A stretch of 64,000 bases of DNA from an uncultured Erythrobacter sp. (GTDB lineage Bacteria; Pseudomonadota; Alphaproteobacteria; Sphingomonadales; Sphingomonadaceae): positions 434,001-498,000 of the forward strand of contig CANMSD010000002.1 in the NCBI GenBank assembly GCA_947500645.1, written 5' to 3'. The first letter of the stretch is position 1; each line of letters starts with the position of its first letter. The notes under the pieces were generated by a model, which was not told the DNA's origin, ran no database searches, and worked only from the letters and a program-made list of their open reading frames with translations. The translations under genes and the position numbers were made by a program. Below are positions 1 to 64,000 of this stretch, piece by piece.

Positions 1-1795
1 GAAGGTCGCTGATGTCGTTGTAGAAGCCAGCGGCGTTGAACGTGAACCCATTGCCCTGAGCTTTGACGCCGATCTCATAGTTCCACAGAGTTTCGTCGTC
101 ATAGTCCTGGAAACCGCCGAACAGCGCGAGATCGTCTGCGTTGCAGAGCGGCACGTTGAGCGGATCGTTGACGCCGCCGAGGCGGAAGCCCTGCGAAGCC
201 TGTGCGTTGATGGTCAGGTCCGGGCTCAGCTCATAACTGAGTAGGAAGCGAGGCGTGAAACCATCCGACGCTGTCTCATCCACGAGACCCGCATCGCCAT
301 TGGCAAACAGGCCGCCGGTCGTGATCGTGCGGGTTTCCTCAAAGTCGTAATACCGGCCACCTGCGGTGAATGTCAGCGCGTCGGTGATCTCCCAACTAGC
401 CTCACCGAAAATCGCAAGCTGCTCGATATCATACGGCAGATCGGAATTGAACGGAGAGTCGAGGTTGTCGAAACCGTTGGCAACCGCAGCCGATGTTCCC
501 GCGCCAAGAGTTGCGTCGGTGAAAGCGGCATAGCCCGGTGTGGGCAGGCGCTGGCGATAGAAGCGATCGGTTTCCGAATAGAAACCACCGATAACCCATT
601 GGATCGGGCCATCGTAATCGGAGGCAAACCGGATCTCTTGCGTCAGGGTCTCGAGATCGGTGGTATCGCGCAAGTTCGAAGGCAGCAGCACCGCTTCGTC
701 AGGAAAACCAAGATCGACCGAAACCGAGCCCGACAAGGCGCTTGCATCACGGCTGACCAGAATATCGCGGTTCGAATAGGAGCTGACCGAGGTCATCACC
801 ACTGGCCCCAAGTCGGCCTCCACGACGAGGTCGACAATCAGCGTCTCGTCCTCAAATGCTTCGCGTAGCAGCAGGAATTGCTCGCGCTCACCCAGTTGGA
901 CCGCAGGCCGAGTGGTGGTGAACGGATTTGCGAACAGGCTGAAAATCTCCTGCCGGTTAAAGCCGTCAGCCTTGACCTTCTGGTAAACAACCCGCGGAGT
1001 AATGCTGAAGCCCTCGCCCGTATCGAGCGTGAAGGCGAGACGGCCACCATAGCGCTCACCGCCATTGATATCCTCGCCGCCGGCCGGGCCGATAGCATCG
1101 ATAAAGCCGCCGTATTGCGTATAATAGCCGACCGCGCGAACTGCAGCGACATCGCCAAGCGGCAGGTTGACCGCGCCCTTCAGATGCCAACCCAAATCGT
1201 CCCCATCGACCAGGTTCACATTACCTTCGACCAGACCTTCAACCACACCTGGCTCGGGCTGATTGGTGATGTAGCGGATTGTACCGCCGACCGATCCCGA
1301 ACCGAACAGCGTGCCCTGCGGGCCGCGCAGGGTCTCGACACGGTTGAGGTCGAACAGGTCAAGGTCGGGCGTGAACAGCGAGAGCGAGATCACCGACTCG
1401 TCGAGATATACGCCAACCTGCTCCTTCACGCCCGGTTGGTCGCGAACCACCTGACCGGCGGACACACCGCGCACCGAGACCTGGCTTTGGCCCGGCCCGA
1501 GGTTCTGCACGGAGAGGCCTGCAACATTGCGCGAAAGATCTTCAAGCGTCACCGCACCGGAACGCTGAATGTCTTCCTGTGTCTGCGCGTTAATCGAGAA
1601 GGGAACGTCCTGAATCGTCGTGTCACGCTTGGTTGCGCTCACAACGATAACATTGCCGGTCGCAGGAGCGTCTGCGGTTTCATCCTCATCCGAATCTTGC
1701 GCCACTGCGGGGGTCGCGCTTAGCGAAAGGGCGCAGCTCGCCAGAAGAACACTGCGAAAAGGGGTAGCCGAAAGAAGCTTGGGGGAACGCATCAT
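1..1795 (-). CDS. TonB-dependent receptor, N-terminal ~598 residues (cut by window edge)
   Basis: The minus frame is open from the window edge to an ATG-ATG pair at 1795/1792, just after an AGGAGAG ribosome site. The protein starts with a signal peptide ending near AVAQD. A plug domain follows, with VPFSINAQ, a GLSVQNLGPGQSQVSVRGV stretch and the typical RVETLRGPQGTLFG segment, and then beta-strand-rich barrel sequence (GGFYSETDRFY, FGEASWEIT). Such receptors take up siderophores, vitamins or glycans across the outer membrane using TonB energy; a tonB/exb set lies at 29.9-33.3 kb. The substrate cannot be told from sequence. The C-terminal barrel and the usual terminal aromatic residue lie outside the window. 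Confidence 0.93.
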   Translation of the reverse strand, partial: MMRSPKLLSATPFRSVLLASCALSLSATPAVAQDSDEDETADAPATGNVIVVSATKRDTTIQDVPFSINAQTQEDIQRSGAVTLEDLSRNVAGLSVQNLGPGQSQVSVRGVSAGQVVRDQPGVKEQVGVYLDESVISLSLFTPDLDLFDLNRVETLRGPQGTLFGSGSVGGTIRYITNQPEPGVVEGLVEGNVNLVDGDDLGWHLKGAVNLPLGDVAAVRAVGYYTQYGGFIDAIGPAGGEDINGGERYGGRLAFTLDTGEGFSITPRVVYQKVKADGFNRQEIFSLFANPFTTTRPAVQLGEREQFLLLREAFEDETLIVDLVVEADLGPVVMTSVSSYSNRDILVSRDASALSGSVSVDLGFPDEAVLLPSNLRDTTDLETLTQEIRFASDYDGPIQWVIGGFYSETDRFYRQRLPTPGYAAFTDATLGAGTSAAVANGFDNLDSPFNSDLPYDIEQLAIFGEASWEITDALTFTAGGRYYDFEETRTITTGGLFANGDAGLVDETASDGFTPRFLLSYELSPDLTINAQASQGFRLGGVNDPLNVPLCNADDLALFGGFQDYDDETLWNYEIGVKAQGNGFTFNAAGFYNDISDL

Positions 1796-2111
1796 CTCTC
1801 TCCTATTTGTTGGGCTTTTACCCATGACGGAGCGAATCAACGCCTCGATTGTACCAATTGCAAGCCGATGTCGTTTTTCGGCCAGAAGAAACACAGCGAC
1901 TGTAACACACTGGCCACACGCAAGAATCGCGAAAAAAAGGGGCCGGAGCGCTTGTCGCGGTCCGGCCCATCACAAGTTGAATGTTCGCAGGAGGAACATT
2001 GGTTAGCGGGGGGAGGGAGAGGAGAGAGTTCCCCCCGCTAATCTGATGAATTTGTCTGGTCGCATCGCGGAAGGCGAAAACCGGTTTCCACTTTTCGCGC
2101 GATGCTCCCGA
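1796..2111. other. Gene-free interval between amtB and the TonB receptor
   Basis: This 316-base stretch holds three successive inverted repeats downstream of amtB: a 12-bp perfect stem at 2003-2014/2030-2041, a 6-bp stem at 1981-1986/1994-1999, and the terminator at 1931-1968. The remainder (1796-1930) should carry the receptor promoter; no clear operator was recognised. No coding sequence was found. Confidence 0.6.
1931..1968 (-). terminator. Rho-independent terminator downstream of amtB
   Basis: An 8-bp perfect GC stem (1940-1947 with 1961-1968) is followed on the minus strand by seven T residues (A run at 1932-1938). It lies about 145 bases after the amtB stop and before the TonB receptor start, so it should separate the two transcripts. 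Confidence 0.7.
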
Positions 2112-3452
2112 CTAGTTGTAGGCGCGCTCTCCATGTTCGGAGATGTCGAGCCCGTCGACTTCAGTTTCCTCATCGACCCGCAGACCGATGATTGCTTTGA
2201 CAACCATGGCGGCGATGAAGGTGCCGATCCCGGCCCAAGCAATGGTGATAAGAACGCCTTCGGTCTGGATCCAAAGTTGAGCGCCAAGCGATGCAGCGTC
2301 TTCGCCAGCAGGGCCGCCAAGCGAGGCCTGATAGACAATCGCCGTGCCAATAGCGCCGACAACGCCGCCAACACCGTGAATGCCGAATGCATCGAGCGAA
2401 TCGTCGTAGCCGAATTTGGCCTTCACCTTCGCGACGAAGAAGTAGCAGACTGCCGAGGAGGCAATGCCGAGCAGGATTGCGCCGAACGGACCGCTATTGC
2501 CTGCCGCCGGTGTGACCGCGACTAGACCTGCGATCACGCCTGAGCAGAAGCCAAGCGCAGAACCCTTGTGGCCAGCCAGACGCTCAATCACCATCCAGGT
2601 CAGCGCACCTGCGGCAGTCGCCACGAAGGTGTTGATCATGGCGAGGCCTGCGAAGCCATCCGCTTCGAGCGCTGAGCCAGCGTTAAATCCGAACCAACCG
2701 ACCCACAGCAGGCCTGTGCCGACCATGGTCATGGTGAGGCTGTGCGGAGGCATTGGCTCATTCGGATAGCCGCGTCGCTTACCCAGCAGATAGGCAAGCA
2801 CCAGGCCCGAAACACCGGCGTTGATATGCACCACTGTGCCGCCCGCGAAATCGAGAGCGCCGGCCGCAAATAGCAACCCGTCACCGGCCCAAACCATGTG
2901 AGCGATCGGGAAATAGACAATCGTCAGCCAAATCGGCACGAACAGCATAACCGCGTTGAACTTCATCCGCTCAGCGGTTGCCCCAAGAATGAGTGCCGCG
3001 GTGATCGCGGCAAAGGTCATCTGGAAGCTGACGAACACATATTCGCTGATCACTTCATCGGTGAATGTTGCCGCCGTTGTCTCCGCGCTCATTCCAGCGA
3101 GGAAGTAACTTCCGCCGCTGATAAACTGACCTAAGAATCCTTCGATCGGCGTCGACCCGAAGGCCAATGAGAAGCCCCACATCACCCAGACGAGCATCGC
3201 CAGAGCAGCAGTCGCGCCGATCTGGGTCATGGTTGAGAGCATGTTTTTTGATCGTGTCAGACCGCCGTAAAACAACGCAAGACCTGGCAAGATCATCAGC
3301 AGGACGAGAACGGTCGCGGTCATCATCCAGGCATTGTTGCCCGGATTGGGGACTGCCGCCGCCGCTTCAGCTGCTGGCGCGGCAAGCGCGGGCTGCGCCA
3401 AAGCAAACCCGCCAGCTGCAACAGCAGCAAATTTCATAAGAGTTGTTTTCAT
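2112..3452 (-). CDS. amtB: Ammonium transporter AmtB
   Basis: A 446-residue Amt/Rh-type channel that moves ammonium/ammonia across the inner membrane. It has a signal-like N-terminus (to about residue 24), an Ala-rich linker, and about 11 predicted membrane segments starting with AWMMTATVLVLLMILPGLAL. The Amt signatures are visible: FYGGLTRSKN, the first pore histidine in VHINAGVSG and the second in DAFGIHGVGG. The C-terminal cytoplasmic tail ends with a GLDISEHGERAY-type segment, the region that contacts GlnK in this family. It sits 15 bases after glnK in one transcript, so expression is expected to follow the sigma-54-type promoter upstream of glnK. Confidence 0.97.
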   Translation of the reverse strand: MKTTLMKFAAVAAGGFALAQPALAAPAAEAAAAVPNPGNNAWMMTATVLVLLMILPGLALFYGGLTRSKNMLSTMTQIGATAALAMLVWVMWGFSLAFGSTPIEGFLGQFISGGSYFLAGMSAETTAATFTDEVISEYVFVSFQMTFAAITAALILGATAERMKFNAVMLFVPIWLTIVYFPIAHMVWAGDGLLFAAGALDFAGGTVVHINAGVSGLVLAYLLGKRRGYPNEPMPPHSLTMTMVGTGLLWVGWFGFNAGSALEADGFAGLAMINTFVATAAGALTWMVIERLAGHKGSALGFCSGVIAGLVAVTPAAGNSGPFGAILLGIASSAVCYFFVAKVKAKFGYDDSLDAFGIHGVGGVVGAIGTAIVYQASLGGPAGEDAASLGAQLWIQTEGVLITIAWAGIGTFIAAMVVKAIIGLRVDEETEVDGLDISEHGERAYN

Positions 3453-3467
3453 TGTCCTTGTCCCCCG

Positions 3468-3917
<450 letters not shown>

Positions 3918-3919
3918 CT

Positions 3920-3933
3920 AGGCGGATCCGCCT
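3920..3933. other. 14-bp perfect palindrome upstream of glnK
   Basis: AGGCGGATCCGCCT is fully self-complementary with no loop. It lies about 52 bases upstream of the sigma-54-type core and 46 bases after the end of the nuclease gene. It could be an activator site or part of a terminator; the evidence does not decide. Confidence 0.3.
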
Positions 3934-3978
3934 GCCTAATTTTTAACCTGATGGTCAATTTCTAGGCAATCGGATCGC

Positions 3979-4677
3979 TTAAAGGCTCAACTTCAGACGT
4001 GCCCAAACTGGCAAATGGTCCGACGCTTTAGCCGCAAGTGCGCTGTGATGAACGCCCGCATCGACAATTTCCCAGCCCGGCGAGAGTGCGATCCGATCCA
4101 GCCGGGCAAGAGGCGATCGTGACGGGAATGATGGGCCTGGCGCACAAATCGTCCAGCCGCGCGCAAATTCGCGCATGGCACCTGTAGCAAGTCCCCAATG
4201 GTTGAAATCGCCCATGACTATGCGAGGACAGTCTGGATTGGCGCGGTCGAGCGAGCGCTGGATCGCGCGCACCTGGTCCGATCGGCGGAGCCCGGAGATG
4301 TCCAGATGAGTGCCCGCCACCTGAAAACGTGCGCCATTATTGCTCAGCTCCGCAAAGACCGCGCCGCGCGGCTCCAGCATCGGCAGATCGAGCGCGCCAA
4401 CGGCTGTAAACTGCATGCCCCGGCGCAGCAGCAGAGCGTTGCCATGCCATCCGATGCTGCGCCTGCGCTTCGCGACGGGCAGTGCGTGCCAAGGACTGTC
4501 ATCGAGGATGGCGCGCGGGATGACGCTAACCCGTTGGCCAAAGCGCCGATCTGCTTCCTGAAGAGCGATCACATCCGCGTCGATTTCGCGCAGCACCGAT
4601 ACGATGCGCCCCGGATCGCGCACCCGATCCAACCCCACGCCCTTGTGGATGTTGTAGGTTGCGAAGGTCAGCTCCAT
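3979..4677 (-). CDS. Endonuclease/exonuclease/phosphatase (EEP) family protein
   Basis: A 232-residue EEP-fold metal-dependent hydrolase. Motifs: TFATYNIHKG at the N-terminus (Asn metal/substrate site), VIALQEADRR (catalytic Glu), GDFNHWG (Asp/Asn) and ASDHLPVWA (Asp-His pair). The compact form without a signal peptide resembles small cytoplasmic EEP proteins acting on nucleic acid or phospholipid; the substrate is not predictable. A GTG at 4698 in the same frame overlaps the stop of the upstream gene, but ATG 4677 puts the conserved motif directly at the N-terminus and is preferred. It is probably cotranscribed with the PNPOx-like gene. Confidence 0.88.
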   Translation of the reverse strand: MELTFATYNIHKGVGLDRVRDPGRIVSVLREIDADVIALQEADRRFGQRVSVIPRAILDDSPWHALPVAKRRRSIGWHGNALLLRRGMQFTAVGALDLPMLEPRGAVFAELSNNGARFQVAGTHLDISGLRRSDQVRAIQRSLDRANPDCPRIVMGDFNHWGLATGAMREFARGWTICAPGPSFPSRSPLARLDRIALSPGWEIVDAGVHHSALAAKASDHLPVWARLKLSL

Positions 4678-4694
4678 GCTTGACCTGTTACCCC

Positions 4695-5252
4695 TCACTC
4701 ACCTGCAATGTAACGATCGGTCGGCCGGGTGGGTAGGCCATCGATACTGCTGATGCGCGTTGCCATCTTGACTTCCCACTCAGCCGGGTCCGATTGACGG
4801 TGCGCTTTCTTGAGCGTCTCGCGCTCCGCCTCGAGCGTCATCAGCGGCACGCCCCAGCCGCAACTGGTCTGCACGCTTTCGACGTCGATCACGAAGATCT
4901 GCCGCGTTCCGGGCAGCAGAGTGAATTGCTCGGCGAGCTTCTCCCATCCCTCATCCTGAGGCAGGATTGGAACCCCTCGACCATAGATGCGCAGGATATT
5001 GGCGGGCTGCTGAAAATTGCAAAACATCACCGTGATCCGCCCGTCAGCACCAAGGTGAGCGTGCGTCTCGTTGCCCGAGCCGCCAAGGTCGAGATAGGCC
5101 ACACGCTTGGGGTTCAGAATGCGAAACGCGTCATAGCCCTTGGGACTGAGATTGATCCGCCCAATCGGCGCGGAGGTTGCTACAAAGAACACCGGCTGCG
5201 CTTCGATCATCGCGATATGCTTTTCGTTCAGCGCATCAAAGAATTCAGCCAT
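4695..5252 (-). CDS. Pyridoxamine 5'-phosphate oxidase family (flavin/F420-type split barrel) protein
   Basis: A 185-residue protein of the PNPOx-like split-barrel fold. ATG 5252 follows GGAGA at a good distance; a TTG further upstream lacks this. Recognisable parts are FFVATSAPIGRINLSPKGYDAFRIL, VAYLDLGGSGNETHAHL and ITVMFCNFQQPANILRIYGRG, typical of the group annotated as pyridoxamine phosphate oxidase family; these usually bind FMN and are rarely true PNPOx. The C-terminal part contains CGWGVPLM, characteristic of one subfamily. Actual substrate unknown. Confidence 0.85.
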   Translation of the reverse strand: MAEFFDALNEKHIAMIEAQPVFFVATSAPIGRINLSPKGYDAFRILNPKRVAYLDLGGSGNETHAHLGADGRITVMFCNFQQPANILRIYGRGVPILPQDEGWEKLAEQFTLLPGTRQIFVIDVESVQTSCGWGVPLMTLEAERETLKKAHRQSDPAEWEVKMATRISSIDGLPTRPTDRYIAGE

Positions 5253-5270
5253 TGGTGTTCTCCGTTTCAA

Positions 5271-6152
5271 TCAGAGGAAGTCTCTCAGCACAGCCATGAA
5301 CTTGTCGAACTGGTCATGATGCAACCAATGCCCAGCCTTCTCGAACTCGATAACCTTGGCCGTGTTGAAATGTTTGAGCCTGCCGTCCTTCTCAGGATTG
5401 GAGGCCCAGCTATCCGCGCCGTAAAGTAGCAGGGTTGGACAGGTGATCGCGGCCCAAGTCTGCTCGATGAATTCATCCGCGACGTCTTCCACGCCCCAGA
5501 CATTGAGATGCGGATCGAACTTCCAGCTGTAGGTGCCATCCTCGTTTCGGTTGACGCCGTGGATGGTGAGATGCCGCGCCTGATCTTCGGTAAGGTACGA
5601 GTTTTCCTCGATCATCCGTGCAAAGGCGGCCTCGATACTCTCATATTTGCGCGGTGTGCGTCCGGCGGCCTTGCGCTTCTTCTCGATCCACTCAGCCATG
5701 CGCTCGGGATAGGGTGTTGCGCGCTGCTTGGCCTTCCATTCGGGGCTGGGGCCCAGACCTTCGATCGCGACCAGCTTGGTCACCATGTCCGGGAACATAC
5801 CGGAGTAACGCAGAGCGACATTGCCGCCCATTGAGTGACTAACAAGCGTGACCGGCCCGCGCCCGAGCTGATGGATCAGCTGCGCCAAATCATAGACCAT
5901 GTCGTTGGAATTGTAGTTCCCGTCCGACACCCAATCGCTGTCGCCATGTCCGCGGTGGTCCATCGCCACCACATGGTAGTCCGCGCAGAGTTGCTCGGCG
6001 GTCCAGTCCCAGCTGCGCGCGTGATCGCGCCCCCCGTGAACCAGCACCAGAGGCGGCTTGGCCCGGTCAGCTTCTGTTTGCGCCCAATCGAAATAATTGA
6101 GCTTGATACGCTGCGAGAAGAAGGTCTGCGATGTCGGGCCTGATACAGTCAT
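5271..6152 (-). CDS. Alpha/beta hydrolase
   Basis: A 293-residue alpha/beta-hydrolase-fold enzyme. ATG 6152 is preceded by GGGAG and is preferred to upstream in-frame starts. The oxyanion segment LVHGGRDHARSW, the nucleophile elbow SHSMGGNVAL (Ser) and the C-terminal AGHWLHHDQ (His) are visible, with an acid in the LLLYGADSWASNPE loop. A lid insertion rich in Lys/Arg/Glu (KKRKAAGRTPRKYE) lies mid-protein. Substrate cannot be inferred; no signal peptide, so cytoplasmic. Confidence 0.88.
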   Translation of the reverse strand: MTVSGPTSQTFFSQRIKLNYFDWAQTEADRAKPPLVLVHGGRDHARSWDWTAEQLCADYHVVAMDHRGHGDSDWVSDGNYNSNDMVYDLAQLIHQLGRGPVTLVSHSMGGNVALRYSGMFPDMVTKLVAIEGLGPSPEWKAKQRATPYPERMAEWIEKKRKAAGRTPRKYESIEAAFARMIEENSYLTEDQARHLTIHGVNRNEDGTYSWKFDPHLNVWGVEDVADEFIEQTWAAITCPTLLLYGADSWASNPEKDGRLKHFNTAKVIEFEKAGHWLHHDQFDKFMAVLRDFL

Positions 6153-6203
6153 GACCACTCCCATGCCGCGAACATTGCTGCGCCGCAACACTCGCGTTTG
6201 CGC

Positions 6204-7748
6204 TTAGCGTTCTTTGGTGGCTGAGAAGGTCAGCTCCGGGTTCTTCTCTTCCTGGTAATTCACGTCCCACGGGCTTTTGGCCATGAAGACGAGATCGCCG
6301 TCACGGTCCTTGGCGAGATTCGCACGGTTGAAATTCTCGAAATCGGCCAGTGCTTGCCCTTCGCCCTTGATCCACCGAGCGGTCGCAAACGGCGCCGCTT
6401 CCAGACCGGCCTCGACCTTATATTCCGCCGAGAGACGCGAGATCAGCACCTCAAGTTGCAGCTGTCCGACCACGCCGACGATGTGCTGAGCGCCAAGCTC
6501 CGGGTAGAAGACCTGGATCACACCTTCTTCGGACAGATCATCGAGCGCCTTGCGCAATTGCTTCGTCTTGGTCGGGTCTTTCAGCTGCACGCGGCGCAGG
6601 ATCTCGGGCGCGAAGTTGGGTAGGCCAGTGAAACGCACCTTGTCCTTCTCGGACAGAGTGTCGCCCACCCGCAAGGTGCCGTGATTGGGAATGCCGATAA
6701 TGTCGCCAGCCTCGGCTGTGTCTGCAATCTCGCGGTCCTGCGCGAAGAACAGGATCGGCGAGTGGATAGCGATGGGCTTTCCAAGGCCCGACGGGGTCAG
6801 CTTCATTCCGCGTTTGAACGTGCCGGACACCTGCCGCATGAACGCGATCCGGTCGCGGTGGTTCGGGTCCATATTGGCCTGAACCTTGAAGATAAAGCCG
6901 GTGACCTCATCATGGCTCGGCGCGATTTGCTCTTCGCCAGCAGGCTGCGGGCGCGGCGGCGGCGCGTGCTTGGCAATCGCATCGATCAGCTCGGTCACAC
7001 CGAAGTTCTTGAGCGCCGATCCGAAATAGACCGGAGTCAGATCGCCATTGCGATAGGCCTCAAGGTCAAACTCGGGATAGCCGATCTGCGCCAACTCGAT
7101 TTCTTCGGTCCATTCTTCCGGGATCGCAGGATCGGCATCGCGCTTGCCTAGAAATTCCTTCGACGGTCCTTCGGGGCGGCTCGCCTCGCCACTCGCAAAA
7201 TCGAGGATACCTTCGAACTGGCCGCCCATTCCGATCGGCCAGCCTTGCGGCGAGACATCCAGCGCGAGCATCTCCGCCACTTCGTCGAGCAGCTCGAAAC
7301 CCGGGCGGCCTTCGCGGTCGACCTTGTTGATGAAGGTGATGATCGGGACGCTGCGGAGGCGACACACCTCGAACAACTTGCGCGTTTGCGGCTCGATACC
7401 TTTGGCCGCATCGATCACCATCACGGCGGAATCGACCGCTGTCAGCGTACGGTAAGTGTCCTCCGAGAAGTCCTCGTGCCCCGGCGTATCGAGAAGGTTG
7501 AAGGTGATCGTCTCACCGTCGTACTCCTTCTCGAACGTCATGACCGAAGACGTCACCGAGATGCCGCGCTGCTGCTCGATCTTCATCCAGTCCGAGCGGG
7601 CACGCCGGGCCTGCCCGCGCGCCTTGACTTCGCCCGCAAGGTGGATCGCACCGCCTTGCAGCAGCAGCTTTTCTGTCAGCGTGGTCTTACCAGCATCCGG
7701 GTGAGAGATAATCGCGAAAGTGCGTCTGGAGTTTCCGGGATTGGACAT
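6204..7748 (-). CDS. prfC: Peptide chain release factor 3
   Basis: A 514-residue translational GTPase that recycles RF1/RF2 from the ribosome after termination. The G domain shows SHPDAGKTTLTEKL (G1), RGISVTSSVM (G2), DTPGHEDFSEDTYR (G3) and INKVDREGR (G4). The phrase GEVKARGQARRARSDWMKIEQQRG near residues 38-60 separates RF3 from EF-G. Domain II and the RF3-specific C-terminal domain follow, at normal length. It lies downstream of pheST on the same strand, 21 bases after the pheT stop. Confidence 0.97.
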   Translation of the reverse strand: MSNPGNSRRTFAIISHPDAGKTTLTEKLLLQGGAIHLAGEVKARGQARRARSDWMKIEQQRGISVTSSVMTFEKEYDGETITFNLLDTPGHEDFSEDTYRTLTAVDSAVMVIDAAKGIEPQTRKLFEVCRLRSVPIITFINKVDREGRPGFELLDEVAEMLALDVSPQGWPIGMGGQFEGILDFASGEASRPEGPSKEFLGKRDADPAIPEEWTEEIELAQIGYPEFDLEAYRNGDLTPVYFGSALKNFGVTELIDAIAKHAPPPRPQPAGEEQIAPSHDEVTGFIFKVQANMDPNHRDRIAFMRQVSGTFKRGMKLTPSGLGKPIAIHSPILFFAQDREIADTAEAGDIIGIPNHGTLRVGDTLSEKDKVRFTGLPNFAPEILRRVQLKDPTKTKQLRKALDDLSEEGVIQVFYPELGAQHIVGVVGQLQLEVLISRLSAEYKVEAGLEAAPFATARWIKGEGQALADFENFNRANLAKDRDGDLVFMAKSPWDVNYQEEKNPELTFSATKER

Positions 7749-7769
7749 GAGGTTTCAGGCCGTGCAGGC

Positions 7770-10175
7770 TTAGCCGCGCAGCTCCGCCCCCTTCTTGGCC
7801 GCAGCCGCGATCACTGCATCCGAAATCGCTTTCAACTCGGCATCCTTGAAGCTCTTCTCCTGCGGTTGCAGCGTGACCTCCAAGGCGATCGACTTCTGTC
7901 CTTCCGGCACATTGCCACCGGTGAACAGATCGAACACGCGCGCGCCGACGATACTGACCTTGTCCGCACCCTGCACCGCACGCAGCAAGTCCGCTGCTGG
8001 CAAGTCTTCAGGCACAAGGAAGGCAAAGTCGCGTGTCACGGCCTGTAAGGCAGGCGGCGCGTAGGAAGCGCGAGCGAAACCAGCGGCGCCCTTCTTCTTT
8101 GGCAGCGCATCGAGGAACAGCTCGACCGCTGCGACCGGGCCATCAACGCCGAATGTCTTGAGCGTTGTCGGATGAACCATGCCAAAGCGCGCGAGCACAT
8201 TCTTGGGGCCCAGCCGCAAGGTCGCAGATTGACCTGGATGGAACTGTGCGCCTGCCTCTCCCATGACCATCAAATTGTCTGTCGGAGCGCCCGCCGCCTC
8301 GAGCAGATACAGAGCCGCAGCCTTCGCATCGAACGCGTCAAAGCCCTGCGCCTTGCCAGCTGCCCAGCCGCGCCGCGTCTTGTCGCCAGCCAGTACAATG
8401 CCGAGAGTTGGACGCTCATCGCTCATGCCATCGGACCCGTGGAAATAGCGCCGCCCCAGCTCGAACAGGCGGGTTGAATCCGCACCGTGATCGGCGTTGC
8501 GAGCCGCCGCCATCAGCAGGCCGGGGATCAGCGAAGGCCGCATTGCCTTCATGTCTTCGCTAATCGGATTGTCGAGCATCCATAGCTCTTGCCCTTCAGG
8601 CGCAAAATGCTTCGCCTCACCTGTTGGCAGGAACGACCAGGTCACCGCTTCATCGAAGCCGCTTGCCGCTGCCGCTCGGCGCAATTTGCGCTCCAGCACT
8701 TGTTCAGCCGAAGCGGTCGGACGCGCGACGCCATCCACGCGCGGCAGGGCCACGCTTTCGACCTTGTCGAGGCCGTGAATGCGCACGATCTCTTCGACCA
8801 GATCGGCTGCACCTTCGATATCATGGCGACGCAGCGGGCAAGTGACTTCCCCGTTCTTTGGCCAATCACCATCAACCGTGAAGTCTAGGCTCTCAAGAAT
8901 ACGCTTCTGCTCATCGTCAGGCACATCGACACCGCCTAAATGCGCGGTCAGCGCTGTATCGAAAGACACAACCTTGGGCTCGCTTGGCGGCGAACCGGCA
9001 TACACTGCTTCGCTGACCGTGCCGCCGCCCAATTCGGCGATCATCCCGGCCAGCAGATCAAGGCCATCGGAAAGAAACGCCGGATCGACGCCGCGCTCAA
9101 AGCGCGTGCGCGCATCTGACGCGAGGCCAAGCTTGCGTCCTGTCACGCCGATCCGCGCGGGATTGAAATAGGCAATCTCCAGCAGGACGTCGGTTGTGTC
9201 ATCAGAGCAGCCCGAATGCTCGCCACCCATAATCCCGGCGATGTCGTGAACGCCCGCGTCATCCGCGATCACAGTCATGCTGTCATCGAGCGTGTAGGTC
9301 TTCTCGTTGAGTGCGAGAACCTGCTCTCCATTCTTGGCCCGCCGCGCAACGACCGCACCGCTCAATTTCGCGAGATCGTAGGCGTGCGCAGGACGACCAA
9401 AGGCCAGCATAAGATAATTGGTCAGGTCCACCAGCAGCGAAATCGGACGCTGGCCTGCGCTCTTGATGCGCTGCTGCAGCCAGTCGGGGGACGGGCCATT
9501 CTTCACGCCCGTGACCACGCGTCCGTAGAAAGCGGGGCACCCTTCAGGGTCGTCGGTACGGATTTCTACCGGGCATGCTCCCCTGGTCTCGAAATTCGGA
9601 AACGCAATCGGCTTCAGCGTGCCAAGGCCTGCAGCTGCCAGATCGCGCGCAATTCCGTAAACGCCCATACAATCCGGACGGTTCGGCGTGATTGCAACAT
9701 CAATGATGGGTGAAGAACCCTGATAATCGGCGAAGGCGTGACCCACGTTGGCATCCTCTGGCAGTTCGATGATGCCGTCATGCTCATCGCCCAGCTCCAA
9801 CTCACGCACCGAGCACATCATGCCGTTGCTCTCGACGCCCCGGATCGCACTCTTGCGCAATTGCATTCCATTGGCTGGCACGACCGCTCCGGGCAGACCA
9901 AGCACGCCCTTCATGCCAGCGCGCGCATTGGGCGCACCGCAAACGACCTGCAGGGGATCGCCTTCACCCGTATCGACCGTCAGCACTTGCAGCTTGTCGG
10001 CATCGGGATGCTTCTCGGCAGTCAGAACCTTGGCCACCTTGAACCCGGCAAGGCGCTCGGCTGGATCTTCGACGCCTTCAACTTCCAGGCCGATCGCGTT
10101 CAATGTATCCGTGATTTCCTGCAACGACGCATCGGTTTCGAGATGGTCTTTCAGCCATGTGATGGAGAACTTCAT
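7770..10175 (-). CDS. pheT: Phenylalanine--tRNA ligase beta subunit
   Basis: An 801-residue bacterial-type PheT that forms a heterotetramer with PheS to charge tRNA-Phe. It starts with [15 protein letters not shown] and carries, in order, a tRNA-binding (EMAP-like) domain (about 40-150), the B3/B4 editing domain, the B5 domain ([23 protein letters not shown]), the synthetase-like core and a C-terminal anticodon-binding FDX-ACB domain ([20 protein letters not shown]). Its ATG overlaps the pheS stop (ATGA), indicating translational coupling. Confidence 0.98.
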
Positions 10176-11326
10176 GCGCGCGCTCCTACACCGGCAGATA
10201 AGGTCGGCTGATCGAACGGCGAGAAACCGTAGTGCGCGAGCCAGCGCGGATCGCCATCGAAGAAGGCGCGCAGATCGTCCATTCCATATTTAAGCATCGC
10301 GAGCCGATCGACACCGAGACCCCAGGCAAAACCCTGCCATTGGTCCGGATCGAACCCGCCCATTTCGAGCACGCGGCGGTTGACCATGCCGCTGCCCAGC
10401 AATTCCATCCAATCATGGCCCGCATCATCGCCGGAGCCGCCAACCACTCGGCGTCCGCCCTCACTGGCATAACCAACGTCCACCTCGACCGAAGGCTCCG
10501 TAAAGGGGAAGTAGGACGGGCGCAGGCGCAGAACGATGTCTTCGCGTTCGAAGAAGGCCTTAAGGAAGGTCTCGAGCGTCCATTTGAGATGGCCGAGGTG
10601 GATGTCGCGATCCACCACCAGCCCTTCGACCTGATGGAACATCGGTGTGTGGGTAGCGTCACTGTCGCTGCGATAGACCCGGCCCGGCGCGATGATGCGT
10701 ACCGGCGCACCTCCGGGGTTAGCCTTCGCGATTTCCTTCATCGTGCGGATCTGAACCGGCGAGGTGTGTGTCCTTAGGAGCATTTGGCCTTCTTGTCGGC
10801 CTACCGCTTCGCTGCTTGAGGCCGAGGCGTCAGACGCAGCGTCCGGGAAATAGAACGTGTCGTGCATCGCGCGCGCAGGATGGCTCTCATCCATGTTGAG
10901 TGCGGTGAAATTGTGCCAATCGTCCTCGATCTCCGGACCGGTGGCGACCGCAAAACCAAGATCGGCGAAAATCTCTGCCAGTTCGTCCATCACCTGGCTG
11001 ACCGGGTGGACCGAACCGGACACAGTGTCGGGAGCGGGCAGAGTCAGGTCGACCGTTTCGCTCGTCAACTGCGCTTCCAATTCAGCGGCTTCGAGAGCCT
11101 CTTTCTTTGCTGCAATTGCATCGGCGATCTCGGCACGCACGGCCTGGATCGCGGGCGCGGCTTGAGCCCGCTCTTCCGGGCTCATCTGCCCGAGCGTTTT
11201 CAAGGCGAGGCTGACCCAGCCTTTCTTGCCGAGCGCCGCCACGCGTTGCTCGTCGAGCGCTTCAAGAGTGTCAGCCCCGGAAATAGCGGCCAGCGCGGCC
11301 TCTTTTTGTGATGTCAGTTCAGTCAT
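10172..11326 (-). CDS. pheS: Phenylalanine--tRNA ligase alpha subunit
   Basis: A 384-residue catalytic subunit of PheRS. ATG 11326 ([10 protein letters not shown]) is preferred over a TTG 12 bases upstream. An N-terminal coiled coil is followed by class II motifs: [31 protein letters not shown] (motif 1/2 region), [38 protein letters not shown] and the C-terminal [15 protein letters not shown] (motif 3). Between DTFYFPD and MLLRTHTS it has about 20 extra residues (roughly 162-181) rich in Ala/Ser/Glu/Gln that the short E. coli type lacks. It is the first gene of the pheST-prfC run. Confidence 0.97.
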
Positions 11327-11518
11327 GATTTGGCCCAAAGGATTGAGCGGGTCCGCTAGCGGGATTCGGACCTAATGGCAAAGCGCTATTGAACGCGGCC
11401 CTCGCAAGGATTGTACTGGACGGGCGTCGCCTCACCGGCAATCACCCTACATACCTGCATTGCAGCTCTCTAAAACGGCGGTGTCAGCTTGTCACAGGCG
11501 ATGAATAAAACGCAGGCC

Positions 11519-12424
11519 TTATGTTCGAACGGGCTTGTCCAGCGTTTGCGCGGCACTACCCCAAACCCGTGCACGTGCTTCCATGAAAGAGGCAAGGATA
11601 GGGTGATCGAGCGCGGCATATTTGCTCGGGTTCATCGTCATGAACTCGGCGAATTCGCGCGTGAACTGCGCCTGGTCATGGTAGTGCCCGTCCATCGCTT
11701 CGGTCCACCGCTTGCTATCGTGCAGCATCCATTCCGAAAGGCTGCGCATGAAACGTTGCCGCCGCATCAACAGCTTAGGCGTAAAGCCGAAATAGCGGCG
11801 CGATACACGCTCCAATGTGCGCACGCTCATCCCACTGGCCTGCGCTAGATCGTCAACCGAGGCGAGCGATGGCTCCACCAAAGCATTGTGGACGCGCATG
11901 ACCTTGGGCTCGTCGCGATTGTGCCGCATGAGATCATGCATACATTCTTCGATCGCGGCCAATTGCTGTTCGTCACTGGCGGTCTCGTCGCACAGAGCTT
12001 CTGTCAGGCGGTCGAATTTTGCGAATGCAGGATGACTTGAGCCGTCACAAGCGACATTGGTCAGCTCGCGCGCATCGACGTCAATAAACCGAGCCCAGCC
12101 AAGCGGCAGGAAGCCGATCCCCCACATACGCGACGAGCCGAGTTCAAACTCGCACGGTAGTGAGCTTGGCCCGGTCGCGGAAAACGCCGCGCCGGAGACC
12201 GTGGACGGGCCGACATGCGCGGTGGGGCAACTCCCGGAAAAGAAGCGGATATTGGCCCATTCGGGTTGCAGGTGGTCGCGAATGGTTCCGCCATCCTCAA
12301 CCTCCAAGGCCATGTGGTAGAAGGTCGTGAAACAGCCATCAAAGGCTTCTGAGGGTGAGAAAAAGCGGCTTCGGACCTTATAGTCCGGGCGAGTTTCCGT
12401 CTCTGCTATCGCACCGCTCACCAT
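11519..12424 (-). CDS. AraC-family transcriptional regulator
   Basis: A 301-residue regulator. ATG 12424 (MVSGAIAETETRP) is chosen over an upstream in-frame start. The N-terminal two thirds is a sensor-like beta region (RFFSGSCPTAHVGPST...FELGSSRMWGIGFLPLGWARF). The C-terminus has two HTH motifs typical of AraC: VDDLAQASGMSVRTLERVSRRYFGFTPKLL and ...WTEAMDGHYHDQAQFTREFAEFMTMNPSKY. The effector is unknown. Two direct repeats 30-70 bases upstream of its start (12454-12492) suggest autoregulation. Related to the tandem AraC genes at 20.1-22.1 kb in the DNA-binding half. Confidence 0.92.
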   Translation of the reverse strand: MVSGAIAETETRPDYKVRSRFFSPSEAFDGCFTTFYHMALEVEDGGTIRDHLQPEWANIRFFSGSCPTAHVGPSTVSGAAFSATGPSSLPCEFELGSSRMWGIGFLPLGWARFIDVDARELTNVACDGSSHPAFAKFDRLTEALCDETASDEQQLAAIEECMHDLMRHNRDEPKVMRVHNALVEPSLASVDDLAQASGMSVRTLERVSRRYFGFTPKLLMRRQRFMRSLSEWMLHDSKRWTEAMDGHYHDQAQFTREFAEFMTMNPSKYAALDHPILASFMEARARVWGSAAQTLDKPVRT

Positions 12425-12453
12425 GGAGCCGCTGTACGACCTTGTCGCAAATT

Positions 12454-12492
12454 TACAAGTGAAATGGCGCGAATCTACAAGTGAAAGGGCGC
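12454..12492. promoter_or_regulatory. Phased direct repeats in front of the AraC gene (candidate operator)
   Basis: TACAAGTGAAATGGCGC at 12454-12470 and TACAAGTGAAAGGGCGC at 12476-12492 match at 16 of 17 positions. Their starts are 22 bases apart, two helical turns. AraC proteins bind direct repeats on one face of DNA. The pair lies 30 bases upstream of the regulator's ATG. Confidence 0.55.
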
Positions 12493-12578
12493 CAGCCGCG
12501 ACAGCCAACGCCCTTTTCTACATCACTTAACGAACGGGGCAGGAGCACCAACAGGCGCTTCATCATCCCTATCTTGGC

Positions 12579-12938
12579 TTATGCTGGCAGAGCCGCTTTC
12601 GCCTGGTCGATGATCGACTTGAACGCAGCGCCTTCGTTCATGGCGAGGTCGGCCATCACTTTACGGTCAAGCTCGATACCAGCCAGCTTCACGCCGTGCA
12701 TGAACTGCGAATAGGTCAGGCCTTCTGCGCGGACGGCCGCGTTGATGCGCTGAATCCAGATGGCGCGGAAGCTGCGCTTCTTCGCCTTGCGGTCGCGATA
12801 GGCGTACTGGCCGGCCTTCTCGACGGCCTGGCGCGCAATGCGAATGGTGTTCTTGCGACGACCGCGATAGCCCTTGGCTTGTTCGAGTAGACGCTTGTGC
12901 TTCTGGCGCGTGGTGACGCCGCGTTTGATGCGAGGCAT
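12579..12938 (-). CDS. rplT: 50S ribosomal protein L20
   Basis: A 119-residue L20 starting [35 protein letters not shown] sequence, very basic, with the conserved [21 protein letters not shown] core. It is an early-assembly 23S rRNA-binding protein, and in other bacteria represses its own operon. It follows rpmI by about 50 bases; infC, often the first gene of this operon, is not adjacent here. Confidence 0.98.
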
Positions 12939-12987
12939 ATCGTATATCCTTTGTTTGCTGAGGGGGCGGGCAAAACCCGCTCAACCA

Positions 12988-13191
12988 TCAATCAAGCCCG
13001 TACGGGGCCCACTTCTTGACCGTCTTGGTATCGGCGTCAGAGAGCACCGTGGTACCGCGGTTCTGGCGGATATACTTCGCATTGTGACTGATCAGGCGGT
13101 GACGCTTACCGGCGACGCCGTGTTTGACCTTGCCAGTTGCGGTGATCTTGAAGCGTTTCTTCACACCGCTTTTGGTCTTAAGCTTGGGCAT
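12988..13191 (-). CDS. rpmI: 50S ribosomal protein L35
   Basis: A 67-residue L35: [20 protein letters not shown] followed by [26 protein letters not shown]. Length and basic composition are normal. First gene of the rpmI-rplT pair; the ATG is preceded by an AGGAGAT ribosome site. Confidence 0.98.
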
Positions 13192-13597
13192 TTCTATCTC
13201 CTAAGTCAGAGACACATTCGATTAGCCCTGGCAGCCCTACCGGCCAGGCCAATCTCCGATTCATGTGTCGGTGAAGGTCGCGCACATAGCGTGTCTGGCG
13301 CGCAATGCAAGTGATTCGAGGAGCGGTTCGTCTTCGTTCTGGGGCTTGACCACCCGCACCCTCCACCCGGATGGTATCCCGGCAGGCTCCAGGTGGAGGG
13401 CGTGGGTGGCTCGGTTCGTCGCTGGTACGCCACGTTTGGAACACATGGAACACTGTCCTGGAGCTAAAATCCAATCGATCACAGACATCGCTTTTGATCG
13501 AGTGGCTCGATGAAGAAGGCTGATGATGTGAGCGAGAAATATCATGCGGAACATTCTGCCGCCGACACATCGAGTAGGAAAGTCTCTACGTGCCACA
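13192..13597. other. Gene-free interval between rpmI and the Fic patch
   Basis: About 400 bases with no gene I can defend. A minus-strand frame at 13261-13488 could encode a 75-residue peptide beginning MSVIDWILAPGQCSMCSKRG with one CxxC pair, but it has no ribosome site and no family I recognise. The rpmI promoter must lie in the part nearest 13192. Base composition becomes AT-richer toward 13600, where the Fic patch begins. Confidence 0.4.
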
Positions 13598-14065
13598 CTA
13601 ACGAGTAGGCCTGATCCCGCAATGAAACTGCAAACTCTGATAGTACCAGTGATGAAGGAAGCCCAATGGTGTCTTCTCGACACCTCCCATCATCCAAAGC
13701 CACAAGACACGTCCTGATCTACCATTACCGTCCAAGAAGGGGTGCAGCGCTTCATAGGCTTGGTGCGCTAAGTAGGGGTCAGTAAGGTTTCCAAGGAGGT
13801 TTTCCAAAGTGGCCCTAATGCTAGGACCGCCAGGAGGCGCAACATAGCGCCCAACCCGAACATCCATGCCCGGTTGAATACGTAAAGCGGCATCGGGTTG
13901 GATCACGCCAACAAAATTTACAAGGCTGCCTACCGAAGGGCCAACGCGGAGAAATTCATGGTGTGCGTCAATTTCATGCTGTGTTGGAGGGCGCAGTATT
14001 CCTTCAATCCGATTGCTCTCGCTTACAAAGTCCCGCATTGCATTTGATGAACGAAATGAGAACAT
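13598..14065 (-). CDS. Fic-domain protein with canonical motif and N-terminal inhibitory helix
   Basis: A 155-residue Fic protein. The catalytic motif HPFLDGNGRSGR (residues 108-119) is complete: His108, acidic Asp112 and Arg116/Arg119, the form that transfers AMP from ATP to hydroxyl side chains. Near the N-terminus, SNRIEG (17-22) fits the (S/T)xxxE(G/N) inhibitory motif, so Glu21 probably blocks ATP positioning in cis. The C-terminus (PLGFLHHWYYQSLQ) resembles other short Fic proteins, so the gene seems intact. ATG 14065 follows AGGAAAG. It is divergent from the second Fic gene and in AT-richer DNA than its surroundings. Its target is unknown. Confidence 0.85.
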   Translation of the reverse strand: MFSFRSSNAMRDFVSESNRIEGILRPPTQHEIDAHHEFLRVGPSVGSLVNFVGVIQPDAALRIQPGMDVRVGRYVAPPGGPSIRATLENLLGNLTDPYLAHQAYEALHPFLDGNGRSGRVLWLWMMGGVEKTPLGFLHHWYYQSLQFHCGIRPTR

Positions 14066-14252
14066 TCATCTTTCCTACACCTATCCTTAGACATATTGAA
14101 GCATTGAATTGGCCTGATCTGCAAACCCTTCCGTCCACAGGGGATTCACAGGCTATTTTTTGCGTGCTAACGAAAAACGAATCACACAACACTTAATGCG
14201 TGTGTTCATACCAGAATTATATATCTGGACCGACTTAGAGTGGGGATTTATC
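14066..14252. other. Divergent AT-rich intergenic region of the Fic pair
   Basis: This stretch is distinctly AT-richer than the flanking core genes and should hold both divergent promoters. No repeat or operator was identified with confidence. Confidence 0.4.
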
Positions 14253-14411
14253 ATGACTGAAGAACTCAAGGCGGAGTTAGAAAGGGTCAAGAATCGGAAA
14301 ATGACCCCTGCTGAAATTGAAGAACAGCGGATCAGTTTCGTTTATGGAAATGCACCTAAAGATGATAACGGCACTAAAGAAACAGTGAAGAAGTCTCTGG
14401 AAATGCTATAA
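14253..14411 (+). CDS. Small protein upstream of the second Fic gene (possible antitoxin partner)
   Basis: A 52-residue protein starting MTEELKAELERVKNRKMT after a GGGG-type ribosome site. An upstream in-frame start exists but lacks support. It is charged and helical at the N-terminus and contains EEQRISFVYGNAPKDD. The part SFVYGN (28-33) has the spacing of the Fic inhibitory motif (S/T)xxxE(G/N) but with Gly in place of Glu. Small proteins in this position are often FicA-type antitoxins; that role here is inferred only from position. A terminator-like hairpin separates it from the Fic gene 90 bases downstream. Confidence 0.6.
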   Translation: MTEELKAELERVKNRKMTPAEIEEQRISFVYGNAPKDDNGTKETVKKSLEML

Positions 14412-14464
14412 TCCACACGCAGCCTGCTTGACATGAGAGGCAGCTATCTGAGACGAACATCAAG

Positions 14465-14489
14465 CCCGGCCAAATAGGTCGGGTTTTTT
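14465..14489 (+). terminator. Terminator-like hairpin between small ORF and Fic gene
   Basis: CCCGGCC (14465-14471) pairs with GGTCGGG (14477-14483) through one G:U, with a five-base loop, and is followed by TTTTTT. It stands 54 bases after the small gene's stop and 11 bases before the Fic ATG, so it should limit read-through into the Fic gene. Confidence 0.7.
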
Positions 14490-14500
14490 GTGAGGTTCGT

Positions 14501-15103
14501 ATGGTCATCTTGGAAGAAGGTACGGATATCTTCCAGTATGTGTCTGAGCGTAATAGGGCTCGGCAATACGATTTCTTACGCACGGCATTCGAGGTTTCGC
14601 AGGCAACTAGCGAATTCAGAGTTGGCGAAGAATTCCTCTGTGACCTGAACTACTTTGCGGTAAAATTTCTCTGCGAGCAGCCCGGACGCTACCGCGAAGG
14701 TATCGACGTGACGGTCGGCGCGCACAACCCTCCTGGGTGGGAGAATGTGCGACCACAGATGGTACAGTTCTGGAATAACCTTGATCGTCTGTGGGATAGG
14801 TTCTCGCCCATAGAATGCGCCGCATATGCACTATGGGGTGTGAACCACATTCATCCTTTTGTACAAGGAAATGGTCGAAGTTCGCGGGCTCTCGCATATT
14901 TCGTACTATGCAGAAGGTTTGGCATGTGGCTCCCAGGGAAGAGCACCATAATCGAACAGATAAGAATAGCCCATCGCGACGAATACTGTAACATTCTCCA
15001 AAAAATGGATGGTGACATTGATGTCGACGGCTTGACCAAACTCGACGAGATGGTCGCTTTTTTGGAGAGATTGCTTACATTGCAACTGCAATCAGCGGAC
15101 TAA
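14501..15103 (+). CDS. Fic-domain protein with altered catalytic motif
   Basis: A 200-residue Fic-fold protein. The motif reads HPFVQGNGRSSR (118-129): His118 and the anion-binding GNGRxxR are kept, but the acidic residue that coordinates Mg and the nucleotide phosphates (Asp/Glu) is Gln122. No (S/T)xxxE(G/N) motif is visible in it. The ATG follows GTGAGG. Gln at this position should weaken ordinary AMP transfer, so it may be a different transferase, a weak toxin or an inactive form. The 3' end is 4 bases from a fragment resembling the hisN 3' end. Confidence 0.85.
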   Translation: MVILEEGTDIFQYVSERNRARQYDFLRTAFEVSQATSEFRVGEEFLCDLNYFAVKFLCEQPGRYREGIDVTVGAHNPPGWENVRPQMVQFWNNLDRLWDRFSPIECAAYALWGVNHIHPFVQGNGRSSRALAYFVLCRRFGMWLPGKSTIIEQIRIAHRDEYCNILQKMDGDIDVDGLTKLDEMVAFLERLLTLQLQSAD

Positions 15104-15106
15104 TTT

Positions 15107-15154
15107 CCCTAACCCATCGCTTCAAGCGCTTCTTCCAGCCGCGCAAATTTGCTC
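15107..15154 (-). pseudogene. Remnant of an inositol-monophosphatase (hisN-like) gene 3' end
   Basis: 41 of 48 bases match 19081-19128, the 3' end of the intact hisN-like gene, in the same orientation. The minus strand reads ARLEEALEAMG and then a stop, identical in those 11 residues to the intact protein's C-terminus. Upstream of this the frame is broken by a stop within 20 codons. The repeat and the intact gene bracket the fap-like operon. Confidence 0.6.
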
Positions 15155-15210
15155 GCCAATCACCACGCTGACTTGGTGCAATCACTTTCCCGGAGGTCCA
15201 AGCGCAAGAT

Positions 15211-16653
15211 CTATAAAGTGAACGGTATCCGCAAGACCATGCGTACATCGGGAGCATCATCGGTCAAACCCGCTTCAAGCCCGAAATTCACGCTGGTGCG
15301 CCGATCCACTTTGTAGGTCGAACCAAACAGAAAACGGCCCACCTGCAAATCGCGTGAGGTCTGCGTGTTAGGTTCGGCCCCATCGGTCAAAGCGCGGGTG
15401 GTCGTCTCCGTACCGAAGCCCCAGCTGTGCGCGTATCCAAAGTTGAGCGACAGGCGCGGGTTTAGCGCCAAGCCCACGCCAGCGCTGAACGACAGGGAAT
15501 CGCCTGGGTCGACCCGTTCGATCTGCACCGGCGGAATGACGGTGTTGACGTCACGGCCGAAATTCTTGGTGTAGCTGAGGCTGCCGAACAGCACGCCCGG
15601 ATCGCTTGGCAAAATCGCCGTGATCCCCGGAGTCACACCCCAGAAACCCGATCCCGTGGCGGCTTCGCTCGCTTCGCCAAACTCATTTCGAGCGACCTGA
15701 AACGGGCCTGTTCCGGTTGGCACGTTCACCTGAAGGTTGCCGATCAGATAAGGGCCAAACCCGCGCGGCGCATGCAATTGCTTGCGTAGTGACAGCTCGA
15801 CGTCACCTACACCATATCCGTTGGCGCTGTTGTCAATCTCGCGCGTGACGCCACTGGCGTCAGGGCCAGCAACGGGCGCGAGCACGGACGTGTCCCAGCG
15901 CGCAACGAATGGCACATCGACGCCAATTTCGATCGAGTCTGTCAGGCCGTATTGCAGACCCACTTTCTGAGTGAAGACATCCTGCCGACTTTCATTGATG
16001 TCGAACACGCCGATCAGGACGGATTCGACCACTTCCACCCCGCGGAACAACGCGCGGTTGCGGTCGGCGCGGGCATAGCTCCACGCAACCTCTCCGCTCA
16101 ATTTGCCCTTTTTGGTGATGGCGCTGCCCTGGCGACCAAGTGAAGCGATCTCCGGCTGACGGTCAGCATCCTCGGGAGCGACACCAACCGCGCCCTCCGG
16201 ACGGCCGCCGTTGGCATTCGCTGACTGACCAGCGCGCGACGATGCGGCTGCAACACGCTGGCTCGGCTCTGACGCAGAGCGCGCGCGAGACGGTGCGCTG
16301 GCGCGGCGCGGCTGCACAGCGCCAGCGGCATCGCCATCGGCATAGCGCGCAGGCTCTTCGCCAAGGGCGCGCGCCAACCGCCTTTCCATCGCATCCAGCC
16401 GTTCCTGCTGTGCCTGAAGCGAACGGATTTGCTGCGTGATCGATGCGCGTTGCGCAGCGACTTCTGCGCGCAATTGCACGAGCTCATCGGCTTGCGCGTT
16501 CGGCGATGCCGAGGCGGCTGGTTCGGCGATCGGCTGAACGATGGGTTGTGAAACCATCTCAATTTCAGCTGTTTGCGGAGCCTCTTGCGCAGAAACAGGC
16601 GCCGCGAACAACGCAGCGCCCACAAGAGCGAAGCCCAGAAATGCGTTACGCAT
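15211..16653 (-). CDS. Coiled-coil plus beta-barrel outer-membrane protein (FapF-like)
   Basis: A 480-residue exported protein, last gene of the five-gene operon. Signal peptide 1-22 (cleavage after VSA-Q), a heptad-rich coiled coil at about 55-99 (ELVQLRAEVAAQ...RLDAMERRLARAL), a low-complexity Ala/Ser/Arg linker (100-170), and from about 185 alternating beta-strand sequence ending IPFTL, as in an outer-membrane barrel. FapF of Pseudomonas, the pore that exports amyloid subunits, has the same coiled-coil/linker/barrel plan and also closes its operon. The family with YARADRNRALFRGVEV is widespread in alphaproteobacteria but uncharacterised as far as I know. The FapF role is inferred. Confidence 0.7.
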   Translation of the reverse strand: MRNAFLGFALVGAALFAAPVSAQEAPQTAEIEMVSQPIVQPIAEPAASASPNAQADELVQLRAEVAAQRASITQQIRSLQAQQERLDAMERRLARALGEEPARYADGDAAGAVQPRRASAPSRARSASEPSQRVAAASSRAGQSANANGGRPEGAVGVAPEDADRQPEIASLGRQGSAITKKGKLSGEVAWSYARADRNRALFRGVEVVESVLIGVFDINESRQDVFTQKVGLQYGLTDSIEIGVDVPFVARWDTSVLAPVAGPDASGVTREIDNSANGYGVGDVELSLRKQLHAPRGFGPYLIGNLQVNVPTGTGPFQVARNEFGEASEAATGSGFWGVTPGITAILPSDPGVLFGSLSYTKNFGRDVNTVIPPVQIERVDPGDSLSFSAGVGLALNPRLSLNFGYAHSWGFGTETTTRALTDGAEPNTQTSRDLQVGRFLFGSTYKVDRRTSVNFGLEAGLTDDAPDVRMVLRIPFTL

Positions 16654-16690
16654 TATGTAAAACCACCCGTCCGGTCGGTTCGAACTGAAG

Positions 16691-17200
16691 TCAGTTCAAA
16701 CCGAGGTTTGCTGTATCCCTAGCAAGCGTACCCAGAGTGGGGATGAGCGATCCAAGCGAACCAGCCTCCATTCGCGACAGGTCGAGATCAATGTTCGTCA
16801 CTGTCGAAATGGTGCGGTCATCCGCTGAATTGGTGATGATACTGCCGGTTACACGGCCCATAAGGTGAGAAACTGATGTTCCTAGAACCTCAATGGTTAC
16901 ACGGCTGCTTGTATCGTCGCCCTCGGTTGTTACCGAAACGCCCTGAGACACTTGCTCAATCGATACAATGGGCCCGCCGTCTGCCAGCGCATAGGTGGAG
17001 CGCAAAACGAGCTCTCCATCGATGCTGGTTTCTTGTTGGATGGCAATATCCAGATCGATGCCACCGGGAAGAATGAAACCGCCGCGCTCTTGCGCCAACG
17101 CAACCTCATCCATTGCAGCAACATCGCCAAAGGGCGATTGCGCGGCAACGGGTGCAGCTACAAAAGCGAATAACGCAACAAGGAAGCGAATAAATCGCAT
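16691..17200 (-). CDS. Secreted protein with a Gly-Gly site, candidate C39 substrate (FapE position)
   Basis: A 169-residue exported protein. ATG 17200 gives a clean signal peptide (RFIRFLVALFAFVAAPVAAQS); a longer in-frame start at 17215 overlaps the peptidase gene. After the signal comes MDEVALAQERGG followed by FILPGGIDLDIAIQQ. The first stretch looks like a double-glycine leader, with Leu at -7 and Gly-Gly at -2/-1, the type cleaved by C39 peptidases; the adjacent upstream gene encodes one. The rest is beta-rich and polar (VLRSTYALADGGPIVSIEQ). The function is unknown; it holds the place of fapE in the fap order. Confidence 0.7.
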   Translation of the reverse strand: MRFIRFLVALFAFVAAPVAAQSPFGDVAAMDEVALAQERGGFILPGGIDLDIAIQQETSIDGELVLRSTYALADGGPIVSIEQVSQGVSVTTEGDDTSSRVTIEVLGTSVSHLMGRVTGSIITNSADDRTISTVTNIDLDLSRMEAGSLGSLIPTLGTLARDTANLGLN

Positions 17201-17201
17201 C

Positions 17202-17921
17202 TCAAAATTCCCCATAGCCCGGCGCGGTAAGGTTCAGCACTTGCTGACTCACCGGCTGGAACATGCCCTGGTCCGGCCCAAAAGCTGAGACGCGGCCCCA
17301 TTGCGCGTCCGCGTTAAAGGCAAAACCGTTAATATTTGCACCGCCTGTCACGACAAAATAGACGCCGTTCCAGTCTTTCTCGAACTGTTCGCGGTCCATC
17401 CGGCGCAGGCCCAGAGAAGGGTCACCGACCAGCACAAAGCCATCTTCTACGCCCTTGACGACGACGAAATGACGGTAACCGTCCGGCGCGATCAGAGCGA
17501 TGCCGGGCACTTGTGCCTCGCGCACCTGATCAAGGTTAACCTGATATCCGTTTGCATCGATATTGTTGGCGGCAAGATACCGCTTCATGTCGAGCAACGA
17601 GAAGCCTAACCGCTGAATTGCCTCACGGTCACCATCGCGCCACATGCCGCGGAACACCTGGCTTTCGCCTTGTTCGCGGCCATAATGATAGGTCAGCAGG
17701 GTCGCCAGAGCGGCAGAACCGCAGCTGAAGTCGAACTGCTGCCGAACCACCGTGTCATAGCGCATCTCGATCATGCTGCGCGGCGCCGTGTCGAGCGCCA
17801 CCGAACCGGCATGGGTTGTCAGCTGGAACCGATTGTCATCAATCGGCACAGCCGCACAGCCCGACACGAGCAAAGCCCCTGTCATTGCCGTCAGCATTGT
17901 TGAGAGCGAACGACCCACCAT
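17202..17921 (-). CDS. C39-family cysteine peptidase lipoprotein (FapD-like)
   Basis: A 239-residue protein with a lipoprotein signal (ALLVSGC, lipid Cys22) and a C39 double-glycine peptidase domain: Cys67 in QQFDFSCGSAALATLLTYHYG, His151 in GYRHFVVVKG and Asp167 in GDPSLG. It lacks the ABC transporter and membrane domains of bacteriocin exporters, so it should act in the periplasm. FapD of the Pseudomonas fap operon is also a stand-alone C39 peptidase placed between the amyloid genes and fapE/fapF. The start is 1 base after the upstream gene's stop and its end abuts the next gene, so the genes are translationally coupled. Confidence 0.88.
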   Translation of the reverse strand: MVGRSLSTMLTAMTGALLVSGCAAVPIDDNRFQLTTHAGSVALDTAPRSMIEMRYDTVVRQQFDFSCGSAALATLLTYHYGREQGESQVFRGMWRDGDREAIQRLGFSLLDMKRYLAANNIDANGYQVNLDQVREAQVPGIALIAPDGYRHFVVVKGVEDGFVLVGDPSLGLRRMDREQFEKDWNGVYFVVTGGANINGFAFNADAQWGRVSAFGPDQGMFQPVSQQVLNLTAPGYGEF

Positions 17922-17922
17922 C

Positions 17923-18279
17923 CTACTTGCCGGCAGGCAGGGCGATGTTCAACTGGATAGCCGCGTTGATCGCAACGTTGTTACCCGTGTTGGCGTTGAG
18001 GATCGTCATCCCGTTCATATTGTTGAACGCGTTGTCGCTGATTTCGATCGTGCCGGTGTTTGAATTGTCGCCAACGCTGTTGTTACCGACCGAGTTGGCC
18101 TGGTCCGACTGCGTCACCTGATTGACATCTTCGCGCCCGGCGATCTTCGCCAGCTTGCCTTCCGCAACCGGGGTCGCTTCTGCAAAGACCGGCTTGTCCG
18201 CAGGCTTTGCCTCTTCAGCGAGCGCTGGCGATGCAACAGCTGCGCATAAAAGCGCGCAGTTTATGCTGATCTTGTTCAT
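17923..18279 (-). CDS. Secreted Asn-rich protein, amyloid-subunit-like (small)
   Basis: A 118-residue exported protein. ATG 18279 follows AAGGAG and gives a signal peptide ending ASPALAE; an earlier frame start is less likely. Residues 60-118 are rich in Asn/Ser/Gly/Thr and contain SDNAFNNMNGMTILNANTG (81-99) followed by NAAIQLNIAL. The upstream gene's protein has a closely similar segment (12 of 19 positions), so the two are divergent paralogues. The composition and paired-paralogue arrangement resemble FapA/FapB/FapC. No catalytic motif is present. Assignment as a fibre subunit or nucleator is inference. Confidence 0.75.
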   Translation of the reverse strand: MNKISINCALLCAAVASPALAEEAKPADKPVFAEATPVAEGKLAKIAGREDVNQVTQSDQANSVGNNSVGDNSNTGTIEISDNAFNNMNGMTILNANTGNNVAINAAIQLNIALPAGK

Positions 18280-18343
18280 AGCTTGAACTCCTTGTTCGGT
18301 TGCCCGCGCCGTCAAAGCAGCGCGGACTTGCCCGAAAACCAGC

Positions 18344-18889
18344 TTAGTTGACGTCGAAATTGTCGGTCGACACTGCGACGGTCACGCTGGCGTTTTGCGA
18401 AGCGCCAACACCGGTGTTCTGGTTCATGGCGTTCATGCCCGCATAGTTCTGGAACGCGTTGTCCGAGTTGCTGAGACGGTTCACGAAGCGCGCTTCGTCT
18501 TCAACGTCGCCAAAGTCGACATCAACGCCGGTCACAACGTTTGAAAGCTGGGTTTCAGCAACGAGTGCGCTATCTCCAAAGACTCGGTCACCGCTGAAGC
18601 GTACATCTGCGTCAAAGTTATCCGAGTTGTTATCGAAGCTGTCGTTGTAGTCACGATTATCGTCGAAGCTGTCGTTGAACACCTTGTCCGAGTTGTCGTT
18701 GAAGCTGTTGTTGTCCGAATTGTCATCGAAGCTGTCGTTGAACGTACGATCCGAGTTATCGTCGAAGCTGTCTTCGATCACGGTCGGGCTCAGAACATCG
18801 ACGCCATCTTCATATACGGCGCCGTCCTGTGCGAAGGCGGATGTGCTGGTTGCGAGCACCGCAACAGCGGCAATCATGGTGGTTTTCAT
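18344..18889 (-). CDS. Secreted Asp/Asn-rich repeat protein, amyloid-subunit-like (large)
   Basis: A 181-residue exported protein and the first gene of the operon. Signal peptide 1-20 (STSAFA-Q). Residues 39-92 consist of about five copies of a DSFDDNSD-like unit, giving a very acidic, Asp/Asn/Ser/Phe region that could bind calcium. The C-terminal part has SDNAFQNYAGMNAMNQNTG (142-160) and QNASVTVAV, shared with the next gene. Length, low complexity and position fit a secreted fibre subunit. ATG 18889 follows an AGGAGACC ribosome site. The exact function is unknown. Confidence 0.75.
   Translation of the reverse strand: MKTTMIAAVAVLATSTSAFAQDGAVYEDGVDVLSPTVIEDSFDDNSDRTFNDSFDDNSDNNSFNDNSDKVFNDSFDDNRDYNDSFDNNSDNFDADVRFSGDRVFGDSALVAETQLSNVVTGVDVDFGDVEDEARFVNRLSNSDNAFQNYAGMNAMNQNTGVGASQNASVTVAVSTDNFDVN
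18614..18775 (-). repeat. In-frame tandem repeats encoding DSFDDNSD units
   Basis: About five degenerate units of 24-33 bases, each with the core TCGAAGCTGTCGTTG on the plus strand, encode the acidic repeats of the 181-residue secreted protein. Synonymous and non-synonymous differences between units show the array is not brand new. Confidence 0.8.
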
Positions 18890-19000
18890 TTCTGGTCTCC
18901 TGAAAGAATCATGGACACCAAAGTGCCCGTCGCATCAGGGCAAATACGCAGGGAGCTTCTTACGAATGGGAAACCGTCACGGCTAAGAAGAGGTTAATTT

Positions 19001-19016
19001 GCCCCTTGGATGGGGC
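19001..19016. terminator. Hairpin between hisN and the secretion operon
   Basis: GCCCC-TTGGAT-GGGGC, flanked on both sides by TTAATTT. It lies 67 bases downstream of the hisN stop and upstream of the first secretion gene. The flanking tract has few consecutive T residues, so terminator strength is doubtful. Confidence 0.35.
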
Positions 19017-19082
19017 TTAATTTGAGTCAGCCTTTCGCTGGACCAAGCAACCAACCGTTCGACCGGCGCGCCAAAGGTGCCC

Positions 19083-19850
19083 CTACCCCATCGCCTCCAG
19101 CGCTTCTTCCAGCCGCGCAGGTTCGCCCAGCGCCAGCACGCTGCCATCGCTGTTGGCATCGAGCGGGTTGCCCTGCCAGTCGCTCATCATCCCGCCAGCC
19201 CCTTCGACAACGGGCACGAGCGCGGCGTAGTCGTGCAGCTTCAATCCAGCTTCGCACACGACATCGAGATGACCCGAGGCAAGCAGGCCGTAATTGTAGC
19301 AATCCCCACCCCATACCACGATTTGCGAGCTCTGCGCGGCGAGCGACATGAACGCGCCCGCAGCATCATCGGTAAAGTACTGCGGGCCGCTGGATGCAAT
19401 GGTCGCGTCGGACAGCTCTTTGACGCTGCGAGTGCTCACCGGCTTGCCGTTGAAGGTCGTGCCTTCTCCGATCCGCCCAACCCAGCGCTCGCCCGCGATC
19501 GGTTGATCGATGACGCCCAGCACCGGCCAGCCATCCTGCACCAATGCAATCAAAGTGCCGAATATCGGGCGACCAGCCATAAAGCTGATCGTGCCGTCGA
19601 TCGGATCCAGAACCCATTGCCGTCCGGCGCCTTCATTACGGGTGCCATATTCCTCACCAATGATGCCGTCATCGGGGCATTCCGCCTCGATAATGGCGCG
19701 CATCGCGGCCTCTGCCGCGCGGTCGGCCTCGGTCACGGGCGAGGCGTCATCCTTGCGCTCCTGCTCCCACGCTCCGCGAAAAAGCGGGCGGATGGCGGCA
19801 CCTGCGGCATCGGCGAGGCGCGAGGCGAGAGCTGCGTCTTTATTTGTCAT
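19083..19850 (-). CDS. hisN: Inositol monophosphatase family phosphatase, HisN-like histidinol-phosphatase
   Basis: A 255-residue Mg-dependent phosphatase. ATG 19850 (MTNKDAALASRLADAAG) is preferred over a longer frame. Motifs: DDASPVTEADRAAE, IIGEEYGTR (metal Glu), WVLDPIDGTISFMAGRPIFGTLIAL (metal Asp pair) and WGGDCYNYGLLASGHLDVVCEAGLKLHDYAALVPVVEGAGG near the C-terminus. In this branch the enzyme usually dephosphorylates histidinol phosphate; acting on inositol phosphate is the alternative. Its 3' end is the boundary of the fap-like operon and is partly duplicated at 15107-15154. Confidence 0.85.
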   Translation of the reverse strand: MTNKDAALASRLADAAGAAIRPLFRGAWEQERKDDASPVTEADRAAEAAMRAIIEAECPDDGIIGEEYGTRNEGAGRQWVLDPIDGTISFMAGRPIFGTLIALVQDGWPVLGVIDQPIAGERWVGRIGEGTTFNGKPVSTRSVKELSDATIASSGPQYFTDDAAGAFMSLAAQSSQIVVWGGDCYNYGLLASGHLDVVCEAGLKLHDYAALVPVVEGAGGMMSDWQGNPLDANSDGSVLALGEPARLEEALEAMG

Positions 19851-20082
19851 GGAAAGGCTGGTTCCATTCGCGGCGCAGCTTGGCAAGGATAAAATGCCCG
19901 TTCTGCGGATAGATGGCAGGTACGAGTTGCAATTGACTCAATAGCTTAGTCATGTCTTAAGTATCGGAAGCAGCGCCTATAGTGGCGGTGCATGAACGAG
20001 ATGCAAGGCTCCCAAACCATAGGCAGGACGGCACCAACCTGCAGATGTGGGGAGCGCGAAGGACATTGCACGCGGGGGTGTC

Positions 20083-21096
20083 ATGGGGAAACATGGGGTC
20101 GGCAAGGGACGCGTCAGCGGACGCCCCGACGCTATGCTTTATGGGCAGCGGCCCTCTATATCGACCGGCAATCTTGACGCCATTGAGTCACTCTCTGGCG
20201 TCAACCGCAGCGGGATGCCGCTGGCCGCCAATCGCGCCCCGGCAAAAGATCTTGAACCGTGGGTCGGGCGCCTGGTCGCCTCCAAAGTCGAAGCCGACGC
20301 GACCTCTCACATCGCCTGCGGGATCTGCAACGATATTGCCTTTGCGCGTATCATAGTGGGTGGCCGATGGGACGCGCAAACGCTCGACGGGCACGGTGAG
20401 TTTCAGGACGAGGCGCTGCTGTTCGGTCCGCAATCGCGGCACATGCCGGTCGGCTGCAAGGGGCCGGTGATCGCTATCGGGGTCGGGTTTCGCCCGGGCG
20501 CTATTCCCAACCTGCTCTCGAGGGAGATGGCTCCGCTGATTGACAGGATCGAAGCCGCCGATCCCTTTGGCTTGATCGCGAACGACATCGCCAGCGATTA
20601 TCCGCGCGGCGCGACACCAGAACAATGGCTATGCACTCTGGAAGAGCGGATGCGCGACTTCATCGCTCGCACCGGCCCAAAACCGCCAGACCCGCTTGCC
20701 GCCGCATTCGAATATGCCAGCTTTGCCGATCCCAATATCGCGCCGGGCGATTTCGCCGAGGAGCAGGGCGTGTCGCTGCGCAAGCTGGAGCGGATGGCGC
20801 GTCGCGATTTCGGCATGACTCCGAAGACAGTGCTGAGGCGGGCCCGTGCGCTCGATCTAGCGGCCCAGCTGTGCGGGGTGGCCGATCAGGAAGAGGAAGA
20901 TGAACTGCTGGCACGCTATTTCGATCAGTCGCATCTGATACGCGACTTTCGCGCGTTCTTTGGTACGACACCGGCCGCCTTCCGCTCGGAACCTCGCTTA
21001 TTCCTGCGGATCAATGTAGAGACGCGGCAAGCGCGGCGTCTGGCGGAACTCAAGCGAATTGAGCCCGGTGGCAAGCCGCCATGGCAGGGTGGCTAA
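20083..21096 (+). CDS. AraC-family regulator, first of a tandem pair
   Basis: A 337-residue protein; ATG 20083 follows GGGGGTG, and a GTG at 20047 is the alternative. The N-terminal region (EPWVGRLVASKVEADATSHIACGICNDIAFARI) is a sensor-like domain as in other AraC regulators of this order. The C-terminal HTH region reads PGDFAEEQGVSLRKLERMARRDFGMTPKTVLRRAR, then CGVADQEEEDELLARYFDQSHLIRDFRAFFGTTP. It shares the whole C-terminal layout with the next gene, so the two are tandem paralogues. Ligand and targets are unknown. Confidence 0.85.
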   Translation: MGKHGVGKGRVSGRPDAMLYGQRPSISTGNLDAIESLSGVNRSGMPLAANRAPAKDLEPWVGRLVASKVEADATSHIACGICNDIAFARIIVGGRWDAQTLDGHGEFQDEALLFGPQSRHMPVGCKGPVIAIGVGFRPGAIPNLLSREMAPLIDRIEAADPFGLIANDIASDYPRGATPEQWLCTLEERMRDFIARTGPKPPDPLAAAFEYASFADPNIAPGDFAEEQGVSLRKLERMARRDFGMTPKTVLRRARALDLAAQLCGVADQEEEDELLARYFDQSHLIRDFRAFFGTTPAAFRSEPRLFLRINVETRQARRLAELKRIEPGGKPPWQGG

Positions 21097-21103
21097 CACA
21101 CGT

Positions 21104-22093
21104 ATGGGACGCACATCGGGGGACGGGAGTCACGGACGCGGGCCGGATTCCAATCTCACACCCACATTCCGCTCGGAGACCGGGAGCACGCCGGAGGGGG
21201 CGCCGCTCGCCTTCAATCGCCAGGCCGATGAGCGCATTCGCCCCTGGGTCGGCCGTTCGATGGTCGCCTTCGCCTACGAGCGCGGCGGCGCGGTGGTCGA
21301 AGGGCTGCTGTGCAACGATTCCGCCTATTTGCGCTCGGCCGTCGGGATCGATTGGGTTGCGGGCACCGCCGATGGCAAGCTGGCCCTGCGCGACGAGACG
21401 TTCCTGTGCGGACAGCATTCCAAGGCAATGCCGCTGCAATATGCCGGCGGGATCAAGGTTGCCGGCCTGATGCTGAGACCTGGGGCGCTGCGCGCTCTGT
21501 TCGGCGTCGACGATGCCGAAATGATCGACCGGATCTGCTCGATCGAAGCGGCAGGCATCGAGGATGGTGATGTCACCGGGCTGTATAATCTCGAACTGGA
21601 ACCGGCGGAGTGGCTGGCGGCGCTCGAGAACTGGCTCGCAGACCATATCGAGGCGAATGGCATAGAGCCTCCCGATCCCGTCTCGCAGGCGCTGGAGCTG
21701 CAAAGTTTCGCTGACCCGAATGGCGAGATCAGTGATTTTGCCGAGCGCCAGGATGTCTCGCCGCGCACGGTTGAACGCGCGGCCAAGCGGGATTTCGGCA
21801 TGAGTCCCAAGCAGGTGATGCGCCGCGCGCGCATTCTCGATCTCGCCGCGCGGCTATGCGGCGTGGCGGACGAGGAAGAGGAGGAGATCATGCTGCGCTT
21901 CTTCGATCAGGCACATCAGATCCGCGAGTTTCAGGCCTTTTTCGGCATGACACCTGCTGAGTTCCAACGCGAGCGTTCTGCTCTGCTCACGCTTAGCCTT
22001 GAGATCAGGCAGGCGCGGCGGCTGGAACTGCTAGACCGGATCGAGCCCGACGCCGTGCGACCATGGATGCGCAAACCGTTTCTGGCGGCTTAA
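21104..22093 (+). CDS. AraC-family regulator, second of a tandem pair
   Basis: A 329-residue paralogue of the preceding gene, starting 7 bases after its stop. ATG 21104 is the likely start (no strong ribosome site; coupling is likely). DNA-binding half: ISDFAERQDVSPRTVERAAKRDFGMSPKQVMRRARILDLAARLCGVADEEEEEIMLRFFDQAHQIREFQAFFGMTPAEF. In both paralogues the stretch just before the second recognition helix is a run of acidic residues. Sensor domain: RPWVGRSMVAFAYERGGAVVEGLLCND. Function unknown. Confidence 0.85.
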   Translation: MGRTSGDGSHGRGPDSNLTPTFRSETGSTPEGAPLAFNRQADERIRPWVGRSMVAFAYERGGAVVEGLLCNDSAYLRSAVGIDWVAGTADGKLALRDETFLCGQHSKAMPLQYAGGIKVAGLMLRPGALRALFGVDDAEMIDRICSIEAAGIEDGDVTGLYNLELEPAEWLAALENWLADHIEANGIEPPDPVSQALELQSFADPNGEISDFAERQDVSPRTVERAAKRDFGMSPKQVMRRARILDLAARLCGVADEEEEEIMLRFFDQAHQIREFQAFFGMTPAEFQRERSALLTLSLEIRQARRLELLDRIEPDAVRPWMRKPFLAA

Positions 22094-22166
22094 GGTTCGG
22101 ACCCATTAATCGCATGAGCCATGATGGCTGACGTACGGGTGGGGGGAGTGGGTGGCAATGGCCAGC

Positions 22167-22526
22167 TTAACCCCGACTCCAGTAATCGAACGCCTCGCGC
22201 TGCAACGTAGCGACATAGGCGCGTGCTTTAGGCCCGCAGCCGTCTTTACCCCAGTCGGTTGGAAAATCTTCGCTGTGGCCCGAGCGCGAAACGAACCAGC
22301 CTTGGCCCGGCATGCCATCGCTTTCCCGCACGACCAGCACTGCAAGACCCGGCTCACCTTCCGCCCTGCCATCCTCGTCGATCCGGTCGAGGACCTTGCA
22401 AAGCTGCCGCATCAAGGGGCGAGTAAAACGATGGCCGAGTGCCATGAGCATTTGCGAATAGCTCAGCGTGTTCTCGTGCCGCGCTGCGTCGATCAGGATT
22501 TCGCGTATTTCTATAGAGTCAAACAC
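22167..22526 (-). CDS. Conserved hypothetical protein
   Basis: A 119-residue soluble protein starting MFDSIEIREILIDAARHENTLSYSQMLMALGHRFTRP, with a second half VLVVRESDGMPGQGWFVSRSGHS ending in a Trp-containing segment (REAFDYWSRG). I recall similar proteins in Sphingomonadales but no assigned function. It lies downstream of prs on the same strand, separated by a palindromic intergenic repeat. Confidence 0.75.
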   Translation of the reverse strand: MFDSIEIREILIDAARHENTLSYSQMLMALGHRFTRPLMRQLCKVLDRIDEDGRAEGEPGLAVLVVRESDGMPGQGWFVSRSGHSEDFPTDWGKDGCGPKARAYVATLQREAFDYWSRG

Positions 22527-22552
22527 GGGGTGAGAGTGCCAAACGGCCCGCA

Positions 22553-22611
22553 GGGCCGCAAGGGCGACTGCCCGCCCGTAGCGACGCGACCTTCAGGTCG
22601 CATGAGCGAGG
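22553..22611 (-). repeat. Intergenic palindromic repeat, copy 1
   Basis: On the minus strand it begins CCTCGCTCATGCGACC and contains the hairpin GCGACC-TGAA-GGTCGC, then TCGCTACGGGCGG and CCTTGCGG. Copies 2 and 3 (27009, 57398) have the hairpin GCGATC-AAA-GATCGC, a paired change that keeps the stem. It lies between prs and a small hypothetical gene. A further perfect 8-bp hairpin (22616-22635) follows the prs stop directly. Confidence 0.75.
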
Positions 22612-22615
22612 ATAT

Positions 22616-22635
22616 CGCAGGCCGGATGGCCTGCG
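22616..22635 (-). terminator. Perfect hairpin just after prs
   Basis: CGCAGGCC pairs with GGCCTGCG around a four-base loop, 14 bases beyond the prs stop. There is no T run after it on the minus strand, so it may be an RNA-stabilising stem rather than an intrinsic terminator. Confidence 0.4.
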
Positions 22636-22648
22636 GAAAACAAACACT

Positions 22649-23584
22649 TTAATCGAACAAAGAACTCACGCTGCTCTCATCCGCAATCCGGCGGATCGCC
22701 TCGCCAACAAGCGGCGCCATGGTCAGCACGCGGATCTTGTCGGATTCCCCGCACGCCTCGGTCGGGCGGATCGAGTCCGTGATCACCAGTTCTTTCAGCT
22801 TGGAACCATCGATGCGCGCGACCGCGCCCCCGGACAGCACACCGTGGGTGATATAGGCGGCGACGCTTTTCGCGCCGTTTTCGAGCAGCGCCTCGGCCGC
22901 ATTGCAGAGCGTGCCACCGGAATCGACGATATCGTCGATCATGATGCAATGCCGCCCAGCGACCTCGCCGATAATGTTCATCACCTCGCTCTCACCGGGG
23001 CGATCGCGGCGTTTATCGACGATGGCGAGCGGCGCATTGTCGAGGCGTTTGGCGAGCGCGCGGGCGCGGACCACGCCGCCAACATCGGGCGACACGACCA
23101 TCAAATCCTGATCTCCGTAGCGCGCCTGAATGTCGGCAGCCATCACCGGTGCGGCGTAGAGGTTGTCGGTTGGAATATCGAAGAAGCCCTGAATCTGCCC
23201 TGCATGCAGGTCGACCGCGAGCACGCGGTCGGCACCCGCCTCGGTAACAAGGTTCGCAACCAGCTTGGCAGAGATGGGTGTGCGCGGGCCGGGCTTCCGA
23301 TCCTGACGCGCATAGCCGAAATAGGGGACCACCGCCGTGATCCGCTTGGCCGAGGCGCGTCTCAGCGCATCGATACAGATCAGCAGCTCCATCAGATTGT
23401 CATTCGCCGGAAAGCTGGTCGGTTGGACGATAAACACGTCCTCGCCGCGCACGTTCTCGTGAATTTCGACGAAGATTTCTTCGTCGGCAAACCGGCGCAC
23501 GCTGGCATCGGTCAGCGGGATTTCGAGATAGGCGGCAATCGCGCGGGCAAGCGGCAGGTTTGAGTTGCCGGACATGATTTTCAT
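22649..23584 (-). CDS. prs: Ribose-phosphate pyrophosphokinase
   Basis: A 311-residue PRPP synthase (ribose 5-phosphate + ATP to PRPP + AMP). The frame is open for 55 more codons upstream, but [20 protein letters not shown] from ATG 23584 matches family length. Motifs: [56 protein letters not shown] and the PRPP loop [14 protein letters not shown]. It supplies purines, pyrimidines, histidine and NAD; apt at 49.3 kb uses the product. Confidence 0.97.
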
Positions 23585-23860
23585 TGGTGGCGAATCCCCA
23601 AAGCAGCAGATGCCTCGGACTAGCCGAGAGTCATGCGAATGCAACAGAGGGTAAGGCGGCTTTGTCCTCAACTCCCGCACAAGCGAGGTGCCGTCCCACC
23701 GTGTCCGCTCTTCTGTCCAAAGCGAATTGAGCGTTCTGTAAGTCCGCACGATGGCAGCTGGCGAGGCGATGAAATTGCCACTAAGAATGCTAACATTCTC
23801 GAAGGTTCAGATGCAGTTAAAGCGGCCAATTCATCTTGTCAGTGGTTGGAGGGACGACTT

Positions 23861-24508
23861 ATGGCCGCATCTAGACATTGTATCGCACTTGCTTTCCTGA
23901 TTTGCATTGCTTGCAACAATCCGGAAGCTAATGAGCAGACCAGCAGTCCGCAGGATGATATCCCAGCTGTCTCAAATACCAGTGGAAGTAATAGCGATGC
24001 GCCTTCGCTAGACGAACGCGAAGATAGCGAAAGCGTAACCCACTCTGACGCCGGGAAGATCAAAAACGGCCTCTACCGGATCAAAGTCGAAATACCGATC
24101 TTGCGGGATACCAGCGTCGACGTCGAAACCACTGATGGGCTTCGACCGCAAATGGCGGACGCCATCAACAGTAATCCAAACTGGAATTTTTGTATCACCG
24201 ATACACAAACGGTTCGGGGTAACTGGACCGAGTTGATGATGAAGATCGGCGCAGACCAACGGGCCACTTGCATCAAGAAGAGCGATACCTCGACGGCCGC
24301 AACTATCGAAGCGGAAATGGAGTGCCTTGAGCCCTCACCGAAGGATGGGAGTCTGAGCCTTGAATCATCAATGCAGTTTCGGTTTAGCGGCGATGACAGC
24401 GCTATTCAGGGCAATATGAGCAAAATTTCGATTGATAAGCAGGGCGGAGGCCAAGCCACTTTGGGCATGGCGGTCGATATGCAACATGTCGGCAATTGCG
24501 AGGGTTGA
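23861..24508 (+). CDS. Putative lipoprotein, DUF3617-like
   Basis: A 215-residue exported protein. ATG 23861 follows GGAGGG; upstream in-frame starts lack this. The N-terminus ALAFLICIACNN has a lipobox-like IAC, so it may be lipidated. After a Ser/Asp/Glu-rich linker comes KIKNGLYRIKVEIPI, with spaced cysteines at FCITD, ATCIKK, MECLEP and a terminal GNCEG, the pattern of DUF3617 proteins. Function unknown. Confidence 0.75.
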   Translation: MAASRHCIALAFLICIACNNPEANEQTSSPQDDIPAVSNTSGSNSDAPSLDEREDSESVTHSDAGKIKNGLYRIKVEIPILRDTSVDVETTDGLRPQMADAINSNPNWNFCITDTQTVRGNWTELMMKIGADQRATCIKKSDTSTAATIEAEMECLEPSPKDGSLSLESSMQFRFSGDDSAIQGNMSKISIDKQGGGQATLGMAVDMQHVGNCEG

Positions 24509-24559
24509 TCTGAAACTTCTTGGTGAACTTACATCTGTTTTGCGAAGGACGAGATACAC

Positions 24560-25225
24560 ATGAATGTTTATTGGGAGCAGAGTTTCGGACAACCGCCGAA
24601 ATGGTATTATACCATCGCTGGTATCCTCGCCGTGATAGCAATTGGTGCCGCCGCGTTCACCCATTGGTATGACGGTGAACGCGCGGCAGCCATCGCAATC
24701 CCAGCGCCAGCACCGATCGCGATCGAGGATCTGAATCCAGAAACCTACGAGTACACTTTTGACGAAGTGGTTCTTCTTGCCCAAGCCGACCCTAACGTCA
24801 TGGTGGATGACAAGGGCACGATGGACGAGAGCCGCGAGAACAAGCGACACAAGCTCATTCCGCTCTATTCCACCTCAGCGACTGACACGCGGGGACCAGC
24901 TATTGGTGCCATGGAGCTTGCAGAGTCGATTACTGACGAACAGCTAGCTGAAATTTATACCAATCCAACCGAACTTGGTGTCGCCGTCCGCACCAACGGC
25001 TATTTGCGGACGTCCCCTTCAGGTTACACGAAGGACTCCCTGAATGGGGTGGTCGATATGGACCCAAACTTTGTCGTTGTTCATCAGTTTATGGGTTCAC
25101 GTGAGGAAGACCTTGGCCCGAGCGGAAACAGCACTCTGGTACTTACAATATTCCTGTCTTTTGCTGCATTGTTCGTGTTTCTGGGTTTACTGCGCAGCTA
25201 CTTTTTGAGGCACGCCCAATCCTGA
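24560..25225 (+). CDS. Hypothetical membrane protein with two terminal TM segments
   Basis: A 221-residue protein. One membrane helix near the N-terminus (YYTIAGILAVIAIGAAAF, about 17-34) and one near the C-terminus (LVLTIFLSFAALFVFLGLL) enclose a soluble region of about 150 residues with EYTFDEVVLLAQADPNVM. I do not recognise a family. It follows the DUF3617-like gene by about 50 bases, so the two may be cotranscribed. Confidence 0.7.
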   Translation: MNVYWEQSFGQPPKWYYTIAGILAVIAIGAAAFTHWYDGERAAAIAIPAPAPIAIEDLNPETYEYTFDEVVLLAQADPNVMVDDKGTMDESRENKRHKLIPLYSTSATDTRGPAIGAMELAESITDEQLAEIYTNPTELGVAVRTNGYLRTSPSGYTKDSLNGVVDMDPNFVVVHQFMGSREEDLGPSGNSTLVLTIFLSFAALFVFLGLLRSYFLRHAQS

Positions 25226-25274
25226 TCATGACGGGTAGACGTCAAAACACACTATTGTTCTCTAATGCAGCCCC

Positions 25275-26300
25275 TCAGACCTTATGCTCGCCCTTGATCC
25301 AGCGCACGGTGCCGCTGCTGGCGCGCATCACCACGCTGTCCGTCGTCATTACCTTTTCGCCTGTCAGCGTGCGACGGCGCTTCACCCCGCTCAGGAGTGA
25401 GCCATCCGTCACGCCCGTAGCTGCGAAGATGCAGTCGCCGCTAGCCAGGTCTTCCAGCTTGTATATGCGGTCGAGGTCCTCGATGCCCCATTTGCGCGCA
25501 CGGGCCTTCTCATCATCGTTGCGGAAGACAAGGCGCCCGTTGAATTGCCCGCCGACACAGCGCAGTGCAGCCGCGGCCAGCACGCCTTCGGGGGCGCCCC
25601 CCTGGCCCATATACATATCGATATTGGTGTCTTCGTCAGTGGTGGCGATCACCCCGGCGACATCGCCGTCACCGATGAGCACAACGCCGCAGCCGAGCGC
25701 GCGCAGCTCTGCGATCAGGTCGGCATGGCGCGGCCGGTCGAGCACGCAGACGATAATGTCGCCCGGCTCCACACCCTTGGCGGCGGCAACGGATTGCACA
25801 TTCTCTGTCGCCGTCTTGGCCAGGTCGATCACGCCCTCGGGATAGCCGGGGCCAATCGCCAGCTTGTCCATATAGGTGTCCGGCGCATTGAGCAGGCAGC
25901 CTTCCTCCGCCGCCGCCAGCACGGCCAGCGCATTGGGCCCGGCCTTTGCTGTAATGGTCGTGCCCTCCAGCGGGTCGAGCGCAATATCGATTTTCGGCCC
26001 CTTGCCCGGTGCACCGCCAACCTTCTCGCCGATGTAGAGCATCGGTGCTTCGTCGCGCTCGCCCTCTCCGATCACCACGGTACCATCCATGTAGAGCGTA
26101 TCGAACGCCCGCCGCATCGCTTCGACGGCGGCGGCATCGGCGGCTTTCTCGTCGCCGCGTCCGATCAGGTGCGATGCGGCCACCGCGGCAGCCTCCGTCA
26201 CGCGAACCATCTCTAGCACCAACACGCGGTCGAGCGCGTTCTCCGTCATTGATTCCTGATGAGTTTTGCCGAGTGTATCGGTGTCCGTAGGGGTGTTCAT
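25275..26300 (-). CDS. glpX: Class II fructose-1,6-bisphosphatase
   Basis: A 341-residue GlpX-type enzyme converting fructose 1,6-bisphosphate to fructose 6-phosphate in gluconeogenesis. ATG 26300 follows AAGGAA. Motifs: AVEAMRRAFDTLYMDGTVVIGEGERDEAPMLYIGE (metal Glu residues), IDIALDPLEGT (metal Asp/Glu), GPNALAVLAAAEEGCLLNAPDTYMDK, GDGDVAGVIA and the C-terminal GVTDGSLL. The upstream gene is divergent. Confidence 0.96.
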   Translation of the reverse strand: MNTPTDTDTLGKTHQESMTENALDRVLVLEMVRVTEAAAVAASHLIGRGDEKAADAAAVEAMRRAFDTLYMDGTVVIGEGERDEAPMLYIGEKVGGAPGKGPKIDIALDPLEGTTITAKAGPNALAVLAAAEEGCLLNAPDTYMDKLAIGPGYPEGVIDLAKTATENVQSVAAAKGVEPGDIIVCVLDRPRHADLIAELRALGCGVVLIGDGDVAGVIATTDEDTNIDMYMGQGGAPEGVLAAAALRCVGGQFNGRLVFRNDDEKARARKWGIEDLDRIYKLEDLASGDCIFAATGVTDGSLLSGVKRRRTLTGEKVMTTDSVVMRASSGTVRWIKGEHKV

Positions 26301-26371
26301 GCGGAATTCATTCCTTAAAGCGTGTGTGGCGAGCGCGCCGTGACAATGCGCTTAGACAATAGGAGCAAGTC

Positions 26372-26974
26372 TTGTCGAGCAGACCCGCCAACGCTGTGCG
26401 CAAGACTTTGTATTTCGCCGGCGTGAGTATGGTGTTTTTGTCTGCAGCTTCCTTGAGCGCGCAGGATGACACGACGGAGACACCGCAACCGGCCAGAGAG
26501 CCTATCGCCGATAGCGCACCGCCCGAACCCGAAGAACCGGTGAGGATCGACCTTACCGTCACCGTACCGCGCGGCGATGTGAACGAAAGCAATGTGCGCG
26601 AATGCGAGGATGAGGCGGATGCGGCCAGCATCTCAGGCGACATCATTGTGTGCCGGCGACTGGGCGAGGACAATTCCAACTACTACAGCGGCAGCCGTGC
26701 GGATGCACAAAAGCGCGTGGCTCAGGAAACCGCCTTTTCCGGCGATCCGCGCACACCCGAAGCCTTCGGCATTCCCAATCATGGCAATCCAATTAGCATC
26801 GGATCGGTGCCGCCGCCCGCGCTGATTATCGATGTGGAGGCTCTGCCCGAAGCACCGCCTGGTTCGGATGCAGACCGGATTGCGCGCGGCCTCCCGCCGC
26901 TGGGCGAGGAAGAATTGACCGAGGAAGAAGAGAAGGCGCGGCGTGAGGCGCTGGGATTGGGCACGCCGGAGTAA
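26372..26974 (+). CDS. Exported hypothetical protein (TTG start)
   Basis: A 200-residue protein. The best start is TTG 26372, six bases after AGGAG; the first internal ATG would cut the signal peptide (NAVRKTLYFAGVSMVFLSAASLSAQ). The mature part is Pro/Glu-rich, with one cysteine pair (VRECEDEADAASISGDIIVCRRLGED), a repeated-looking PPEPEEPVRIDLTVTVPRGD start and an acidic C-terminus (LGEEELTEEEEKARREALG). I recall similar unnamed proteins in Erythrobacteraceae; no function known. Confidence 0.75.
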   Translation: MSSRPANAVRKTLYFAGVSMVFLSAASLSAQDDTTETPQPAREPIADSAPPEPEEPVRIDLTVTVPRGDVNESNVRECEDEADAASISGDIIVCRRLGEDNSNYYSGSRADAQKRVAQETAFSGDPRTPEAFGIPNHGNPISIGSVPPPALIIDVEALPEAPPGSDADRIARGLPPLGEEELTEEEEKARREALGLGTPE

Positions 26975-27008
26975 TCTCTTTCCGCACTCGCATCCGCGAG
27001 CGCGACGT

Positions 27009-27067
27009 CCTCGCTCACGCGATCAAAGATCGCATCGCTGCGGGCGGCCATGCGGCCTTGCGAACCC
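27009..27067 (+). repeat. Intergenic palindromic repeat, copy 2
   Basis: Starts CCTCGCTCACGCGATC, with hairpin GCGATC-AAA-GATCGC, then TCGCTGCGGGCGG and GGCCTTGCG. The neighbouring bases hold more stems, including GAACCC-TAGC-GGGTTC (27062-27077). It lies between two convergent genes, so it may terminate both transcripts. Confidence 0.8.
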
Positions 27068-27202
27068 TAGCGGGTTCGAACTGGCTCGGTCCGCCAACGG
27101 ACGGACCGCAAGCGCGAACGCGCGCCCGAGCCTATGCGAGGAAAGCCTAGGCGGACGGATGTCCGCCGCCCGGCGTCTGAGGGTCACAAAAAACAGACTC
27201 AC

Positions 27203-28540
27203 CTAACTCTTCAGGATCGGCATCACCAAAGGCGGCGCGGTCAGGCTGTCTGAACCCTCCAGCAGATCGAGCGCCTCGCGCACGCAGCGCTCCGGCCCTT
27301 CGTGAGTGACCATCGCCACGAGCACGTCTCCACCATCCGACGGTCGGCCCTGCTGAATCAGACTTTCGATCGAAACATTGCCATCGCGCATGGCCGCCGT
27401 GATTTCTGCCAACACGCCTGGCCGGTCGGTCACGGTAAAGCGCAGATAGGTGCGCTCCATCCGGTGGCCCGGCTCAGTCGCGGGCAGCTTTTTAAGCTGA
27501 GCAACGGGTACGGAAAACGGCACGCCAATATCCTCGCGCGCTATGTCGATCAGGTCGGCAACCACAGCGCTTGCGGTCGGGCCATCGCCCGCCCCCGCGC
27601 CTTGGAACAGCAAGCGACCGGAGAAATTGCCCTCAGCCACCACCGCATTGGTGGGCCCATCAACCGGGGCGAGTGGGTGATCCTTGGGCACGAGGCAGGG
27701 CCGCACGCGCTGTAGCAATTTCGCGCCATCGGGCCCGTCGCTCTCGACATCGGCCATCGCAATCAGGCGGATAACAAAGCCCAGCGCATCGGCCTGCGCG
27801 ATATCGGCGCTGCGCACCTGGCTGATACCGGTCGTGCGCACGGCGTCGAAATCGACCCGCGCACCAAATCCAATCCCGGCAAGGATCGCGAGCTTATGCG
27901 CGGCATCGACGCCTTCGATATCGAAAGTCGGGTCCGCCTCGGCATAGCCAAGCCGCTGCGCCTCGGCGAGCGTCTCGCCAAAATCCGCGCCGGTCTCTTC
28001 CATTTCCGACAGGATGTAATTGCAGGTGCCGTTGAGAATGCCATAGATTCGCGTGAGCGCATTGGCCGCCGCGCCTTCGCGCAGACCCTTCACCACCGGA
28101 ATGCCGCCAGCCACCGCCGCTTCGAACTTGAGCGACTGATTGTGCGATTCGGCGATCTCGGCGAGCGCCATGCCGTGATGCGCGATCATCGCCTTATTGG
28201 CAGTGACAAAGCCCTTGCCCGCGCCGAGCGCCGATTTGGCCAGCGCCAGTGCCGGGCCATCCGAGCCGCCAATCAACTCGACCACGACATCGACATCCGG
28301 ATTGGCAGACATCGCCATCATATCGTCGGTCCAGCTGTAGGACGAAAGGTCGATTCCGCGATCCTTGTTGCGGTCGCGCGCATTGACACTGACGACTTCG
28401 ATCGCCCGGCCAGCACGCGCGGCAATCAGATCGTGATTGGTCTCAAGCAAGCGAATGACCCCCGCACCGACAGTGCCGAGGCCCGCAATCGCGATACGAA
28501 GTGGGGGCCGCAATGGTGGTTTGGCGTCAGCGATGCTCAA
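27203..28540 (-). CDS. hom: Homoserine dehydrogenase
   Basis: A 445-residue enzyme reducing aspartate semialdehyde to homoserine for threonine, methionine and isoleucine. The start is TTG 28540, preceded by AGGAGGAA at the right spacing; no ATG nearby would keep the NAD(P) motif GLGTVGAGV. Other motifs: FVTANKAMIAHHG (catalytic Lys region), GILNGTCNYILSEMEE and the substrate segment GYAEADPTFDIEGVDAAHKLAIL. A C-terminal ACT domain (YLRFTVTDRPGVLAEITAAM) implies feedback control by an amino acid, usually threonine. Confidence 0.97.
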   Translation of the reverse strand: MSIADAKPPLRPPLRIAIAGLGTVGAGVIRLLETNHDLIAARAGRAIEVVSVNARDRNKDRGIDLSSYSWTDDMMAMSANPDVDVVVELIGGSDGPALALAKSALGAGKGFVTANKAMIAHHGMALAEIAESHNQSLKFEAAVAGGIPVVKGLREGAAANALTRIYGILNGTCNYILSEMEETGADFGETLAEAQRLGYAEADPTFDIEGVDAAHKLAILAGIGFGARVDFDAVRTTGISQVRSADIAQADALGFVIRLIAMADVESDGPDGAKLLQRVRPCLVPKDHPLAPVDGPTNAVVAEGNFSGRLLFQGAGAGDGPTASAVVADLIDIAREDIGVPFSVPVAQLKKLPATEPGHRMERTYLRFTVTDRPGVLAEITAAMRDGNVSIESLIQQGRPSDGGDVLVAMVTHEGPERCVREALDLLEGSDSLTAPPLVMPILKS

Positions 28541-28666
28541 TCAATTCCTCCTGCACCGGCGGGCCGATAAGAGCCGGCTCGCCGTATCAAGGCAGGGGCA
28601 TTAAAGCGGCAGAGGCGCACCGCAAGAGCATTTTGGCTTTAGTCGCCGCAAGACTAACTGGTCTAA

Positions 28667-29533
28667 TTAGCTATTCGTGATCCGACGCTCGCACGGGCCG
28701 AGCTGTTCGAGCACGAAACTGTAGTCGGTTGCAGCGAGCCGCCGAGCGGCGGGATCGCGCGACAGATTGGCGGAACTGGGCAGGTTCGCGGGCAGTGCGC
28801 AGGCCAGACGATACCACTGCACGGATTGCGGTACTGGGGGGCGCGCAGCCGAATCGATTATCTCACCCCAGGAGACGCCCCAAACCGGGTTCTGGCCGGG
28901 ACGGCGCAGAACGCTCAACGACACTGGCGAGCGATCCTTCGTGCCGAGAAAAATCTGCGTTTCCGATTCGCCTACCAGATTGCCCTGCACTGCAAGCGCG
29001 TCGTTCACACCCGTCACCACGGGCGGAGCGTCATTGGCAACCAGTTGCGTCAGAATCGGACGCAAGCGCGCCTCCAGCGCGGAGGTGTAGTCAATCTGGC
29101 TGCCGGCCCCGACAAGCTGCAAAGACCCTCTTTTACCGGGGACGTTGCGGGCAAATAGCAGCATCTCGCGATTCTTGAGCTTGGGCGGTTTGCCTTTCTC
29201 ATTAAGCGGCACATCGACCACGTAGTTGAGCGATTCGCCCACTGAGCTTGATCCCGCGAGTAAAGCAAGCGTGCGCGCCTCTATATATAGGCGCGCGAAT
29301 CCGGGCGCGAGACCGGGCGCTCGTTCAGGTTTGACGGTGATTTGTCGGCGGATTTCAACCCGTACGACCAGCTCGCTACGGTCTGCCAGCGTCGTCAAGT
29401 CCGCAAAAGTTGCTAACTCGCTGAGCGGGGCCGTCGGCTCTTGCGCGATCACAGGGACAGGGGCAAGCGCGAGACAAGCGGCGAGAGCCAGAACGCTGTT
29501 TTTGTTTGTTAAAATACGGTTAAACATAGACAT
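28667..29533 (-). CDS. Exported hypothetical protein
   Basis: A 288-residue protein. ATG 29533 (MSMFNRILTNKNSVLALAACLALAPVPVIAQ) gives a good signal peptide; the frame extends upstream without one. The mature protein has ELVVRVEIRRQITVKPERAPGLAPGFARLYIEARTLALLAG and a C-terminal cysteine-containing segment (LEQLGPCERRI). No recognised domain. Monocistronic between hom and the divergent tonB operon. Confidence 0.75.
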   Translation of the reverse strand: MSMFNRILTNKNSVLALAACLALAPVPVIAQEPTAPLSELATFADLTTLADRSELVVRVEIRRQITVKPERAPGLAPGFARLYIEARTLALLAGSSSVGESLNYVVDVPLNEKGKPPKLKNREMLLFARNVPGKRGSLQLVGAGSQIDYTSALEARLRPILTQLVANDAPPVVTGVNDALAVQGNLVGESETQIFLGTKDRSPVSLSVLRRPGQNPVWGVSWGEIIDSAARPPVPQSVQWYRLACALPANLPSSANLSRDPAARRLAATDYSFVLEQLGPCERRITNS

Positions 29534-29758
29534 TGCAGATATACCTTTGGTGCGCCAAAGCGCGAGCCAGTTGCGTTCAGCTGTTCCACGCTTGAGACAC
29601 TGAATCGGTCCTGAATAGATAAAGCGTTTGATTGCCTCCCGCATGGCCGTTAAAGCCTGCGGTTACCCAAAGCGAGGATGGGGACATAGTCGCTTCGGGT
29701 CGCGGTTGTAACGTGTGGGAGAAATCGCGTTGTCAGCCAATCAGGTGAAAAAGCCTGT

Positions 29759-29771
29759 TCCCAATATGGGA
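29759..29771. promoter_or_regulatory. Inverted repeat upstream of tonB
   Basis: TCCCAATATGGGA is a 5-bp inverted repeat around ATA, about 95 bases before the tonB start, in the region shared with the divergent exported-protein gene. It could be an operator or a chance palindrome. Confidence 0.3.
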
Positions 29772-29866
29772 TGATGTGAGATAACGAGTTTCATGTGCAG
29801 TTCTGACTGTGCTTGAAGATCGGACCGGTTTTTGCCCGGTTGAAACGACGGAGAGAAAGCAACTGG

Positions 29867-30535
29867 ATGGCCTACGCTGACCAAAAAATGAGCAATAATC
29901 GTATTATTGCTCTGATCATCGTGGCGATAATTCATGTGGCTGTCGGCTACATGCTGGTTACGGGATTGGCCATTTCGGCGGTCAAGAACGTGGTCGAGCG
30001 TGTGACGACGATCGACATTGAGGAACCACCACCCCCTGAGGAAGAGCCACCTCCACCACCACCACCGGAAGAGGTCCCTCCTCCGCCAGTGTTTGTGCCG
30101 GATGTGCCGCTGGATTTGAACCCGAATCCAAACCCACCGCAAACGGATAATACACCGCCGCCGCCAAGGCCGGCGCCTGATCCGAATGCAGGTCGCGAAC
30201 CGGCACCGGCGCCACCACCACCACCACCACAGCCGGATCTTTCGGAACCAGCTTCTCCTCGGAACCAAGGCCGTTGGGCTGCGCAAATTCAGCGCAACTA
30301 CCCAACTCGTGCCATCCGCCGTGAGGAAGAAGGTACTGTGGGTGTTGCCGTGACGGTCAACTCCAACGGCAGAGTCGATTCGTGCAGCGTGACGAGGCCC
30401 AGCGGATCAAGCGCGCTTGATGATGCAGCCTGTAAGGGTATGCAGCGTTACGCACGCTTCAATCCTGCGAAAGATCGCGCAGGCAACCCGACATCTGGTC
30501 GTTTCTCGACAAGTATCAGGTATCAACTGGATTAA
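29867..30535 (+). CDS. tonB: Energy transducer TonB
   Basis: A 222-residue TonB-family protein. ATG 29867 lies after GGAGAG. A single N-terminal membrane anchor (RIIALIIVAIIHVAVGYMLV) is followed by a long Pro/Glu-rich periplasmic spacer (about 55-135, with runs of Pro) and a C-terminal TonB domain (RNYPTRAIRREEEGTVGVAVTVNSNGRV...ARFNPAKDRAGNP). It carries proton-motive energy from ExbBD to outer-membrane receptors. First gene of tonB-exbB-exbD1-exbD2. Confidence 0.95.
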   Translation: MAYADQKMSNNRIIALIIVAIIHVAVGYMLVTGLAISAVKNVVERVTTIDIEEPPPPEEEPPPPPPPEEVPPPPVFVPDVPLDLNPNPNPPQTDNTPPPPRPAPDPNAGREPAPAPPPPPPQPDLSEPASPRNQGRWAAQIQRNYPTRAIRREEEGTVGVAVTVNSNGRVDSCSVTRPSGSSALDDAACKGMQRYARFNPAKDRAGNPTSGRFSTSIRYQLD

Positions 30536-30602
30536 ACCGCATTGGATTGGGGCGCGGTCCAATGAGGCCGCTACCCGGGGATATTAAAGAGGACTTTTCG
30601 CA

Positions 30603-31391
30603 ATGATTATTCAACTTCTGAACGCTGCTGCGACTGAAGCAGCTCCGGAAAACCAGTTTGGCTTTGTCAAAGCCATGGAAGAAGGCGGCCCTGTCGCCTG
30701 GTTCATTCTTTCCGTCATGATCATCATGAGCGTCGGCTCATTCTACATTCTCATCACCAAGCTGCTCGAGCAGAACAAGGTGATGAAGCAGGCCAAGGGA
30801 CTGCAGTCGTTCTGGCGCGCCGGATCGATCAAGGAAGGCGCAACGAAGCTGGAAAAGAACAGTGCATGGCGCCAGCTCGCTGACGATGCGCTCAAGGCGA
30901 ATGACGACCACGCTAAGATGACCGATCAGCGTGAAGCGCACGATTACCTGCACGGTACTCTTCAAGCTTCGGAAGACTCGATCAACTCGAAGCTTGCGGG
31001 CGGCCTGCCGTTCCTCGCATCGGTCGGTGCAACCGCACCGTTTATTGGTCTGCTCGGTACGGTGATCGGTATTTACCGCGCACTGATCAACATCGGCATC
31101 GCCGGTTCGGCATCGATCGACAAGGTCGCTGGCCCTGTTGGTGAGGCTCTGATCATGACCGCAATTGGTCTGCTCGTGGCCGTGCCTGCCGTGCTTGCGT
31201 TTAACTGGCTGCAGAGCCGCAATCGTCGGATTGCCGAACTCATGACCGGCTTCACCACCGACATCCTGGCATACATCAGCTCTGACGGCGCGGTTAAGCC
31301 AGCTGTCGGCGCTGCACCTGTCAAGAAGCCAGCTGCTGCTGCCAAGCCTGCGACCACCGCAGGCGGCGTGAAGCCAGCGGCGCGCTCGTAA
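30603..31391 (+). CDS. exbB: Biopolymer transport protein ExbB (MotA/TolQ/ExbB)
   Basis: A 262-residue inner-membrane proton-channel subunit. It has an N-terminal TM (AWFILSVMIIMSVGSFYILI), a cytoplasmic loop, and two further TM segments with the family stretch GGLPFLASVGATAPFIGLLGTVIGIYRAL...AGPVGEALIMTAIGLLVAVPAVLAFNWL. The C-terminus is a Lys/Pro/Ala-rich tail. Ribosome site AGAGGA. Forms a pentamer around an ExbD dimer. Confidence 0.96.
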   Translation: MIIQLLNAAATEAAPENQFGFVKAMEEGGPVAWFILSVMIIMSVGSFYILITKLLEQNKVMKQAKGLQSFWRAGSIKEGATKLEKNSAWRQLADDALKANDDHAKMTDQREAHDYLHGTLQASEDSINSKLAGGLPFLASVGATAPFIGLLGTVIGIYRALINIGIAGSASIDKVAGPVGEALIMTAIGLLVAVPAVLAFNWLQSRNRRIAELMTGFTTDILAYISSDGAVKPAVGAAPVKKPAAAAKPATTAGGVKPAARS

Positions 31392-31503
31392 CCATATGAC
31401 ATGGGGGCGGCCTGCGGGTCGCCTCCATAGTTCTCGCGGTTGCAAGACCAGAAACGGTTACAAGCCCGCTAAGCGGGAAAAAGCATACGGATAGGAATTC
31501 ACA
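31392..31503 (+). other. exbB-exbD1 spacer with two hairpins
   Basis: 112 bases holding a G-rich stem near 31404-31427 and a perfect CCCGC-TAA-GCGGG hairpin at 31465-31477 before the exbD1 ribosome site. These may set the ExbB:ExbD ratio by partial termination or differential RNA decay; this is inference. Confidence 0.4.
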
Positions 31504-32031
31504 ATGGCGATTTCGATGGGAGGGGGCGAGACCCCGATGTCGGACATCAACACCACGCCGCTGGTCGACGTGATGCTGGTGCTCCTGATCATCTTCCTCA
31601 TCGCGGTTCCGGTGGCGATTCAGACGATTGAGAAGCTGGAAATTCCAGTCTTCGAATCGATCGAGTCGGAAGACAAGGTTGAGAACCTGCTTCTGACCGT
31701 CAGCACGACCGACGGAGCTGGCAACAGTGCCGGCGAACCCGGCTTTGAAGGCGCTGCGCGTAATGGCGAATGCCGGATCTACTTCAACAACATCACACCG
31801 GTGAGTTCGGAAGAGCTGTACGATCAGGCGTTCGCGCGCCTTGACGCAATCGTTGAGCGCGCTGGCGGTCCGGAAGCGATCATGGAAGATCCAGACCAGA
31901 TCCCACAGGTGCACATTCGCGGCGACGTGAACGCACCATGGCGCTGTGTCGCTGGGGCGATCTTCAACGTGCAACGTGCCGGTTATCCGACAATCGGCTT
32001 CATCTCAAACCCGGTCGACCCTGGCATCTAA
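31504..32031 (+). CDS. exbD: Biopolymer transport protein ExbD, first copy
   Basis: A 175-residue Exb[29 protein letters not shown] carries the single TM with the proton-relay Asp (LVDVMLV). The periplasmic part is longer than in the other two copies, with an insert ([40 protein letters not shown]) and two cysteines that could pair. It lies between exbB and exbD2. Confidence 0.93.
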
Positions 32032-32061
32032 GCCGGTCGCAACGAACCAGGAGAAAAACCT

Positions 32062-32526
32062 ATGGGTATGTCCGGAGGCAAGCTCGACGGCGAGCCAATG
32101 ATCGACATGAACATGACGCCGCTGATCGACGTCCTGCTCGTGCTGCTGATCATGTTCATCATTACCATTCCGGTGGCGACGCACTCGGTCAATATCGACC
32201 TTCCGCCGCCATCGCCGCCGAATAACGAGAACGATATCGATCCGATCAAGAACAAGGTTGTTCTGACCGAGAACGATGAAATCTTGTGGAACGGCGATGT
32301 GGTGACCGACGGCCAACTGCGCCAGTTGCTGACCGACTCGCTACGGCTTCAGCCAGAGCCAGAGCTGCAATTCGAGCCAGCTGCGCAAGCCAGCTATGAA
32401 TTGTCGGCCAAGGTGCTGCAGCTGATCAAAGGCGTCGGCGTGACGAAGTTCGGCTTTGTCGGTAACGAGCAATATCGCACTTTCGGCACAGGCGGCCCTG
32501 CCGTTGGCGCTGGTGGAGCTCAATAA
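32062..32526 (+). CDS. exbD: Biopolymer transport protein ExbD, second copy
   Basis: A 154-residue ExbD: MIDMNMTPLIDVLLVLLIMFIITIPVATHSVNIDLPPP (TM and relay Asp), then periplasmic LSAKVLQLIKGVGVTKFGFVGNEQYRTF. It ends in a Gly/Ala tail. Two ExbD types after one ExbB suggest a hetero-oligomer or alternative partners. The ribosome site AGGAG is clear. A strong terminator follows at 32554-32591. Confidence 0.94.
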   Translation: MGMSGGKLDGEPMIDMNMTPLIDVLLVLLIMFIITIPVATHSVNIDLPPPSPPNNENDIDPIKNKVVLTENDEILWNGDVVTDGQLRQLLTDSLRLQPEPELQFEPAAQASYELSAKVLQLIKGVGVTKFGFVGNEQYRTFGTGGPAVGAGGAQ

Positions 32527-32553
32527 GAGCGACGCTCTCACATAGAAACACCG

Positions 32554-32591
32554 AAAGGGGCGGGTTGCTTTGATGCGATCCGCCCCTTTTT
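32554..32591 (+). terminator. Rho-independent terminator after exbD2
   Basis: AAAGGGGCGG (32554-32563) pairs with CCGCCCCTTT (32580-32589), followed by more T. This ends the tonB-exbB-exbD1-exbD2 transcript. Confidence 0.85.
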
Positions 32592-32848
32592 CGTGGGCGT
32601 AGGGCTGGGTCGGTCGCGCATGACATACAACGCGGCGCGGACCAGTTCGTGGGTTACGAACAGATGCGCGCGCAAAGCGAAAATAAGTATGCGTTAGGCA
32701 ACTTATCAGTTATGATATACAATCTCTTTCTCGGTGACTGATCTCTCCCGGGTCAGTCGCCGTCCAGACCCGATTGATCGGGCGGCGGCGAACGATCTTA
32801 CGCGCTGGCTATCCGATGCCGAGGGTCGAGCAGAGGAGAGAGAGACTC
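32592..32848 (+). other. Interval before the third exbD
   Basis: After the terminator there are about 257 bases with no gene. The part 32680-32740 is AT-richer (TTATCAGTTATGATATAC region) and probably holds a separate promoter for the third exbD. No operator was recognised. Confidence 0.4.
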
Positions 32849-33283
32849 ATGCCAAGTAAAGTTCGCCATCCCGATGGCTTTGCCAGTCGCAAGCGCTCGA
32901 TGGGTGAGATGAATGTCACGCCCTTCATTGATGTGTTGCTGGTGCTGCTGATCATGTTGATGCTTGCCATACCGATCCAGACCAACACGACCGAGGTTGA
33001 CTTGCCGAGCACGCGGGGTGGCGAGGCGAATGCGGTTTCAAACACGGTCTTCATCGACGAGGCCGACCGGCTCTATTGGAACGGCGCACCGGTGTCGCGC
33101 AGCGAACTGCGCGCCAATCTGGAAGCCGCCAGCGCCATGCCCGAAAACCCTTTGCTACGCTTCGAACCCGCCGCGCTGGCAAGCTATGACCAGTCCGCAC
33201 GAACCATCGCACTGATCAAGGATAGCGGGGCGGAGAAGTTCGCCTTTGTCGGCAATCATCAGCATGGGGACTTTGGGAGGTAG
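32849..33283 (+). CDS. exbD: Biopolymer transport protein ExbD, third copy
   Basis: A 144-residue ExbD from ATG 32849 after AGGAGAG. MNVTPFIDVLLVLLIMLMLAIPIQTNTTEVDLPS holds the TM and relay Asp. The periplasmic part (DRLYWNGAPVSRSELRANLEAASAM...IALIKDSGAEKFAFVGNHQHG) is closest to copy 2. It has its own expression unit after the terminator, so it may be used under different conditions. Confidence 0.92.
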   Translation: MPSKVRHPDGFASRKRSMGEMNVTPFIDVLLVLLIMLMLAIPIQTNTTEVDLPSTRGGEANAVSNTVFIDEADRLYWNGAPVSRSELRANLEAASAMPENPLLRFEPAALASYDQSARTIALIKDSGAEKFAFVGNHQHGDFGR

Positions 33284-33421
33284 TCCCCAGATTCGGGAAG
33301 CGCTCAAACTCATTGTGCAAGCTCGTTGCCCGGTCTTGGCCACCTACGTTATCACGCATAGCGCTTAGAAAGCAGCAGACTGAACTAAGCCCCTCACACC
33401 GTAGTCTACCATGAGTGTCGA

Positions 33422-33895
33422 CTAACTGGGCAGTTCCATTATCCATTCGCGCTGAGAATCGGTGTCCGGGATTTTAACCCGGCGTGCATCCTGAATTGCA
33501 GCCATGGCAGCGGCAGGCTCCATGCCACAGTAGATCAGCAGGGTAGAGGCGATCACGGCAGACCGACCAATGCCCGCTCGACAATGAATTGCCGTTGACC
33601 GATTTTTAGCGACGATTTCTGCCGCAAAACGCATGGCGTCGCTCGTCTCTGGAACGCCTCGATCCGGGATTGGAAAGGAAAGGTATTCAATGCCCATTTC
33701 GTTGCAAAGCCTGGCCTCCTCTTCCAGGCCAAGATCTCTGATTTCTTTGTCTTCCAGCAAGCTGACAACAACCTCCACACCAGAACGCTTCCAGTGAGCA
33801 ACTTCATCTTCCAGCCAGTCACCCGCGCGTGGCCGAGCCATGATTGCAAGTTCGGGTGTTGTGTTGGTGGAAATCCAATAGATTTCAGACAGCAT
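33422..33895 (-). CDS. Dual-specificity/tyrosine-type protein phosphatase
   Basis: A 157-residue cysteine phosphatase. ATG 33895 follows GAGGTGAG. The active-site loop HCRAGIGRSA (His-Cys-x5-Arg) is preceded by the general-acid region FPIPDRG. Other landmarks are LAIMARPRAGDWLEDEV and LLEDKEIRDLGLEEEARLC. Such proteins remove phosphate from tyrosine or from small phosphorylated molecules; substrate unknown. Convergent with the third exbD. Confidence 0.88.
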   Translation of the reverse strand: MLSEIYWISTNTTPELAIMARPRAGDWLEDEVAHWKRSGVEVVVSLLEDKEIRDLGLEEEARLCNEMGIEYLSFPIPDRGVPETSDAMRFAAEIVAKNRSTAIHCRAGIGRSAVIASTLLIYCGMEPAAAMAAIQDARRVKIPDTDSQREWIMELPS

Positions 33896-34054
33896 ATATC
33901 TCACCTCGCTGAATGTCAGATCTTGGAAAAGATCGACGCCCTATCGGACGGCCGCAACTAGTTCGAAAGCAAAAACTGGGCTGACGCTGAACGGGCCCCT
34001 ATGCTGGCGGGCTAGCAAGGCCTGCAAATGCGGGGCCACCCGGTCCAACGGCAC

Positions 34055-36547
34055 CTAATCCCCCTCCAGCGGGTCATCCACGCGCATTGCCTCACCCGCC
34101 AGCGTCTCAGCCTCGAGCAACAGCTCATCGTCCACCGCACCTTGCGGCACCGCCTCACGCCCAATCATGGTCATCACCGGTACGGCAAGCGGGCTGACCC
34201 GATCGAGTTCGACATGCACCAGCTCGCGCTCTGAGCGCTCCAGCAAATCAGCCAAACGCCCAACATCGGTCATCCGCGCGCGGGCATCGGCCCAAGCCGC
34301 CTCCAGCAGGACGTGGTCGGGCTCATATTTCTTGAGCACATCGTAGATCAGATCGGTCGAAAAGGTGACTTGCTTACCGGTCTTGCGCTTACCCGGATGC
34401 TGGCGTTCGACCAGCCCGCTGATCACCGCCACCTCGCGGAAAGCGCGGCGCAGCAGGTGCGATTCCTGTATCCAATCGACGAATTCATGCGTCAGGATAT
34501 CGGGCGAGAGCAGCGGCGCGGGATCCGTCACAGGCTTCAAACCCCACACGCCGAGGGAATAGTCATTCGCCACGAAACCGCCGGGCGCGAGGCCTAGATC
34601 CTCCATCCGGCGCGTGATCAACATGCCGAGGCTCTGGTTCGCATTCCAGCCCTCGAACGTGTAATAGACGCTGTAATGCTTCTTCGCATGCGGGAAGCTT
34701 TCGACCAGCAGCTTGCCCGGCCCCGGCATTTCGCTGCGCCAGTCCTGCACTTCCAGCCATTCACGCACATCGTCGGGAAAGCGGCCCCAGCTCGCGCGGT
34801 CGGTCAGCATTTCCTGGACCCGCCCGGCCAGATGCGTGGTCAGCGGCAGGCGCAACCCGCCGTAGCTCGGGATGGTCGCCGATTTCTTCGCCGCACGCAC
34901 GATCACATCCATATCCTTGAGGCTTTCCACCTCGAGACTCATCCCGGCGAAGAAGAACGTGTCGCCCGGCGACAGCTGCGCGGCAAAGCGCTCCTCCACC
35001 TTGCCCAGCTTGCGGCCATTCTTGAACCGCACCATCAGCATTTCGCTATCGACGATGATACCGGCGTTCATCCGGTGGCGCTGCGCGTGGCTGGGGTGGG
35101 TCAGCCGCCAAATACCTTCGCCCGGCGGAGAATTATCGCGCGTGATCCGCTTGAACTTGTCATAGGCCTTGAGCGCATAGCCGCCATTCTCGACAAAGCT
35201 CAGCACGCGCCCGAACGCCGCGTCATCGACCCAGGCATAGGCAAGCGAGGAGCGGATTTCAGCGAGTAACTCGCCTTCGTGAAAGTCGCCCGCGCAGGCG
35301 CAGGCCATCACATGCTGCGCGAGCACGTCCAATCCGCCCGCGCGGAAATCCTCGCCATCGCGCATCCCTTCGTCGACAGCATCCTTGGCTGCGGTTGCTT
35401 CGAGGAATTCAAACCGATTGCCGGGGACCAGGATCGCGCGGCTTGCCGCATCGAGCCGGTGATTGGCTCGTCCGATGCGTTGGAGCAGGCGAGAGCTGCC
35501 CTTCGGCGCCCCCATCTGTACCACGCAATCGATATCGCCCCAGTCGACGCCGAGATCGAGGCTCGCGGTGCAGACAAGGCCCCGCAAGCTTCCCTCCGCC
35601 ATGGCATCCTCGACCTTGCGCCGCGCCTCTTTCGACAGGCTGCCGTGGTGCACCCCGATCGGCAGATTATCCTCGTTGATGTCCCACAACAGCTGGAACA
35701 CGAACTCCGCCAGAAAGCGCGTGTTGGTGAAGATCAGCGTCGTCTTGTTGGCTTTGATCTGCTCATAGAGCTGCGCGATCGCCCAACGCCCTGCATGTCC
35801 ACCCCATGGCACACGCTCCTCAATCGGCAGCAGGATTTCCACCTCTGCCGGAGCGCCCTCTTCGCCCAGCACCAGCTCGGCCGCCGCGATCTCACCCGTG
35901 CCGTCTGCGGCTTGCGGGGCAAGCCATTCGCGAAAGGCCAGCGGGTTCGCAAGCGTGGCCGACAGGGCCACGCGCTGTATCTGCGGCGCGAGCTTTTGCA
36001 AGCGGGCGAGACTGAGCGCAAGCAAATCGCCGCGCTTGCCGGTTGCGAAAGCATGGACTTCGTCGATCACCACTCGCTTCAGGCCCGCAAACAGCTCCAT
36101 GCTTTCCGGATAGGACAGCAGCAGAGAGAGGCTTTCCGGCGTGGTCAGCATCACATGCGGCGGTTTGCTGCGCTGGCGCTTCTTGCGGTCAGAGGACGTG
36201 TCGCCGCTGCGCGTCTCGACCTGAATATCGAGGCCAATCTCCGCAATCGGAGTCAGCAGATTGCGCTTCACATCATGCGCCAGTGCCTTCAGCGGCGAAA
36301 CGTAGAGCGTGTGCAGGCCCTCAGGCGGTTTCGCGCCGCCTAGCCGCGAGGGCGCAAAGGCGGCGAGCGTCGGCAGAAAGCCTGCCAGCGTCTTGCCCGC
36401 ACCGGTATCGGCCACCAGCAGCGCGTGATTGGCCGCCTCAGCCTGCGCCAGCATGTCGAGCTGATGCCGCCGTACGCGCCAGCCGCGCGCCGTAAACCAA
36501 TCGGCGATTTCAGGAGGCAAAGAGGAAGACTGGGATGACGCCGACAT
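34055..36547 (-). CDS. Ligase-associated DNA-damage-response DEXH helicase (Lhr-like)
   Basis: An 830-residue superfamily 2 helicase. ATG 36547 (MSASSQSSSLPPEIADWF) is preferred to a longer frame. Motifs: HQLDMLAQAEAANHALLVADTGAGKTLAGFLPTL (Q/Walker A), VVIDEVHAF (DEVH), LSATLANP (motif III), CTASLDLGVDWGDID and QRIGRANHRLD (motifs V/VI), then an Lhr-type C-terminal region (winged helix, DUF-type). In many bacteria the gene sits with an ATP-dependent DNA ligase, a metallo-beta-lactamase exonuclease and a phosphoesterase; none of these is within reach here. Confidence 0.93.
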   Translation of the reverse strand: MSASSQSSSLPPEIADWFTARGWRVRRHQLDMLAQAEAANHALLVADTGAGKTLAGFLPTLAAFAPSRLGGAKPPEGLHTLYVSPLKALAHDVKRNLLTPIAEIGLDIQVETRSGDTSSDRKKRQRSKPPHVMLTTPESLSLLLSYPESMELFAGLKRVVIDEVHAFATGKRGDLLALSLARLQKLAPQIQRVALSATLANPLAFREWLAPQAADGTGEIAAAELVLGEEGAPAEVEILLPIEERVPWGGHAGRWAIAQLYEQIKANKTTLIFTNTRFLAEFVFQLLWDINEDNLPIGVHHGSLSKEARRKVEDAMAEGSLRGLVCTASLDLGVDWGDIDCVVQMGAPKGSSRLLQRIGRANHRLDAASRAILVPGNRFEFLEATAAKDAVDEGMRDGEDFRAGGLDVLAQHVMACACAGDFHEGELLAEIRSSLAYAWVDDAAFGRVLSFVENGGYALKAYDKFKRITRDNSPPGEGIWRLTHPSHAQRHRMNAGIIVDSEMLMVRFKNGRKLGKVEERFAAQLSPGDTFFFAGMSLEVESLKDMDVIVRAAKKSATIPSYGGLRLPLTTHLAGRVQEMLTDRASWGRFPDDVREWLEVQDWRSEMPGPGKLLVESFPHAKKHYSVYYTFEGWNANQSLGMLITRRMEDLGLAPGGFVANDYSLGVWGLKPVTDPAPLLSPDILTHEFVDWIQESHLLRRAFREVAVISGLVERQHPGKRKTGKQVTFSTDLIYDVLKKYEPDHVLLEAAWADARARMTDVGRLADLLERSERELVHVELDRVSPLAVPVMTMIGREAVPQGAVDDELLLEAETLAGEAMRVDDPLEGD

Positions 36548-36590
36548 GTTTCTCTGTAACGCATAACGTCGACTTCGTGCCCCGTCTCGA

Positions 36591-37445
36591 TCAACCTTCG
36601 ACCTCTGGCGGCAATCCATCCTGCTTGTCAGGCATATGCTCCTTGGTCGCTGGGACGCAGAAACCCTGCGGCTGCATCACCGTAACGCCGCGTTCCTCAC
36701 CGAGTATACTGACCATGTTATAGGCACGATTTAGGGGTGGCCCTTCGATCCCGTAGCATTTGAGATGTGGAAACACCGATTCAAGCCGCTCCCGCTCTGC
36801 CTGAGAACCTTCGGGATCATCGCCCGCATCCTTCACCGCTGGCGCGCAAACCGCATAGGGACGGTTGATCTGGACCGCCTTTTCAAGCGGAAAATGCGTC
36901 GTCTTGAGGTCGACTGCCGGATGATCCGGCACGGCGCCTTCGATCTGGTGGCAAGTGTAATAGGGGCTGCGTGGAAGGGATTGCGATGGCCGTCCGTCAG
37001 GCGCGGGCGCAATGTTCACCGGCGCGCAAACCGCTATCGCAATTCCGACCTCGTGCACTTCAGATCCAAATTGCTGCGTTGTCAGCCGGATGGTGGCATC
37101 GGGATCGCTGCCCATGATGCCGTAACATTTGAGATCGCTCGAACTCAATGTGCCGTGCTCGCGCTCAGGAGTAATCTTGATAGTCGGCGTGCAAAGCGAA
37201 AGCGGGGAGCCGAGCGGCACGGCCTCGCGCGAGAACTGGCTGGTGAAGTCGATATTGGCGACTTCGGCACCAGGACCGCGAATGGCGTAGCATTTATGAT
37301 GTAGGTCAGCGAGGAACGTCTCGCCCGATGCGGTTGGGGTTGCAGACCCGTCGGGTGGCTCGGGAGGTTCTTGCTCCTGACATGCAGAGGCGAACAGCAA
37401 AACGCTCAACATCGCTGTCGACGTAGGTGATTTAGCACGTGTCAT
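36591..37445 (-). CDS. Lipoprotein with four DUF7450-like two-cysteine repeats
   Basis: A 284-residue lipoprotein: MTRAKSPTSTAMLSVLLFASAC, lipobox FASAC. The mature part consists of four copies of a unit of about 50 residues, each beginning with an aromatic/Lys-Cys-Tyr-like start (HKCYAIRG, LKCYGIMG, YTCHQIEG, LKCYGIEG), passing through a TTQFG-like segment and ending in a Cys-Ala/Thr-Pro (LCTPTIK, VCAPVNI, VCAPAVK, FCVPATK). Each unit should hold one disulfide. This resembles the domain I recall as DUF7450; function unknown. Ribosome site AAGGAT. Confidence 0.75.
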   Translation of the reverse strand: MTRAKSPTSTAMLSVLLFASACQEQEPPEPPDGSATPTASGETFLADLHHKCYAIRGPGAEVANIDFTSQFSREAVPLGSPLSLCTPTIKITPEREHGTLSSSDLKCYGIMGSDPDATIRLTTQQFGSEVHEVGIAIAVCAPVNIAPAPDGRPSQSLPRSPYYTCHQIEGAVPDHPAVDLKTTHFPLEKAVQINRPYAVCAPAVKDAGDDPEGSQAERERLESVFPHLKCYGIEGPPLNRAYNMVSILGEERGVTVMQPQGFCVPATKEHMPDKQDGLPPEVEG

Positions 37446-37623
37446 ATCGGTATCCTTTCAACCGATGATCGCGACCCGCCCGGCAATAATACGCCAATCC
37501 TGACATGCCCGCAAACAGCGGGTCTCAGACGTAGTCACGCCTGAACACATAGTACGCGTCACATGCGATTGGCCTGGCCAGTTCGCCCAGTTCGCATAGC
37601 GCGTGAGTATGCCGTTCGTCTTC

Positions 37624-38436
37624 CTACTCGAAGCCGTCGGCTGTCGCAGGTTCGCTTGCGGCGAGTTCATCGCGCGTCACGCCCAGCAGGCTCGCCAACT
37701 GCGCCTGCTCATCCGCACTCAACGTCGAGAACTTGCGACCCTCGCCATATTGCTCGGCGATCTCACTGATGCTTCCCATCATGTCGGGCAGTTTCTCCAT
37801 CACCGTCGGCATCATCTCGTTCATTGTCGACATCACTTGTGGGTCGGCAAACACGAGAAAGCTTTCGGCCGCGTATTTGCTACCCACCGGAGTTGCGAAA
37901 TAGGTCGACAGCTCGGTCAGTTCCTCTTCGGTGAAGCGGATCGCATAGGCACGGGCCAGGCCAGCGCGATAGGCCGGTTCGATTTCGACCACGACGTCGC
38001 TGATGATATTGATCGTCATCTCGCCCACAGCGCGGTTGCGCTCTTCGGCTTGCGGGTCGAGCAATTGCAGCGCCTCGACAAGCTTGTCCTGTTCCACATT
38101 GGCGAGCTGCGACGGGCTGAGGCCAGTAAGCTGGCCCAACGCAATGCCCGGACCACCCATCATACCGCCAAACATGCCCTCGAACATGGGACGCATCGTC
38201 TCGTCCATCATCTTGGCATAAGTGCCTTCGGGAAACAGCTTGGCCACCACGAGCATCGCCGCCGGAACGCGAGCGGTCTGTTCCTCGGTCAGTGGCTCAG
38301 CGCTGCCGAACATATCGCCAAACATGCCGCTGAGCGCTTCGAGCTCTGCCGCTGTGACGTCGTCCTGTGCGGCGGCGGGAGTTGCTGTGAAAGCGATGCT
38401 GAGCCCCGCTACGGCGGCCAAAAGTGTCTTCTTCAT
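37624..38436 (-). CDS. DUF2059 domain-containing exported protein
   Basis: A 270-residue exported protein with signal peptide MKKTLLAAVAGLSIAFTATPAAAQ. The mature region is helical and Met-rich (LEGMFGGMMGGPG) and contains the DUF2059-like core EPAYRAGLARAYAIRFTEEELTELSTYFATPVGSKYAAESF. Such proteins are periplasmic and of unknown role. It lies downstream of the frameshifted DUF1801 gene. Confidence 0.85.
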   Translation of the reverse strand: MKKTLLAAVAGLSIAFTATPAAAQDDVTAAELEALSGMFGDMFGSAEPLTEEQTARVPAAMLVVAKLFPEGTYAKMMDETMRPMFEGMFGGMMGGPGIALGQLTGLSPSQLANVEQDKLVEALQLLDPQAEERNRAVGEMTINIISDVVVEIEPAYRAGLARAYAIRFTEEELTELSTYFATPVGSKYAAESFLVFADPQVMSTMNEMMPTVMEKLPDMMGSISEIAEQYGEGRKFSTLSADEQAQLASLLGVTRDELAASEPATADGFE

Positions 38437-38454
38437 TGTTGCGGTCCTCGATGG

Positions 38455-38867
38455 TCAGTTGGATTTGGCATGATGATAAGTCAGCGCCATGGCGATGCAA
38501 TGCCGCAATGCTCCTTCTGGCAGCGGTTCGTCCACATTGAACAGAATGGCACGATTGCCGTCGAATTCGAACGTCCCGTCATAAAGCTGTCGCCAGCGGG
38601 ACACGAGGTCAGTCTGGCAATGGACGTAAACACCACAAACCTTCGTGCTCTGACCGTGCGCGTTGATGCGCACGTCGTGCCAGCACCTGTTCGATCGGTA
38701 AGAAAAGATGGCTCGCCCCACTTTAGCGTCTCGGCAAGAGGGCCGATAATCGGATCATTGGCTGCAACATCGAGGATGATCAGCCGCAGACGTTCAAGAA
38801 AACGCCGCATCGGAGGGGGATGCGCGGCCAACGCCTTGCGGGTCGAAGGCGGCGGCGCGCTTGGCAT
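38455..38867 (-). pseudogene. DUF1801-domain protein, frameshifted
   Basis: Two overlapping frames together make one DUF1801-type protein. The first (from ATG 38867) gives MPSAPPPSTRKALAAHPPPMRRFLERLRL...LKWGEPSFLTDRTGAG and then loses similarity; the second continues with VRINAHGQSTKVCGVYVHCQTDLV...YDGTFEFDGNRAILFNVDEPLPEGAL. The change of frame falls at about 38671-38680, where one base appears to be missing (413 bases in total, one short of a whole number of codons). The start overlaps the stop of the mutase gene (TGATG). It is either a true pseudogene or a sequencing error. Confidence 0.75.
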
Positions 38868-40282
38868 CAGTGCCCAACGCTCTCGCCGCGCTCCAAACCT
38901 GAGAGGGCCAATTGTTCGTCGATCTGCCCGATCAAGCGCTCCAGCCCTTCCTCGGTATCGCTTTCCGCGCGGGCGACCAGCACGTCCTGCGTGTTCGAGG
39001 CGCGCAGCAGCCACCAACCATCTGCGGTGGTCACGCGCACGCCATCTGTCGCGTTGACGCTTTCGACCTCTGGCCCCGGATTGTTGGTCAATCGGTCCGT
39101 CACTTCATCGATCGCCGGGAATTTGCGTGTCTCATCTACCTGGAAGCGCATTTCCGGCGTGTTGAGCATTTGCGGCATTTCTCCGCGCAATTGCGTGACG
39201 GACTTGCCGAGTCGCGCAGAGGCCGCAATCAGCCGCACACCGGCATATAGAGCATCGTCATAACCGTAATATGTGTCCGCAAAGAACACATGCCCGCTCA
39301 TTTCGCCTGCCAGAGGAGAGCCTGTTTCCTTCATTTTGGACTTAATCAGCGAGTGCCCCGTCTTCCACATCAGCGGCTGCCCGCCATGCGCCGAAACGTG
39401 ATCGAACAGCGCGCGGCTGGCCTTCACATCGGCGATAATTGTCGCGTTTGCGTGGGTCTTGAGGACGTCCTCCGCGTAAATCATCAGCAACTGGTCGCCC
39501 CAGATCACCCGGCCGTCGCCATCAATCGCGCCGATCCGGTCGCCGTCTCCATCGAAAGCCACTCCGAAATCGAGGTTCTTCTCCGCGACCAGCGTGCGCA
39601 AATCGGCCAGATTGGCTTCAACAGTCGGATCGGGATGGTGATTGGGAAAATGTCCGTCAACTTCAGTAAAGAGCAGATGATGTTCCCCGGGCAGACGCGC
39701 GGCCAAAGCCTCCAACGCAGGGCCCGCAGCTCCATTGCCAGCGTCCCATCCGACCTTGAGGTCAGCGAGGGCACCCCCCTCGATCCCGGCGACCCCCTCG
39801 AGCAGTCGCTCGACATACTCGCCGAGGATGTCGCGCTCGCTGACCTCCCCGTTTCCGTCGACCCACTGGCCGACAGCAGAGATTTCACCGAGAGCGAGGA
39901 TGTCCTTTCCAAAAAACGGACGCCCCTGAAATACCATCTTGAAGCCATTGTAGTTGGCGGGATTGTGGCTGCCAGTTATCTGTATGCCGCCATCAACCTC
40001 TTCGCTTGAGGCCTCGGCATAGTACAGCATGGGTGTAGCGCTCATGCCGATCTTGACAACATTGCATCCGCTTGCGGTCAGCCCTTCGACCAGCGCATGC
40101 TCGAGCATGGGTGAACTGACCCGGCCATCATAGCCCACGGCCACTGTCTTTCCGCCCGCCTCACGCAGCATGGTGCCGAAGCTGCGCCCGATCGCGCGCG
40201 CATCATCCGGCCCAAGTGTCTCGCCGATAATCCCGCGAATATCGTACTCACGCAGCACGGTGGAATGAAATTGATGCGCCAT
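38867..40282 (-). CDS. Phosphomannomutase/phosphoglucomutase
   Basis: A 471-residue alpha-D-phosphohexomutase. Phosphoserine loop QITGSHNPANYNGFK, metal loop GVAFDGDGDRIGAID, sugar-binding loop GEMSGH and the C-terminal phosphate-binding RASNTQDVLVARAES are all present at normal spacing. It interconverts hexose 6- and 1-phosphates for cell-surface sugars. The likely AlgC/ManB-type specificity (mannose and glucose) is inferred from length and family. Overlaps the frameshifted DUF1801 gene by one base. Confidence 0.94.
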   Translation of the reverse strand: MAHQFHSTVLREYDIRGIIGETLGPDDARAIGRSFGTMLREAGGKTVAVGYDGRVSSPMLEHALVEGLTASGCNVVKIGMSATPMLYYAEASSEEVDGGIQITGSHNPANYNGFKMVFQGRPFFGKDILALGEISAVGQWVDGNGEVSERDILGEYVERLLEGVAGIEGGALADLKVGWDAGNGAAGPALEALAARLPGEHHLLFTEVDGHFPNHHPDPTVEANLADLRTLVAEKNLDFGVAFDGDGDRIGAIDGDGRVIWGDQLLMIYAEDVLKTHANATIIADVKASRALFDHVSAHGGQPLMWKTGHSLIKSKMKETGSPLAGEMSGHVFFADTYYGYDDALYAGVRLIAASARLGKSVTQLRGEMPQMLNTPEMRFQVDETRKFPAIDEVTDRLTNNPGPEVESVNATDGVRVTTADGWWLLRASNTQDVLVARAESDTEEGLERLIGQIDEQLALSGLERGESVGH

Positions 40283-40355
40283 GTTTCGCTATCCTAATGA
40301 GTGGCCAGACCGGCCCAATTCGGTGAATGTGACAGATGAGAGCACGCAAGACCGA

Positions 40356-40679
40356 TCATTCGCGCGGCGCCCCGTCGTCGTCTGATTTGTGAGACACCGG
40401 ATCGGGCAATTCGTCGAACAGTAGGTCGCGCGCAGCATTCGCTTCATGCACTTGCTCGCTAGTGCCGCCCTTGTCCGGGTGAACCATGGCGATCAGGCGC
40501 TTGTGCGCGGCAGATATCTCGTCATGCGTGGCATTGGCCCGCACGCCCAGCAATTTGCGCGCCTTGAACACGGCCTGGGAGCGGGTGGTCGGACCCTTCG
40601 CCAGATCCCAGGGCCACTTGCCCAAAGCCCATCGAAACAGGACGCAGACGATCACGAGAATGGCAGCGATTTTCAGCAT
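40356..40679 (-). CDS. Membrane-anchored J-domain protein
   Basis: A 107-residue protein with an N-terminal TM helix ([17 protein letters not shown], about 3-19) and a C-terminal J-domain-like part containing the HPD motif ([26 protein letters not shown]). The layout is that of small TIM14/DjlA-like J-proteins that stimulate DnaK at the inner membrane. It lies 4 bases after the mipZ stop on the same strand. Confidence 0.9.
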
Positions 40680-40682
40680 TTA

Positions 40683-41492
40683 TCAGGCAAGCTCCAGCTG
40701 CGATTGACCGCGTTCGAAGTTGGGCAGATTGAGCGATTTGAGCAAAGAGCGCAATTCCTGCCGTGCAACCAGATGGCTGGTGCCAAGCTCGCCCAGATGC
40801 CCCTTGTCGAGCAAGGTCAGCCCCGAGGGAAACAATTCACGGTAGATCACGCGCTCCGACAGGCCGTGCGCCACGCGAAAGCCGACGCGCTTGGACAGCT
40901 CGCTCAGCGCCTGCTCGATCCGCGCCATATTGCGCGCCTCGACATGGCCGGTGCGGTTGCGCACAACGACCCAGTCCATTTCCCGGCGCTGCTCGGTGAT
41001 GGTCGCGCGGCTGCGCTTCATCCGCGCTTCCCAGATCAACTCGGCGTAGAAGCTCAGCTTCTTCACCTTGAAGGTTTCACCCTCGACCTGGCCGATCAGG
41101 TCGAAATCGACGAAGCTGTCGTTCATCGGCGTGACAAGCGTGTCCGCTTCCGTGGCGACATGACGAGCCAGCGGATCATCTCGGCCCGGCGTGTCGAACA
41201 GGATGAAATCGGCGCCCTTGGTCAATTCGGCGATGCGCGCTTCAAGACCCGCCTCATCGCCCTCGTAGACCTCATAGGTGGCAGTGGGCAGCGAGATTTG
41301 ACGGCGCTGGGCCGTGTCCGCGCGGTTTTCCAGATAGCGTACGAGCGTGCGCTGGCGCGGATCAAGGTCAATCGCCACGACGCGCGCGCCCAGATAGGAC
41401 AAAGCGACCGCGATATGCACCGCAGTCGTCGATTTGCCCGTCCCGCCCTTCTCATTGGCAAAAACGATGCGATGGGCGCTGTTTGGGGCCAT
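40683..41492 (-). CDS. mipZ: Division-plane positioning ATPase MipZ (ParA family)
   Basis: A 269-residue ParA/MinD-type ATPase. ATG 41492 ([35 protein letters not shown]) follows GAGG; an ATG 15 bases upstream is the alternative. Deviant Walker A KGGTGKST, switch DLDPRQRTL and [34 protein letters not shown] are characteristic of MipZ. In Caulobacter it binds ParB at the poles and blocks FtsZ assembly there, placing division at mid-cell. Divergent from panC. Confidence 0.95.
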
Positions 41493-41585
41493 TGGCCAAG
41501 TCCTCATTGCAAGCGTGGTGATCTTGTATCTGCTTTGCGCGTGCGGCTACAGCTACCTTTAGGCGCATACCGAAAGGGTGAGGAC

Positions 41586-42467
41586 GTGCAAACTGCAACG
41601 ACGCTTGAAATGTTGAGAAAATCCGTCGCTGCCCTGCGCCGGGACACCGGCACAATGACGGGCGGTGCAGCACCGGCCAGCGTCGCATTGGTGCCGACGA
41701 TGGGCGCGCTGCACGAAGGGCATTTGACGCTGATGCGCGCGGCCCGCGACCAGTGCGATCACGTCGTCGCCTCGATCTTCGTCAATCCGACGCAATTCGG
41801 CGAAGGCGAGGATCTCGACGCCTATCCGCGCCAATTGGCGGAGGATTCCGCCATGCTGGAAAGCGAAGGCGTAGCACTGCTTTGGGCACCGACGGTCGAG
41901 GCGATGTATCCCAGCGGCTTCGCCACGAGCATATCGGTTGCCGGCGTGAGCGCAGGCTTTTGCGGTGCGGACCGCCCCGGTCATTTTGACGGCGTCGCGA
42001 CGGTCGTGTGCAAACTGTTCAATCAGGTTCAGCCCGACATGGCGTTTTTTGGCGAGAAGGACTGGCAACAACTCGCGGTGATCCGCACGATGGCACGCGA
42101 CCTCGATCTGACCGCACCGCATGTCACCAGCATTATCGGTGTGCCAACCGTGCGCGAGGCGGATGGCTTGGCGATGAGCAGCCGCAACCGCTATCTATCG
42201 GATGAGAACCGCGCAGCCGCCGCAACCTTGCCGCGCGCGATGAAGGAAGCGATCGCGCGTATCGAAGACGGGCAGGATGTCGATCCTACTCTGGCCGCGC
42301 TGGAAGACGAATTGCTGGGGGCGGGCTTCGAAAGCGTGGACTACGCGTCGCTCGCCGATGCCATGTCGCTCGAACAGATCGATACGCTGGGTAATGCTCC
42401 CGCGCGCCTCCTTGTCGCCGCCCGCATCGGAGGAACCCGTCTGATCGACAATATGGCGGTTGGGTAG
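41586..42467 (+). CDS. panC: Pantothenate synthetase
   Basis: A 293-residue enzyme joining pantoate and beta-alanine with ATP. The frame is open far upstream; GTG 41586 gives the family start [20 protein letters not shown] and follows AAAGGGTGAGG. Motifs: [20 protein letters not shown] (HxGH), [28 protein letters not shown] and [13 protein letters not shown] (KMSKS-like). The substantially longer upstream frame is antisense to mipZ and is not coding. Confidence 0.96.
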
Positions 42468-42833
42468 TTTTCGTAGACTGCCTGGCCACCCACGCCAAAA
42501 ATCACCAATGTTGACCGTAGATGAACGACTCATCGCTCGTGTCACCCAACTGGGCGACTGGTGAGACTCACGCGCGCTGAGTAGAAGGAAATCACCGAAG
42601 GCGCAGACGAAAGTTTGCAGACGGGGGTCAGCCTTTCGGGTCGCAGCGGCGCTGACCGGTCATGGAAATCCCGGGACGCAGATCGCAAACATCGGCAGAT
42701 GGGCAACGCCCATCGGGGGCACCAGGCGGGGCCAGCCGACCCCGCCACTCTTAATCCCGAAATCGATGGACGTTTCCGCGCAGCTCGTTGTTGACGAGAG
42801 GGCGCATGCCGTGGCAATGGCCCGTTCGCCTGA
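42468..42833. other. Gene-free interval after panC
   Basis: 366 bases before tRNA-Gly. It contains two perfect hairpins, ATGGGC-AAC-GCCCAT near 42698-42712 and GGCGGGG/CCCCGCC at 42725-42731 with 42740-42746; neither is followed by a T run. No gene is supported. Confidence 0.5.
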
Positions 42834-42907
42834 GCGGGTATAGCATAGTGGTAATGCTCCAGCCTTCCAAGCTGGCTAGAGGGGTTCGATTCCCCTTACC
42901 CGCTCCA
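42834..42907 (+). tRNA. tRNA-Gly (anticodon TCC)
   Basis: A 74-base cloverleaf including encoded CCA: acceptor GCGGGTA/TACCCGC, D-arm AGCATAGTGGTAATGCT, anticodon stem CCAGC/GCTGG with loop CTTCCAA (anticodon TCC), T-arm GAGGGGTTCGATTCCCCT. The TCC anticodon reads GGA/GGG codons. A broken copy of its 3' third lies 35 bases downstream. Confidence 0.97.
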
Positions 42908-42941
42908 AAGCCTCCATTTTCGCTGCGCTGTTTGGCTTTGC

Positions 42942-43001
42942 GAGGGGTTCGATTGCCCTCGCTTACGCTCGGTCCTCTGCGAGTCCCCCTTGCCCGCTCC
43001 A
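42942..43001 (+). repeat. Broken duplicate of the tRNA-Gly 3' end
   Basis: GAGGGGTTCGATT (42942-42954) and CCCCTTGCCCGCTCCA (42986-43001) match the 3' third of the tRNA, with one difference in the second piece. They are separated by a 31-base insert that should directly join (GATT-CCCC). GCGAGGG (42940-42946) and CCCTCGC (42956-42962) form a stem at the break. The pattern resembles the residue of a tRNA-targeting integration, but no integrase is near. Confidence 0.7.
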
Positions 43002-43084
43002 GAATTCCCAGATTGAGCCGCCTGCGCAGGCTCTCTTCCAGATACCCAACCAAAAGTATACTTGTGTTGTCGTGCCGAACCATT

Positions 43085-43098
43085 AGCTCCCGAGAGCT
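43085..43098 (+). promoter_or_regulatory. Hairpin directly in front of the cysD start codon
   Basis: AGCTC-CCGA-GAGCT forms a 5-bp stem ending at the base before ATG 43099. The purine-rich part (GAGAG) that could serve as ribosome site is inside the stem, so translation may depend on melting it. A second stem GAGCC/GGCTC lies about 60 bases further upstream. Confidence 0.35.
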
Positions 43099-44001
43099 AT
43101 GCGAAGCCTAACTCACCTCGAACGGCTAGAAGCCGAGAGCATTCATATCTTCCGCGAAGTCGTGGCCGAGGCTGAAAAGCCCGTCATGCTCTATTCGGTC
43201 GGTAAAGACAGCTCGGTCATGCTGCATCTGGCGCGCAAGGCGTTTTATCCTGCGCCGCCGCCCTTCCCGATGCTCCATGTTGCCAGCGGGTGGGATTTTC
43301 AGGCGCTGCTGGACCACCGCGACAAAACGGTAAAAGAGTATGATCTCGAGCTGATCGTGGCTGAAAATGAGGATGCCGAGGAACAGGGCATCAATCCATT
43401 CGACACCGGCAGCGCGCTCTACTCGCAGGCGCAGCTGACCGATCCACTCAAGGCCGCGCTTACCAAGTATGGCTTCGACGCGGCCTTCGGCGGCGGTCGG
43501 CGCGACGAGGAAAAGGCGCGTGCCAAGGAGCGCGTGTTCAGCTTCCGCACCGCCTCGCATCGCTGGGACCCGAAGAACCAACGGCCTGAGTTGTGGAACC
43601 TCTACAATGCCAAGAAGGCTGACGATGAGAGCATTCGCGTGTTCCCGATCTCGAACTGGACCGAGCTCGACATCTGGCAATATATCGCGCTCGAAAAGAT
43701 CGATATCGTGCCGCTCTATATGTCGCAAAAGCGCCCGACGGTGGAGCGCGACGGCATGCTCCTGGTCGTGGATGACGACCGCTTCCGTCTGGAGGATGGC
43801 GAGGAACCGGTTGAGCGCTCGGTTCGCTTCCGCACACTCGGCTGCTACCCGCTGACGGGCGCGACCGAGAGCAATGCGACCGATATGAACCTGATCATTC
43901 AGGAAATGTTGCTCGCAACCGGATCGGAACGGCAAGGCCGCGCGATCGACAAGGGGCAATCCGCTTCGATGGAAGACAAGAAGCAGGAGGGGTACTTCTG
44001 A
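43099..44001 (+). CDS. cysD: Sulfate adenylyltransferase subunit 2
   Basis: A 300-residue CysD of the ATP sulfurylase (PAPS-reductase-like fold). PP-loop [17 protein letters not shown] (about 35-51), then [20 protein letters not shown] and [21 protein letters not shown]. Makes APS from sulfate and ATP together with CysN. Stop overlaps the cysNC start (TGATG). First gene of cysD-cysNC-cysQ; cysH/cysI are not adjacent. Confidence 0.97.
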
Positions 44002-45929
44002 TGGCCGATCAAGCCCCTGCACTCGATTCCAGCTTCCAGGTCGACACCTTGATCGCAGAGGATATCGACGCCTATCTCGACCAGCATCAGCACAAGAGCC
44101 TGCTGCGCTTCATCACTTGCGGCAGCGTGGATGACGGCAAATCGACCCTGATCGGGCGCTTGCTGTATGATTCCAAGATGATCTTCGAGGATCAGCTTTC
44201 CGCGCTCGAAAGCGATAGTGTGAAGCACGGCACGCAAGGCGAAGAAATCGATTTCGCGCTGTTGGTCGATGGCCTGGCCGCAGAACGCGAACAGGGCATC
44301 ACCATTGATGTCGCCTACCGCTTTTTCACCACCGAGAAGCGCAAGTTCATCGTCGCCGACACGCCGGGGCATGAGCAATACACCCGCAATATGGTCACCG
44401 GCGCTTCGACTGCGGACCTCGCGGTTATCCTGGTCGATGCGCGCAAGGGCGTGCTCGAACAGACGCGGAGGCATTCCTACATAACGCACCTGCTGGGCAT
44501 CAAGCATCTGGTGCTGGCGGTGAACAAGATGGACCTGGTCGATTACGATCAGACCCGCTTTGACGAGATCGTCGCCGACTACGCCAAGTTCGCCGAGCAG
44601 ATCGGTATCGACAGCTTCGCCGCGATCCCGATTTCGGGTTTCAAGGGCGACAATATCACCACCGCTCCATCGGCCAAGACGCCGTGGTACGATGGGCCAT
44701 CTCTGATCCATCACCTCGAGACGGTAGAGCTGGCGAACACGGCTGCGCAGGAACGCGCTTTCCGCATGCCGGTGCAATGGGTGAACCGCCCAAACCTCGA
44801 TTTCCGCGGCTTCACCGGCCTGATCGCCAGCGGTACGATCAAGCCGGGCGATCCGGTGCGCATTGTGCCAGCGGGAAAGACCAGCACGGTCAAGGAGATT
44901 GTCACCTTTGACGGCAATCTCGACGAAGCGGTTGCAGGCCAGTCGATCACTCTGACGCTCGCCGACGAGGTCGATTGCAGCCGGGGCGACGTGATTGCCG
45001 CTGCCGGCGATCCACCAGAAGCTTCCGACCAGTTCGAGAGCACTATCGTCTGGATGAACGAGACCGCGCTGAAGCCAGGGCGCGCTTATTGGCTCAAGAT
45101 CGGCAGTCAGATGGTGAGCGCAACCATCGCCGAGCCAAAATACGAGATCTGCATCAACCGGTTTGAGCATCTCGCGGCCAAAACGCTCGAGCTGAACAGC
45201 ATTGGCGTGGCAGAGCTGCGCACTGACAGGGCAATCACCTTCGAGTCCTATGACCAGAGCCGCGCTCTTGGCGGCTTCATCCTGATCGACAAGTTCACCA
45301 ATGCGACCGTTGGCGCTGGCATGCTGCATTTCAGCCTGCGCCGCGCGCAAAACGTCCATTGGCAACCGACCACGATCTCGCGCGATGACCATGCGGGCCT
45401 CAAGAACCAGCGCCCGCGCGTTCTGTGGTTCACCGGGCTTTCCGGCTCTGGCAAATCGACCATCGCCAATGAGGTGGAAAAGCGGCTCGCCCTGATGAAT
45501 CGCCACACCTTCCTGCTCGACGGCGACAATGTGCGTCACGGGCTGAACAAGGATCTGGGTTTCACCGAGGCCGACCGGATCGAGAACATCCGCAGGATCG
45601 GCGAGGTCGCCAAGCTGATGACGGATGCCGGCCTGATTGTGCTCACCGCCTTCATCTCGCCCTTCCGCGCCGAGCGGCGCATGGTGCGCGAGATGCTGCC
45701 CGACGGTGAGTTTATCGAGATTTTCGTCGACACGCCGCTGGAGGTCGCGGAACAGCGCGATGTGAAAGGCCTCTACAAAAAGGCGCGCGATGGGGAGCTC
45801 AAGAACTTCACCGGGATCGACAGCCCTTATGAAGAGCCTGAAAACGCAGAGATTCGCGTCAACACGGTGGAGATGACGGTCGAAGAGGCCGCTGATCACA
45901 TCATTCAGCAAATCATGCCCCTCAAATGA
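44001..45929 (+). CDS. cysN: Bifunctional sulfate adenylyltransferase subunit 1/adenylylsulfate kinase
   Basis: A 642-residue CysN-CysC fusion. N-terminal GTPase (to about 430): [42 protein letters not shown] and domain II/III. C-terminal kinase (from about 473): [36 protein letters not shown] and [17 protein letters not shown] hydrolysis drives APS formation and the kinase converts APS to PAPS. Fusions of this kind are common in proteobacteria with a separate CysD. Its stop overlaps cysQ by 4 bases (ATGA). Confidence 0.97.
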
Positions 45930-46699
45930 CAAGCAAAGCAATGAGCGCTGATCCCACGACAATGAGCGACGCGGACCTTGCCGCGCATCTGGCAGAAGTG
46001 GCCGGGCGCATCCTGCTCGACGTTCGCTCGTCGGGCATGTTCACCGGCAAGGCGTTAGGCGCCGCTGGCGACGCCACCGCAAACCAGTTCCTGTGTCACG
46101 CGATCCGCGCCGCCCGGCCCGATGATGGCCTGCTCTCCGAAGAGGAAAAGGACGACGCCGCGCGCTGTTCCATGAGCCGGGTGTGGATCGTCGATCCGGT
46201 CGATGGCACGCGCGAATATGGCGAGGAGCGCAGCGACTGGGCGGTGCATGTTGGCCTCTCCATCGATGGCGTCGCAACCACAGGCGCCGTCGCGCTTCCC
46301 GGACTGGATGGCGGCATTGTGCTGCGTTCAGATCAGCCCGCCGCCCTGCCTGAACCTGCCGCGAAGCCGCGCCTGGTCGTCAGTCGAACGCGCCCTGCGA
46401 AGGAAGCGGTTGCGCTGGCCAAAGCTATCGACGGCGAGCTCGTCGGTATGGGTAGCGCGGGGGCGAAGGCCATGGCCGTTGTGCGCGGCGAAGCGGAAAT
46501 CTACCTGCATTCCGGCGGGCAATACGAGTGGGACAGCTGCGCACCGGTGGCGGTAGCGCTGGCACACGGCCTGCATTGCTCGCGCATCGACGGCTCACCG
46601 ATGCTCTATAACCGCGAAGATACTTATCTGCCGGATCTGCTGATTTGCCGCCCGGAATATGCCGAGCAAGCGCTGGAGCTAGTCGCCCGTCTCGGCTGA
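45926..46699 (+). CDS. cysQ: 3'(2'),5'-bisphosphate nucleotidase CysQ
   Basis: A 257-residue inositol-monophosphatase-fold enzyme removing PAP, a by-product of sulfate reduction. Motifs: [10 protein letters not shown] (metal Glu), [26 protein letters not shown] (metal Asp pair) and [17 protein letters not shown] near the end. Start overlaps the cysNC stop. Its last 21 bases overlap, convergently, the 3' end of the OmpA-like gene. Confidence 0.95.
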
Positions 46700-47287
46700 C
46701 GCATCGCTCGCGGGTGTTGCGCCCGGCCTGATCGGTACGCTGATCTTGAGTTCTACCCGGCGATTGGCCGCACGGCCTGCTTCATTCGGCGCGCCATTGG
46801 GCAGCGCGTTCGGCTCTGCTGGGTTCTGTTCGCCAAAGACGATCACGTCGATCCGATCTTCATCAATACCGCGTTCGATCAGCCATGCTGCAACCGCCAA
46901 AGCGCGGGCTTCTGACGCGCGCATATTGGCATCGTCGCTGCCGCCCGCATCGCTGTGCCCGCCAATGATGATCGGCTGGCCGAGCTTGATCTGATCGGAC
47001 GCAAGCGCGCTTTCAAGCGCAGCGACTGCATCCGCGCTTAGCTCATCGCCACCTTCGGGAAAGCCGATGGTCACCTCGAGCGGCTGAAGCTGTGGCTGAG
47101 CGACTGCAGGCTGCTCGATATCGGGCCGCAAGATCGAAACTGGCGCTTCTTCGTTTCCGTCAGTCGCCCCTTCAGCACCGGCCTCCACGCCTGCACCATC
47201 ATCCGTAGGCGCCGCCTCTTCACGCCCACTACAAGCCGCCAGACTTGTCGCAAATACAAGTGCCGCCAGAACTGTCCTTGTTCTCAT
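46679..47287 (-). CDS. OmpA-family lipoprotein
   Basis: A 202-residue lipoprotein. ATG 47287 is preferred over GTG 47290; GAGGAC precedes it. Signal RTRTVLAALVFATSLAAC with lipobox LAAC, a low-complexity Gly/Glu/Ala linker, and a C-terminal OmpA domain: IIIGGHSDAGGSDDANMRASEARALAVAAWLIERGIDEDRI...NRRVELKI, the peptidoglycan-binding motif. Probably tethers the envelope. Convergent overlap of 21 bases with cysQ. Confidence 0.92.
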   Translation of the reverse strand: MRTRTVLAALVFATSLAACSGREEAAPTDDGAGVEAGAEGATDGNEEAPVSILRPDIEQPAVAQPQLQPLEVTIGFPEGGDELSADAVAALESALASDQIKLGQPIIIGGHSDAGGSDDANMRASEARALAVAAWLIERGIDEDRIDVIVFGEQNPAEPNALPNGAPNEAGRAANRRVELKISVPIRPGATPASDASAETGD

Positions 47288-47300
47288 CACGTCCTCATCC

Positions 47301-49220
47301 TCAAGCCGTCTGCGGCCCCAAATCGCCCTCTTGCCCTGAACCCGGCCTGTCTTTCGCTACGTCTTTCGTGCGCTCCCGCTCGGCGCGCTTGGCGGCGCGT
47401 TCTTCCGGGCTCTTCAGCGAAGGTGGAGCGAAAGAGATGATCGTGTCGCCGGCGCGCGGTTCTGGCCGGGCCGCGTGAGTGAAGAAGCGCAAAGTGCCAC
47501 TTTTACGCACCAGCAGCAGCATGTTTGCACTGTCGGGCAAGATTTCTTGCGCGTCTTCGAAATCAAACTCGTCGGAAAGTTTCGTTTTGCGGAACACCCA
47601 GCCTTGCTGCTGGCGCTCGGCAACATCGGTCACGCCAAAACCGCTTTCAAACAATGCCCGTCCGCGAATAGATTCGGGCAGAGAGTGTTTATCATCCTCG
47701 TCAGCGCTCTCGCCCAATTGATAGACCGAGTCTCGCCCAATCTCATGAGCGAACTCATTGCACACCAGCGCGTTGTAAGCCTCGTTGTCCGTCGCTGCGA
47801 CCAAGACCTGGAATGGTGCCAGATCGAGATTGTGCTCGGTCGCCTCGTTGAGGATCTCGCCGTGATAGAAAGGCAAGCCCTCTCGCCGGGCCGCGCCCAG
47901 CGTTTGCCAGCTTGAGTCGACGATCATCACGGGAGTCTTGAGCGCTTGCATCTCGCGTGCGAGCGCAATCGTCCACGGAGTGGCGCCGACCAACAGCAGG
48001 CCGGGACGCGACGAACCCTTGACCCCGAGCAGCTTGGCCGCGATGTCGGCGGTAAAGCCATGCGCAAGGATGGTCGCGACCACCACGGCAAAGCTCAGTC
48101 CGATCAGGACATTCCCATCTCCATAGCCAAGATCGGCCAGGCGCAGCGCAAACAGGCCTGAAATCGCCACCAGCACGATGCCGCGCGGGGCTATCCAGGC
48201 GACGAACAGCCGCTCGTTCCATGGCAATGAGGTGCCTAGCAGGCTGAGCAGAACGGTAAGCGGACGCACGACAAACAGCAGCGCCAGCAGGAAGGCGAGG
48301 AAACGCCAGTTGAGATATTGCAGGTCGCTCACCTGCAGGCTGGAAGCGAGAATGATGAAAATCCCAGAGACCAGCAGGATCGCGATATTTTCCTTGAACG
48401 GATGGATCGAACGGATGCTGGTCACACCCATATTGGCCAGCGCCACGCCCATCACCGTCACCGCGACCAGTCCCGCCTCATGCTCGATCTTGTTCGACAG
48501 AACGAATACGCCGATCACGGTGGTGAACAGCACCGGCACCTTCAGATATTCGGGAATCGCTCCACGTGGGAACAGAAAAGCGATCATCCGGGCCGCGCCA
48601 TAGCCGATCAGGCCAGCAAAGATTGCCGCTATGATCAGCGGCGGAACAACTTCGATCAACGAAGCGCCGGGATTGTCGGCCAGCTTGCGGAAGTATTCAT
48701 AGGCGATGACCGCGCACAGCGCCCCGGTGGGATCGTTGACGATCCCTTCCCATTTGAGCACCGATGCAGGCCGTGTCTGGATATTCGATTGTCGCAGCAG
48801 CGGTATCACCACCGTCGGCCCAGTCACGATCAGTATCCCGCCAAACAGGATCGCGACCGGCCACACCAATCCCGCGATGTAAAAGCCTGCCGCCGCGCCC
48901 AAGGCCCAACCGATCAGCACGCCCACAGTCGCAAGGCGGATCACCGCCTGCCCGGAATGTCGCAGCTCACGGTAATCGAGGCTGAGACCGCCTTCGAACA
49001 GGATCAGAGCGACGCCAATACCGATCGCCGGCTCAAGCAGATCGCCAAACGCCGCTTCGGGATCGAGGAGGCGGAAACCCAGCTCTCCTGCGACCGGTCC
49101 GGCGAGGAAGCCCGCCGCCAGCATCAGCACGATGGCAGGCCATCCCGTACGCCATGCGACCCATTGTGCACCGATACCGAGCACGCCGACCATGGCGATG
49201 ACGAGAGCTTGTGAGTCCAT
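47301..49220 (-). CDS. Cation:proton antiporter with TrkA-N domain
   Basis: A 639-residue CPA-type antiporter. The first 400 residues hold about 12 TM segments, with the family stretch GGILIVTGPTVVIPLLRQSNI and VNDPTGALCAVIAYE (transport Asp region). A TrkA-N/RCK nucleotide-binding region follows (GLLLVGATPWTIALAREMQALKTPVMIVDSSWQ), then an acidic/basic C-terminal tail ending DLGPQTA. Exchanges Na or K for H. Ribosome site GAGGCG. It lies 11 bases before the OmpA-like start. Confidence 0.92.
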   Translation of the reverse strand: MDSQALVIAMVGVLGIGAQWVAWRTGWPAIVLMLAAGFLAGPVAGELGFRLLDPEAAFGDLLEPAIGIGVALILFEGGLSLDYRELRHSGQAVIRLATVGVLIGWALGAAAGFYIAGLVWPVAILFGGILIVTGPTVVIPLLRQSNIQTRPASVLKWEGIVNDPTGALCAVIAYEYFRKLADNPGASLIEVVPPLIIAAIFAGLIGYGAARMIAFLFPRGAIPEYLKVPVLFTTVIGVFVLSNKIEHEAGLVAVTVMGVALANMGVTSIRSIHPFKENIAILLVSGIFIILASSLQVSDLQYLNWRFLAFLLALLFVVRPLTVLLSLLGTSLPWNERLFVAWIAPRGIVLVAISGLFALRLADLGYGDGNVLIGLSFAVVVATILAHGFTADIAAKLLGVKGSSRPGLLLVGATPWTIALAREMQALKTPVMIVDSSWQTLGAARREGLPFYHGEILNEATEHNLDLAPFQVLVAATDNEAYNALVCNEFAHEIGRDSVYQLGESADEDDKHSLPESIRGRALFESGFGVTDVAERQQQGWVFRKTKLSDEFDFEDAQEILPDSANMLLLVRKSGTLRFFTHAARPEPRAGDTIISFAPPSLKSPEERAAKRAERERTKDVAKDRPGSGQEGDLGPQTA

Positions 49221-49305
49221 TAGAGCGCCTCAGTGCGCGAAAAAACCATGTTCGTCGAGCGTTTGAGTGCAATTTCTGTTCCCGCCGCGGTGCCAGCAGG
49301 CAAAG

Positions 49306-49842
49306 CTATTCCCCTTCAAAATCAAGCAGGGTACGCACATTAACGCCCGCGTCGCGCAATTTCGCCGCGCCACCAAGGTCGGGTAGGTCAATCACGAACA
49401 GCGCATCTTCAATGCTGCCCCCGGCCATCCGCAGCAGTTCAGCCGCCGCGATCGCCGTGCCACCTGTGGCGATCAGATCGTCAACGATCACGACTTTTTC
49501 GCCCTCGCCGACCGCTGTCGGATCCATCTCCAGCCGGTCGCTGCCATATTCGAGCGCATAATCGATCCCGATCGTCTCGATCGGCAACTTGCCCGGCTTG
49601 CGGATCGGAACAAACCCGATGCCCAGTTCCACCGCGACGGCGGCCCCAAAGATAAAGCCGCGCGCTTCCATTCCGGCGATCTTCTGCGCACCCACCGCGT
49701 TCGCCATTTCGGCGAGGTGCCGCACACTCGCAGCCAATCCCTCCGGGTGGCCGATCAGCGTGGTGATATCGCGAAACTGAATGCCCGGCTTGGGGAAGTC
49801 CGGAACCGTGCGGATCAGGCTGCGCAATTCATCAGGTGTCAT
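49306..49842 (-). CDS. apt: Adenine phosphoribosyltransferase
   Basis: A 178-residue salvage enzyme converting adenine and PRPP to AMP. ATG 49842 (MTPDELRSLIRTVPDFPKPGIQFRDITTL) follows GGGAG; a longer frame lacks a ribosome site. PRPP loop VVIVDDLIATGGTAIAAAEL and the adenine-side EARGFIFGAAVAVELGIGFVPIRKPGKLP are typical. Confidence 0.96.
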   Translation of the reverse strand: MTPDELRSLIRTVPDFPKPGIQFRDITTLIGHPEGLAASVRHLAEMANAVGAQKIAGMEARGFIFGAAVAVELGIGFVPIRKPGKLPIETIGIDYALEYGSDRLEMDPTAVGEGEKVVIVDDLIATGGTAIAAAELLRMAGGSIEDALFVIDLPDLGGAAKLRDAGVNVRTLLDFEGE

Positions 49843-49889
49843 CCGAGTGCTCCCACGGCATTGTTCGTCCCGCAAAGGCCCAAACGGAA

Positions 49890-49924
49890 AGCGCCCCGCC
49901 ATCGCATGTGGATGGAGGGGCGCT
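49890..49924 (-). terminator. Terminator downstream of petC
   Basis: AGCGCCCC (49890-49897) pairs with GGGGCGCT (49917-49924). On the minus strand the stem is followed by TTTCCGTTTG. It lies 33 bases after the petC stop and ends the bc1 operon. Confidence 0.55.
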
Positions 49925-49956
49925 GATCCGATTTGTTAGGCGGAAAATTGATCCGC

Positions 49957-50814
49957 TTAATTCTTCTTGGGCTTCAAGCCGGCCCATATCTGTTTGTACG
50001 ACAGGAATGCCAGCATCGTGGCAATCAGCAGGAAGCCGAGCACCGGCCAGCCGGTCTCTTTGCGCTTCACCAGGCTTGGCTCAGCCGTCCAGGTGAGGAA
50101 CGCCGCAACGTCAGCCGACATCTGGTCGATCGTTGCCTCTGTGCCATCGGCATAATCAACCTGGCCGTCGATCGAGATCGGCGGCGCCATCGCGATATTC
50201 ACATTGGCAAAATAGGGGTTGAAATAGAGGCCAGTCGGGATCTCAAAACCCTTCTCAGTGGCCGCAGCCAGCTTTTCAGGGTCTGGCTCGCCATAGCCAG
50301 AGATCAGCGAATAGACGTAATTCGTACCGTCCTTGCGCGCCTTGGTCATCAGCGACAGATCAGGCGGCAGTGCATTGTTGTTCGCAGCAGCAGCCTGAAC
50401 GTCGTTCTCATACGGGCTTGGGAACTGGTCGGTCGGCCTGCCCGGCACGCGGGTCGCCTCACCGGTCACCGGATCAATGCCCGGCACCATCCAGTTTGCG
50501 GCCTCCGCCTGAACTTCAGCTTCGGAATAGCCAAGCTCTGACAGGTTACGAAAGGCGACGAATTTCAGGCTATGACAGGCGGCGCACACTTCCTTGTACA
50601 CCTGATAGCCGCGCTGAAGCTGTGCGTAATCCCACTTGCCGAACGGACCTTCGAAAGAGAACCCGCCCTCTGGCGCAACAGGTTTCTCCTTGAAGGCATA
50701 ATATGCAGGCTTTTCAGGCGGTGCATAATTGATTGCACCGGGCAACAGCGACCAGAAAAACAGGACGCCGACGATGCCCAAACCTGCAATGATCGCTCCG
50801 AGACGAATGCTCAT
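49957..50814 (-). CDS. petC: Ubiquinol-cytochrome c reductase, cytochrome c1
   Basis: A 285-residue cytochrome c1. N-terminal membrane segment (IRLGAIIAGLGIVGVLFFWSLLPGA), heme attachment VCAACHSLKF (Cys-x2-Cys-His), the sixth-ligand Met in ANVNIAMAPPIS, and a C-terminal membrane anchor (LGFLLIATMLAFLSYKQIWAGLKPKKN). Third gene of petABC, 57 bases after petB. Confidence 0.96.
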   Translation of the reverse strand: MSIRLGAIIAGLGIVGVLFFWSLLPGAINYAPPEKPAYYAFKEKPVAPEGGFSFEGPFGKWDYAQLQRGYQVYKEVCAACHSLKFVAFRNLSELGYSEAEVQAEAANWMVPGIDPVTGEATRVPGRPTDQFPSPYENDVQAAAANNNALPPDLSLMTKARKDGTNYVYSLISGYGEPDPEKLAAATEKGFEIPTGLYFNPYFANVNIAMAPPISIDGQVDYADGTEATIDQMSADVAAFLTWTAEPSLVKRKETGWPVLGFLLIATMLAFLSYKQIWAGLKPKKN

Positions 50815-50871
50815 ACGCTTAGACTTTCAACTGTGACTTCGGTCAAAATGAGTTTCAATGCCATTGGCTGA

Positions 50872-52251
50872 CTATTCGGCTGGCTGCAAGGAGCCGTCGT
50901 CCGGACTCTTGCCAGGCAAGCCTTTCACCGCCGCCCGCGGGTCATCCCCGCCGCCATCGGTACCGCCAGGCACGTCCTTGTCGCCAAGCACCGCTTCGGT
51001 AATCGAGTAGGGCAGCGGCTTGGGTACTTCGATCTGGCTGACGATCGGCAGGATCACCAGGAAGTGAAGGAAGTAGTAAGCCGTCGCGATCTGGCTCAAC
51101 AGAACATAGGGCTGTTCTGCCGGGGCACCGCCGCAAATGAACAGCACGATCATGCAGGGTATAAACCCGAACCAGAAGAACTTCTTGAACATCGGACGAT
51201 AATGGCCCGAACGCACCGGGCTCTTGTCGAGCCATGGCAGGATGAACCAGACAAGGATCGAGCCGAACATAGCGATCACGCCCAGCAGCTTCGCCTGGAC
51301 CAGCACGATACTGGTGAACGGGATCGTGAGATCGTCGGTAAAGGCGCGCAGGATCGCGTAGAACGGCAGGAAGTACCACTCTGGAACGATCAGAGCCGGT
51401 GTCGAAAGCGGATTCGCTTCGATGTAGTTGTCCGGGTGACCCAGCATGTTCGGCAGGAAGAACACCATGAAGGTGAAGGCGATCAGGAAAACGCCGAGGC
51501 CAAAGCCATCCTTAGCGGTGTAATACGGGTGGAACGGCACAGTGTCGCTTTCCTGCTTCACTTCAATACCGGTTGGGTTTGAAGAGCCGGGAATGTGCAG
51601 CGCCCAAATGTGCAGGATCACGACACCCGCAATCACGAATGGCAGCAGGAAGTGCAGCGAGAAGAAGCGGTTAAGCGCGGCATTGTCAGGCGCAAATCCG
51701 CCCACTAGCCATATTTGCAGCGACTCGCCAACCAGCGGGATTGCCCCGAACAGGCCAGTGATCACTTTCGCGCCCCAGAAGCTCATCTGACCCCATGGCA
51801 GGACGTAGCCCATAAATGCCGTCGCCATCATCAGCAGGAAGATAACCACGCCAAGCAGCCAGATCATTTCGCGCGGCGCCTTGTAAGACGAATAATAGAG
51901 GCCACGGAAAATGTGCAGGTAGATGACGATGAAGAAGAAGCTGGCGCCGTTTGCGTGGGCGTAGCGCATCAACCAGCCCGAATTGACGTTGCGCATGATG
52001 TGCTCGGTCGTCGCAAAGGCCACTTCAGTATTGGCGGCATAATGCATCGCCAAGATCACGCCGGTGACAATCTGCAGGACCAGGCAGAAGCCGGCCAAAA
52101 CGCCGAAATTCCACATGTAGTTCAAGTTGCGTGGAACAGGATATCCAGCACCAATCGCATTGTAGACCAGCCGCGGCAAAGGCAGCTTTTCATCAATCCA
52201 CTTGGTGAAACCGGTTTGTGGTTCGTATGTTTTTGCCCAGGCGAAGCTCAT
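50872..52251 (-). CDS. petB: Ubiquinol-cytochrome c reductase, cytochrome b
   Basis: A 459-residue eight-helix cytochrome b. Q-site and heme-binding landmarks: [55 protein letters not shown] (His ligands), [20 protein letters not shown] and [14 protein letters not shown] (Qo PEWY). A C-terminal extension rich in Gly/Asp/Pro follows. Middle gene of petABC, 45 bases after petA. Confidence 0.97.
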
Positions 52252-52296
52252 GGCGTTCTCTCGTGAGTGTTCAACAGATTATTCAAATACGGGCCG

Positions 52297-52872
52297 TCAT
52301 CCGACGCGGATGACGGTTTCCGACGTAAATGCGAATTCAGGGACTTCGAGATTGGTTGGCGCAGGCCCTTTGCGGATCCGGCCAGCCGTATCGTAGTGCG
52401 AACCGTGGCAAGGGCAGAAATAGCCGTCAAACTCGCCCTTGTTCTCGCCTTCGGCAGCGCCCAGCGGCACGCAGCCGAGGTGGGTGCAAACGCCCATTGT
52501 GACGAGGATATCTTCATTGCCTTCGGCCGTGCGCTCAGCCAGCGTCTGAGGATCGCGGAGATCGGAGAGGTCAACCTGATTGGCTTCGGCAATTTCTTCC
52601 GGCGTCAGGCGCTTGACGAACAAGGGCTGCTTGCGGAAAACGGCCTTGATGCTTTGACCCGGCTCGATGGCCGACACGTCGACATCGGTAGTGCTTTCAG
52701 CGAGCACATCTGCGGACGGGGCCATCTGACCAATCATCGGCAACACTGCCGCAGTGGCGCCAATGCCAGCAAAACTTACGGCCGCAATATGGATGAAGTC
52801 GCGGCGACGCGCGCCTTCTTCGTGTGTATCTGCGCCGCCTGTTGCGGTTGCAGTGTCACTTGCATCAGCCAT
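52297..52872 (-). CDS. petA: Ubiquinol-cytochrome c reductase, Rieske iron-sulfur subunit
   Basis: A 191-residue Rieske protein. N-terminal twin-arginine-like RRRDFIHIAAVSFAGIGATAAVLPMIGQM anchor; [2Fe-2S] box 1 CTHLGCVPLG and box 2 CPCHGSHYD supply the two Cys and two His ligands. First gene of the bc1 operon. Confidence 0.97.
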   Translation of the reverse strand: MADASDTATATGGADTHEEGARRRDFIHIAAVSFAGIGATAAVLPMIGQMAPSADVLAESTTDVDVSAIEPGQSIKAVFRKQPLFVKRLTPEEIAEANQVDLSDLRDPQTLAERTAEGNEDILVTMGVCTHLGCVPLGAAEGENKGEFDGYFCPCHGSHYDTAGRIRKGPAPTNLEVPEFAFTSETVIRVG

Positions 52873-53106
52873 TATCTCAAACCCTGCTATTACCTACCGC
52901 GTCGGCTTCGCCAGTGCGGCATTTGCGTTGATTGTTTCTTCGATCAGTCCACCGGGGCAACACGCAACCTGCGCATAGCTCAAAACTGCATATACCCCAT
53001 GGACGCAATTCAGCTTGTGCGCGCTACTAGCCATAAAGGTCGGCAATTCCAACAGTGTTTTCGGCACTGAATGTTCGCTTTCATGCAAGCGCATGCCCAA
53101 TCAAAC
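52873..53106. other. Region upstream of petABC and downstream of pgeF
   Basis: 234 bases between petA and pgeF, both on the minus strand. It should hold the petABC promoter. No conserved site was recognised. Confidence 0.4.
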
Positions 53107-53868
53107 CTACGGCAACGCGATCATGCTGATTTGTCGCCCATAATTCGCCTCACCACGCTGCGTTGCGCGGCGATAGGAATAATAACGCTCAGGATTGGAA
53201 AAGGTGTCCAGATCGAGCAGTTGCGCTCGTGCGATGCCAGATTTCGCCAGTCGAGCTGCGACATAGCCCGGCAAATCGAACTGCCAGTGCCCCTCTCGCC
53301 CAGCGCCAAAGTGACGCTCGTCTTCCTCCGTGAAGTTTGCACGGAAAGGCGCATCGACCTCATAGCTGGCTTGCGCAATGGTAGGCCCGATGGCGGCAGT
53401 AATGTATGTGCGAGAGGCTCCTAGCGCCTCCATCGCGGCAATGGTGTTTTCAAGCACACCGCCATGTGCTCCCCGCCATCCGGCGTGTGCCGCGCCGACG
53501 ACTCGCGCTTCCCGATCAGCGAAGAGCACTGGCGCGCAGTCGGCGGTGACGATGCCGAGCGCCATGCCTGGTGTTGAGGTCACGACTGCGTCGGCAACTG
53601 GACGACCTTCGGGATCATCGTCCCATGGCTTGGTGACGGTCACGACATCCGGCGAATGCACTTGATGTGGCGCGGCCAGTTTCCCGCCTGCAACGACTGT
53701 CTGTGCGGCCTCGGACCGCGCTGCACGGATCACCGAGACGTCACCATCCCCGCCATAGCCGAACTGGTCGGCATTGCTGTTCTTTCCGGCACCATGCCCG
53801 AAGAAGCCATGCGGCACGCCTTCCAGCGCCTCCGCATGCGCAATGTCGAAGTGCAAGGCGTCAGCCAT
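53107..53868 (-). CDS. pgeF: Peptidoglycan editing factor/purine nucleoside phosphorylase (laccase-domain, YfiH)
   Basis: A 253-residue YfiH/DUF152 protein. Metal ligands are visible: His in HQVHSPDVVTV, Cys in TADCAPVLFAD and His in GAAHAGWRGAHGGVLE. Members phosphorolyse purine nucleosides and, in E. coli, prevent mis-incorporation into peptidoglycan. It overlaps the pepN 3' end by 8 bases on the same strand. Confidence 0.93.
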   Translation of the reverse strand: MADALHFDIAHAEALEGVPHGFFGHGAGKNSNADQFGYGGDGDVSVIRAARSEAAQTVVAGGKLAAPHQVHSPDVVTVTKPWDDDPEGRPVADAVVTSTPGMALGIVTADCAPVLFADREARVVGAAHAGWRGAHGGVLENTIAAMEALGASRTYITAAIGPTIAQASYEVDAPFRANFTEEDERHFGAGREGHWQFDLPGYVAARLAKSGIARAQLLDLDTFSNPERYYSYRRATQRGEANYGRQISMIALP

Positions 53869-56527
53869 TCAGCGAACGCGAGACCTGCTCGAACGTGTCG
53901 CGCGACAACCCTTCCGCGTCGGCGATCCGCTGCAAATCCGCTTTCATCAGAGCCGCGCGTTTGGGCTCGATCCGCCGCCATTTGCCGAGCGGCGAGACAA
54001 AGCGCGCAGCCGTTTGTGGATTGATCGGATCAAGCGCCAGGATCAGGTCGGCAATCAGGCGATACCCTTCGCCGCTTGCATCATGAAAACCCGCCGGATT
54101 GCCTGCAAACGCCATGTATAGCGAGCGAACGCGGTTGGGGTTCCTTATCGTGAAATCGGGATGCTGGGCCAATGCCTTCACCTGGTCGATCACGTCAGCA
54201 TGCAATGCGAAGGCCTGTAGTGTGAACCATTTGTCGATCACCAGATCGTTGCCCTGATAGCGATCATAGAAGGCGGTGAGTTTCTCGACCCGCTTCTCGC
54301 TTTCCAGCCCGCAGAGCACCATCAGCGCCCCTTGCCGGTCGGTCATATTATCCGCACCGTCGAATTGATGCGCGGCCATGCCAGCGGCAAATTCAGGATC
54401 GCTAGCAGCCAATAGTGCGAGTATCTGAGTCTTCACCTTGCGCGCGCCGCGACCGTTCGGATCGTCGAAGGCGACCGCAGAGGTGCGCGCATACAACCCT
54501 TCGAGCTCGCGCCTCAGGACGGTACCCAGCGCCGTTTTGAGCACTTCGCGCTCGGCATGGATCGCGCCGGGATCGGCCTTGCGCTCTCCGCTCGCCATTT
54601 GCTCGAACAGATAGGTCTCGCTCGGCAACATCATCAGCTCGCCGCGCATGGCATCGTCTAACGCCTCGTCGGCGAGGATTGCTCCAAGCGCATCGCCAAT
54701 CGCTTTCTTCCCCGCCGCGCGCTGAGCCTCGTCGAGTTCGCCAGAAGCGGCGGCGACCAAGTGCCCAACGCTGAGCTCCTGCATCGCCTCATACCGCGCG
54801 AAAGGATCGTCATCGTGAGCGGCCAGAAAGCCGAGATCGTCTGACGATAGATCGCGCTCGATTATCACCGGAGCGGTAAATCCGCGATTGATAGACACCA
54901 CCGGGACCGGACCGGCGAGCGGCAGCGTGAAGGTCTCTTCATCGAGGGTGAGCGTGATAAGCTGCTCTTCACCGATAGCGCCGGTCTCGCGGCAATGCAC
55001 GGCGACACGCAGCGGGATCGGCATCGCTCCCTTTTCCGGTTGGCCCGGAGTGGGCGGCACTGTCTGTTTGAGTGTTAGCGCCAGGCCGCCATCGCCCAAT
55101 TCCTGGCTGACGGTGACCCGCGGTGTGCCCGCCTGCCTATACCAACGGCGGAACTGCGCGAGCTGAAGCTCGGCCCCTTCTTCGATCGCGGTGATGAAAT
55201 CCTCGCACGTCGCGGCTTCACCATCGTGGCGGTCGAAATAGAGGTCGGTACCTTTACGGAATCGCTCCGGCCCCGCCATGCTGCGCATCATGCGGATAAC
55301 TTCGGCACCCTTGTTATAAACCGTCGCCGTGTAGAAGTTCGAGATTTCCTGATAGCTGTCGGGCCTGATCGGATGCGCCAATGGCCCGGCATCTTCGGGG
55401 AATTGCGCCGCGCGCAGGATGCGCACATCCTCGATCCGCTTCTCCGCTTCGCCCTGCATATCCTGACTGAACAGCTGATCGCGCAGCACGGTGAAGCCTT
55501 CCTTCAGGCTCAGCTGGAACCAGTCACGGCAAGTGATGCGATTACCCGACCAATTGTGGAAATACTCGTGCGCGATCACCCCTTCGACGCCGTCATAGTC
55601 GGCATCCGTCGCGGTATCGGGATCGGCCAGCACATACTTCGTGTTGAAGACGTTGAGGCCCTTGTTCTCCATCGCGCCCATGTTGAAATCGCTGACGGCG
55701 ACAATATTGTAGAGGTCGAGGTCGTATTCGCGCCCGAATGTCTCCTCATCCCACTTCATAGAGCGATGAAGCGATTCCAGCGCATGATCAGTACGCCCGA
55801 GATCGTCCTTGCGGACCCAGATGTTGCACTCGACCTTGCGCCCGGACATCGTCGTGAAGGGTCCGGAATTGGCGACCAAATCGCCTGCGACCAGCGCGAA
55901 GAGATAGCTCGGCTTTGGCCATGGGTCGTGCCATTCGGCCCAATGCGTGCCGTCATCATTATCACCCGATGCCGTCTTGTTGCCATTGCAGAGCAGGATC
56001 GGGAATTGATCCTTCCCGCCGCTCATCCGCACCTTGTAAGTTGAAAGCACGTCCGGCCGGTCGGGGAAGAAGGTGATGCGACGAAAGCCCTCCGCCTCGC
56101 ATTGCGTGCACAGCATGCCGTTCGAAGCATACAGACCCATCAGCGTGGTGTTCGTGCTTGGCGCGATTTCCGTGACAATCTCGATCGTATGGGCGTCGCC
56201 GGGCAGGGTCACGATCAGATCGGACCCGTCCATGCGCCAGCCGCCATAGCGCACGCCATCGAGCATGACGTAGTCGGTTTTCAGCCCGTCACCATTCAGG
56301 TGCAACTCTCCGCTCGGCTCCGCATCGGGATTGCGTTGTACCGTCAGGGTCGCGGTGACGCGGGTATGATCGACACCCAGATCGAAATCGAGCTGTGTTT
56401 CCGGCAAGAGCCACGGATAGGGTTGATAATCCTCGCGCCGGATCACTGGGGGCTCGTGCGGTGTTGGCGCGGCATCCGCCAGTTCGGGGTTGCCATCCGG
56501 GGTCGAAGGAGTCGTTGCAATATCCAT
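53861..56527 (-). CDS. pepN: Aminopeptidase N (M1 family)
   Basis: An 888-residue zinc aminopeptidase. ATG 56527 is used; a GTG six bases upstream has no better support. Exopeptidase motif MGAMENKGLNVFN and zinc site HEYFHNWSGNRITCRDWFQLSLKEG (HExxH plus distal Glu) are present, along with the E. coli-type C-terminal domains (VRSLYMAFAGNP). It releases N-terminal residues from peptides. Divergent from the SDR gene over 46 bases. Confidence 0.96.
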   Translation of the reverse strand: MDIATTPSTPDGNPELADAAPTPHEPPVIRREDYQPYPWLLPETQLDFDLGVDHTRVTATLTVQRNPDAEPSGELHLNGDGLKTDYVMLDGVRYGGWRMDGSDLIVTLPGDAHTIEIVTEIAPSTNTTLMGLYASNGMLCTQCEAEGFRRITFFPDRPDVLSTYKVRMSGGKDQFPILLCNGNKTASGDNDDGTHWAEWHDPWPKPSYLFALVAGDLVANSGPFTTMSGRKVECNIWVRKDDLGRTDHALESLHRSMKWDEETFGREYDLDLYNIVAVSDFNMGAMENKGLNVFNTKYVLADPDTATDADYDGVEGVIAHEYFHNWSGNRITCRDWFQLSLKEGFTVLRDQLFSQDMQGEAEKRIEDVRILRAAQFPEDAGPLAHPIRPDSYQEISNFYTATVYNKGAEVIRMMRSMAGPERFRKGTDLYFDRHDGEAATCEDFITAIEEGAELQLAQFRRWYRQAGTPRVTVSQELGDGGLALTLKQTVPPTPGQPEKGAMPIPLRVAVHCRETGAIGEEQLITLTLDEETFTLPLAGPVPVVSINRGFTAPVIIERDLSSDDLGFLAAHDDDPFARYEAMQELSVGHLVAAASGELDEAQRAAGKKAIGDALGAILADEALDDAMRGELMMLPSETYLFEQMASGERKADPGAIHAEREVLKTALGTVLRRELEGLYARTSAVAFDDPNGRGARKVKTQILALLAASDPEFAAGMAAHQFDGADNMTDRQGALMVLCGLESEKRVEKLTAFYDRYQGNDLVIDKWFTLQAFALHADVIDQVKALAQHPDFTIRNPNRVRSLYMAFAGNPAGFHDASGEGYRLIADLILALDPINPQTAARFVSPLGKWRRIEPKRAALMKADLQRIADAEGLSRDTFEQVSRSLNG

Positions 56528-56579
56528 GAGCACCGATTTCAGTTGATTTGTGTCTGGGTCAAGCGATTAGAACGCAGAC

Positions 56580-57395
56580 ATGGCACGTTTGTTCATTTTT
56601 GGCCTGGGTTATACCGCGAAACGCATTGCCGAGGCGATGCGCAAGGCAGGCTGGGAGATTCAAGCGACAGGCAGCGATGGCGATGTCGATTTTGACGACC
56701 GCGATGCTGTGATGGCCGCGCTTGTCAATGCAACGCATGTGCTGTCGTCCGTCCCGCCGGATCGCTCGACCGGTCTCGATCCCGTACTCGACACTTATGG
56801 CCGAGCCTTTGGCACCGCCTGGTATGGCTATCTCTCCTCCACCGGCGTTTACGGCGACCAGCAAGGCGCATGGGTCGATGAAAGCACGCCGACAGTCGCC
56901 GACACGGGAGCCGGGCGGCGTAACGCCAGGGCCGAAGCCGATGCGCTATGGATGAAATTGCAAGCGCGCGTGTTTCGTCTGCCGGGCATCTACGGGCCGG
57001 GCCGCAGCGCTCTGGACCGGGTACGTGACGGCAAAGCCCGAAGGATCGACCTGCCCGGACAAGTTTTCAGCCGCGTGCATGTTGACGACATCGTGAGCGG
57101 CGTGGTTGCTGCGCTGACCAGCGACGCGCCAGAGGGGTCATACAATCTGGGAGATGATCTGCCTGCCAGCGGCAATGCTGTGACCGAACATGCGTGCCAT
57201 TTGCTAGGTGTTGAGCCGCCTCCAATGCAAACGCTGGAAGAAGCCAATCTATCGGAAATGGCGCTCGGGTTTTATTCGGAGAACCGCCGCGTGGCGAACG
57301 GCAAGGCCAAGCGGGTTCTTGGCTGGGAGCCGAGATATTCGACCTATGTCGAGGGGTTGGAGTCTTTAGTTTCAGCACGCCATCCAGCGCGCTAG
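56580..57395 (+). CDS. SDR-family NAD(P)-dependent epimerase/reductase (YeeZ-like)
   Basis: A 271-residue extended SDR. N-terminal nucleotide fold MARLFIFGLGYTAKRIAEAM (GxGYxA), YLSSTGVYGDQQGAWVDE (active-site region), VFRLPGIYGPGRSALDRV and FSRVHVDDIVSGVVAAL. Substrate unknown; this group acts on nucleotide sugars or other small alcohols. The ribosome site is weak (ACGCAGAC). Its end is followed by palindromic repeat copy 3. Confidence 0.88.
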   Translation: MARLFIFGLGYTAKRIAEAMRKAGWEIQATGSDGDVDFDDRDAVMAALVNATHVLSSVPPDRSTGLDPVLDTYGRAFGTAWYGYLSSTGVYGDQQGAWVDESTPTVADTGAGRRNARAEADALWMKLQARVFRLPGIYGPGRSALDRVRDGKARRIDLPGQVFSRVHVDDIVSGVVAALTSDAPEGSYNLGDDLPASGNAVTEHACHLLGVEPPPMQTLEEANLSEMALGFYSENRRVANGKAKRVLGWEPRYSTYVEGLESLVSARHPAR

Positions 57396-57397
57396 TT

Positions 57398-57456
57398 CCT
57401 CGCTCATGCGATCAAAGATCGCGTCGCTGCGGGCGGTCGGTCGGCCTTGCGGCTGC
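57398..57456 (+). repeat. Intergenic palindromic repeat, copy 3
   Basis: CCTCGCTCATGCGATC starts 3 bases after the SDR stop; hairpin GCGATC-AAA-GATCGC, then TCGCTGCGGGCGG and CGGCCTTGCGG. It is between two convergent genes and likely serves both as a 3' hairpin. Confidence 0.8.
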
Positions 57457-57473
57457 TGCGCAGCCGTTTGGCT

Positions 57474-58406
57474 CTACAAAGGTTTCTTCTTCTGCTTTGC
57501 TCGCAGCGCTAACACCATCCCGACCACCGCCAGCACCATCCCGCCTACGGTGAGCCACGTCCACTGATAGCCTTCAAACAGCGTCGAAATTAGCATCGCG
57601 ACCGAAATCGTCAGGATCGAATTGTAGGCGGTGCGTCCCGCGCCGATCTCGCGCACAAGATTGTAGTGCAGCGGGAAGGTGATCACCGAGCCGATCAGCG
57701 CCAGGTAGACGATCCCAGCCCAATAGTTTGTGCTTGTAGGAAACGGCGGCGGGCCTGCAGTGAGAATTGCAAAGCCGAGATCGAACACGGTCCCATAAAG
57801 CATCGCCCACGCGAGCAGGCTGACCATCGGCACGCCGCGCCCGGTCGGATTGGCCTGAATCACATTCGCGACCGATGCGGCAATAATTCCGAACATCGCC
57901 AGCACGATACCAAGCACCACATTGCCACCGATGACCCCCGCATCAGGGTTGGCGCGCCACTCGTGAACAAGCAGGAATGAGACGCCGATGATAGCGATCG
58001 CACTACCTAGGAGGAATCCTCCCTGCACCCGTTCGCCAATGAATATCCGCCCGAATAGTGCATTAGGCACCATCAAAAGGCCGAACATCATCGCGACAAT
58101 GCCAGAGGTCACGTAAAGCTCCGCATGATAGACGAACAGAAAATTGCCGCTGAACTGGAACACGCCGACTATCGCGGCGAGGATGTGTTCTGGCCGGGTC
58201 AGTTTCAGCCGCCGTTTCATCAGAAATGCGACTAAGAACAGTGCCGGGGTCGCTAGCGCAAAGCGGTAGAACACCGACCACGCTGCGGGCACGCCGTCGA
58301 TCTGGCCGGTAATTACAAACCAGGTCGATCCCCAGATCGTGCCGGTGATAAGAAACGGAAGGATGACCCCAGCGCGCAAGAGGCTGCGCTCTTCGCCCGC
58401 GCTCAT
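57474..58406 (-). CDS. EamA/DMT-family transporter
   Basis: A 310-residue inner-membrane protein with about ten TM segments in two EamA repeats (LITGTIWGSTWFVITGQIDG at the start; GSVITFPLHYNLVREIGAGRTAYNSILTISVAM in repeat 2). Likely exports a small metabolite; substrate unknown. ATG 58406 overlaps the threonine-aldolase stop (ATGA), so they are coupled. The C-terminus is Lys-rich. Confidence 0.9.
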   Translation of the reverse strand: MSAGEERSLLRAGVILPFLITGTIWGSTWFVITGQIDGVPAAWSVFYRFALATPALFLVAFLMKRRLKLTRPEHILAAIVGVFQFSGNFLFVYHAELYVTSGIVAMMFGLLMVPNALFGRIFIGERVQGGFLLGSAIAIIGVSFLLVHEWRANPDAGVIGGNVVLGIVLAMFGIIAASVANVIQANPTGRGVPMVSLLAWAMLYGTVFDLGFAILTAGPPPFPTSTNYWAGIVYLALIGSVITFPLHYNLVREIGAGRTAYNSILTISVAMLISTLFEGYQWTWLTVGGMVLAVVGMVLALRAKQKKKPL

Positions 58407-59434
58407 AAAGATGCGATAGCCTTGGCGAGCGCGCTCGTGTCTTCGTCGCGCGTATTCCACGCAGTGACAAAACGGGCGGCGTCCGCGCCCCAATCGTAGA
58501 AGTCGAAGTTCTGGGCGCGAAGGGTTTCGCGCTCGGCCTCGCTCAGCTGCACGAACAGTTCATTGGCCTCGACCGGGTACATCAGCCGATCTCCGCAGGC
58601 GGTTGCGATCTCGCCAGCAGCGGCATTGGCGTGAGATGCGTTGACGAGCCAGAGGTCGCCGTCGAGCATGGCGAGGATCTGCGCCGCGAGATACCGCCCC
58701 TTGCACTGCAGATGGCCCGCGCGTTTGCGGCGGTATTTGACAAGATCAGCCTGCTCCGGATCGAACAGCACGACCGCTTCCGCGCCCATGCCGCCATTCT
58801 TGATAAAGCCGAACGCCAGACTATCGACCGGTCCAGCGGCCTTGGGAGCCGCGCCCTGCGCGTTGCCACCGGCAAAGGCCGCCGCATTGGCGAAGCGCGC
58901 GCCGTCCATGTGCAGGCCGAGCCCGCGCGATCTCGCGAAATTGGCCAATGCTGCGAGCTCGTCAGCCGAATAGGTCATGCCATATTCGCTCGCCTGGGTG
59001 ATCGCGATGGCATGCGCCTGAACCTGATGCACATCATCGCGGATCGGATCGATCAGCGCCGCAATGCCATCCGGCGTCAGCTTGGCACCTTCGCCCCCAT
59101 GGTCATCACCGCACAGCATAAGCTTTGCGCCGTGAAGGAAAAAGCCGCCGGCGCCGCCTTCATCAACCTCGATATGCGCTTCGCGGTGGCAGACCACCCC
59201 GCCATGCGGCTGGCACATTGTCGCCAGCGCCAGGCAATTGGCGGCCGTACCCGTCGCAATCCAAAGCCCGGCACACTCACGCCCGAACAGATCGGCAAAG
59301 CGCGCATCAAGCTCCGCCGATAGCGCATCCCCGTCGTAAGGGTTGTCGGCACTATCTGCGGCGCGCATCGCCTCCCACACTTTGGGGTGGACTGGCGCGG
59401 CGTTGTCGGAAAGGAATGGCATGCGGGTCGTCAT
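58403..59434 (-). CDS. ltaE: Low-specificity L-threonine aldolase family (PLP, fold type I)
   Basis: A 343-residue beta-eliminating lyase. MTTRMPFLSDNAAPVHPKVWEAM start, GIWIATGTAANCLALATMC-like substrate region, HMDGARFANAAAF before the PLP Lys in LAFGFIKNGGMGAEAVVLFD. Cleaves threonine/allo-threonine to glycine and acetaldehyde, or a related beta-hydroxy amino acid; kynureninase/phenylserine aldolase-like use is possible. Cotranscribed with the EamA exporter. Confidence 0.88.
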   Translation of the reverse strand: MTTRMPFLSDNAAPVHPKVWEAMRAADSADNPYDGDALSAELDARFADLFGRECAGLWIATGTAANCLALATMCQPHGGVVCHREAHIEVDEGGAGGFFLHGAKLMLCGDDHGGEGAKLTPDGIAALIDPIRDDVHQVQAHAIAITQASEYGMTYSADELAALANFARSRGLGLHMDGARFANAAAFAGGNAQGAAPKAAGPVDSLAFGFIKNGGMGAEAVVLFDPEQADLVKYRRKRAGHLQCKGRYLAAQILAMLDGDLWLVNASHANAAAGEIATACGDRLMYPVEANELFVQLSEAERETLRAQNFDFYDWGADAARFVTAWNTRDEDTSALAKAIASL

Positions 59435-59485
59435 CGAGGAACGGCTCTAGAGACACATGCGTTCTTGGCAAGAAGGAGCATAGGC

Positions 59486-59815
59486 ATGAGCGATATTTCC
59501 GAGAAAGTTACGATCACGCACCACGCCCAAGGTCAGGGTGGCAAGTACATCGCGCATGTCGAAGGCGAGGAGGTGACCGGATACCTCGAATGGGAACCGC
59601 GTACGGGCCTGCCGCAGGAAACCGTCTCGAGCGATGTTCGGGTGGCAACGCATACGGTGGTGCCCCGCGCTATCGGCGGACGCGGCGTAGCCGGTGAGCT
59701 GGTCAAACGCCTGATTGCCGATGCCCGCAAGCAGGGCTTCAAGATCGTGCCGCAATGCTCCTACGTTGCGGCAAAGTTCGACAAGAACCCCGACTGGGCT
59801 GATTTGCGCGCATAG
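59486..59815 (+). CDS. GNAT-like N-acetyltransferase (YjdJ type)
   Basis: A 109-residue GNAT_acetyltr_2-like protein. ATG 59486 follows AAGGAG. HVEGEEVTGYLEWEPRTG, VATHTVVPRAIGGRGVAGELVKRLIADARKQGFKIVPQCSYVAAKF (acetyl-CoA region) fit the small YjdJ/YidJ subfamily; target unknown. It starts 51 bases downstream of the divergent threonine-aldolase ATG. Confidence 0.88.
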   Translation: MSDISEKVTITHHAQGQGGKYIAHVEGEEVTGYLEWEPRTGLPQETVSSDVRVATHTVVPRAIGGRGVAGELVKRLIADARKQGFKIVPQCSYVAAKFDKNPDWADLRA

Positions 59816-59879
59816 CTTTCTGAGTGTGGGTGGCTAGGCACAAAAGGCCGGGCATATGCGCGGATCGCACGCCGACAAA

Positions 59880-61499
59880 TCAAACATTCTCAAGCTGCGA
59901 GAAGTCCGTTGCGGCGATCGTCTCCAACACAGCTTTGCGCACCGCCCGCGCACGCTCCACCGGTATACCGGGGATGGAGAATTCGCCACCTGCAAGCCCG
60001 AAATGCAGGCTCGCGTAGCCGCGCCTTTGCGCAATAGGGCCTCGGCTGATCTCGACCGAATGCAGCTTCAGCCGAGTGGCGATTTGGCTACTTGGCGAAA
60101 ACACGCCTGATCGGGCCATGATCTGGGTGCTATCGAGAGCATGACGCTTGAACTGCCACGAATAAAGCGCCGCCGCAGCCGAAACCACGGCAAGGCCAAT
60201 CAGTATAAGGACCACAGGCACAAACCATTCGGGTGCAAATATCGAGAGCGCTGTGCCCGCGACCATTGCGGCTATGATAAAGAACACCGAGTCCACAATC
60301 ATGCTGTCGGTGCGGTAATTCTCACTCGCCCGGTGCCATTCGGCATCCTCGCCTGGCATGTGAAAGCCCGCTTCTACAACGATCGGCTCAATCTCGGAGA
60401 GTTTGGCGAAAGGGGCGACATCGTGATTCGCCGCACCAGCATCTTGGGCAAGGCTGATGAATTTGAGGCCGTGCCAACCGAAGCGGTAGCGGATGAAGCG
60501 CGTGCCGATCTTGATCCCCTGTACGCGGTGGATCGGCATCACGACGTCAGTCTTGGTCAACAGGCCGCGCCGCCGCCGGAAACCGCGCGGCGTCCGCTCA
60601 AGCAGGAAACTCCACTCGCGCAGACTCGTGCGGATCAAACCTGTCGCAATACCAAGCGCGATCAACGATAACGCTGCAATCACTCCGCCAGCAATCTGCG
60701 CGCTGGGGCCGAGCGCCGCGAGCATATCGCTCTGCCCGACCAGCCGTTCCTCCCACGCATCGAAATCCCACAGATCAAAGGGAAGCAGGAAATCGAATTG
60801 CTGAGTGAAGCCGGCAAGAACCGCCACTACAGCGAGCGAGAAGTTGAACAGGCCGAAGGTCAATACGCGGCGCTGGTCCATGGCGAAAAGTGTTTGAGCC
60901 GGTTCTTCTTTGGTGACTGGAGGCGCCTCCTCCCCGTCCGCTACTTGAGCAGCAGAGTCTCTGCTTTCGCGCCGTTCGCGCACCACCTGCCGCAATCGTT
61001 CGCCTTCATCCTCGGTAAGATAGGCAAGGCTCAGGTCTTCGCCGCCGCCCGCGCCCGTCTCGAACTTCACCGCGACCAGCCCGAACAAGCGTGGCAGCAG
61101 CTTCTGCTCAAGGCTGACATCCTGAATGCGCTCGAAGGGAACTGAGCGAGCCGTGCGGGAGATCACCCCGCTTTCAACCCGGATATCCTGCTCGCGCACA
61201 GTGTAAGTGAGCTTGCGCCAGCGAAGGTAGCTGAAGAAACCACCGAATATGACGATAACCGCGCCAATGCCGAGCCCGGCGATCAGCGCATAGCCCTCCC
61301 CGCGATTGCTGAATGCCACCAGCAGAACGGGGATGATCGCGTTCTGAATCGAACCAAGCAGACCCAAGGCCACGCTCAGCGGCTCAGTGCGCTTCTGCTC
61401 CGAGCCGTCAGCGGCAACTGGCATGTCCTCGGAATGACGCACCACCGGTACAGAGGCCGCCCCGCGCGCAGGGGTGTTTGGTAGCTCAGCCTCGCTCAC
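59880..61499 (-). CDS. PH-domain membrane protein, YdbT-like
   Basis: A 539-residue inner-membrane protein. GTG 61499 overlaps the YdbS-like stop (GTGA). At least two pairs of TM helices separate three bacterial-PH-like (bPH2) regions, such as YTVREQDIRVESGVISRTARSVPFERIQDVSLEQ and FRRRRGLLTKTDVVMPIHRVQGIKI. The YdbS/YdbT pair is widespread and poorly characterised; suggested to act in membrane stress or lipid control. It forms a two-gene unit with the next gene. Confidence 0.87.
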   Translation of the reverse strand: MSEAELPNTPARGAASVPVVRHSEDMPVAADGSEQKRTEPLSVALGLLGSIQNAIIPVLLVAFSNRGEGYALIAGLGIGAVIVIFGGFFSYLRWRKLTYTVREQDIRVESGVISRTARSVPFERIQDVSLEQKLLPRLFGLVAVKFETGAGGGEDLSLAYLTEDEGERLRQVVRERRESRDSAAQVADGEEAPPVTKEEPAQTLFAMDQRRVLTFGLFNFSLAVVAVLAGFTQQFDFLLPFDLWDFDAWEERLVGQSDMLAALGPSAQIAGGVIAALSLIALGIATGLIRTSLREWSFLLERTPRGFRRRRGLLTKTDVVMPIHRVQGIKIGTRFIRYRFGWHGLKFISLAQDAGAANHDVAPFAKLSEIEPIVVEAGFHMPGEDAEWHRASENYRTDSMIVDSVFFIIAAMVAGTALSIFAPEWFVPVVLILIGLAVVSAAAALYSWQFKRHALDSTQIMARSGVFSPSSQIATRLKLHSVEISRGPIAQRRGYASLHFGLAGGEFSIPGIPVERARAVRKAVLETIAATDFSQLENV

Positions 61500-62035
61500 A
61501 TGCTTTCCCGCTTGATATGCGCGCGGATTTCTTCGCGCATGTCGCTCGCCAGCGAATGCTCGAGACCAGGCAAATGAACCGATGCATTGTGACTACCCGC
61601 CGTATGCAGCGTCAGCGTGCCCAGCCCGAAGAACCGCTCGATCGGCCCCTGATCCAAGTCGATATGCTGCACCCGGCCGAACGGCACGACGGTGTCCGAA
61701 TTCCACAATATTCCGCGCACGACGCGCAAACGATCCGCGCTCATCTGATAGCCGCGGGCCGCAAAGCGCCGAGCCGGCAGGCGAATGATAAAAGCCAGCG
61801 ACAGGAGGACAAGAACGCCCAACACCAAGCCGCCGGGAATTGGTGTCTCCTCGACGATCGCGCCTTCGAAGATCAAACCCCCGATCAGCACCGGAATGGA
61901 GGTCAGCATCGCTTGCAAGCGCAAGGCATGGACGTAATTCGGGTGGAGCTTGGTCAGCTCCGCCTCGTCATCCACCGGATTGAATTCAGACGCTGCAGGT
62001 GAAGTGTCGGCGGCTGGCAAAGTGTGTTCGTCCAT
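61496..62035 (-). CDS. PH-domain membrane protein, YdbS-like
   Basis: A 179-residue membrane protein with two N-terminal TM segments (LQAMLTSIPVLIGGLIFEGAIV; LVLGVLVLLSLAFII) and a C-terminal bPH2 domain (YQMSADRLRVVRGILWNSDTVVPFGRVQHIDLDQGPIERFFGLGTLTLHTAGS). Partner of the YdbT-like protein, whose start overlaps its stop. Confidence 0.88.
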   Translation of the reverse strand: MDEHTLPAADTSPAASEFNPVDDEAELTKLHPNYVHALRLQAMLTSIPVLIGGLIFEGAIVEETPIPGGLVLGVLVLLSLAFIIRLPARRFAARGYQMSADRLRVVRGILWNSDTVVPFGRVQHIDLDQGPIERFFGLGTLTLHTAGSHNASVHLPGLEHSLASDMREEIRAHIKRESM

Positions 62036-62078
62036 ACTGCATTAGATGTGCAATACAGCGGCAACAGACAAGTCCAAA

Positions 62079-63260
62079 TTACGACCGCTGGTTGAACCGA
62101 CGACCGACCATGGCCGCTGCGATGTTGGTTTTCTGGACGTCGATCGCACCCCCGGCGATACCCCATGCATAGGCATCGCGCAGGCGCTGCTCCATCCCAT
62201 AATCCTTGTGATAGCCGTAGCCGCCCATCACCTGCATGCCGAGCGCGGTCACCTCTCGCACAATCTCATTGGCGTAGCATTTGGCGAGCGAGCTCTCGTA
62301 AACCGTCGGCAGGCCATCTTCCTGCGATGCGGCATTGGCGGCGGCCCGGTGGATCAGCAGGCGCGCGGCATCGACCTTCATCGCCATTTCGGCGAGTTTC
62401 ATCTGCACCGCCTGGAAGTCGACGATCGGTTTGCCGAATGCCTCTCGCTCCTGTGTGTAGGAGAGCGCTTGTTCGAGCGCCGCCGCGGCCACGCCCAGAC
62501 TCTGCGTTGCATTGCCGCAGCGCTCCAGCCCGAATGCACTCATCAGTCTACCGAAGCCGCCCGCGCCGATGATCAGGTTCTCGCCCGGCACTTTGACATC
62601 CTCTATCGCGAAATCAGCGGTCGGGATACCGCGAAAGCCCATCAGCTCCTCGCGCTTGCCGAACTGCATCCCCTCCATATCTCTTTCGAGCAGGATCGCG
62701 CCAATCCCTTTGGCTCCCGGATCGTCAGTGAAGCGGCAATAAGTGACATAATAGTCGGAATGCCCGCCGCCGCTGGTCCAGCGTTTGTAGCCATTGACTA
62801 TATAGCCCCCAGAACGGGCAGCGCCGTCTGCGACCGCCTTCGTCTTGAGATCGGTCAGCGCCGTTCCAGCGTCGGGCTCCGACATCGAGACGGCGACGAT
62901 CTTCTCGCCCTTGATGACTTCGGGAAGGATCTTCGCCTTCATCTCATCAGAGCCGAAGCGTTCAATTGTGCGCACCGGTCCGGTCAGCGCCTCGAACACC
63001 GGGAAGGCGACCGCGTTGGATATCTGCGCGAACTCCTCGAGTACGATCAGCGCCTCGACATGACCCATGCCCAGCCCGCCGTATTCGGTCGGCAGATTGA
63101 CGCCGAGAAAGCCCATTTCGCCATATTTACGCAGCATATCGGACGGGACCGGATAGTCTTTCTCCTCCATGTCGCGCGCCAGTTCCGGCAATTCGGCGCG
63201 GGCAAATCTGCGCGCAGTATCTTGCAGCTCGCGCTGCTCGTCAGTCAGGTTGAAATCCAT
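62079..63260 (-). CDS. Acyl-CoA dehydrogenase
   Basis: A 393-residue flavoprotein. ATG 63260 (MDFNLTDEQRELQDTARRFARAEL) matches family length; an upstream extension is not coding. FAD-binding SMSEPDAGTALTDLKTKAV, VNGYKRWTSGGGHSDYYVTYC, signature RCGNATQSLGVAAAALEQALSYTQEREAFGKPI and C-terminal QVMGGYGYHKDYGMEQRLRDAYAWGIAGGAIDV. The C-terminal segment normally reading GTSEIQ is GAIDVQ here. Substrate unknown. Divergent from the SDR gene. Confidence 0.92.
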   Translation of the reverse strand: MDFNLTDEQRELQDTARRFARAELPELARDMEEKDYPVPSDMLRKYGEMGFLGVNLPTEYGGLGMGHVEALIVLEEFAQISNAVAFPVFEALTGPVRTIERFGSDEMKAKILPEVIKGEKIVAVSMSEPDAGTALTDLKTKAVADGAARSGGYIVNGYKRWTSGGGHSDYYVTYCRFTDDPGAKGIGAILLERDMEGMQFGKREELMGFRGIPTADFAIEDVKVPGENLIIGAGGFGRLMSAFGLERCGNATQSLGVAAAALEQALSYTQEREAFGKPIVDFQAVQMKLAEMAMKVDAARLLIHRAAANAASQEDGLPTVYESSLAKCYANEIVREVTALGMQVMGGYGYHKDYGMEQRLRDAYAWGIAGGAIDVQKTNIAAAMVGRRFNQRS

Positions 63261-63381
63261 CGGGTCGCTTTTGGTCCTCTTACGCTTGGACGTCTTCCTA
63301 ACGCATTTGCGCAGGCTGTGTAGCCGGTGATCGACGCAATTTTCAGTCGACGCCATCAACCAGAGCCGCAATAAACCCGCC

Positions 63382-64000
63382 ATGAGCTATCAATTCGATC
63401 TGAGCGGACGCACGGCGCTCATCACCGGCGCATCCTCTGGACTGGGGGAGAGATTTGCGCGCCTGCTGACCGGCAGCGGCGCCAAGGTCGCGCTGGGCGC
63501 GCGGCGCAAAGACAAGCTCGAAACGCTTCAGGCAGAACTTGGCGAAAGCGCGCTGGCCGTCTCTATGGATGTTGCGCGCGAAGCGGATATTATTGCTGGC
63601 TACGACGCAGCCGAAGCCGCCTTCGGCACGGTCGATACGGTAATAGCCAATGCCGGGATCGACGGCGTGGGAATGGTCACCGATGTCAGCGAGGAAGAAA
63701 TCGAGCGAACGCTGTTGATCAATCTCAAGGGCGCGATCCTGACAGCGCGCGAAGGAGCAAAGCGGATGCTGGCGGCGGGAACCGAGCAGGGGCGGATCGT
63801 GATGACCGCTTCAATCACGGCGTTTGAGCCTACGCCTGGTCTGGTGGCTTACTCCGCCAGCAAGGCGGGCGTTGTCCAGGCCGCGCGCAGCATGGCGAAA
63901 GAACTCGCGCGCTCGGGGATTTGCGTAAACACGATTTCGCCCGGCTATATCCGCACTGCTATCAACGATGCGTGGTTCGAAACCGAACCGGGCAAGAAGC
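63382..64000 (+). CDS. SDR-family oxidoreductase (cut by window edge)
   Basis: The first 206 residues of a classical SDR. Dinucleotide motif TALITGASSGLGERFARLL, structural IANAGIDGVGM, catalytic Ser (TASITAF) and Tyr-x3-Lys in YSASKAGVVQAARSM, then NTISPGYIRTAIND. Substrate unknown. ATG 63382. The upstream gene is divergent and encodes an acyl-CoA dehydrogenase, which suggests lipid metabolism, but this is only context. The 3' end lies beyond the window. Confidence 0.92.
   Translation, partial: MSYQFDLSGRTALITGASSGLGERFARLLTGSGAKVALGARRKDKLETLQAELGESALAVSMDVAREADIIAGYDAAEAAFGTVDTVIANAGIDGVGMVTDVSEEEIERTLLINLKGAILTAREGAKRMLAAGTEQGRIVMTASITAFEPTPGLVAYSASKAGVVQAARSMAKELARSGICVNTISPGYIRTAINDAWFETEPGKK

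What the first reader, a model, noticed from the sequence alone, without database searches (positions are those of the whole stretch)
15211..18889. Five-gene secretion operon that resembles the fap functional-amyloid operon
Reading 5' to 3' on the minus strand: secreted repeat-rich protein, secreted Asn-rich paralogue, C39 peptidase lipoprotein, secreted Gly-Gly protein, coiled-coil plus barrel outer-membrane protein. Pseudomonas fapABCDEF has the same series of types (A/B/C subunits, D C39 peptidase, E, F pore with coiled coil and barrel). The sequences share no obvious identity I can see, so this may be a divergent or parallel fibre-export system of alphaproteobacteria.
Basis: partly seen in the sequence, partly recalled or inferred. 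Interest (0 to 1): 0.82.

Follow-up and report, generated by a model that had tools for sequence, protein, structure and literature searches.

The report
Fap sister exporter with cleavable leaders
A five-gene operon in a bacterium close to Erythrobacter encodes relatives of the pore and the protease that export Pseudomonas amyloid, and two of its secreted proteins carry a leader motif that the protease likely recognises and is predicted to cut; the same motif lies in FapE, a protein of the amyloid system itself, so the unproven target of the amyloid protease becomes directly testable.

Summary
In detail: five same-strand genes at 15211-18889 encode a repeat-rich secreted protein, a smaller paralogue, a C39 peptidase, a small secreted protein and a barrel protein. 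Yet it is not the Fap operon: the subunits match no FapB/FapC model, and the peptidases branch apart from FapD (99/94, unrooted). In 80 named loci chosen by the peptidase alone, the paralogue lies just upstream in 80, the FapE-like protein just downstream in 75. The new point is the substrate code. Both neighbours carry the C39 double-glycine leader spacing: [LIVM](-12), [LM](-7), G(-2); G(-1) is usual only in the FapE-like one. FapE carries it too (16 of 16 read), with K/R at -1. Published work already suspected FapE as FapD's target, but found no canonical C39 sequence; this gives a precise site. Best reading: Sec export, then a second leader read by the periplasmic peptidase, then export through the pore. 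Cleavage and fibres are untested.

The parts
18344..18889 (-). g1: Sec-exported repeat-rich protein (181 aa), putative main exported subunit
   Evidence: crude Sec-signal test positive; no Pfam or NCBIfam family at E<=1; a counterpart, picked by position and by N/S/D/T/G/Q content, lies upstream of g2 in 93 of 96 loci
18617..18781 (-). SFDDNSD-type repeats inside g1
   Evidence: direct-repeat families D1/D2
18368..18460 (-). C-terminal module of g1 (NAFQNYAGMNAMNQNTG..QNASVTVAVS)
   Evidence: profile match to the g2 module, score 41.5 vs shuffle maximum 11.9; weak in-register similarity to Fap repeats (18.9 vs maximum 12.0)
17923..18279 (-). g2: small Sec-exported paralogue (118 aa) with leader motif, putative minor subunit or nucleator
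   Evidence: 119 database proteins, the window's own included; directly upstream of C39 in 80 of 80 named loci
18133..18168 (-). leader motif of g2, positions -12 to -1 (V38...L43....G48 R49)
   Evidence: AF2 helix at residues 40-46 = positions -10 to -4, low confidence
17935..18033 (-). C-terminal module of g2 (NAFNNMNGMTILNANTGNNVAINAAIQLNIALP)
17202..17921 (-). g3: periplasmic C39 peptidase of FapD type; lipobox LVSGC in the signal peptide; Q61, C67, H151, D167 invariant in 16 aligned sequences, the window's included
   Evidence: Pfam C39 6.3e-20; NCBIfam FapD 2.8e-44, under its cut-off; alignment
16691..17200 (-). g4: Sec-exported FapE-like protein (169 aa) with double-glycine leader and predicted beta domain
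   Evidence: NCBIfam FapE 0.0029 over residues 1-48 only; hhalign to FapE family 95.3%; AF2 mean pLDDT 71
17078..17113 (-). double-glycine leader of g4, positions -12 to -1 (M30....L35...R39 G40 G41)
   Evidence: AF2 helix at residues 32-38 = positions -10 to -4, then beta domain from 42
15211..16653 (-). g5: FapF-type outer-membrane pore, putative coiled-coil N-terminal part and C-terminal barrel
   Evidence: PDB FapF 5o67 4.9e-32 over 161-478; NCBIfam FapF 3.3e-41, under its cut-off
15107..15152 (.). direct repeat copy, duplicate of the 3' end of the inositol monophosphatase gene
   Evidence: 46 nt, 87% identical to 19081-19126
19081..19126 (.). direct repeat copy at the 3' end of the inositol monophosphatase gene (19083-19886)

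Best explanation
The operon encodes a relative of the Fap amyloid export machine in which two proteins, predicted to be carried over the inner membrane by Sec, likely bear a second leader that the periplasmic FapD-type C39 peptidase would read and cut before export through the FapF-type pore. Shown here: homology of g3 to FapD and of g5 to FapF; homology of the N-terminal part of g4 to FapE; a shared C-terminal module in g1 and g2; constant linkage; and a double-glycine-type leader in g2 and g4 with the spacing that ABC-linked C39 peptidases need. Inferred: g1 is the main exported subunit, g2 a minor or nucleating subunit, and g4 the FapE-like accessory that must lose its leader to become active or to release the pore. 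The exported proteins would polymerise at the cell surface through their C-terminal Asn/Gly modules. By the same motif, FapE is the predicted substrate of FapD in canonical Fap systems, cut or bound at L-x3-RG[K/R].
For: FapD and FapF homology. Catalytic residues invariant in 16 aligned C39 sequences. Linkage among 80 named loci chosen by C39 only: g2 80, g4 75 adjacent, g5 73 found. Reciprocal search with the g4 profile: 9 of 240 class genomes match, the window's own included; all 9 also hold the C39 gene, and in each a g4 match lies within 1 kb of it. Leader statistics, one row per locus: g4 [LM](-7) 95 of 95, R(-3) 91, G(-2) 93, G(-1) 91 of 95, [LIVM](-12) 87 of 94; g2 [LM](-7) 96 of 96, G(-2) 92, [LIVM](-12) 88 of 95. 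Position-only control, no profile used: [LM]x3RGG in 63 of 78 ORFs directly downstream of C39 against 27 of 2644 other ORFs; 200 shuffles of the 78 give a mean of 0.7 and a maximum of 4. Published C39 consensus L(-12)xxxE(-8)L(-7)xxxxG(-2)G(-1), with a helix from -10 to -4 (PMC6959990, passages and section 8). AF2 places short helices at -10 to -4 in both g2 and g4. FapE: 16 of 16 read have [LM](-7), G(-2), [LIVM](-12). In Pseudomonas the FapD active-site Cys is required for FapC secretion, and FapE is the only Fap protein with complete N-terminal processing by mass spectrometry (PMC5557850, passages).
Against: Position -1 is Gly in only 34 of 96 g2 rows (R 39, K 10, Q 7, M 5, W 1), is K/R in all 16 FapE read, and is Arg in the window's own g2, where that Arg is at least 90% conserved in 61 close relatives. 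C39 enzymes usually cut after GG or sometimes GA (PMC5557850), so cutting at these sites is not assured. E(-8) of the consensus is met in only 39 of 95 g4 and 27 of 96 g2. The looser pattern used for g2 is common in unrelated ORFs: 638 of 2644, against 65 of 80 upstream ORFs. g1 shows no leader: loose pattern in 10 of 93. The same mass-spectrometry paper holds that the FapF linker may be processed too, but a similar motif is found in only 15 of 100 pores. The helices lie in stretches of low confidence, block means about 58-73. Similarity of the g1 and g2 modules to Fap repeats is weak, 26% and 17%. Four of 13 class-sample regions with such a peptidase show no g2, g4 or FapE match. Nothing here shows cleavage, fibres or amyloid.
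Confidence: 0.7

Rival explanations
1. It is simply a divergent Fap operon, with g1 and g2 as degenerate FapC and FapB.
For: Same gene order peptidase, FapE-type, pore; FapD, FapF and FapE N-terminal homology; weak in-register similarity of the C-terminal modules to Fap repeats.
Against: No FapB/FapC model hit in g1 or g2 at E<=1. C39 tree splits 45 window-type rows from 17 Fap and 2 third-type rows at 99/94, unrooted. The same genus holds separate Fap-type loci: L037 proteins match FapB 1.4e-24 and FapC 7.4e-21, and FapE matches reach 2.0e-22. One genome, G027, has both kinds at different places.
Confidence: 0.12
2. The leader motif is a docking signal: the C39 protein binds g2 and g4 as a chaperone or usher, and need not cut them.
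For: Position -1 is not Gly in most g2 and in all FapE read; some C39-type proteins act purely as chaperones (stated in PMC6173800, passages).
Against: Q, C, H and D are invariant in the 16 aligned; the FapD Cys-to-Ala change abolishes FapC secretion in the E. coli assay (PMC5557850); g4 keeps GG in 89 of 95.
Confidence: 0.2
3. The exported proteins form a non-amyloid surface coat or adhesin, using a Fap-type exporter.
For: Barrels akin to FapF (COG4313) also serve uptake of hydrophobic compounds (PMC6173800, passages).
Against: g1 and g2 end in a conserved Asn/Gly module reminiscent of amyloid repeats; a C39 partner had not been reported for COG4313 uptake channels (PMC6173800).
Confidence: 0.3
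4. It is a bacteriocin or peptide-signal type I secretion cluster with double-glycine peptides.
For: C39 domain and double-glycine leaders.
Against: The window's C39 protein has 239 aa and no ABC transporter part; g1, g2, g4 and g5 pass a crude Sec-signal test; g2, g4 and a FapF-type pore recur around the peptidase in the 80 loci. I did not search the loci for ABC transporters.
Confidence: 0.03

Closest known systems
Fap functional amyloid system (fapABCDEF) of Pseudomonas and relatives
   Same: FapD-type C39 peptidase, FapE-like N-terminal part with leader motif, FapF-type pore; order D-E-F.
   Different: No FapB/C model match; one C-terminal module per subunit instead of several Fap repeats; g2 is an extra leader-bearing protein directly upstream of the peptidase; -1 of the FapE-type leader is Gly rather than K/R; separate peptidase branch.
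Fap-type loci in the same genus (G019, G027:C2, G016, G018)
   Same: Peptidase and pore homologues; leader motif in FapE.
   Different: They carry proteins with several Fap repeats and FapE by NCBIfam in G019 and G027 and by my own FapE profile in all four; FapB and FapC models were tried on G027 only and match.
Fil putative pilus system of Acinetobacter
   Same: C39 peptidase FilB and pore FilC are recognisable relatives (FilB model 1.5e-34, FilC model 4e-20 on the window proteins); FilA has a leader-like MDDAALSAATGQ behind its signal.
   Different: Weaker match than to FapD/FapF; no g1, g2 or g4 counterpart seen by eye in the one locus read; FilA is a DUF6160 protein.
Peptidase-containing ABC transporters (PCAT, ComA, LahT) and double-glycine leaders
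   Same: C39 domain (6mpz 2.4e-12 with the profile) and leader consensus with -12, -7, -2 spacing and a -10 to -4 helix.
   Different: There the peptidase is cytosolic and joined to an ABC transporter; here it has its own signal peptide and would act outside the inner membrane on Sec-exported precursors.

Membership tests
Fap system | FapD-type C39 peptidase | tested here: met
   NCBIfam FapD 2.8e-44, 151 bits, below the equivalog cut-off of 330
Fap system | FapF-type pore barrel | tested here: met
   4.9e-32 to FapF 5o67 over residues 161-478; NCBIfam 3.3e-41, below the cut-off
[quoted passage not shown]
   9 of 14 hydrophobic a/d positions in the best register, no control; trimer state not testable
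Fap system | FapE | tested here: inconclusive
   leader plus about 25 residues homologous (hhalign 95.3%); the rest of g4 not aligned to FapE; NCBIfam 0.0029
Fap system | FapB/FapC subunits with several Fap repeats | tested here: not met
   no NCBIfam FapB/FapC match for g1 or g2 at E<=1; the Fap-type proteins of L037 and L051 do match
Fap system | peptidase falls inside the FapD clade | tested here: not met
   45 window-type, 17 Fap and 2 third-type rows; the branch between them has 99/94 support, unrooted
Fap system | extracellular amyloid fibres | not testable with these tools
   needs a strain
C39 double-glycine leader substrate | hydrophobic -12, L/M -7, G -2 | tested here: met
   g4: [LM]-7 and G-2 together 93 of 95, [LIVM]-12 87 of 94; g2: 92 of 96 and 88 of 95; FapE 16 of 16
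C39 double-glycine leader substrate | E at -8 | tested here: inconclusive
   39 of 95 g4 and 27 of 96 g2; the window has Ala in g4 and Lys in g2
C39 double-glycine leader substrate | Gly (or Ala) at -1 | tested here: inconclusive
   met in g4 (91 of 95), not in the window's g2 (Arg) nor in FapE (K/R)
C39 double-glycine leader substrate | cleavage after the motif | not testable with these tools
   needs peptidase assay or N-terminal sequencing
Fil system | FilA, FilD, FilE, FilF beside FilB and FilC | tested here: inconclusive
   no Fil model other than FilB and FilC hits the five proteins at E<=1, but I did not check which Fil models the library holds

The most novel reading that the evidence does not exclude
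FapD-type peptidases read a general periplasmic leader code: proteins first exported by Sec carry a second, double-glycine-type leader that a free-standing C39 peptidase reads outside the inner membrane to license export through a FapF-type pore. This code unites Fap (substrate FapE), Fil (FilA) and the unnamed, widespread system described here (substrates g2 and g4), which is a second family of extracellular fibre machines.
Probability: 0.55. Interest if true: 0.85.

Novelty: new variant of a known kind. Interest (0 to 1): 0.7.

Why it matters
FapD must be catalytically active for Pseudomonas amyloid to leave the cell, yet its substrate was stated as unclear in 2017 and undetermined in 2018 (PMC5557850, PMC6173800; passages). 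The 2017 paper already named FapE as the most likely target and pointed to GG and GA motifs in it, while stating that Fap proteins lack canonical C39 sequences. Comparing the window's system with Fap points to a different, precise site, L-x3-RG[K/R] right behind the signal peptide, with the published -12/-7/-2 spacing, and so gives residue-level tests. It also describes a linked gene set (g1, g2, C39, g4, pore) in alpha-, beta-, gamma- and former deltaproteobacteria whose g1, g2 and g4 proteins reach no Pfam or NCBIfam cut-off in the examples scanned. I found no description of it in the open-licence PMC library.
Full report
WHAT IS THERE. On the minus strand at 15211-18889 lie five genes in one direction with short gaps or none. 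I call them g1 (18344-18889), g2 (17923-18279), g3 (17202-17921), g4 (16691-17200) and g5 (15211-16653). g1, g2, g4 and g5 pass a crude Sec-signal test; g3 begins with a signal that ends in a lipobox, LVSGC, and a lipobox-like pattern is seen in 23 of 81 peptidases of this kind. Above their cut-offs Pfam finds only C39 in g3 (6.3e-20) and Phenol_MetA_deg in g5 (2.7e-6). NCBIfam finds FapD in g3 (2.8e-44), FapF in g5 (3.3e-41) and a trace of FapE in the first 48 residues of g4 (0.0029), all below the equivalog cut-offs, and nothing in g1 and g2 at E<=1. Against solved structures g5 residues 161-478 match FapF at 4.9e-32.

WHERE IT OCCURS. The genome is close to Erythrobacter: some database relatives of g2 and g4 are named Erythrobacter sp.. 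The pore protein is found in 18 of 61 genomes, the window's own included. Among these, the complete order g1-g2-C39-g4-pore on one strand is seen in three same-genus loci (L021, L022, L023) and, with an extra g1-type gene, in one of another family (L027). In other Sphingomonadales the pore gene is often turned round. The window genome has a second locus of the same kind at G000:C2:941000-959000, and just these two peptidase matches. A scan of named genomes with the peptidase alignment kept the best 80 of 586 confirmed stretches, in Sphingomonas, Croceicoccus, Brevundimonas, Massilia, Cupriavidus, Halomonas, Acidithiobacillus, Geobacteraceae and others. In these 80, g2 lies directly upstream in 80, g4 directly downstream in 75, and the pore is found in 73, 42 on the same strand and 31 on the other. 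Of the missing pores and g4, most lie at or near contig ends; L082 lacks a g4 profile match without that excuse, although its downstream ORF shows TTDELREARGAG; L085 and L103 have about 8 kb of sequence behind the peptidase and little before it; in L090 and L093 my script paired the peptidase with the other copy's g4. In an even sample of 240 alphaproteobacterial genomes, the window's own included, the peptidase profile matches 14 and the g4 profile 9; all 9 also have the peptidase, and in each a g4 match lies within 1 kb of it; one further weak g4 match in G632 is unlinked. Of 13 regions fetched from this sample (12 genomes), 8 show g2, peptidase and g4, 7 of them with the pore; one is Fap-type; and 4 show no g2, g4 or FapE match.

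THE LEADER CODE. Aligning g2 and g4 across loci shows one feature that hardly changes. g4, 95 loci: L/M at -7 in 95, R at -3 in 91, G at -2 in 93, G at -1 in 91, and LIVM at -12 in 87 of 94. g2, 96 of 98 loci with letters there: L/M at -7 in 96, G at -2 in 92, LIVM at -12 in 88 of 95, but G at -1 in only 34 (R 39, K 10, Q 7, M 5, W 1). To avoid circularity I also took the ORFs next to the peptidase by position alone: [LM]x3RGG occurs in 63 of 78 downstream ORFs, in 27 of 2644 other ORFs of the same loci, and in at most 4 of the 78 in 200 shuffles. The looser [LM]x4G[GRKQM] occurs in 65 of 80 upstream ORFs, in 638 of 2644 others, and in at most 25 in shuffles. Several of the misses are wrong reading frames picked by the script. 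The three-point pattern [LIVM]x4[LM]x4G[GRKQM] occurs in 71 of 77 g4 and 67 of 80 g2 (anywhere behind residue 15) and in 149 of 2659 control ORFs (residues 15-140). In the window the leaders are M30 to G41 of g4 and V38 to R49 of g2.

WHY THIS MEANS C39. For peptidase-containing ABC transporters the leader consensus is L(-12)xxxE(-8)L(-7)xxxxG(-2)G(-1); residues -10 to -4 form a helix in a groove of the peptidase, and L(-7) and L(-12) are needed for binding (PMC6959990, passages and section 8). The -12/-7/-2 spacing here is identical; E(-8) is met in only 39 of 95 g4 and 27 of 96 g2. The AlphaFold models, of modest confidence, place short helices at -10 to -4 in g4 (residues 32-38) and in g2 (40-46); in g4 the predicted beta domain starts just behind the GG. 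In those transporters the peptidase is cytosolic. Here both peptidase and precursors carry export signals, so the reading would take place outside the inner membrane.

LINK TO FAP. FapE proteins found with the NCBIfam model in two genome samples (9 of 147 and 13 of 299 genomes) have the same motif in 16 of 16 read, for instance DAEMAELRGRY in a protein above the FapE cut-off, always with K or R at -1; one has His at -3. The g4 and FapE families align over the leader and the next 25 residues (hhalign 95.3%, E 2.4e-8, score 61.9 against a maximum of 15.9 in 25 column shuffles). [quoted passage not shown] it proposed FapE as the most likely substrate because of GG and GA motifs (PMC5557850, passages; also PMC6173800, passages and section 6). 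The comparison made here supports FapE as the target, and says that it does possess a C39 leader by spacing, apart from position -1, at a site other than a GG. FilA of Acinetobacter has a similar stretch, MDDAALSAATGQ.

THE EXPORTED PROTEINS. g1 counterparts, picked by position and composition, were found in 93 of 96 loci; they are 143-870 aa long, median 416, 13% Asn on average, and share a C-terminal module with g2 (95.8% probability). The C-terminal part of g4 also resembles the g2 module (86%; score 29.6 against a maximum of 10.2). Similarity to Fap repeats is in register but weak. Fap-type loci in the same genus carry several repeats per protein, and those of L037 match FapB and FapC.

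IS IT FAP? By what it works like, in all likelihood yes; by membership, no. A tree of 64 peptidases separates 45 of this kind from 17 of Fap loci and 2 of a third kind, with 99/94 support for the branch; the tree is unrooted and the rows were chosen by neighbourhood. FapB/FapC-type subunits are lacking. The 2018 review noted that fapD and fapF homologues lie together in five further phyla (PMC6173800, section 6), so the pair alone is not new. The conserved g1, g2 and g4 partners and the leader code were not found in print by my searches of the open-licence PMC library; most subscription papers are not in it.

ORIGIN OF THE LOCUS. The operon is flanked by a 46-nt direct repeat, 15107-15152 and 19081-19126, 87% identical, a copy of the 3' end of the neighbouring inositol monophosphatase gene. 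In G027 the ribosomal protein L35 region and the phosphatase gene lie 77 bp apart, against about 5.8 kb in the window; in five other relatives the distance is about 0.5, 0.8, 1.0, 1.9 and 3.4 kb, so the site varies in content. G027 carries its own operon elsewhere. The operon thus probably lies in an insertion, together with two Fic-domain genes.

CONFIDENCE. Shown: genes, homology, linkage, motif. Inferred: that the peptidase cuts at the motif, that g1 is the main subunit, that the product is a fibre. I give 0.7 to the model as a whole.

Noticed in passing
window 13284-19126: The operon probably lies in an insertion between the rpmI (L35) region and an inositol monophosphatase gene, with a 46-nt direct repeat of the phosphatase 3' end on both sides of the operon; in six relatives the two genes are 77 bp to 3.4 kb apart, in the window 5.8 kb.
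   Followed up: partly
window 13598-14065 (-), 14501-15103 (+), 14160-14411 (+): Two Fic-domain genes, the first matching only 27 positions at the end of the domain model, and a small ORF between them in the same interval; possible Fic toxin-antitoxin remnant.
   Followed up: no
L026 (G000:C2:941000-959000): Second locus of the same kind in the window's own genome, with divergent proteins and leaders DDMRGG, GELRGG and, in the pore, SQMRGAG; its closest peptidase in the tree is from Phenylobacterium.
   Followed up: partly
L033, L034: A third Fap-related type in the same genus: FapE-like proteins with LADLRGG or LDESRGG and repeat subunits; the peptidases form their own branch.
   Followed up: no
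L035 7410-8042, L037 7556-8206: Two Fap-type loci of this genus have an extra secreted-looking gene (210-216 aa) between fapE and fapF; its C-terminal part resembles a peptidoglycan-binding domain to my eye, not tested.
   Followed up: no
L157, L158, L159: C39 peptidase adjacent to a remote FapF-type barrel without g2, g4 or FapE matches; substrates unknown.
   Followed up: no
L047 7987-9054 (Vibrio plasmid): Large protein with SFNDNSD repeats very like those of g1, beside the same exporter; its peptidase gene reads as two overlapping ORFs.
   Followed up: no
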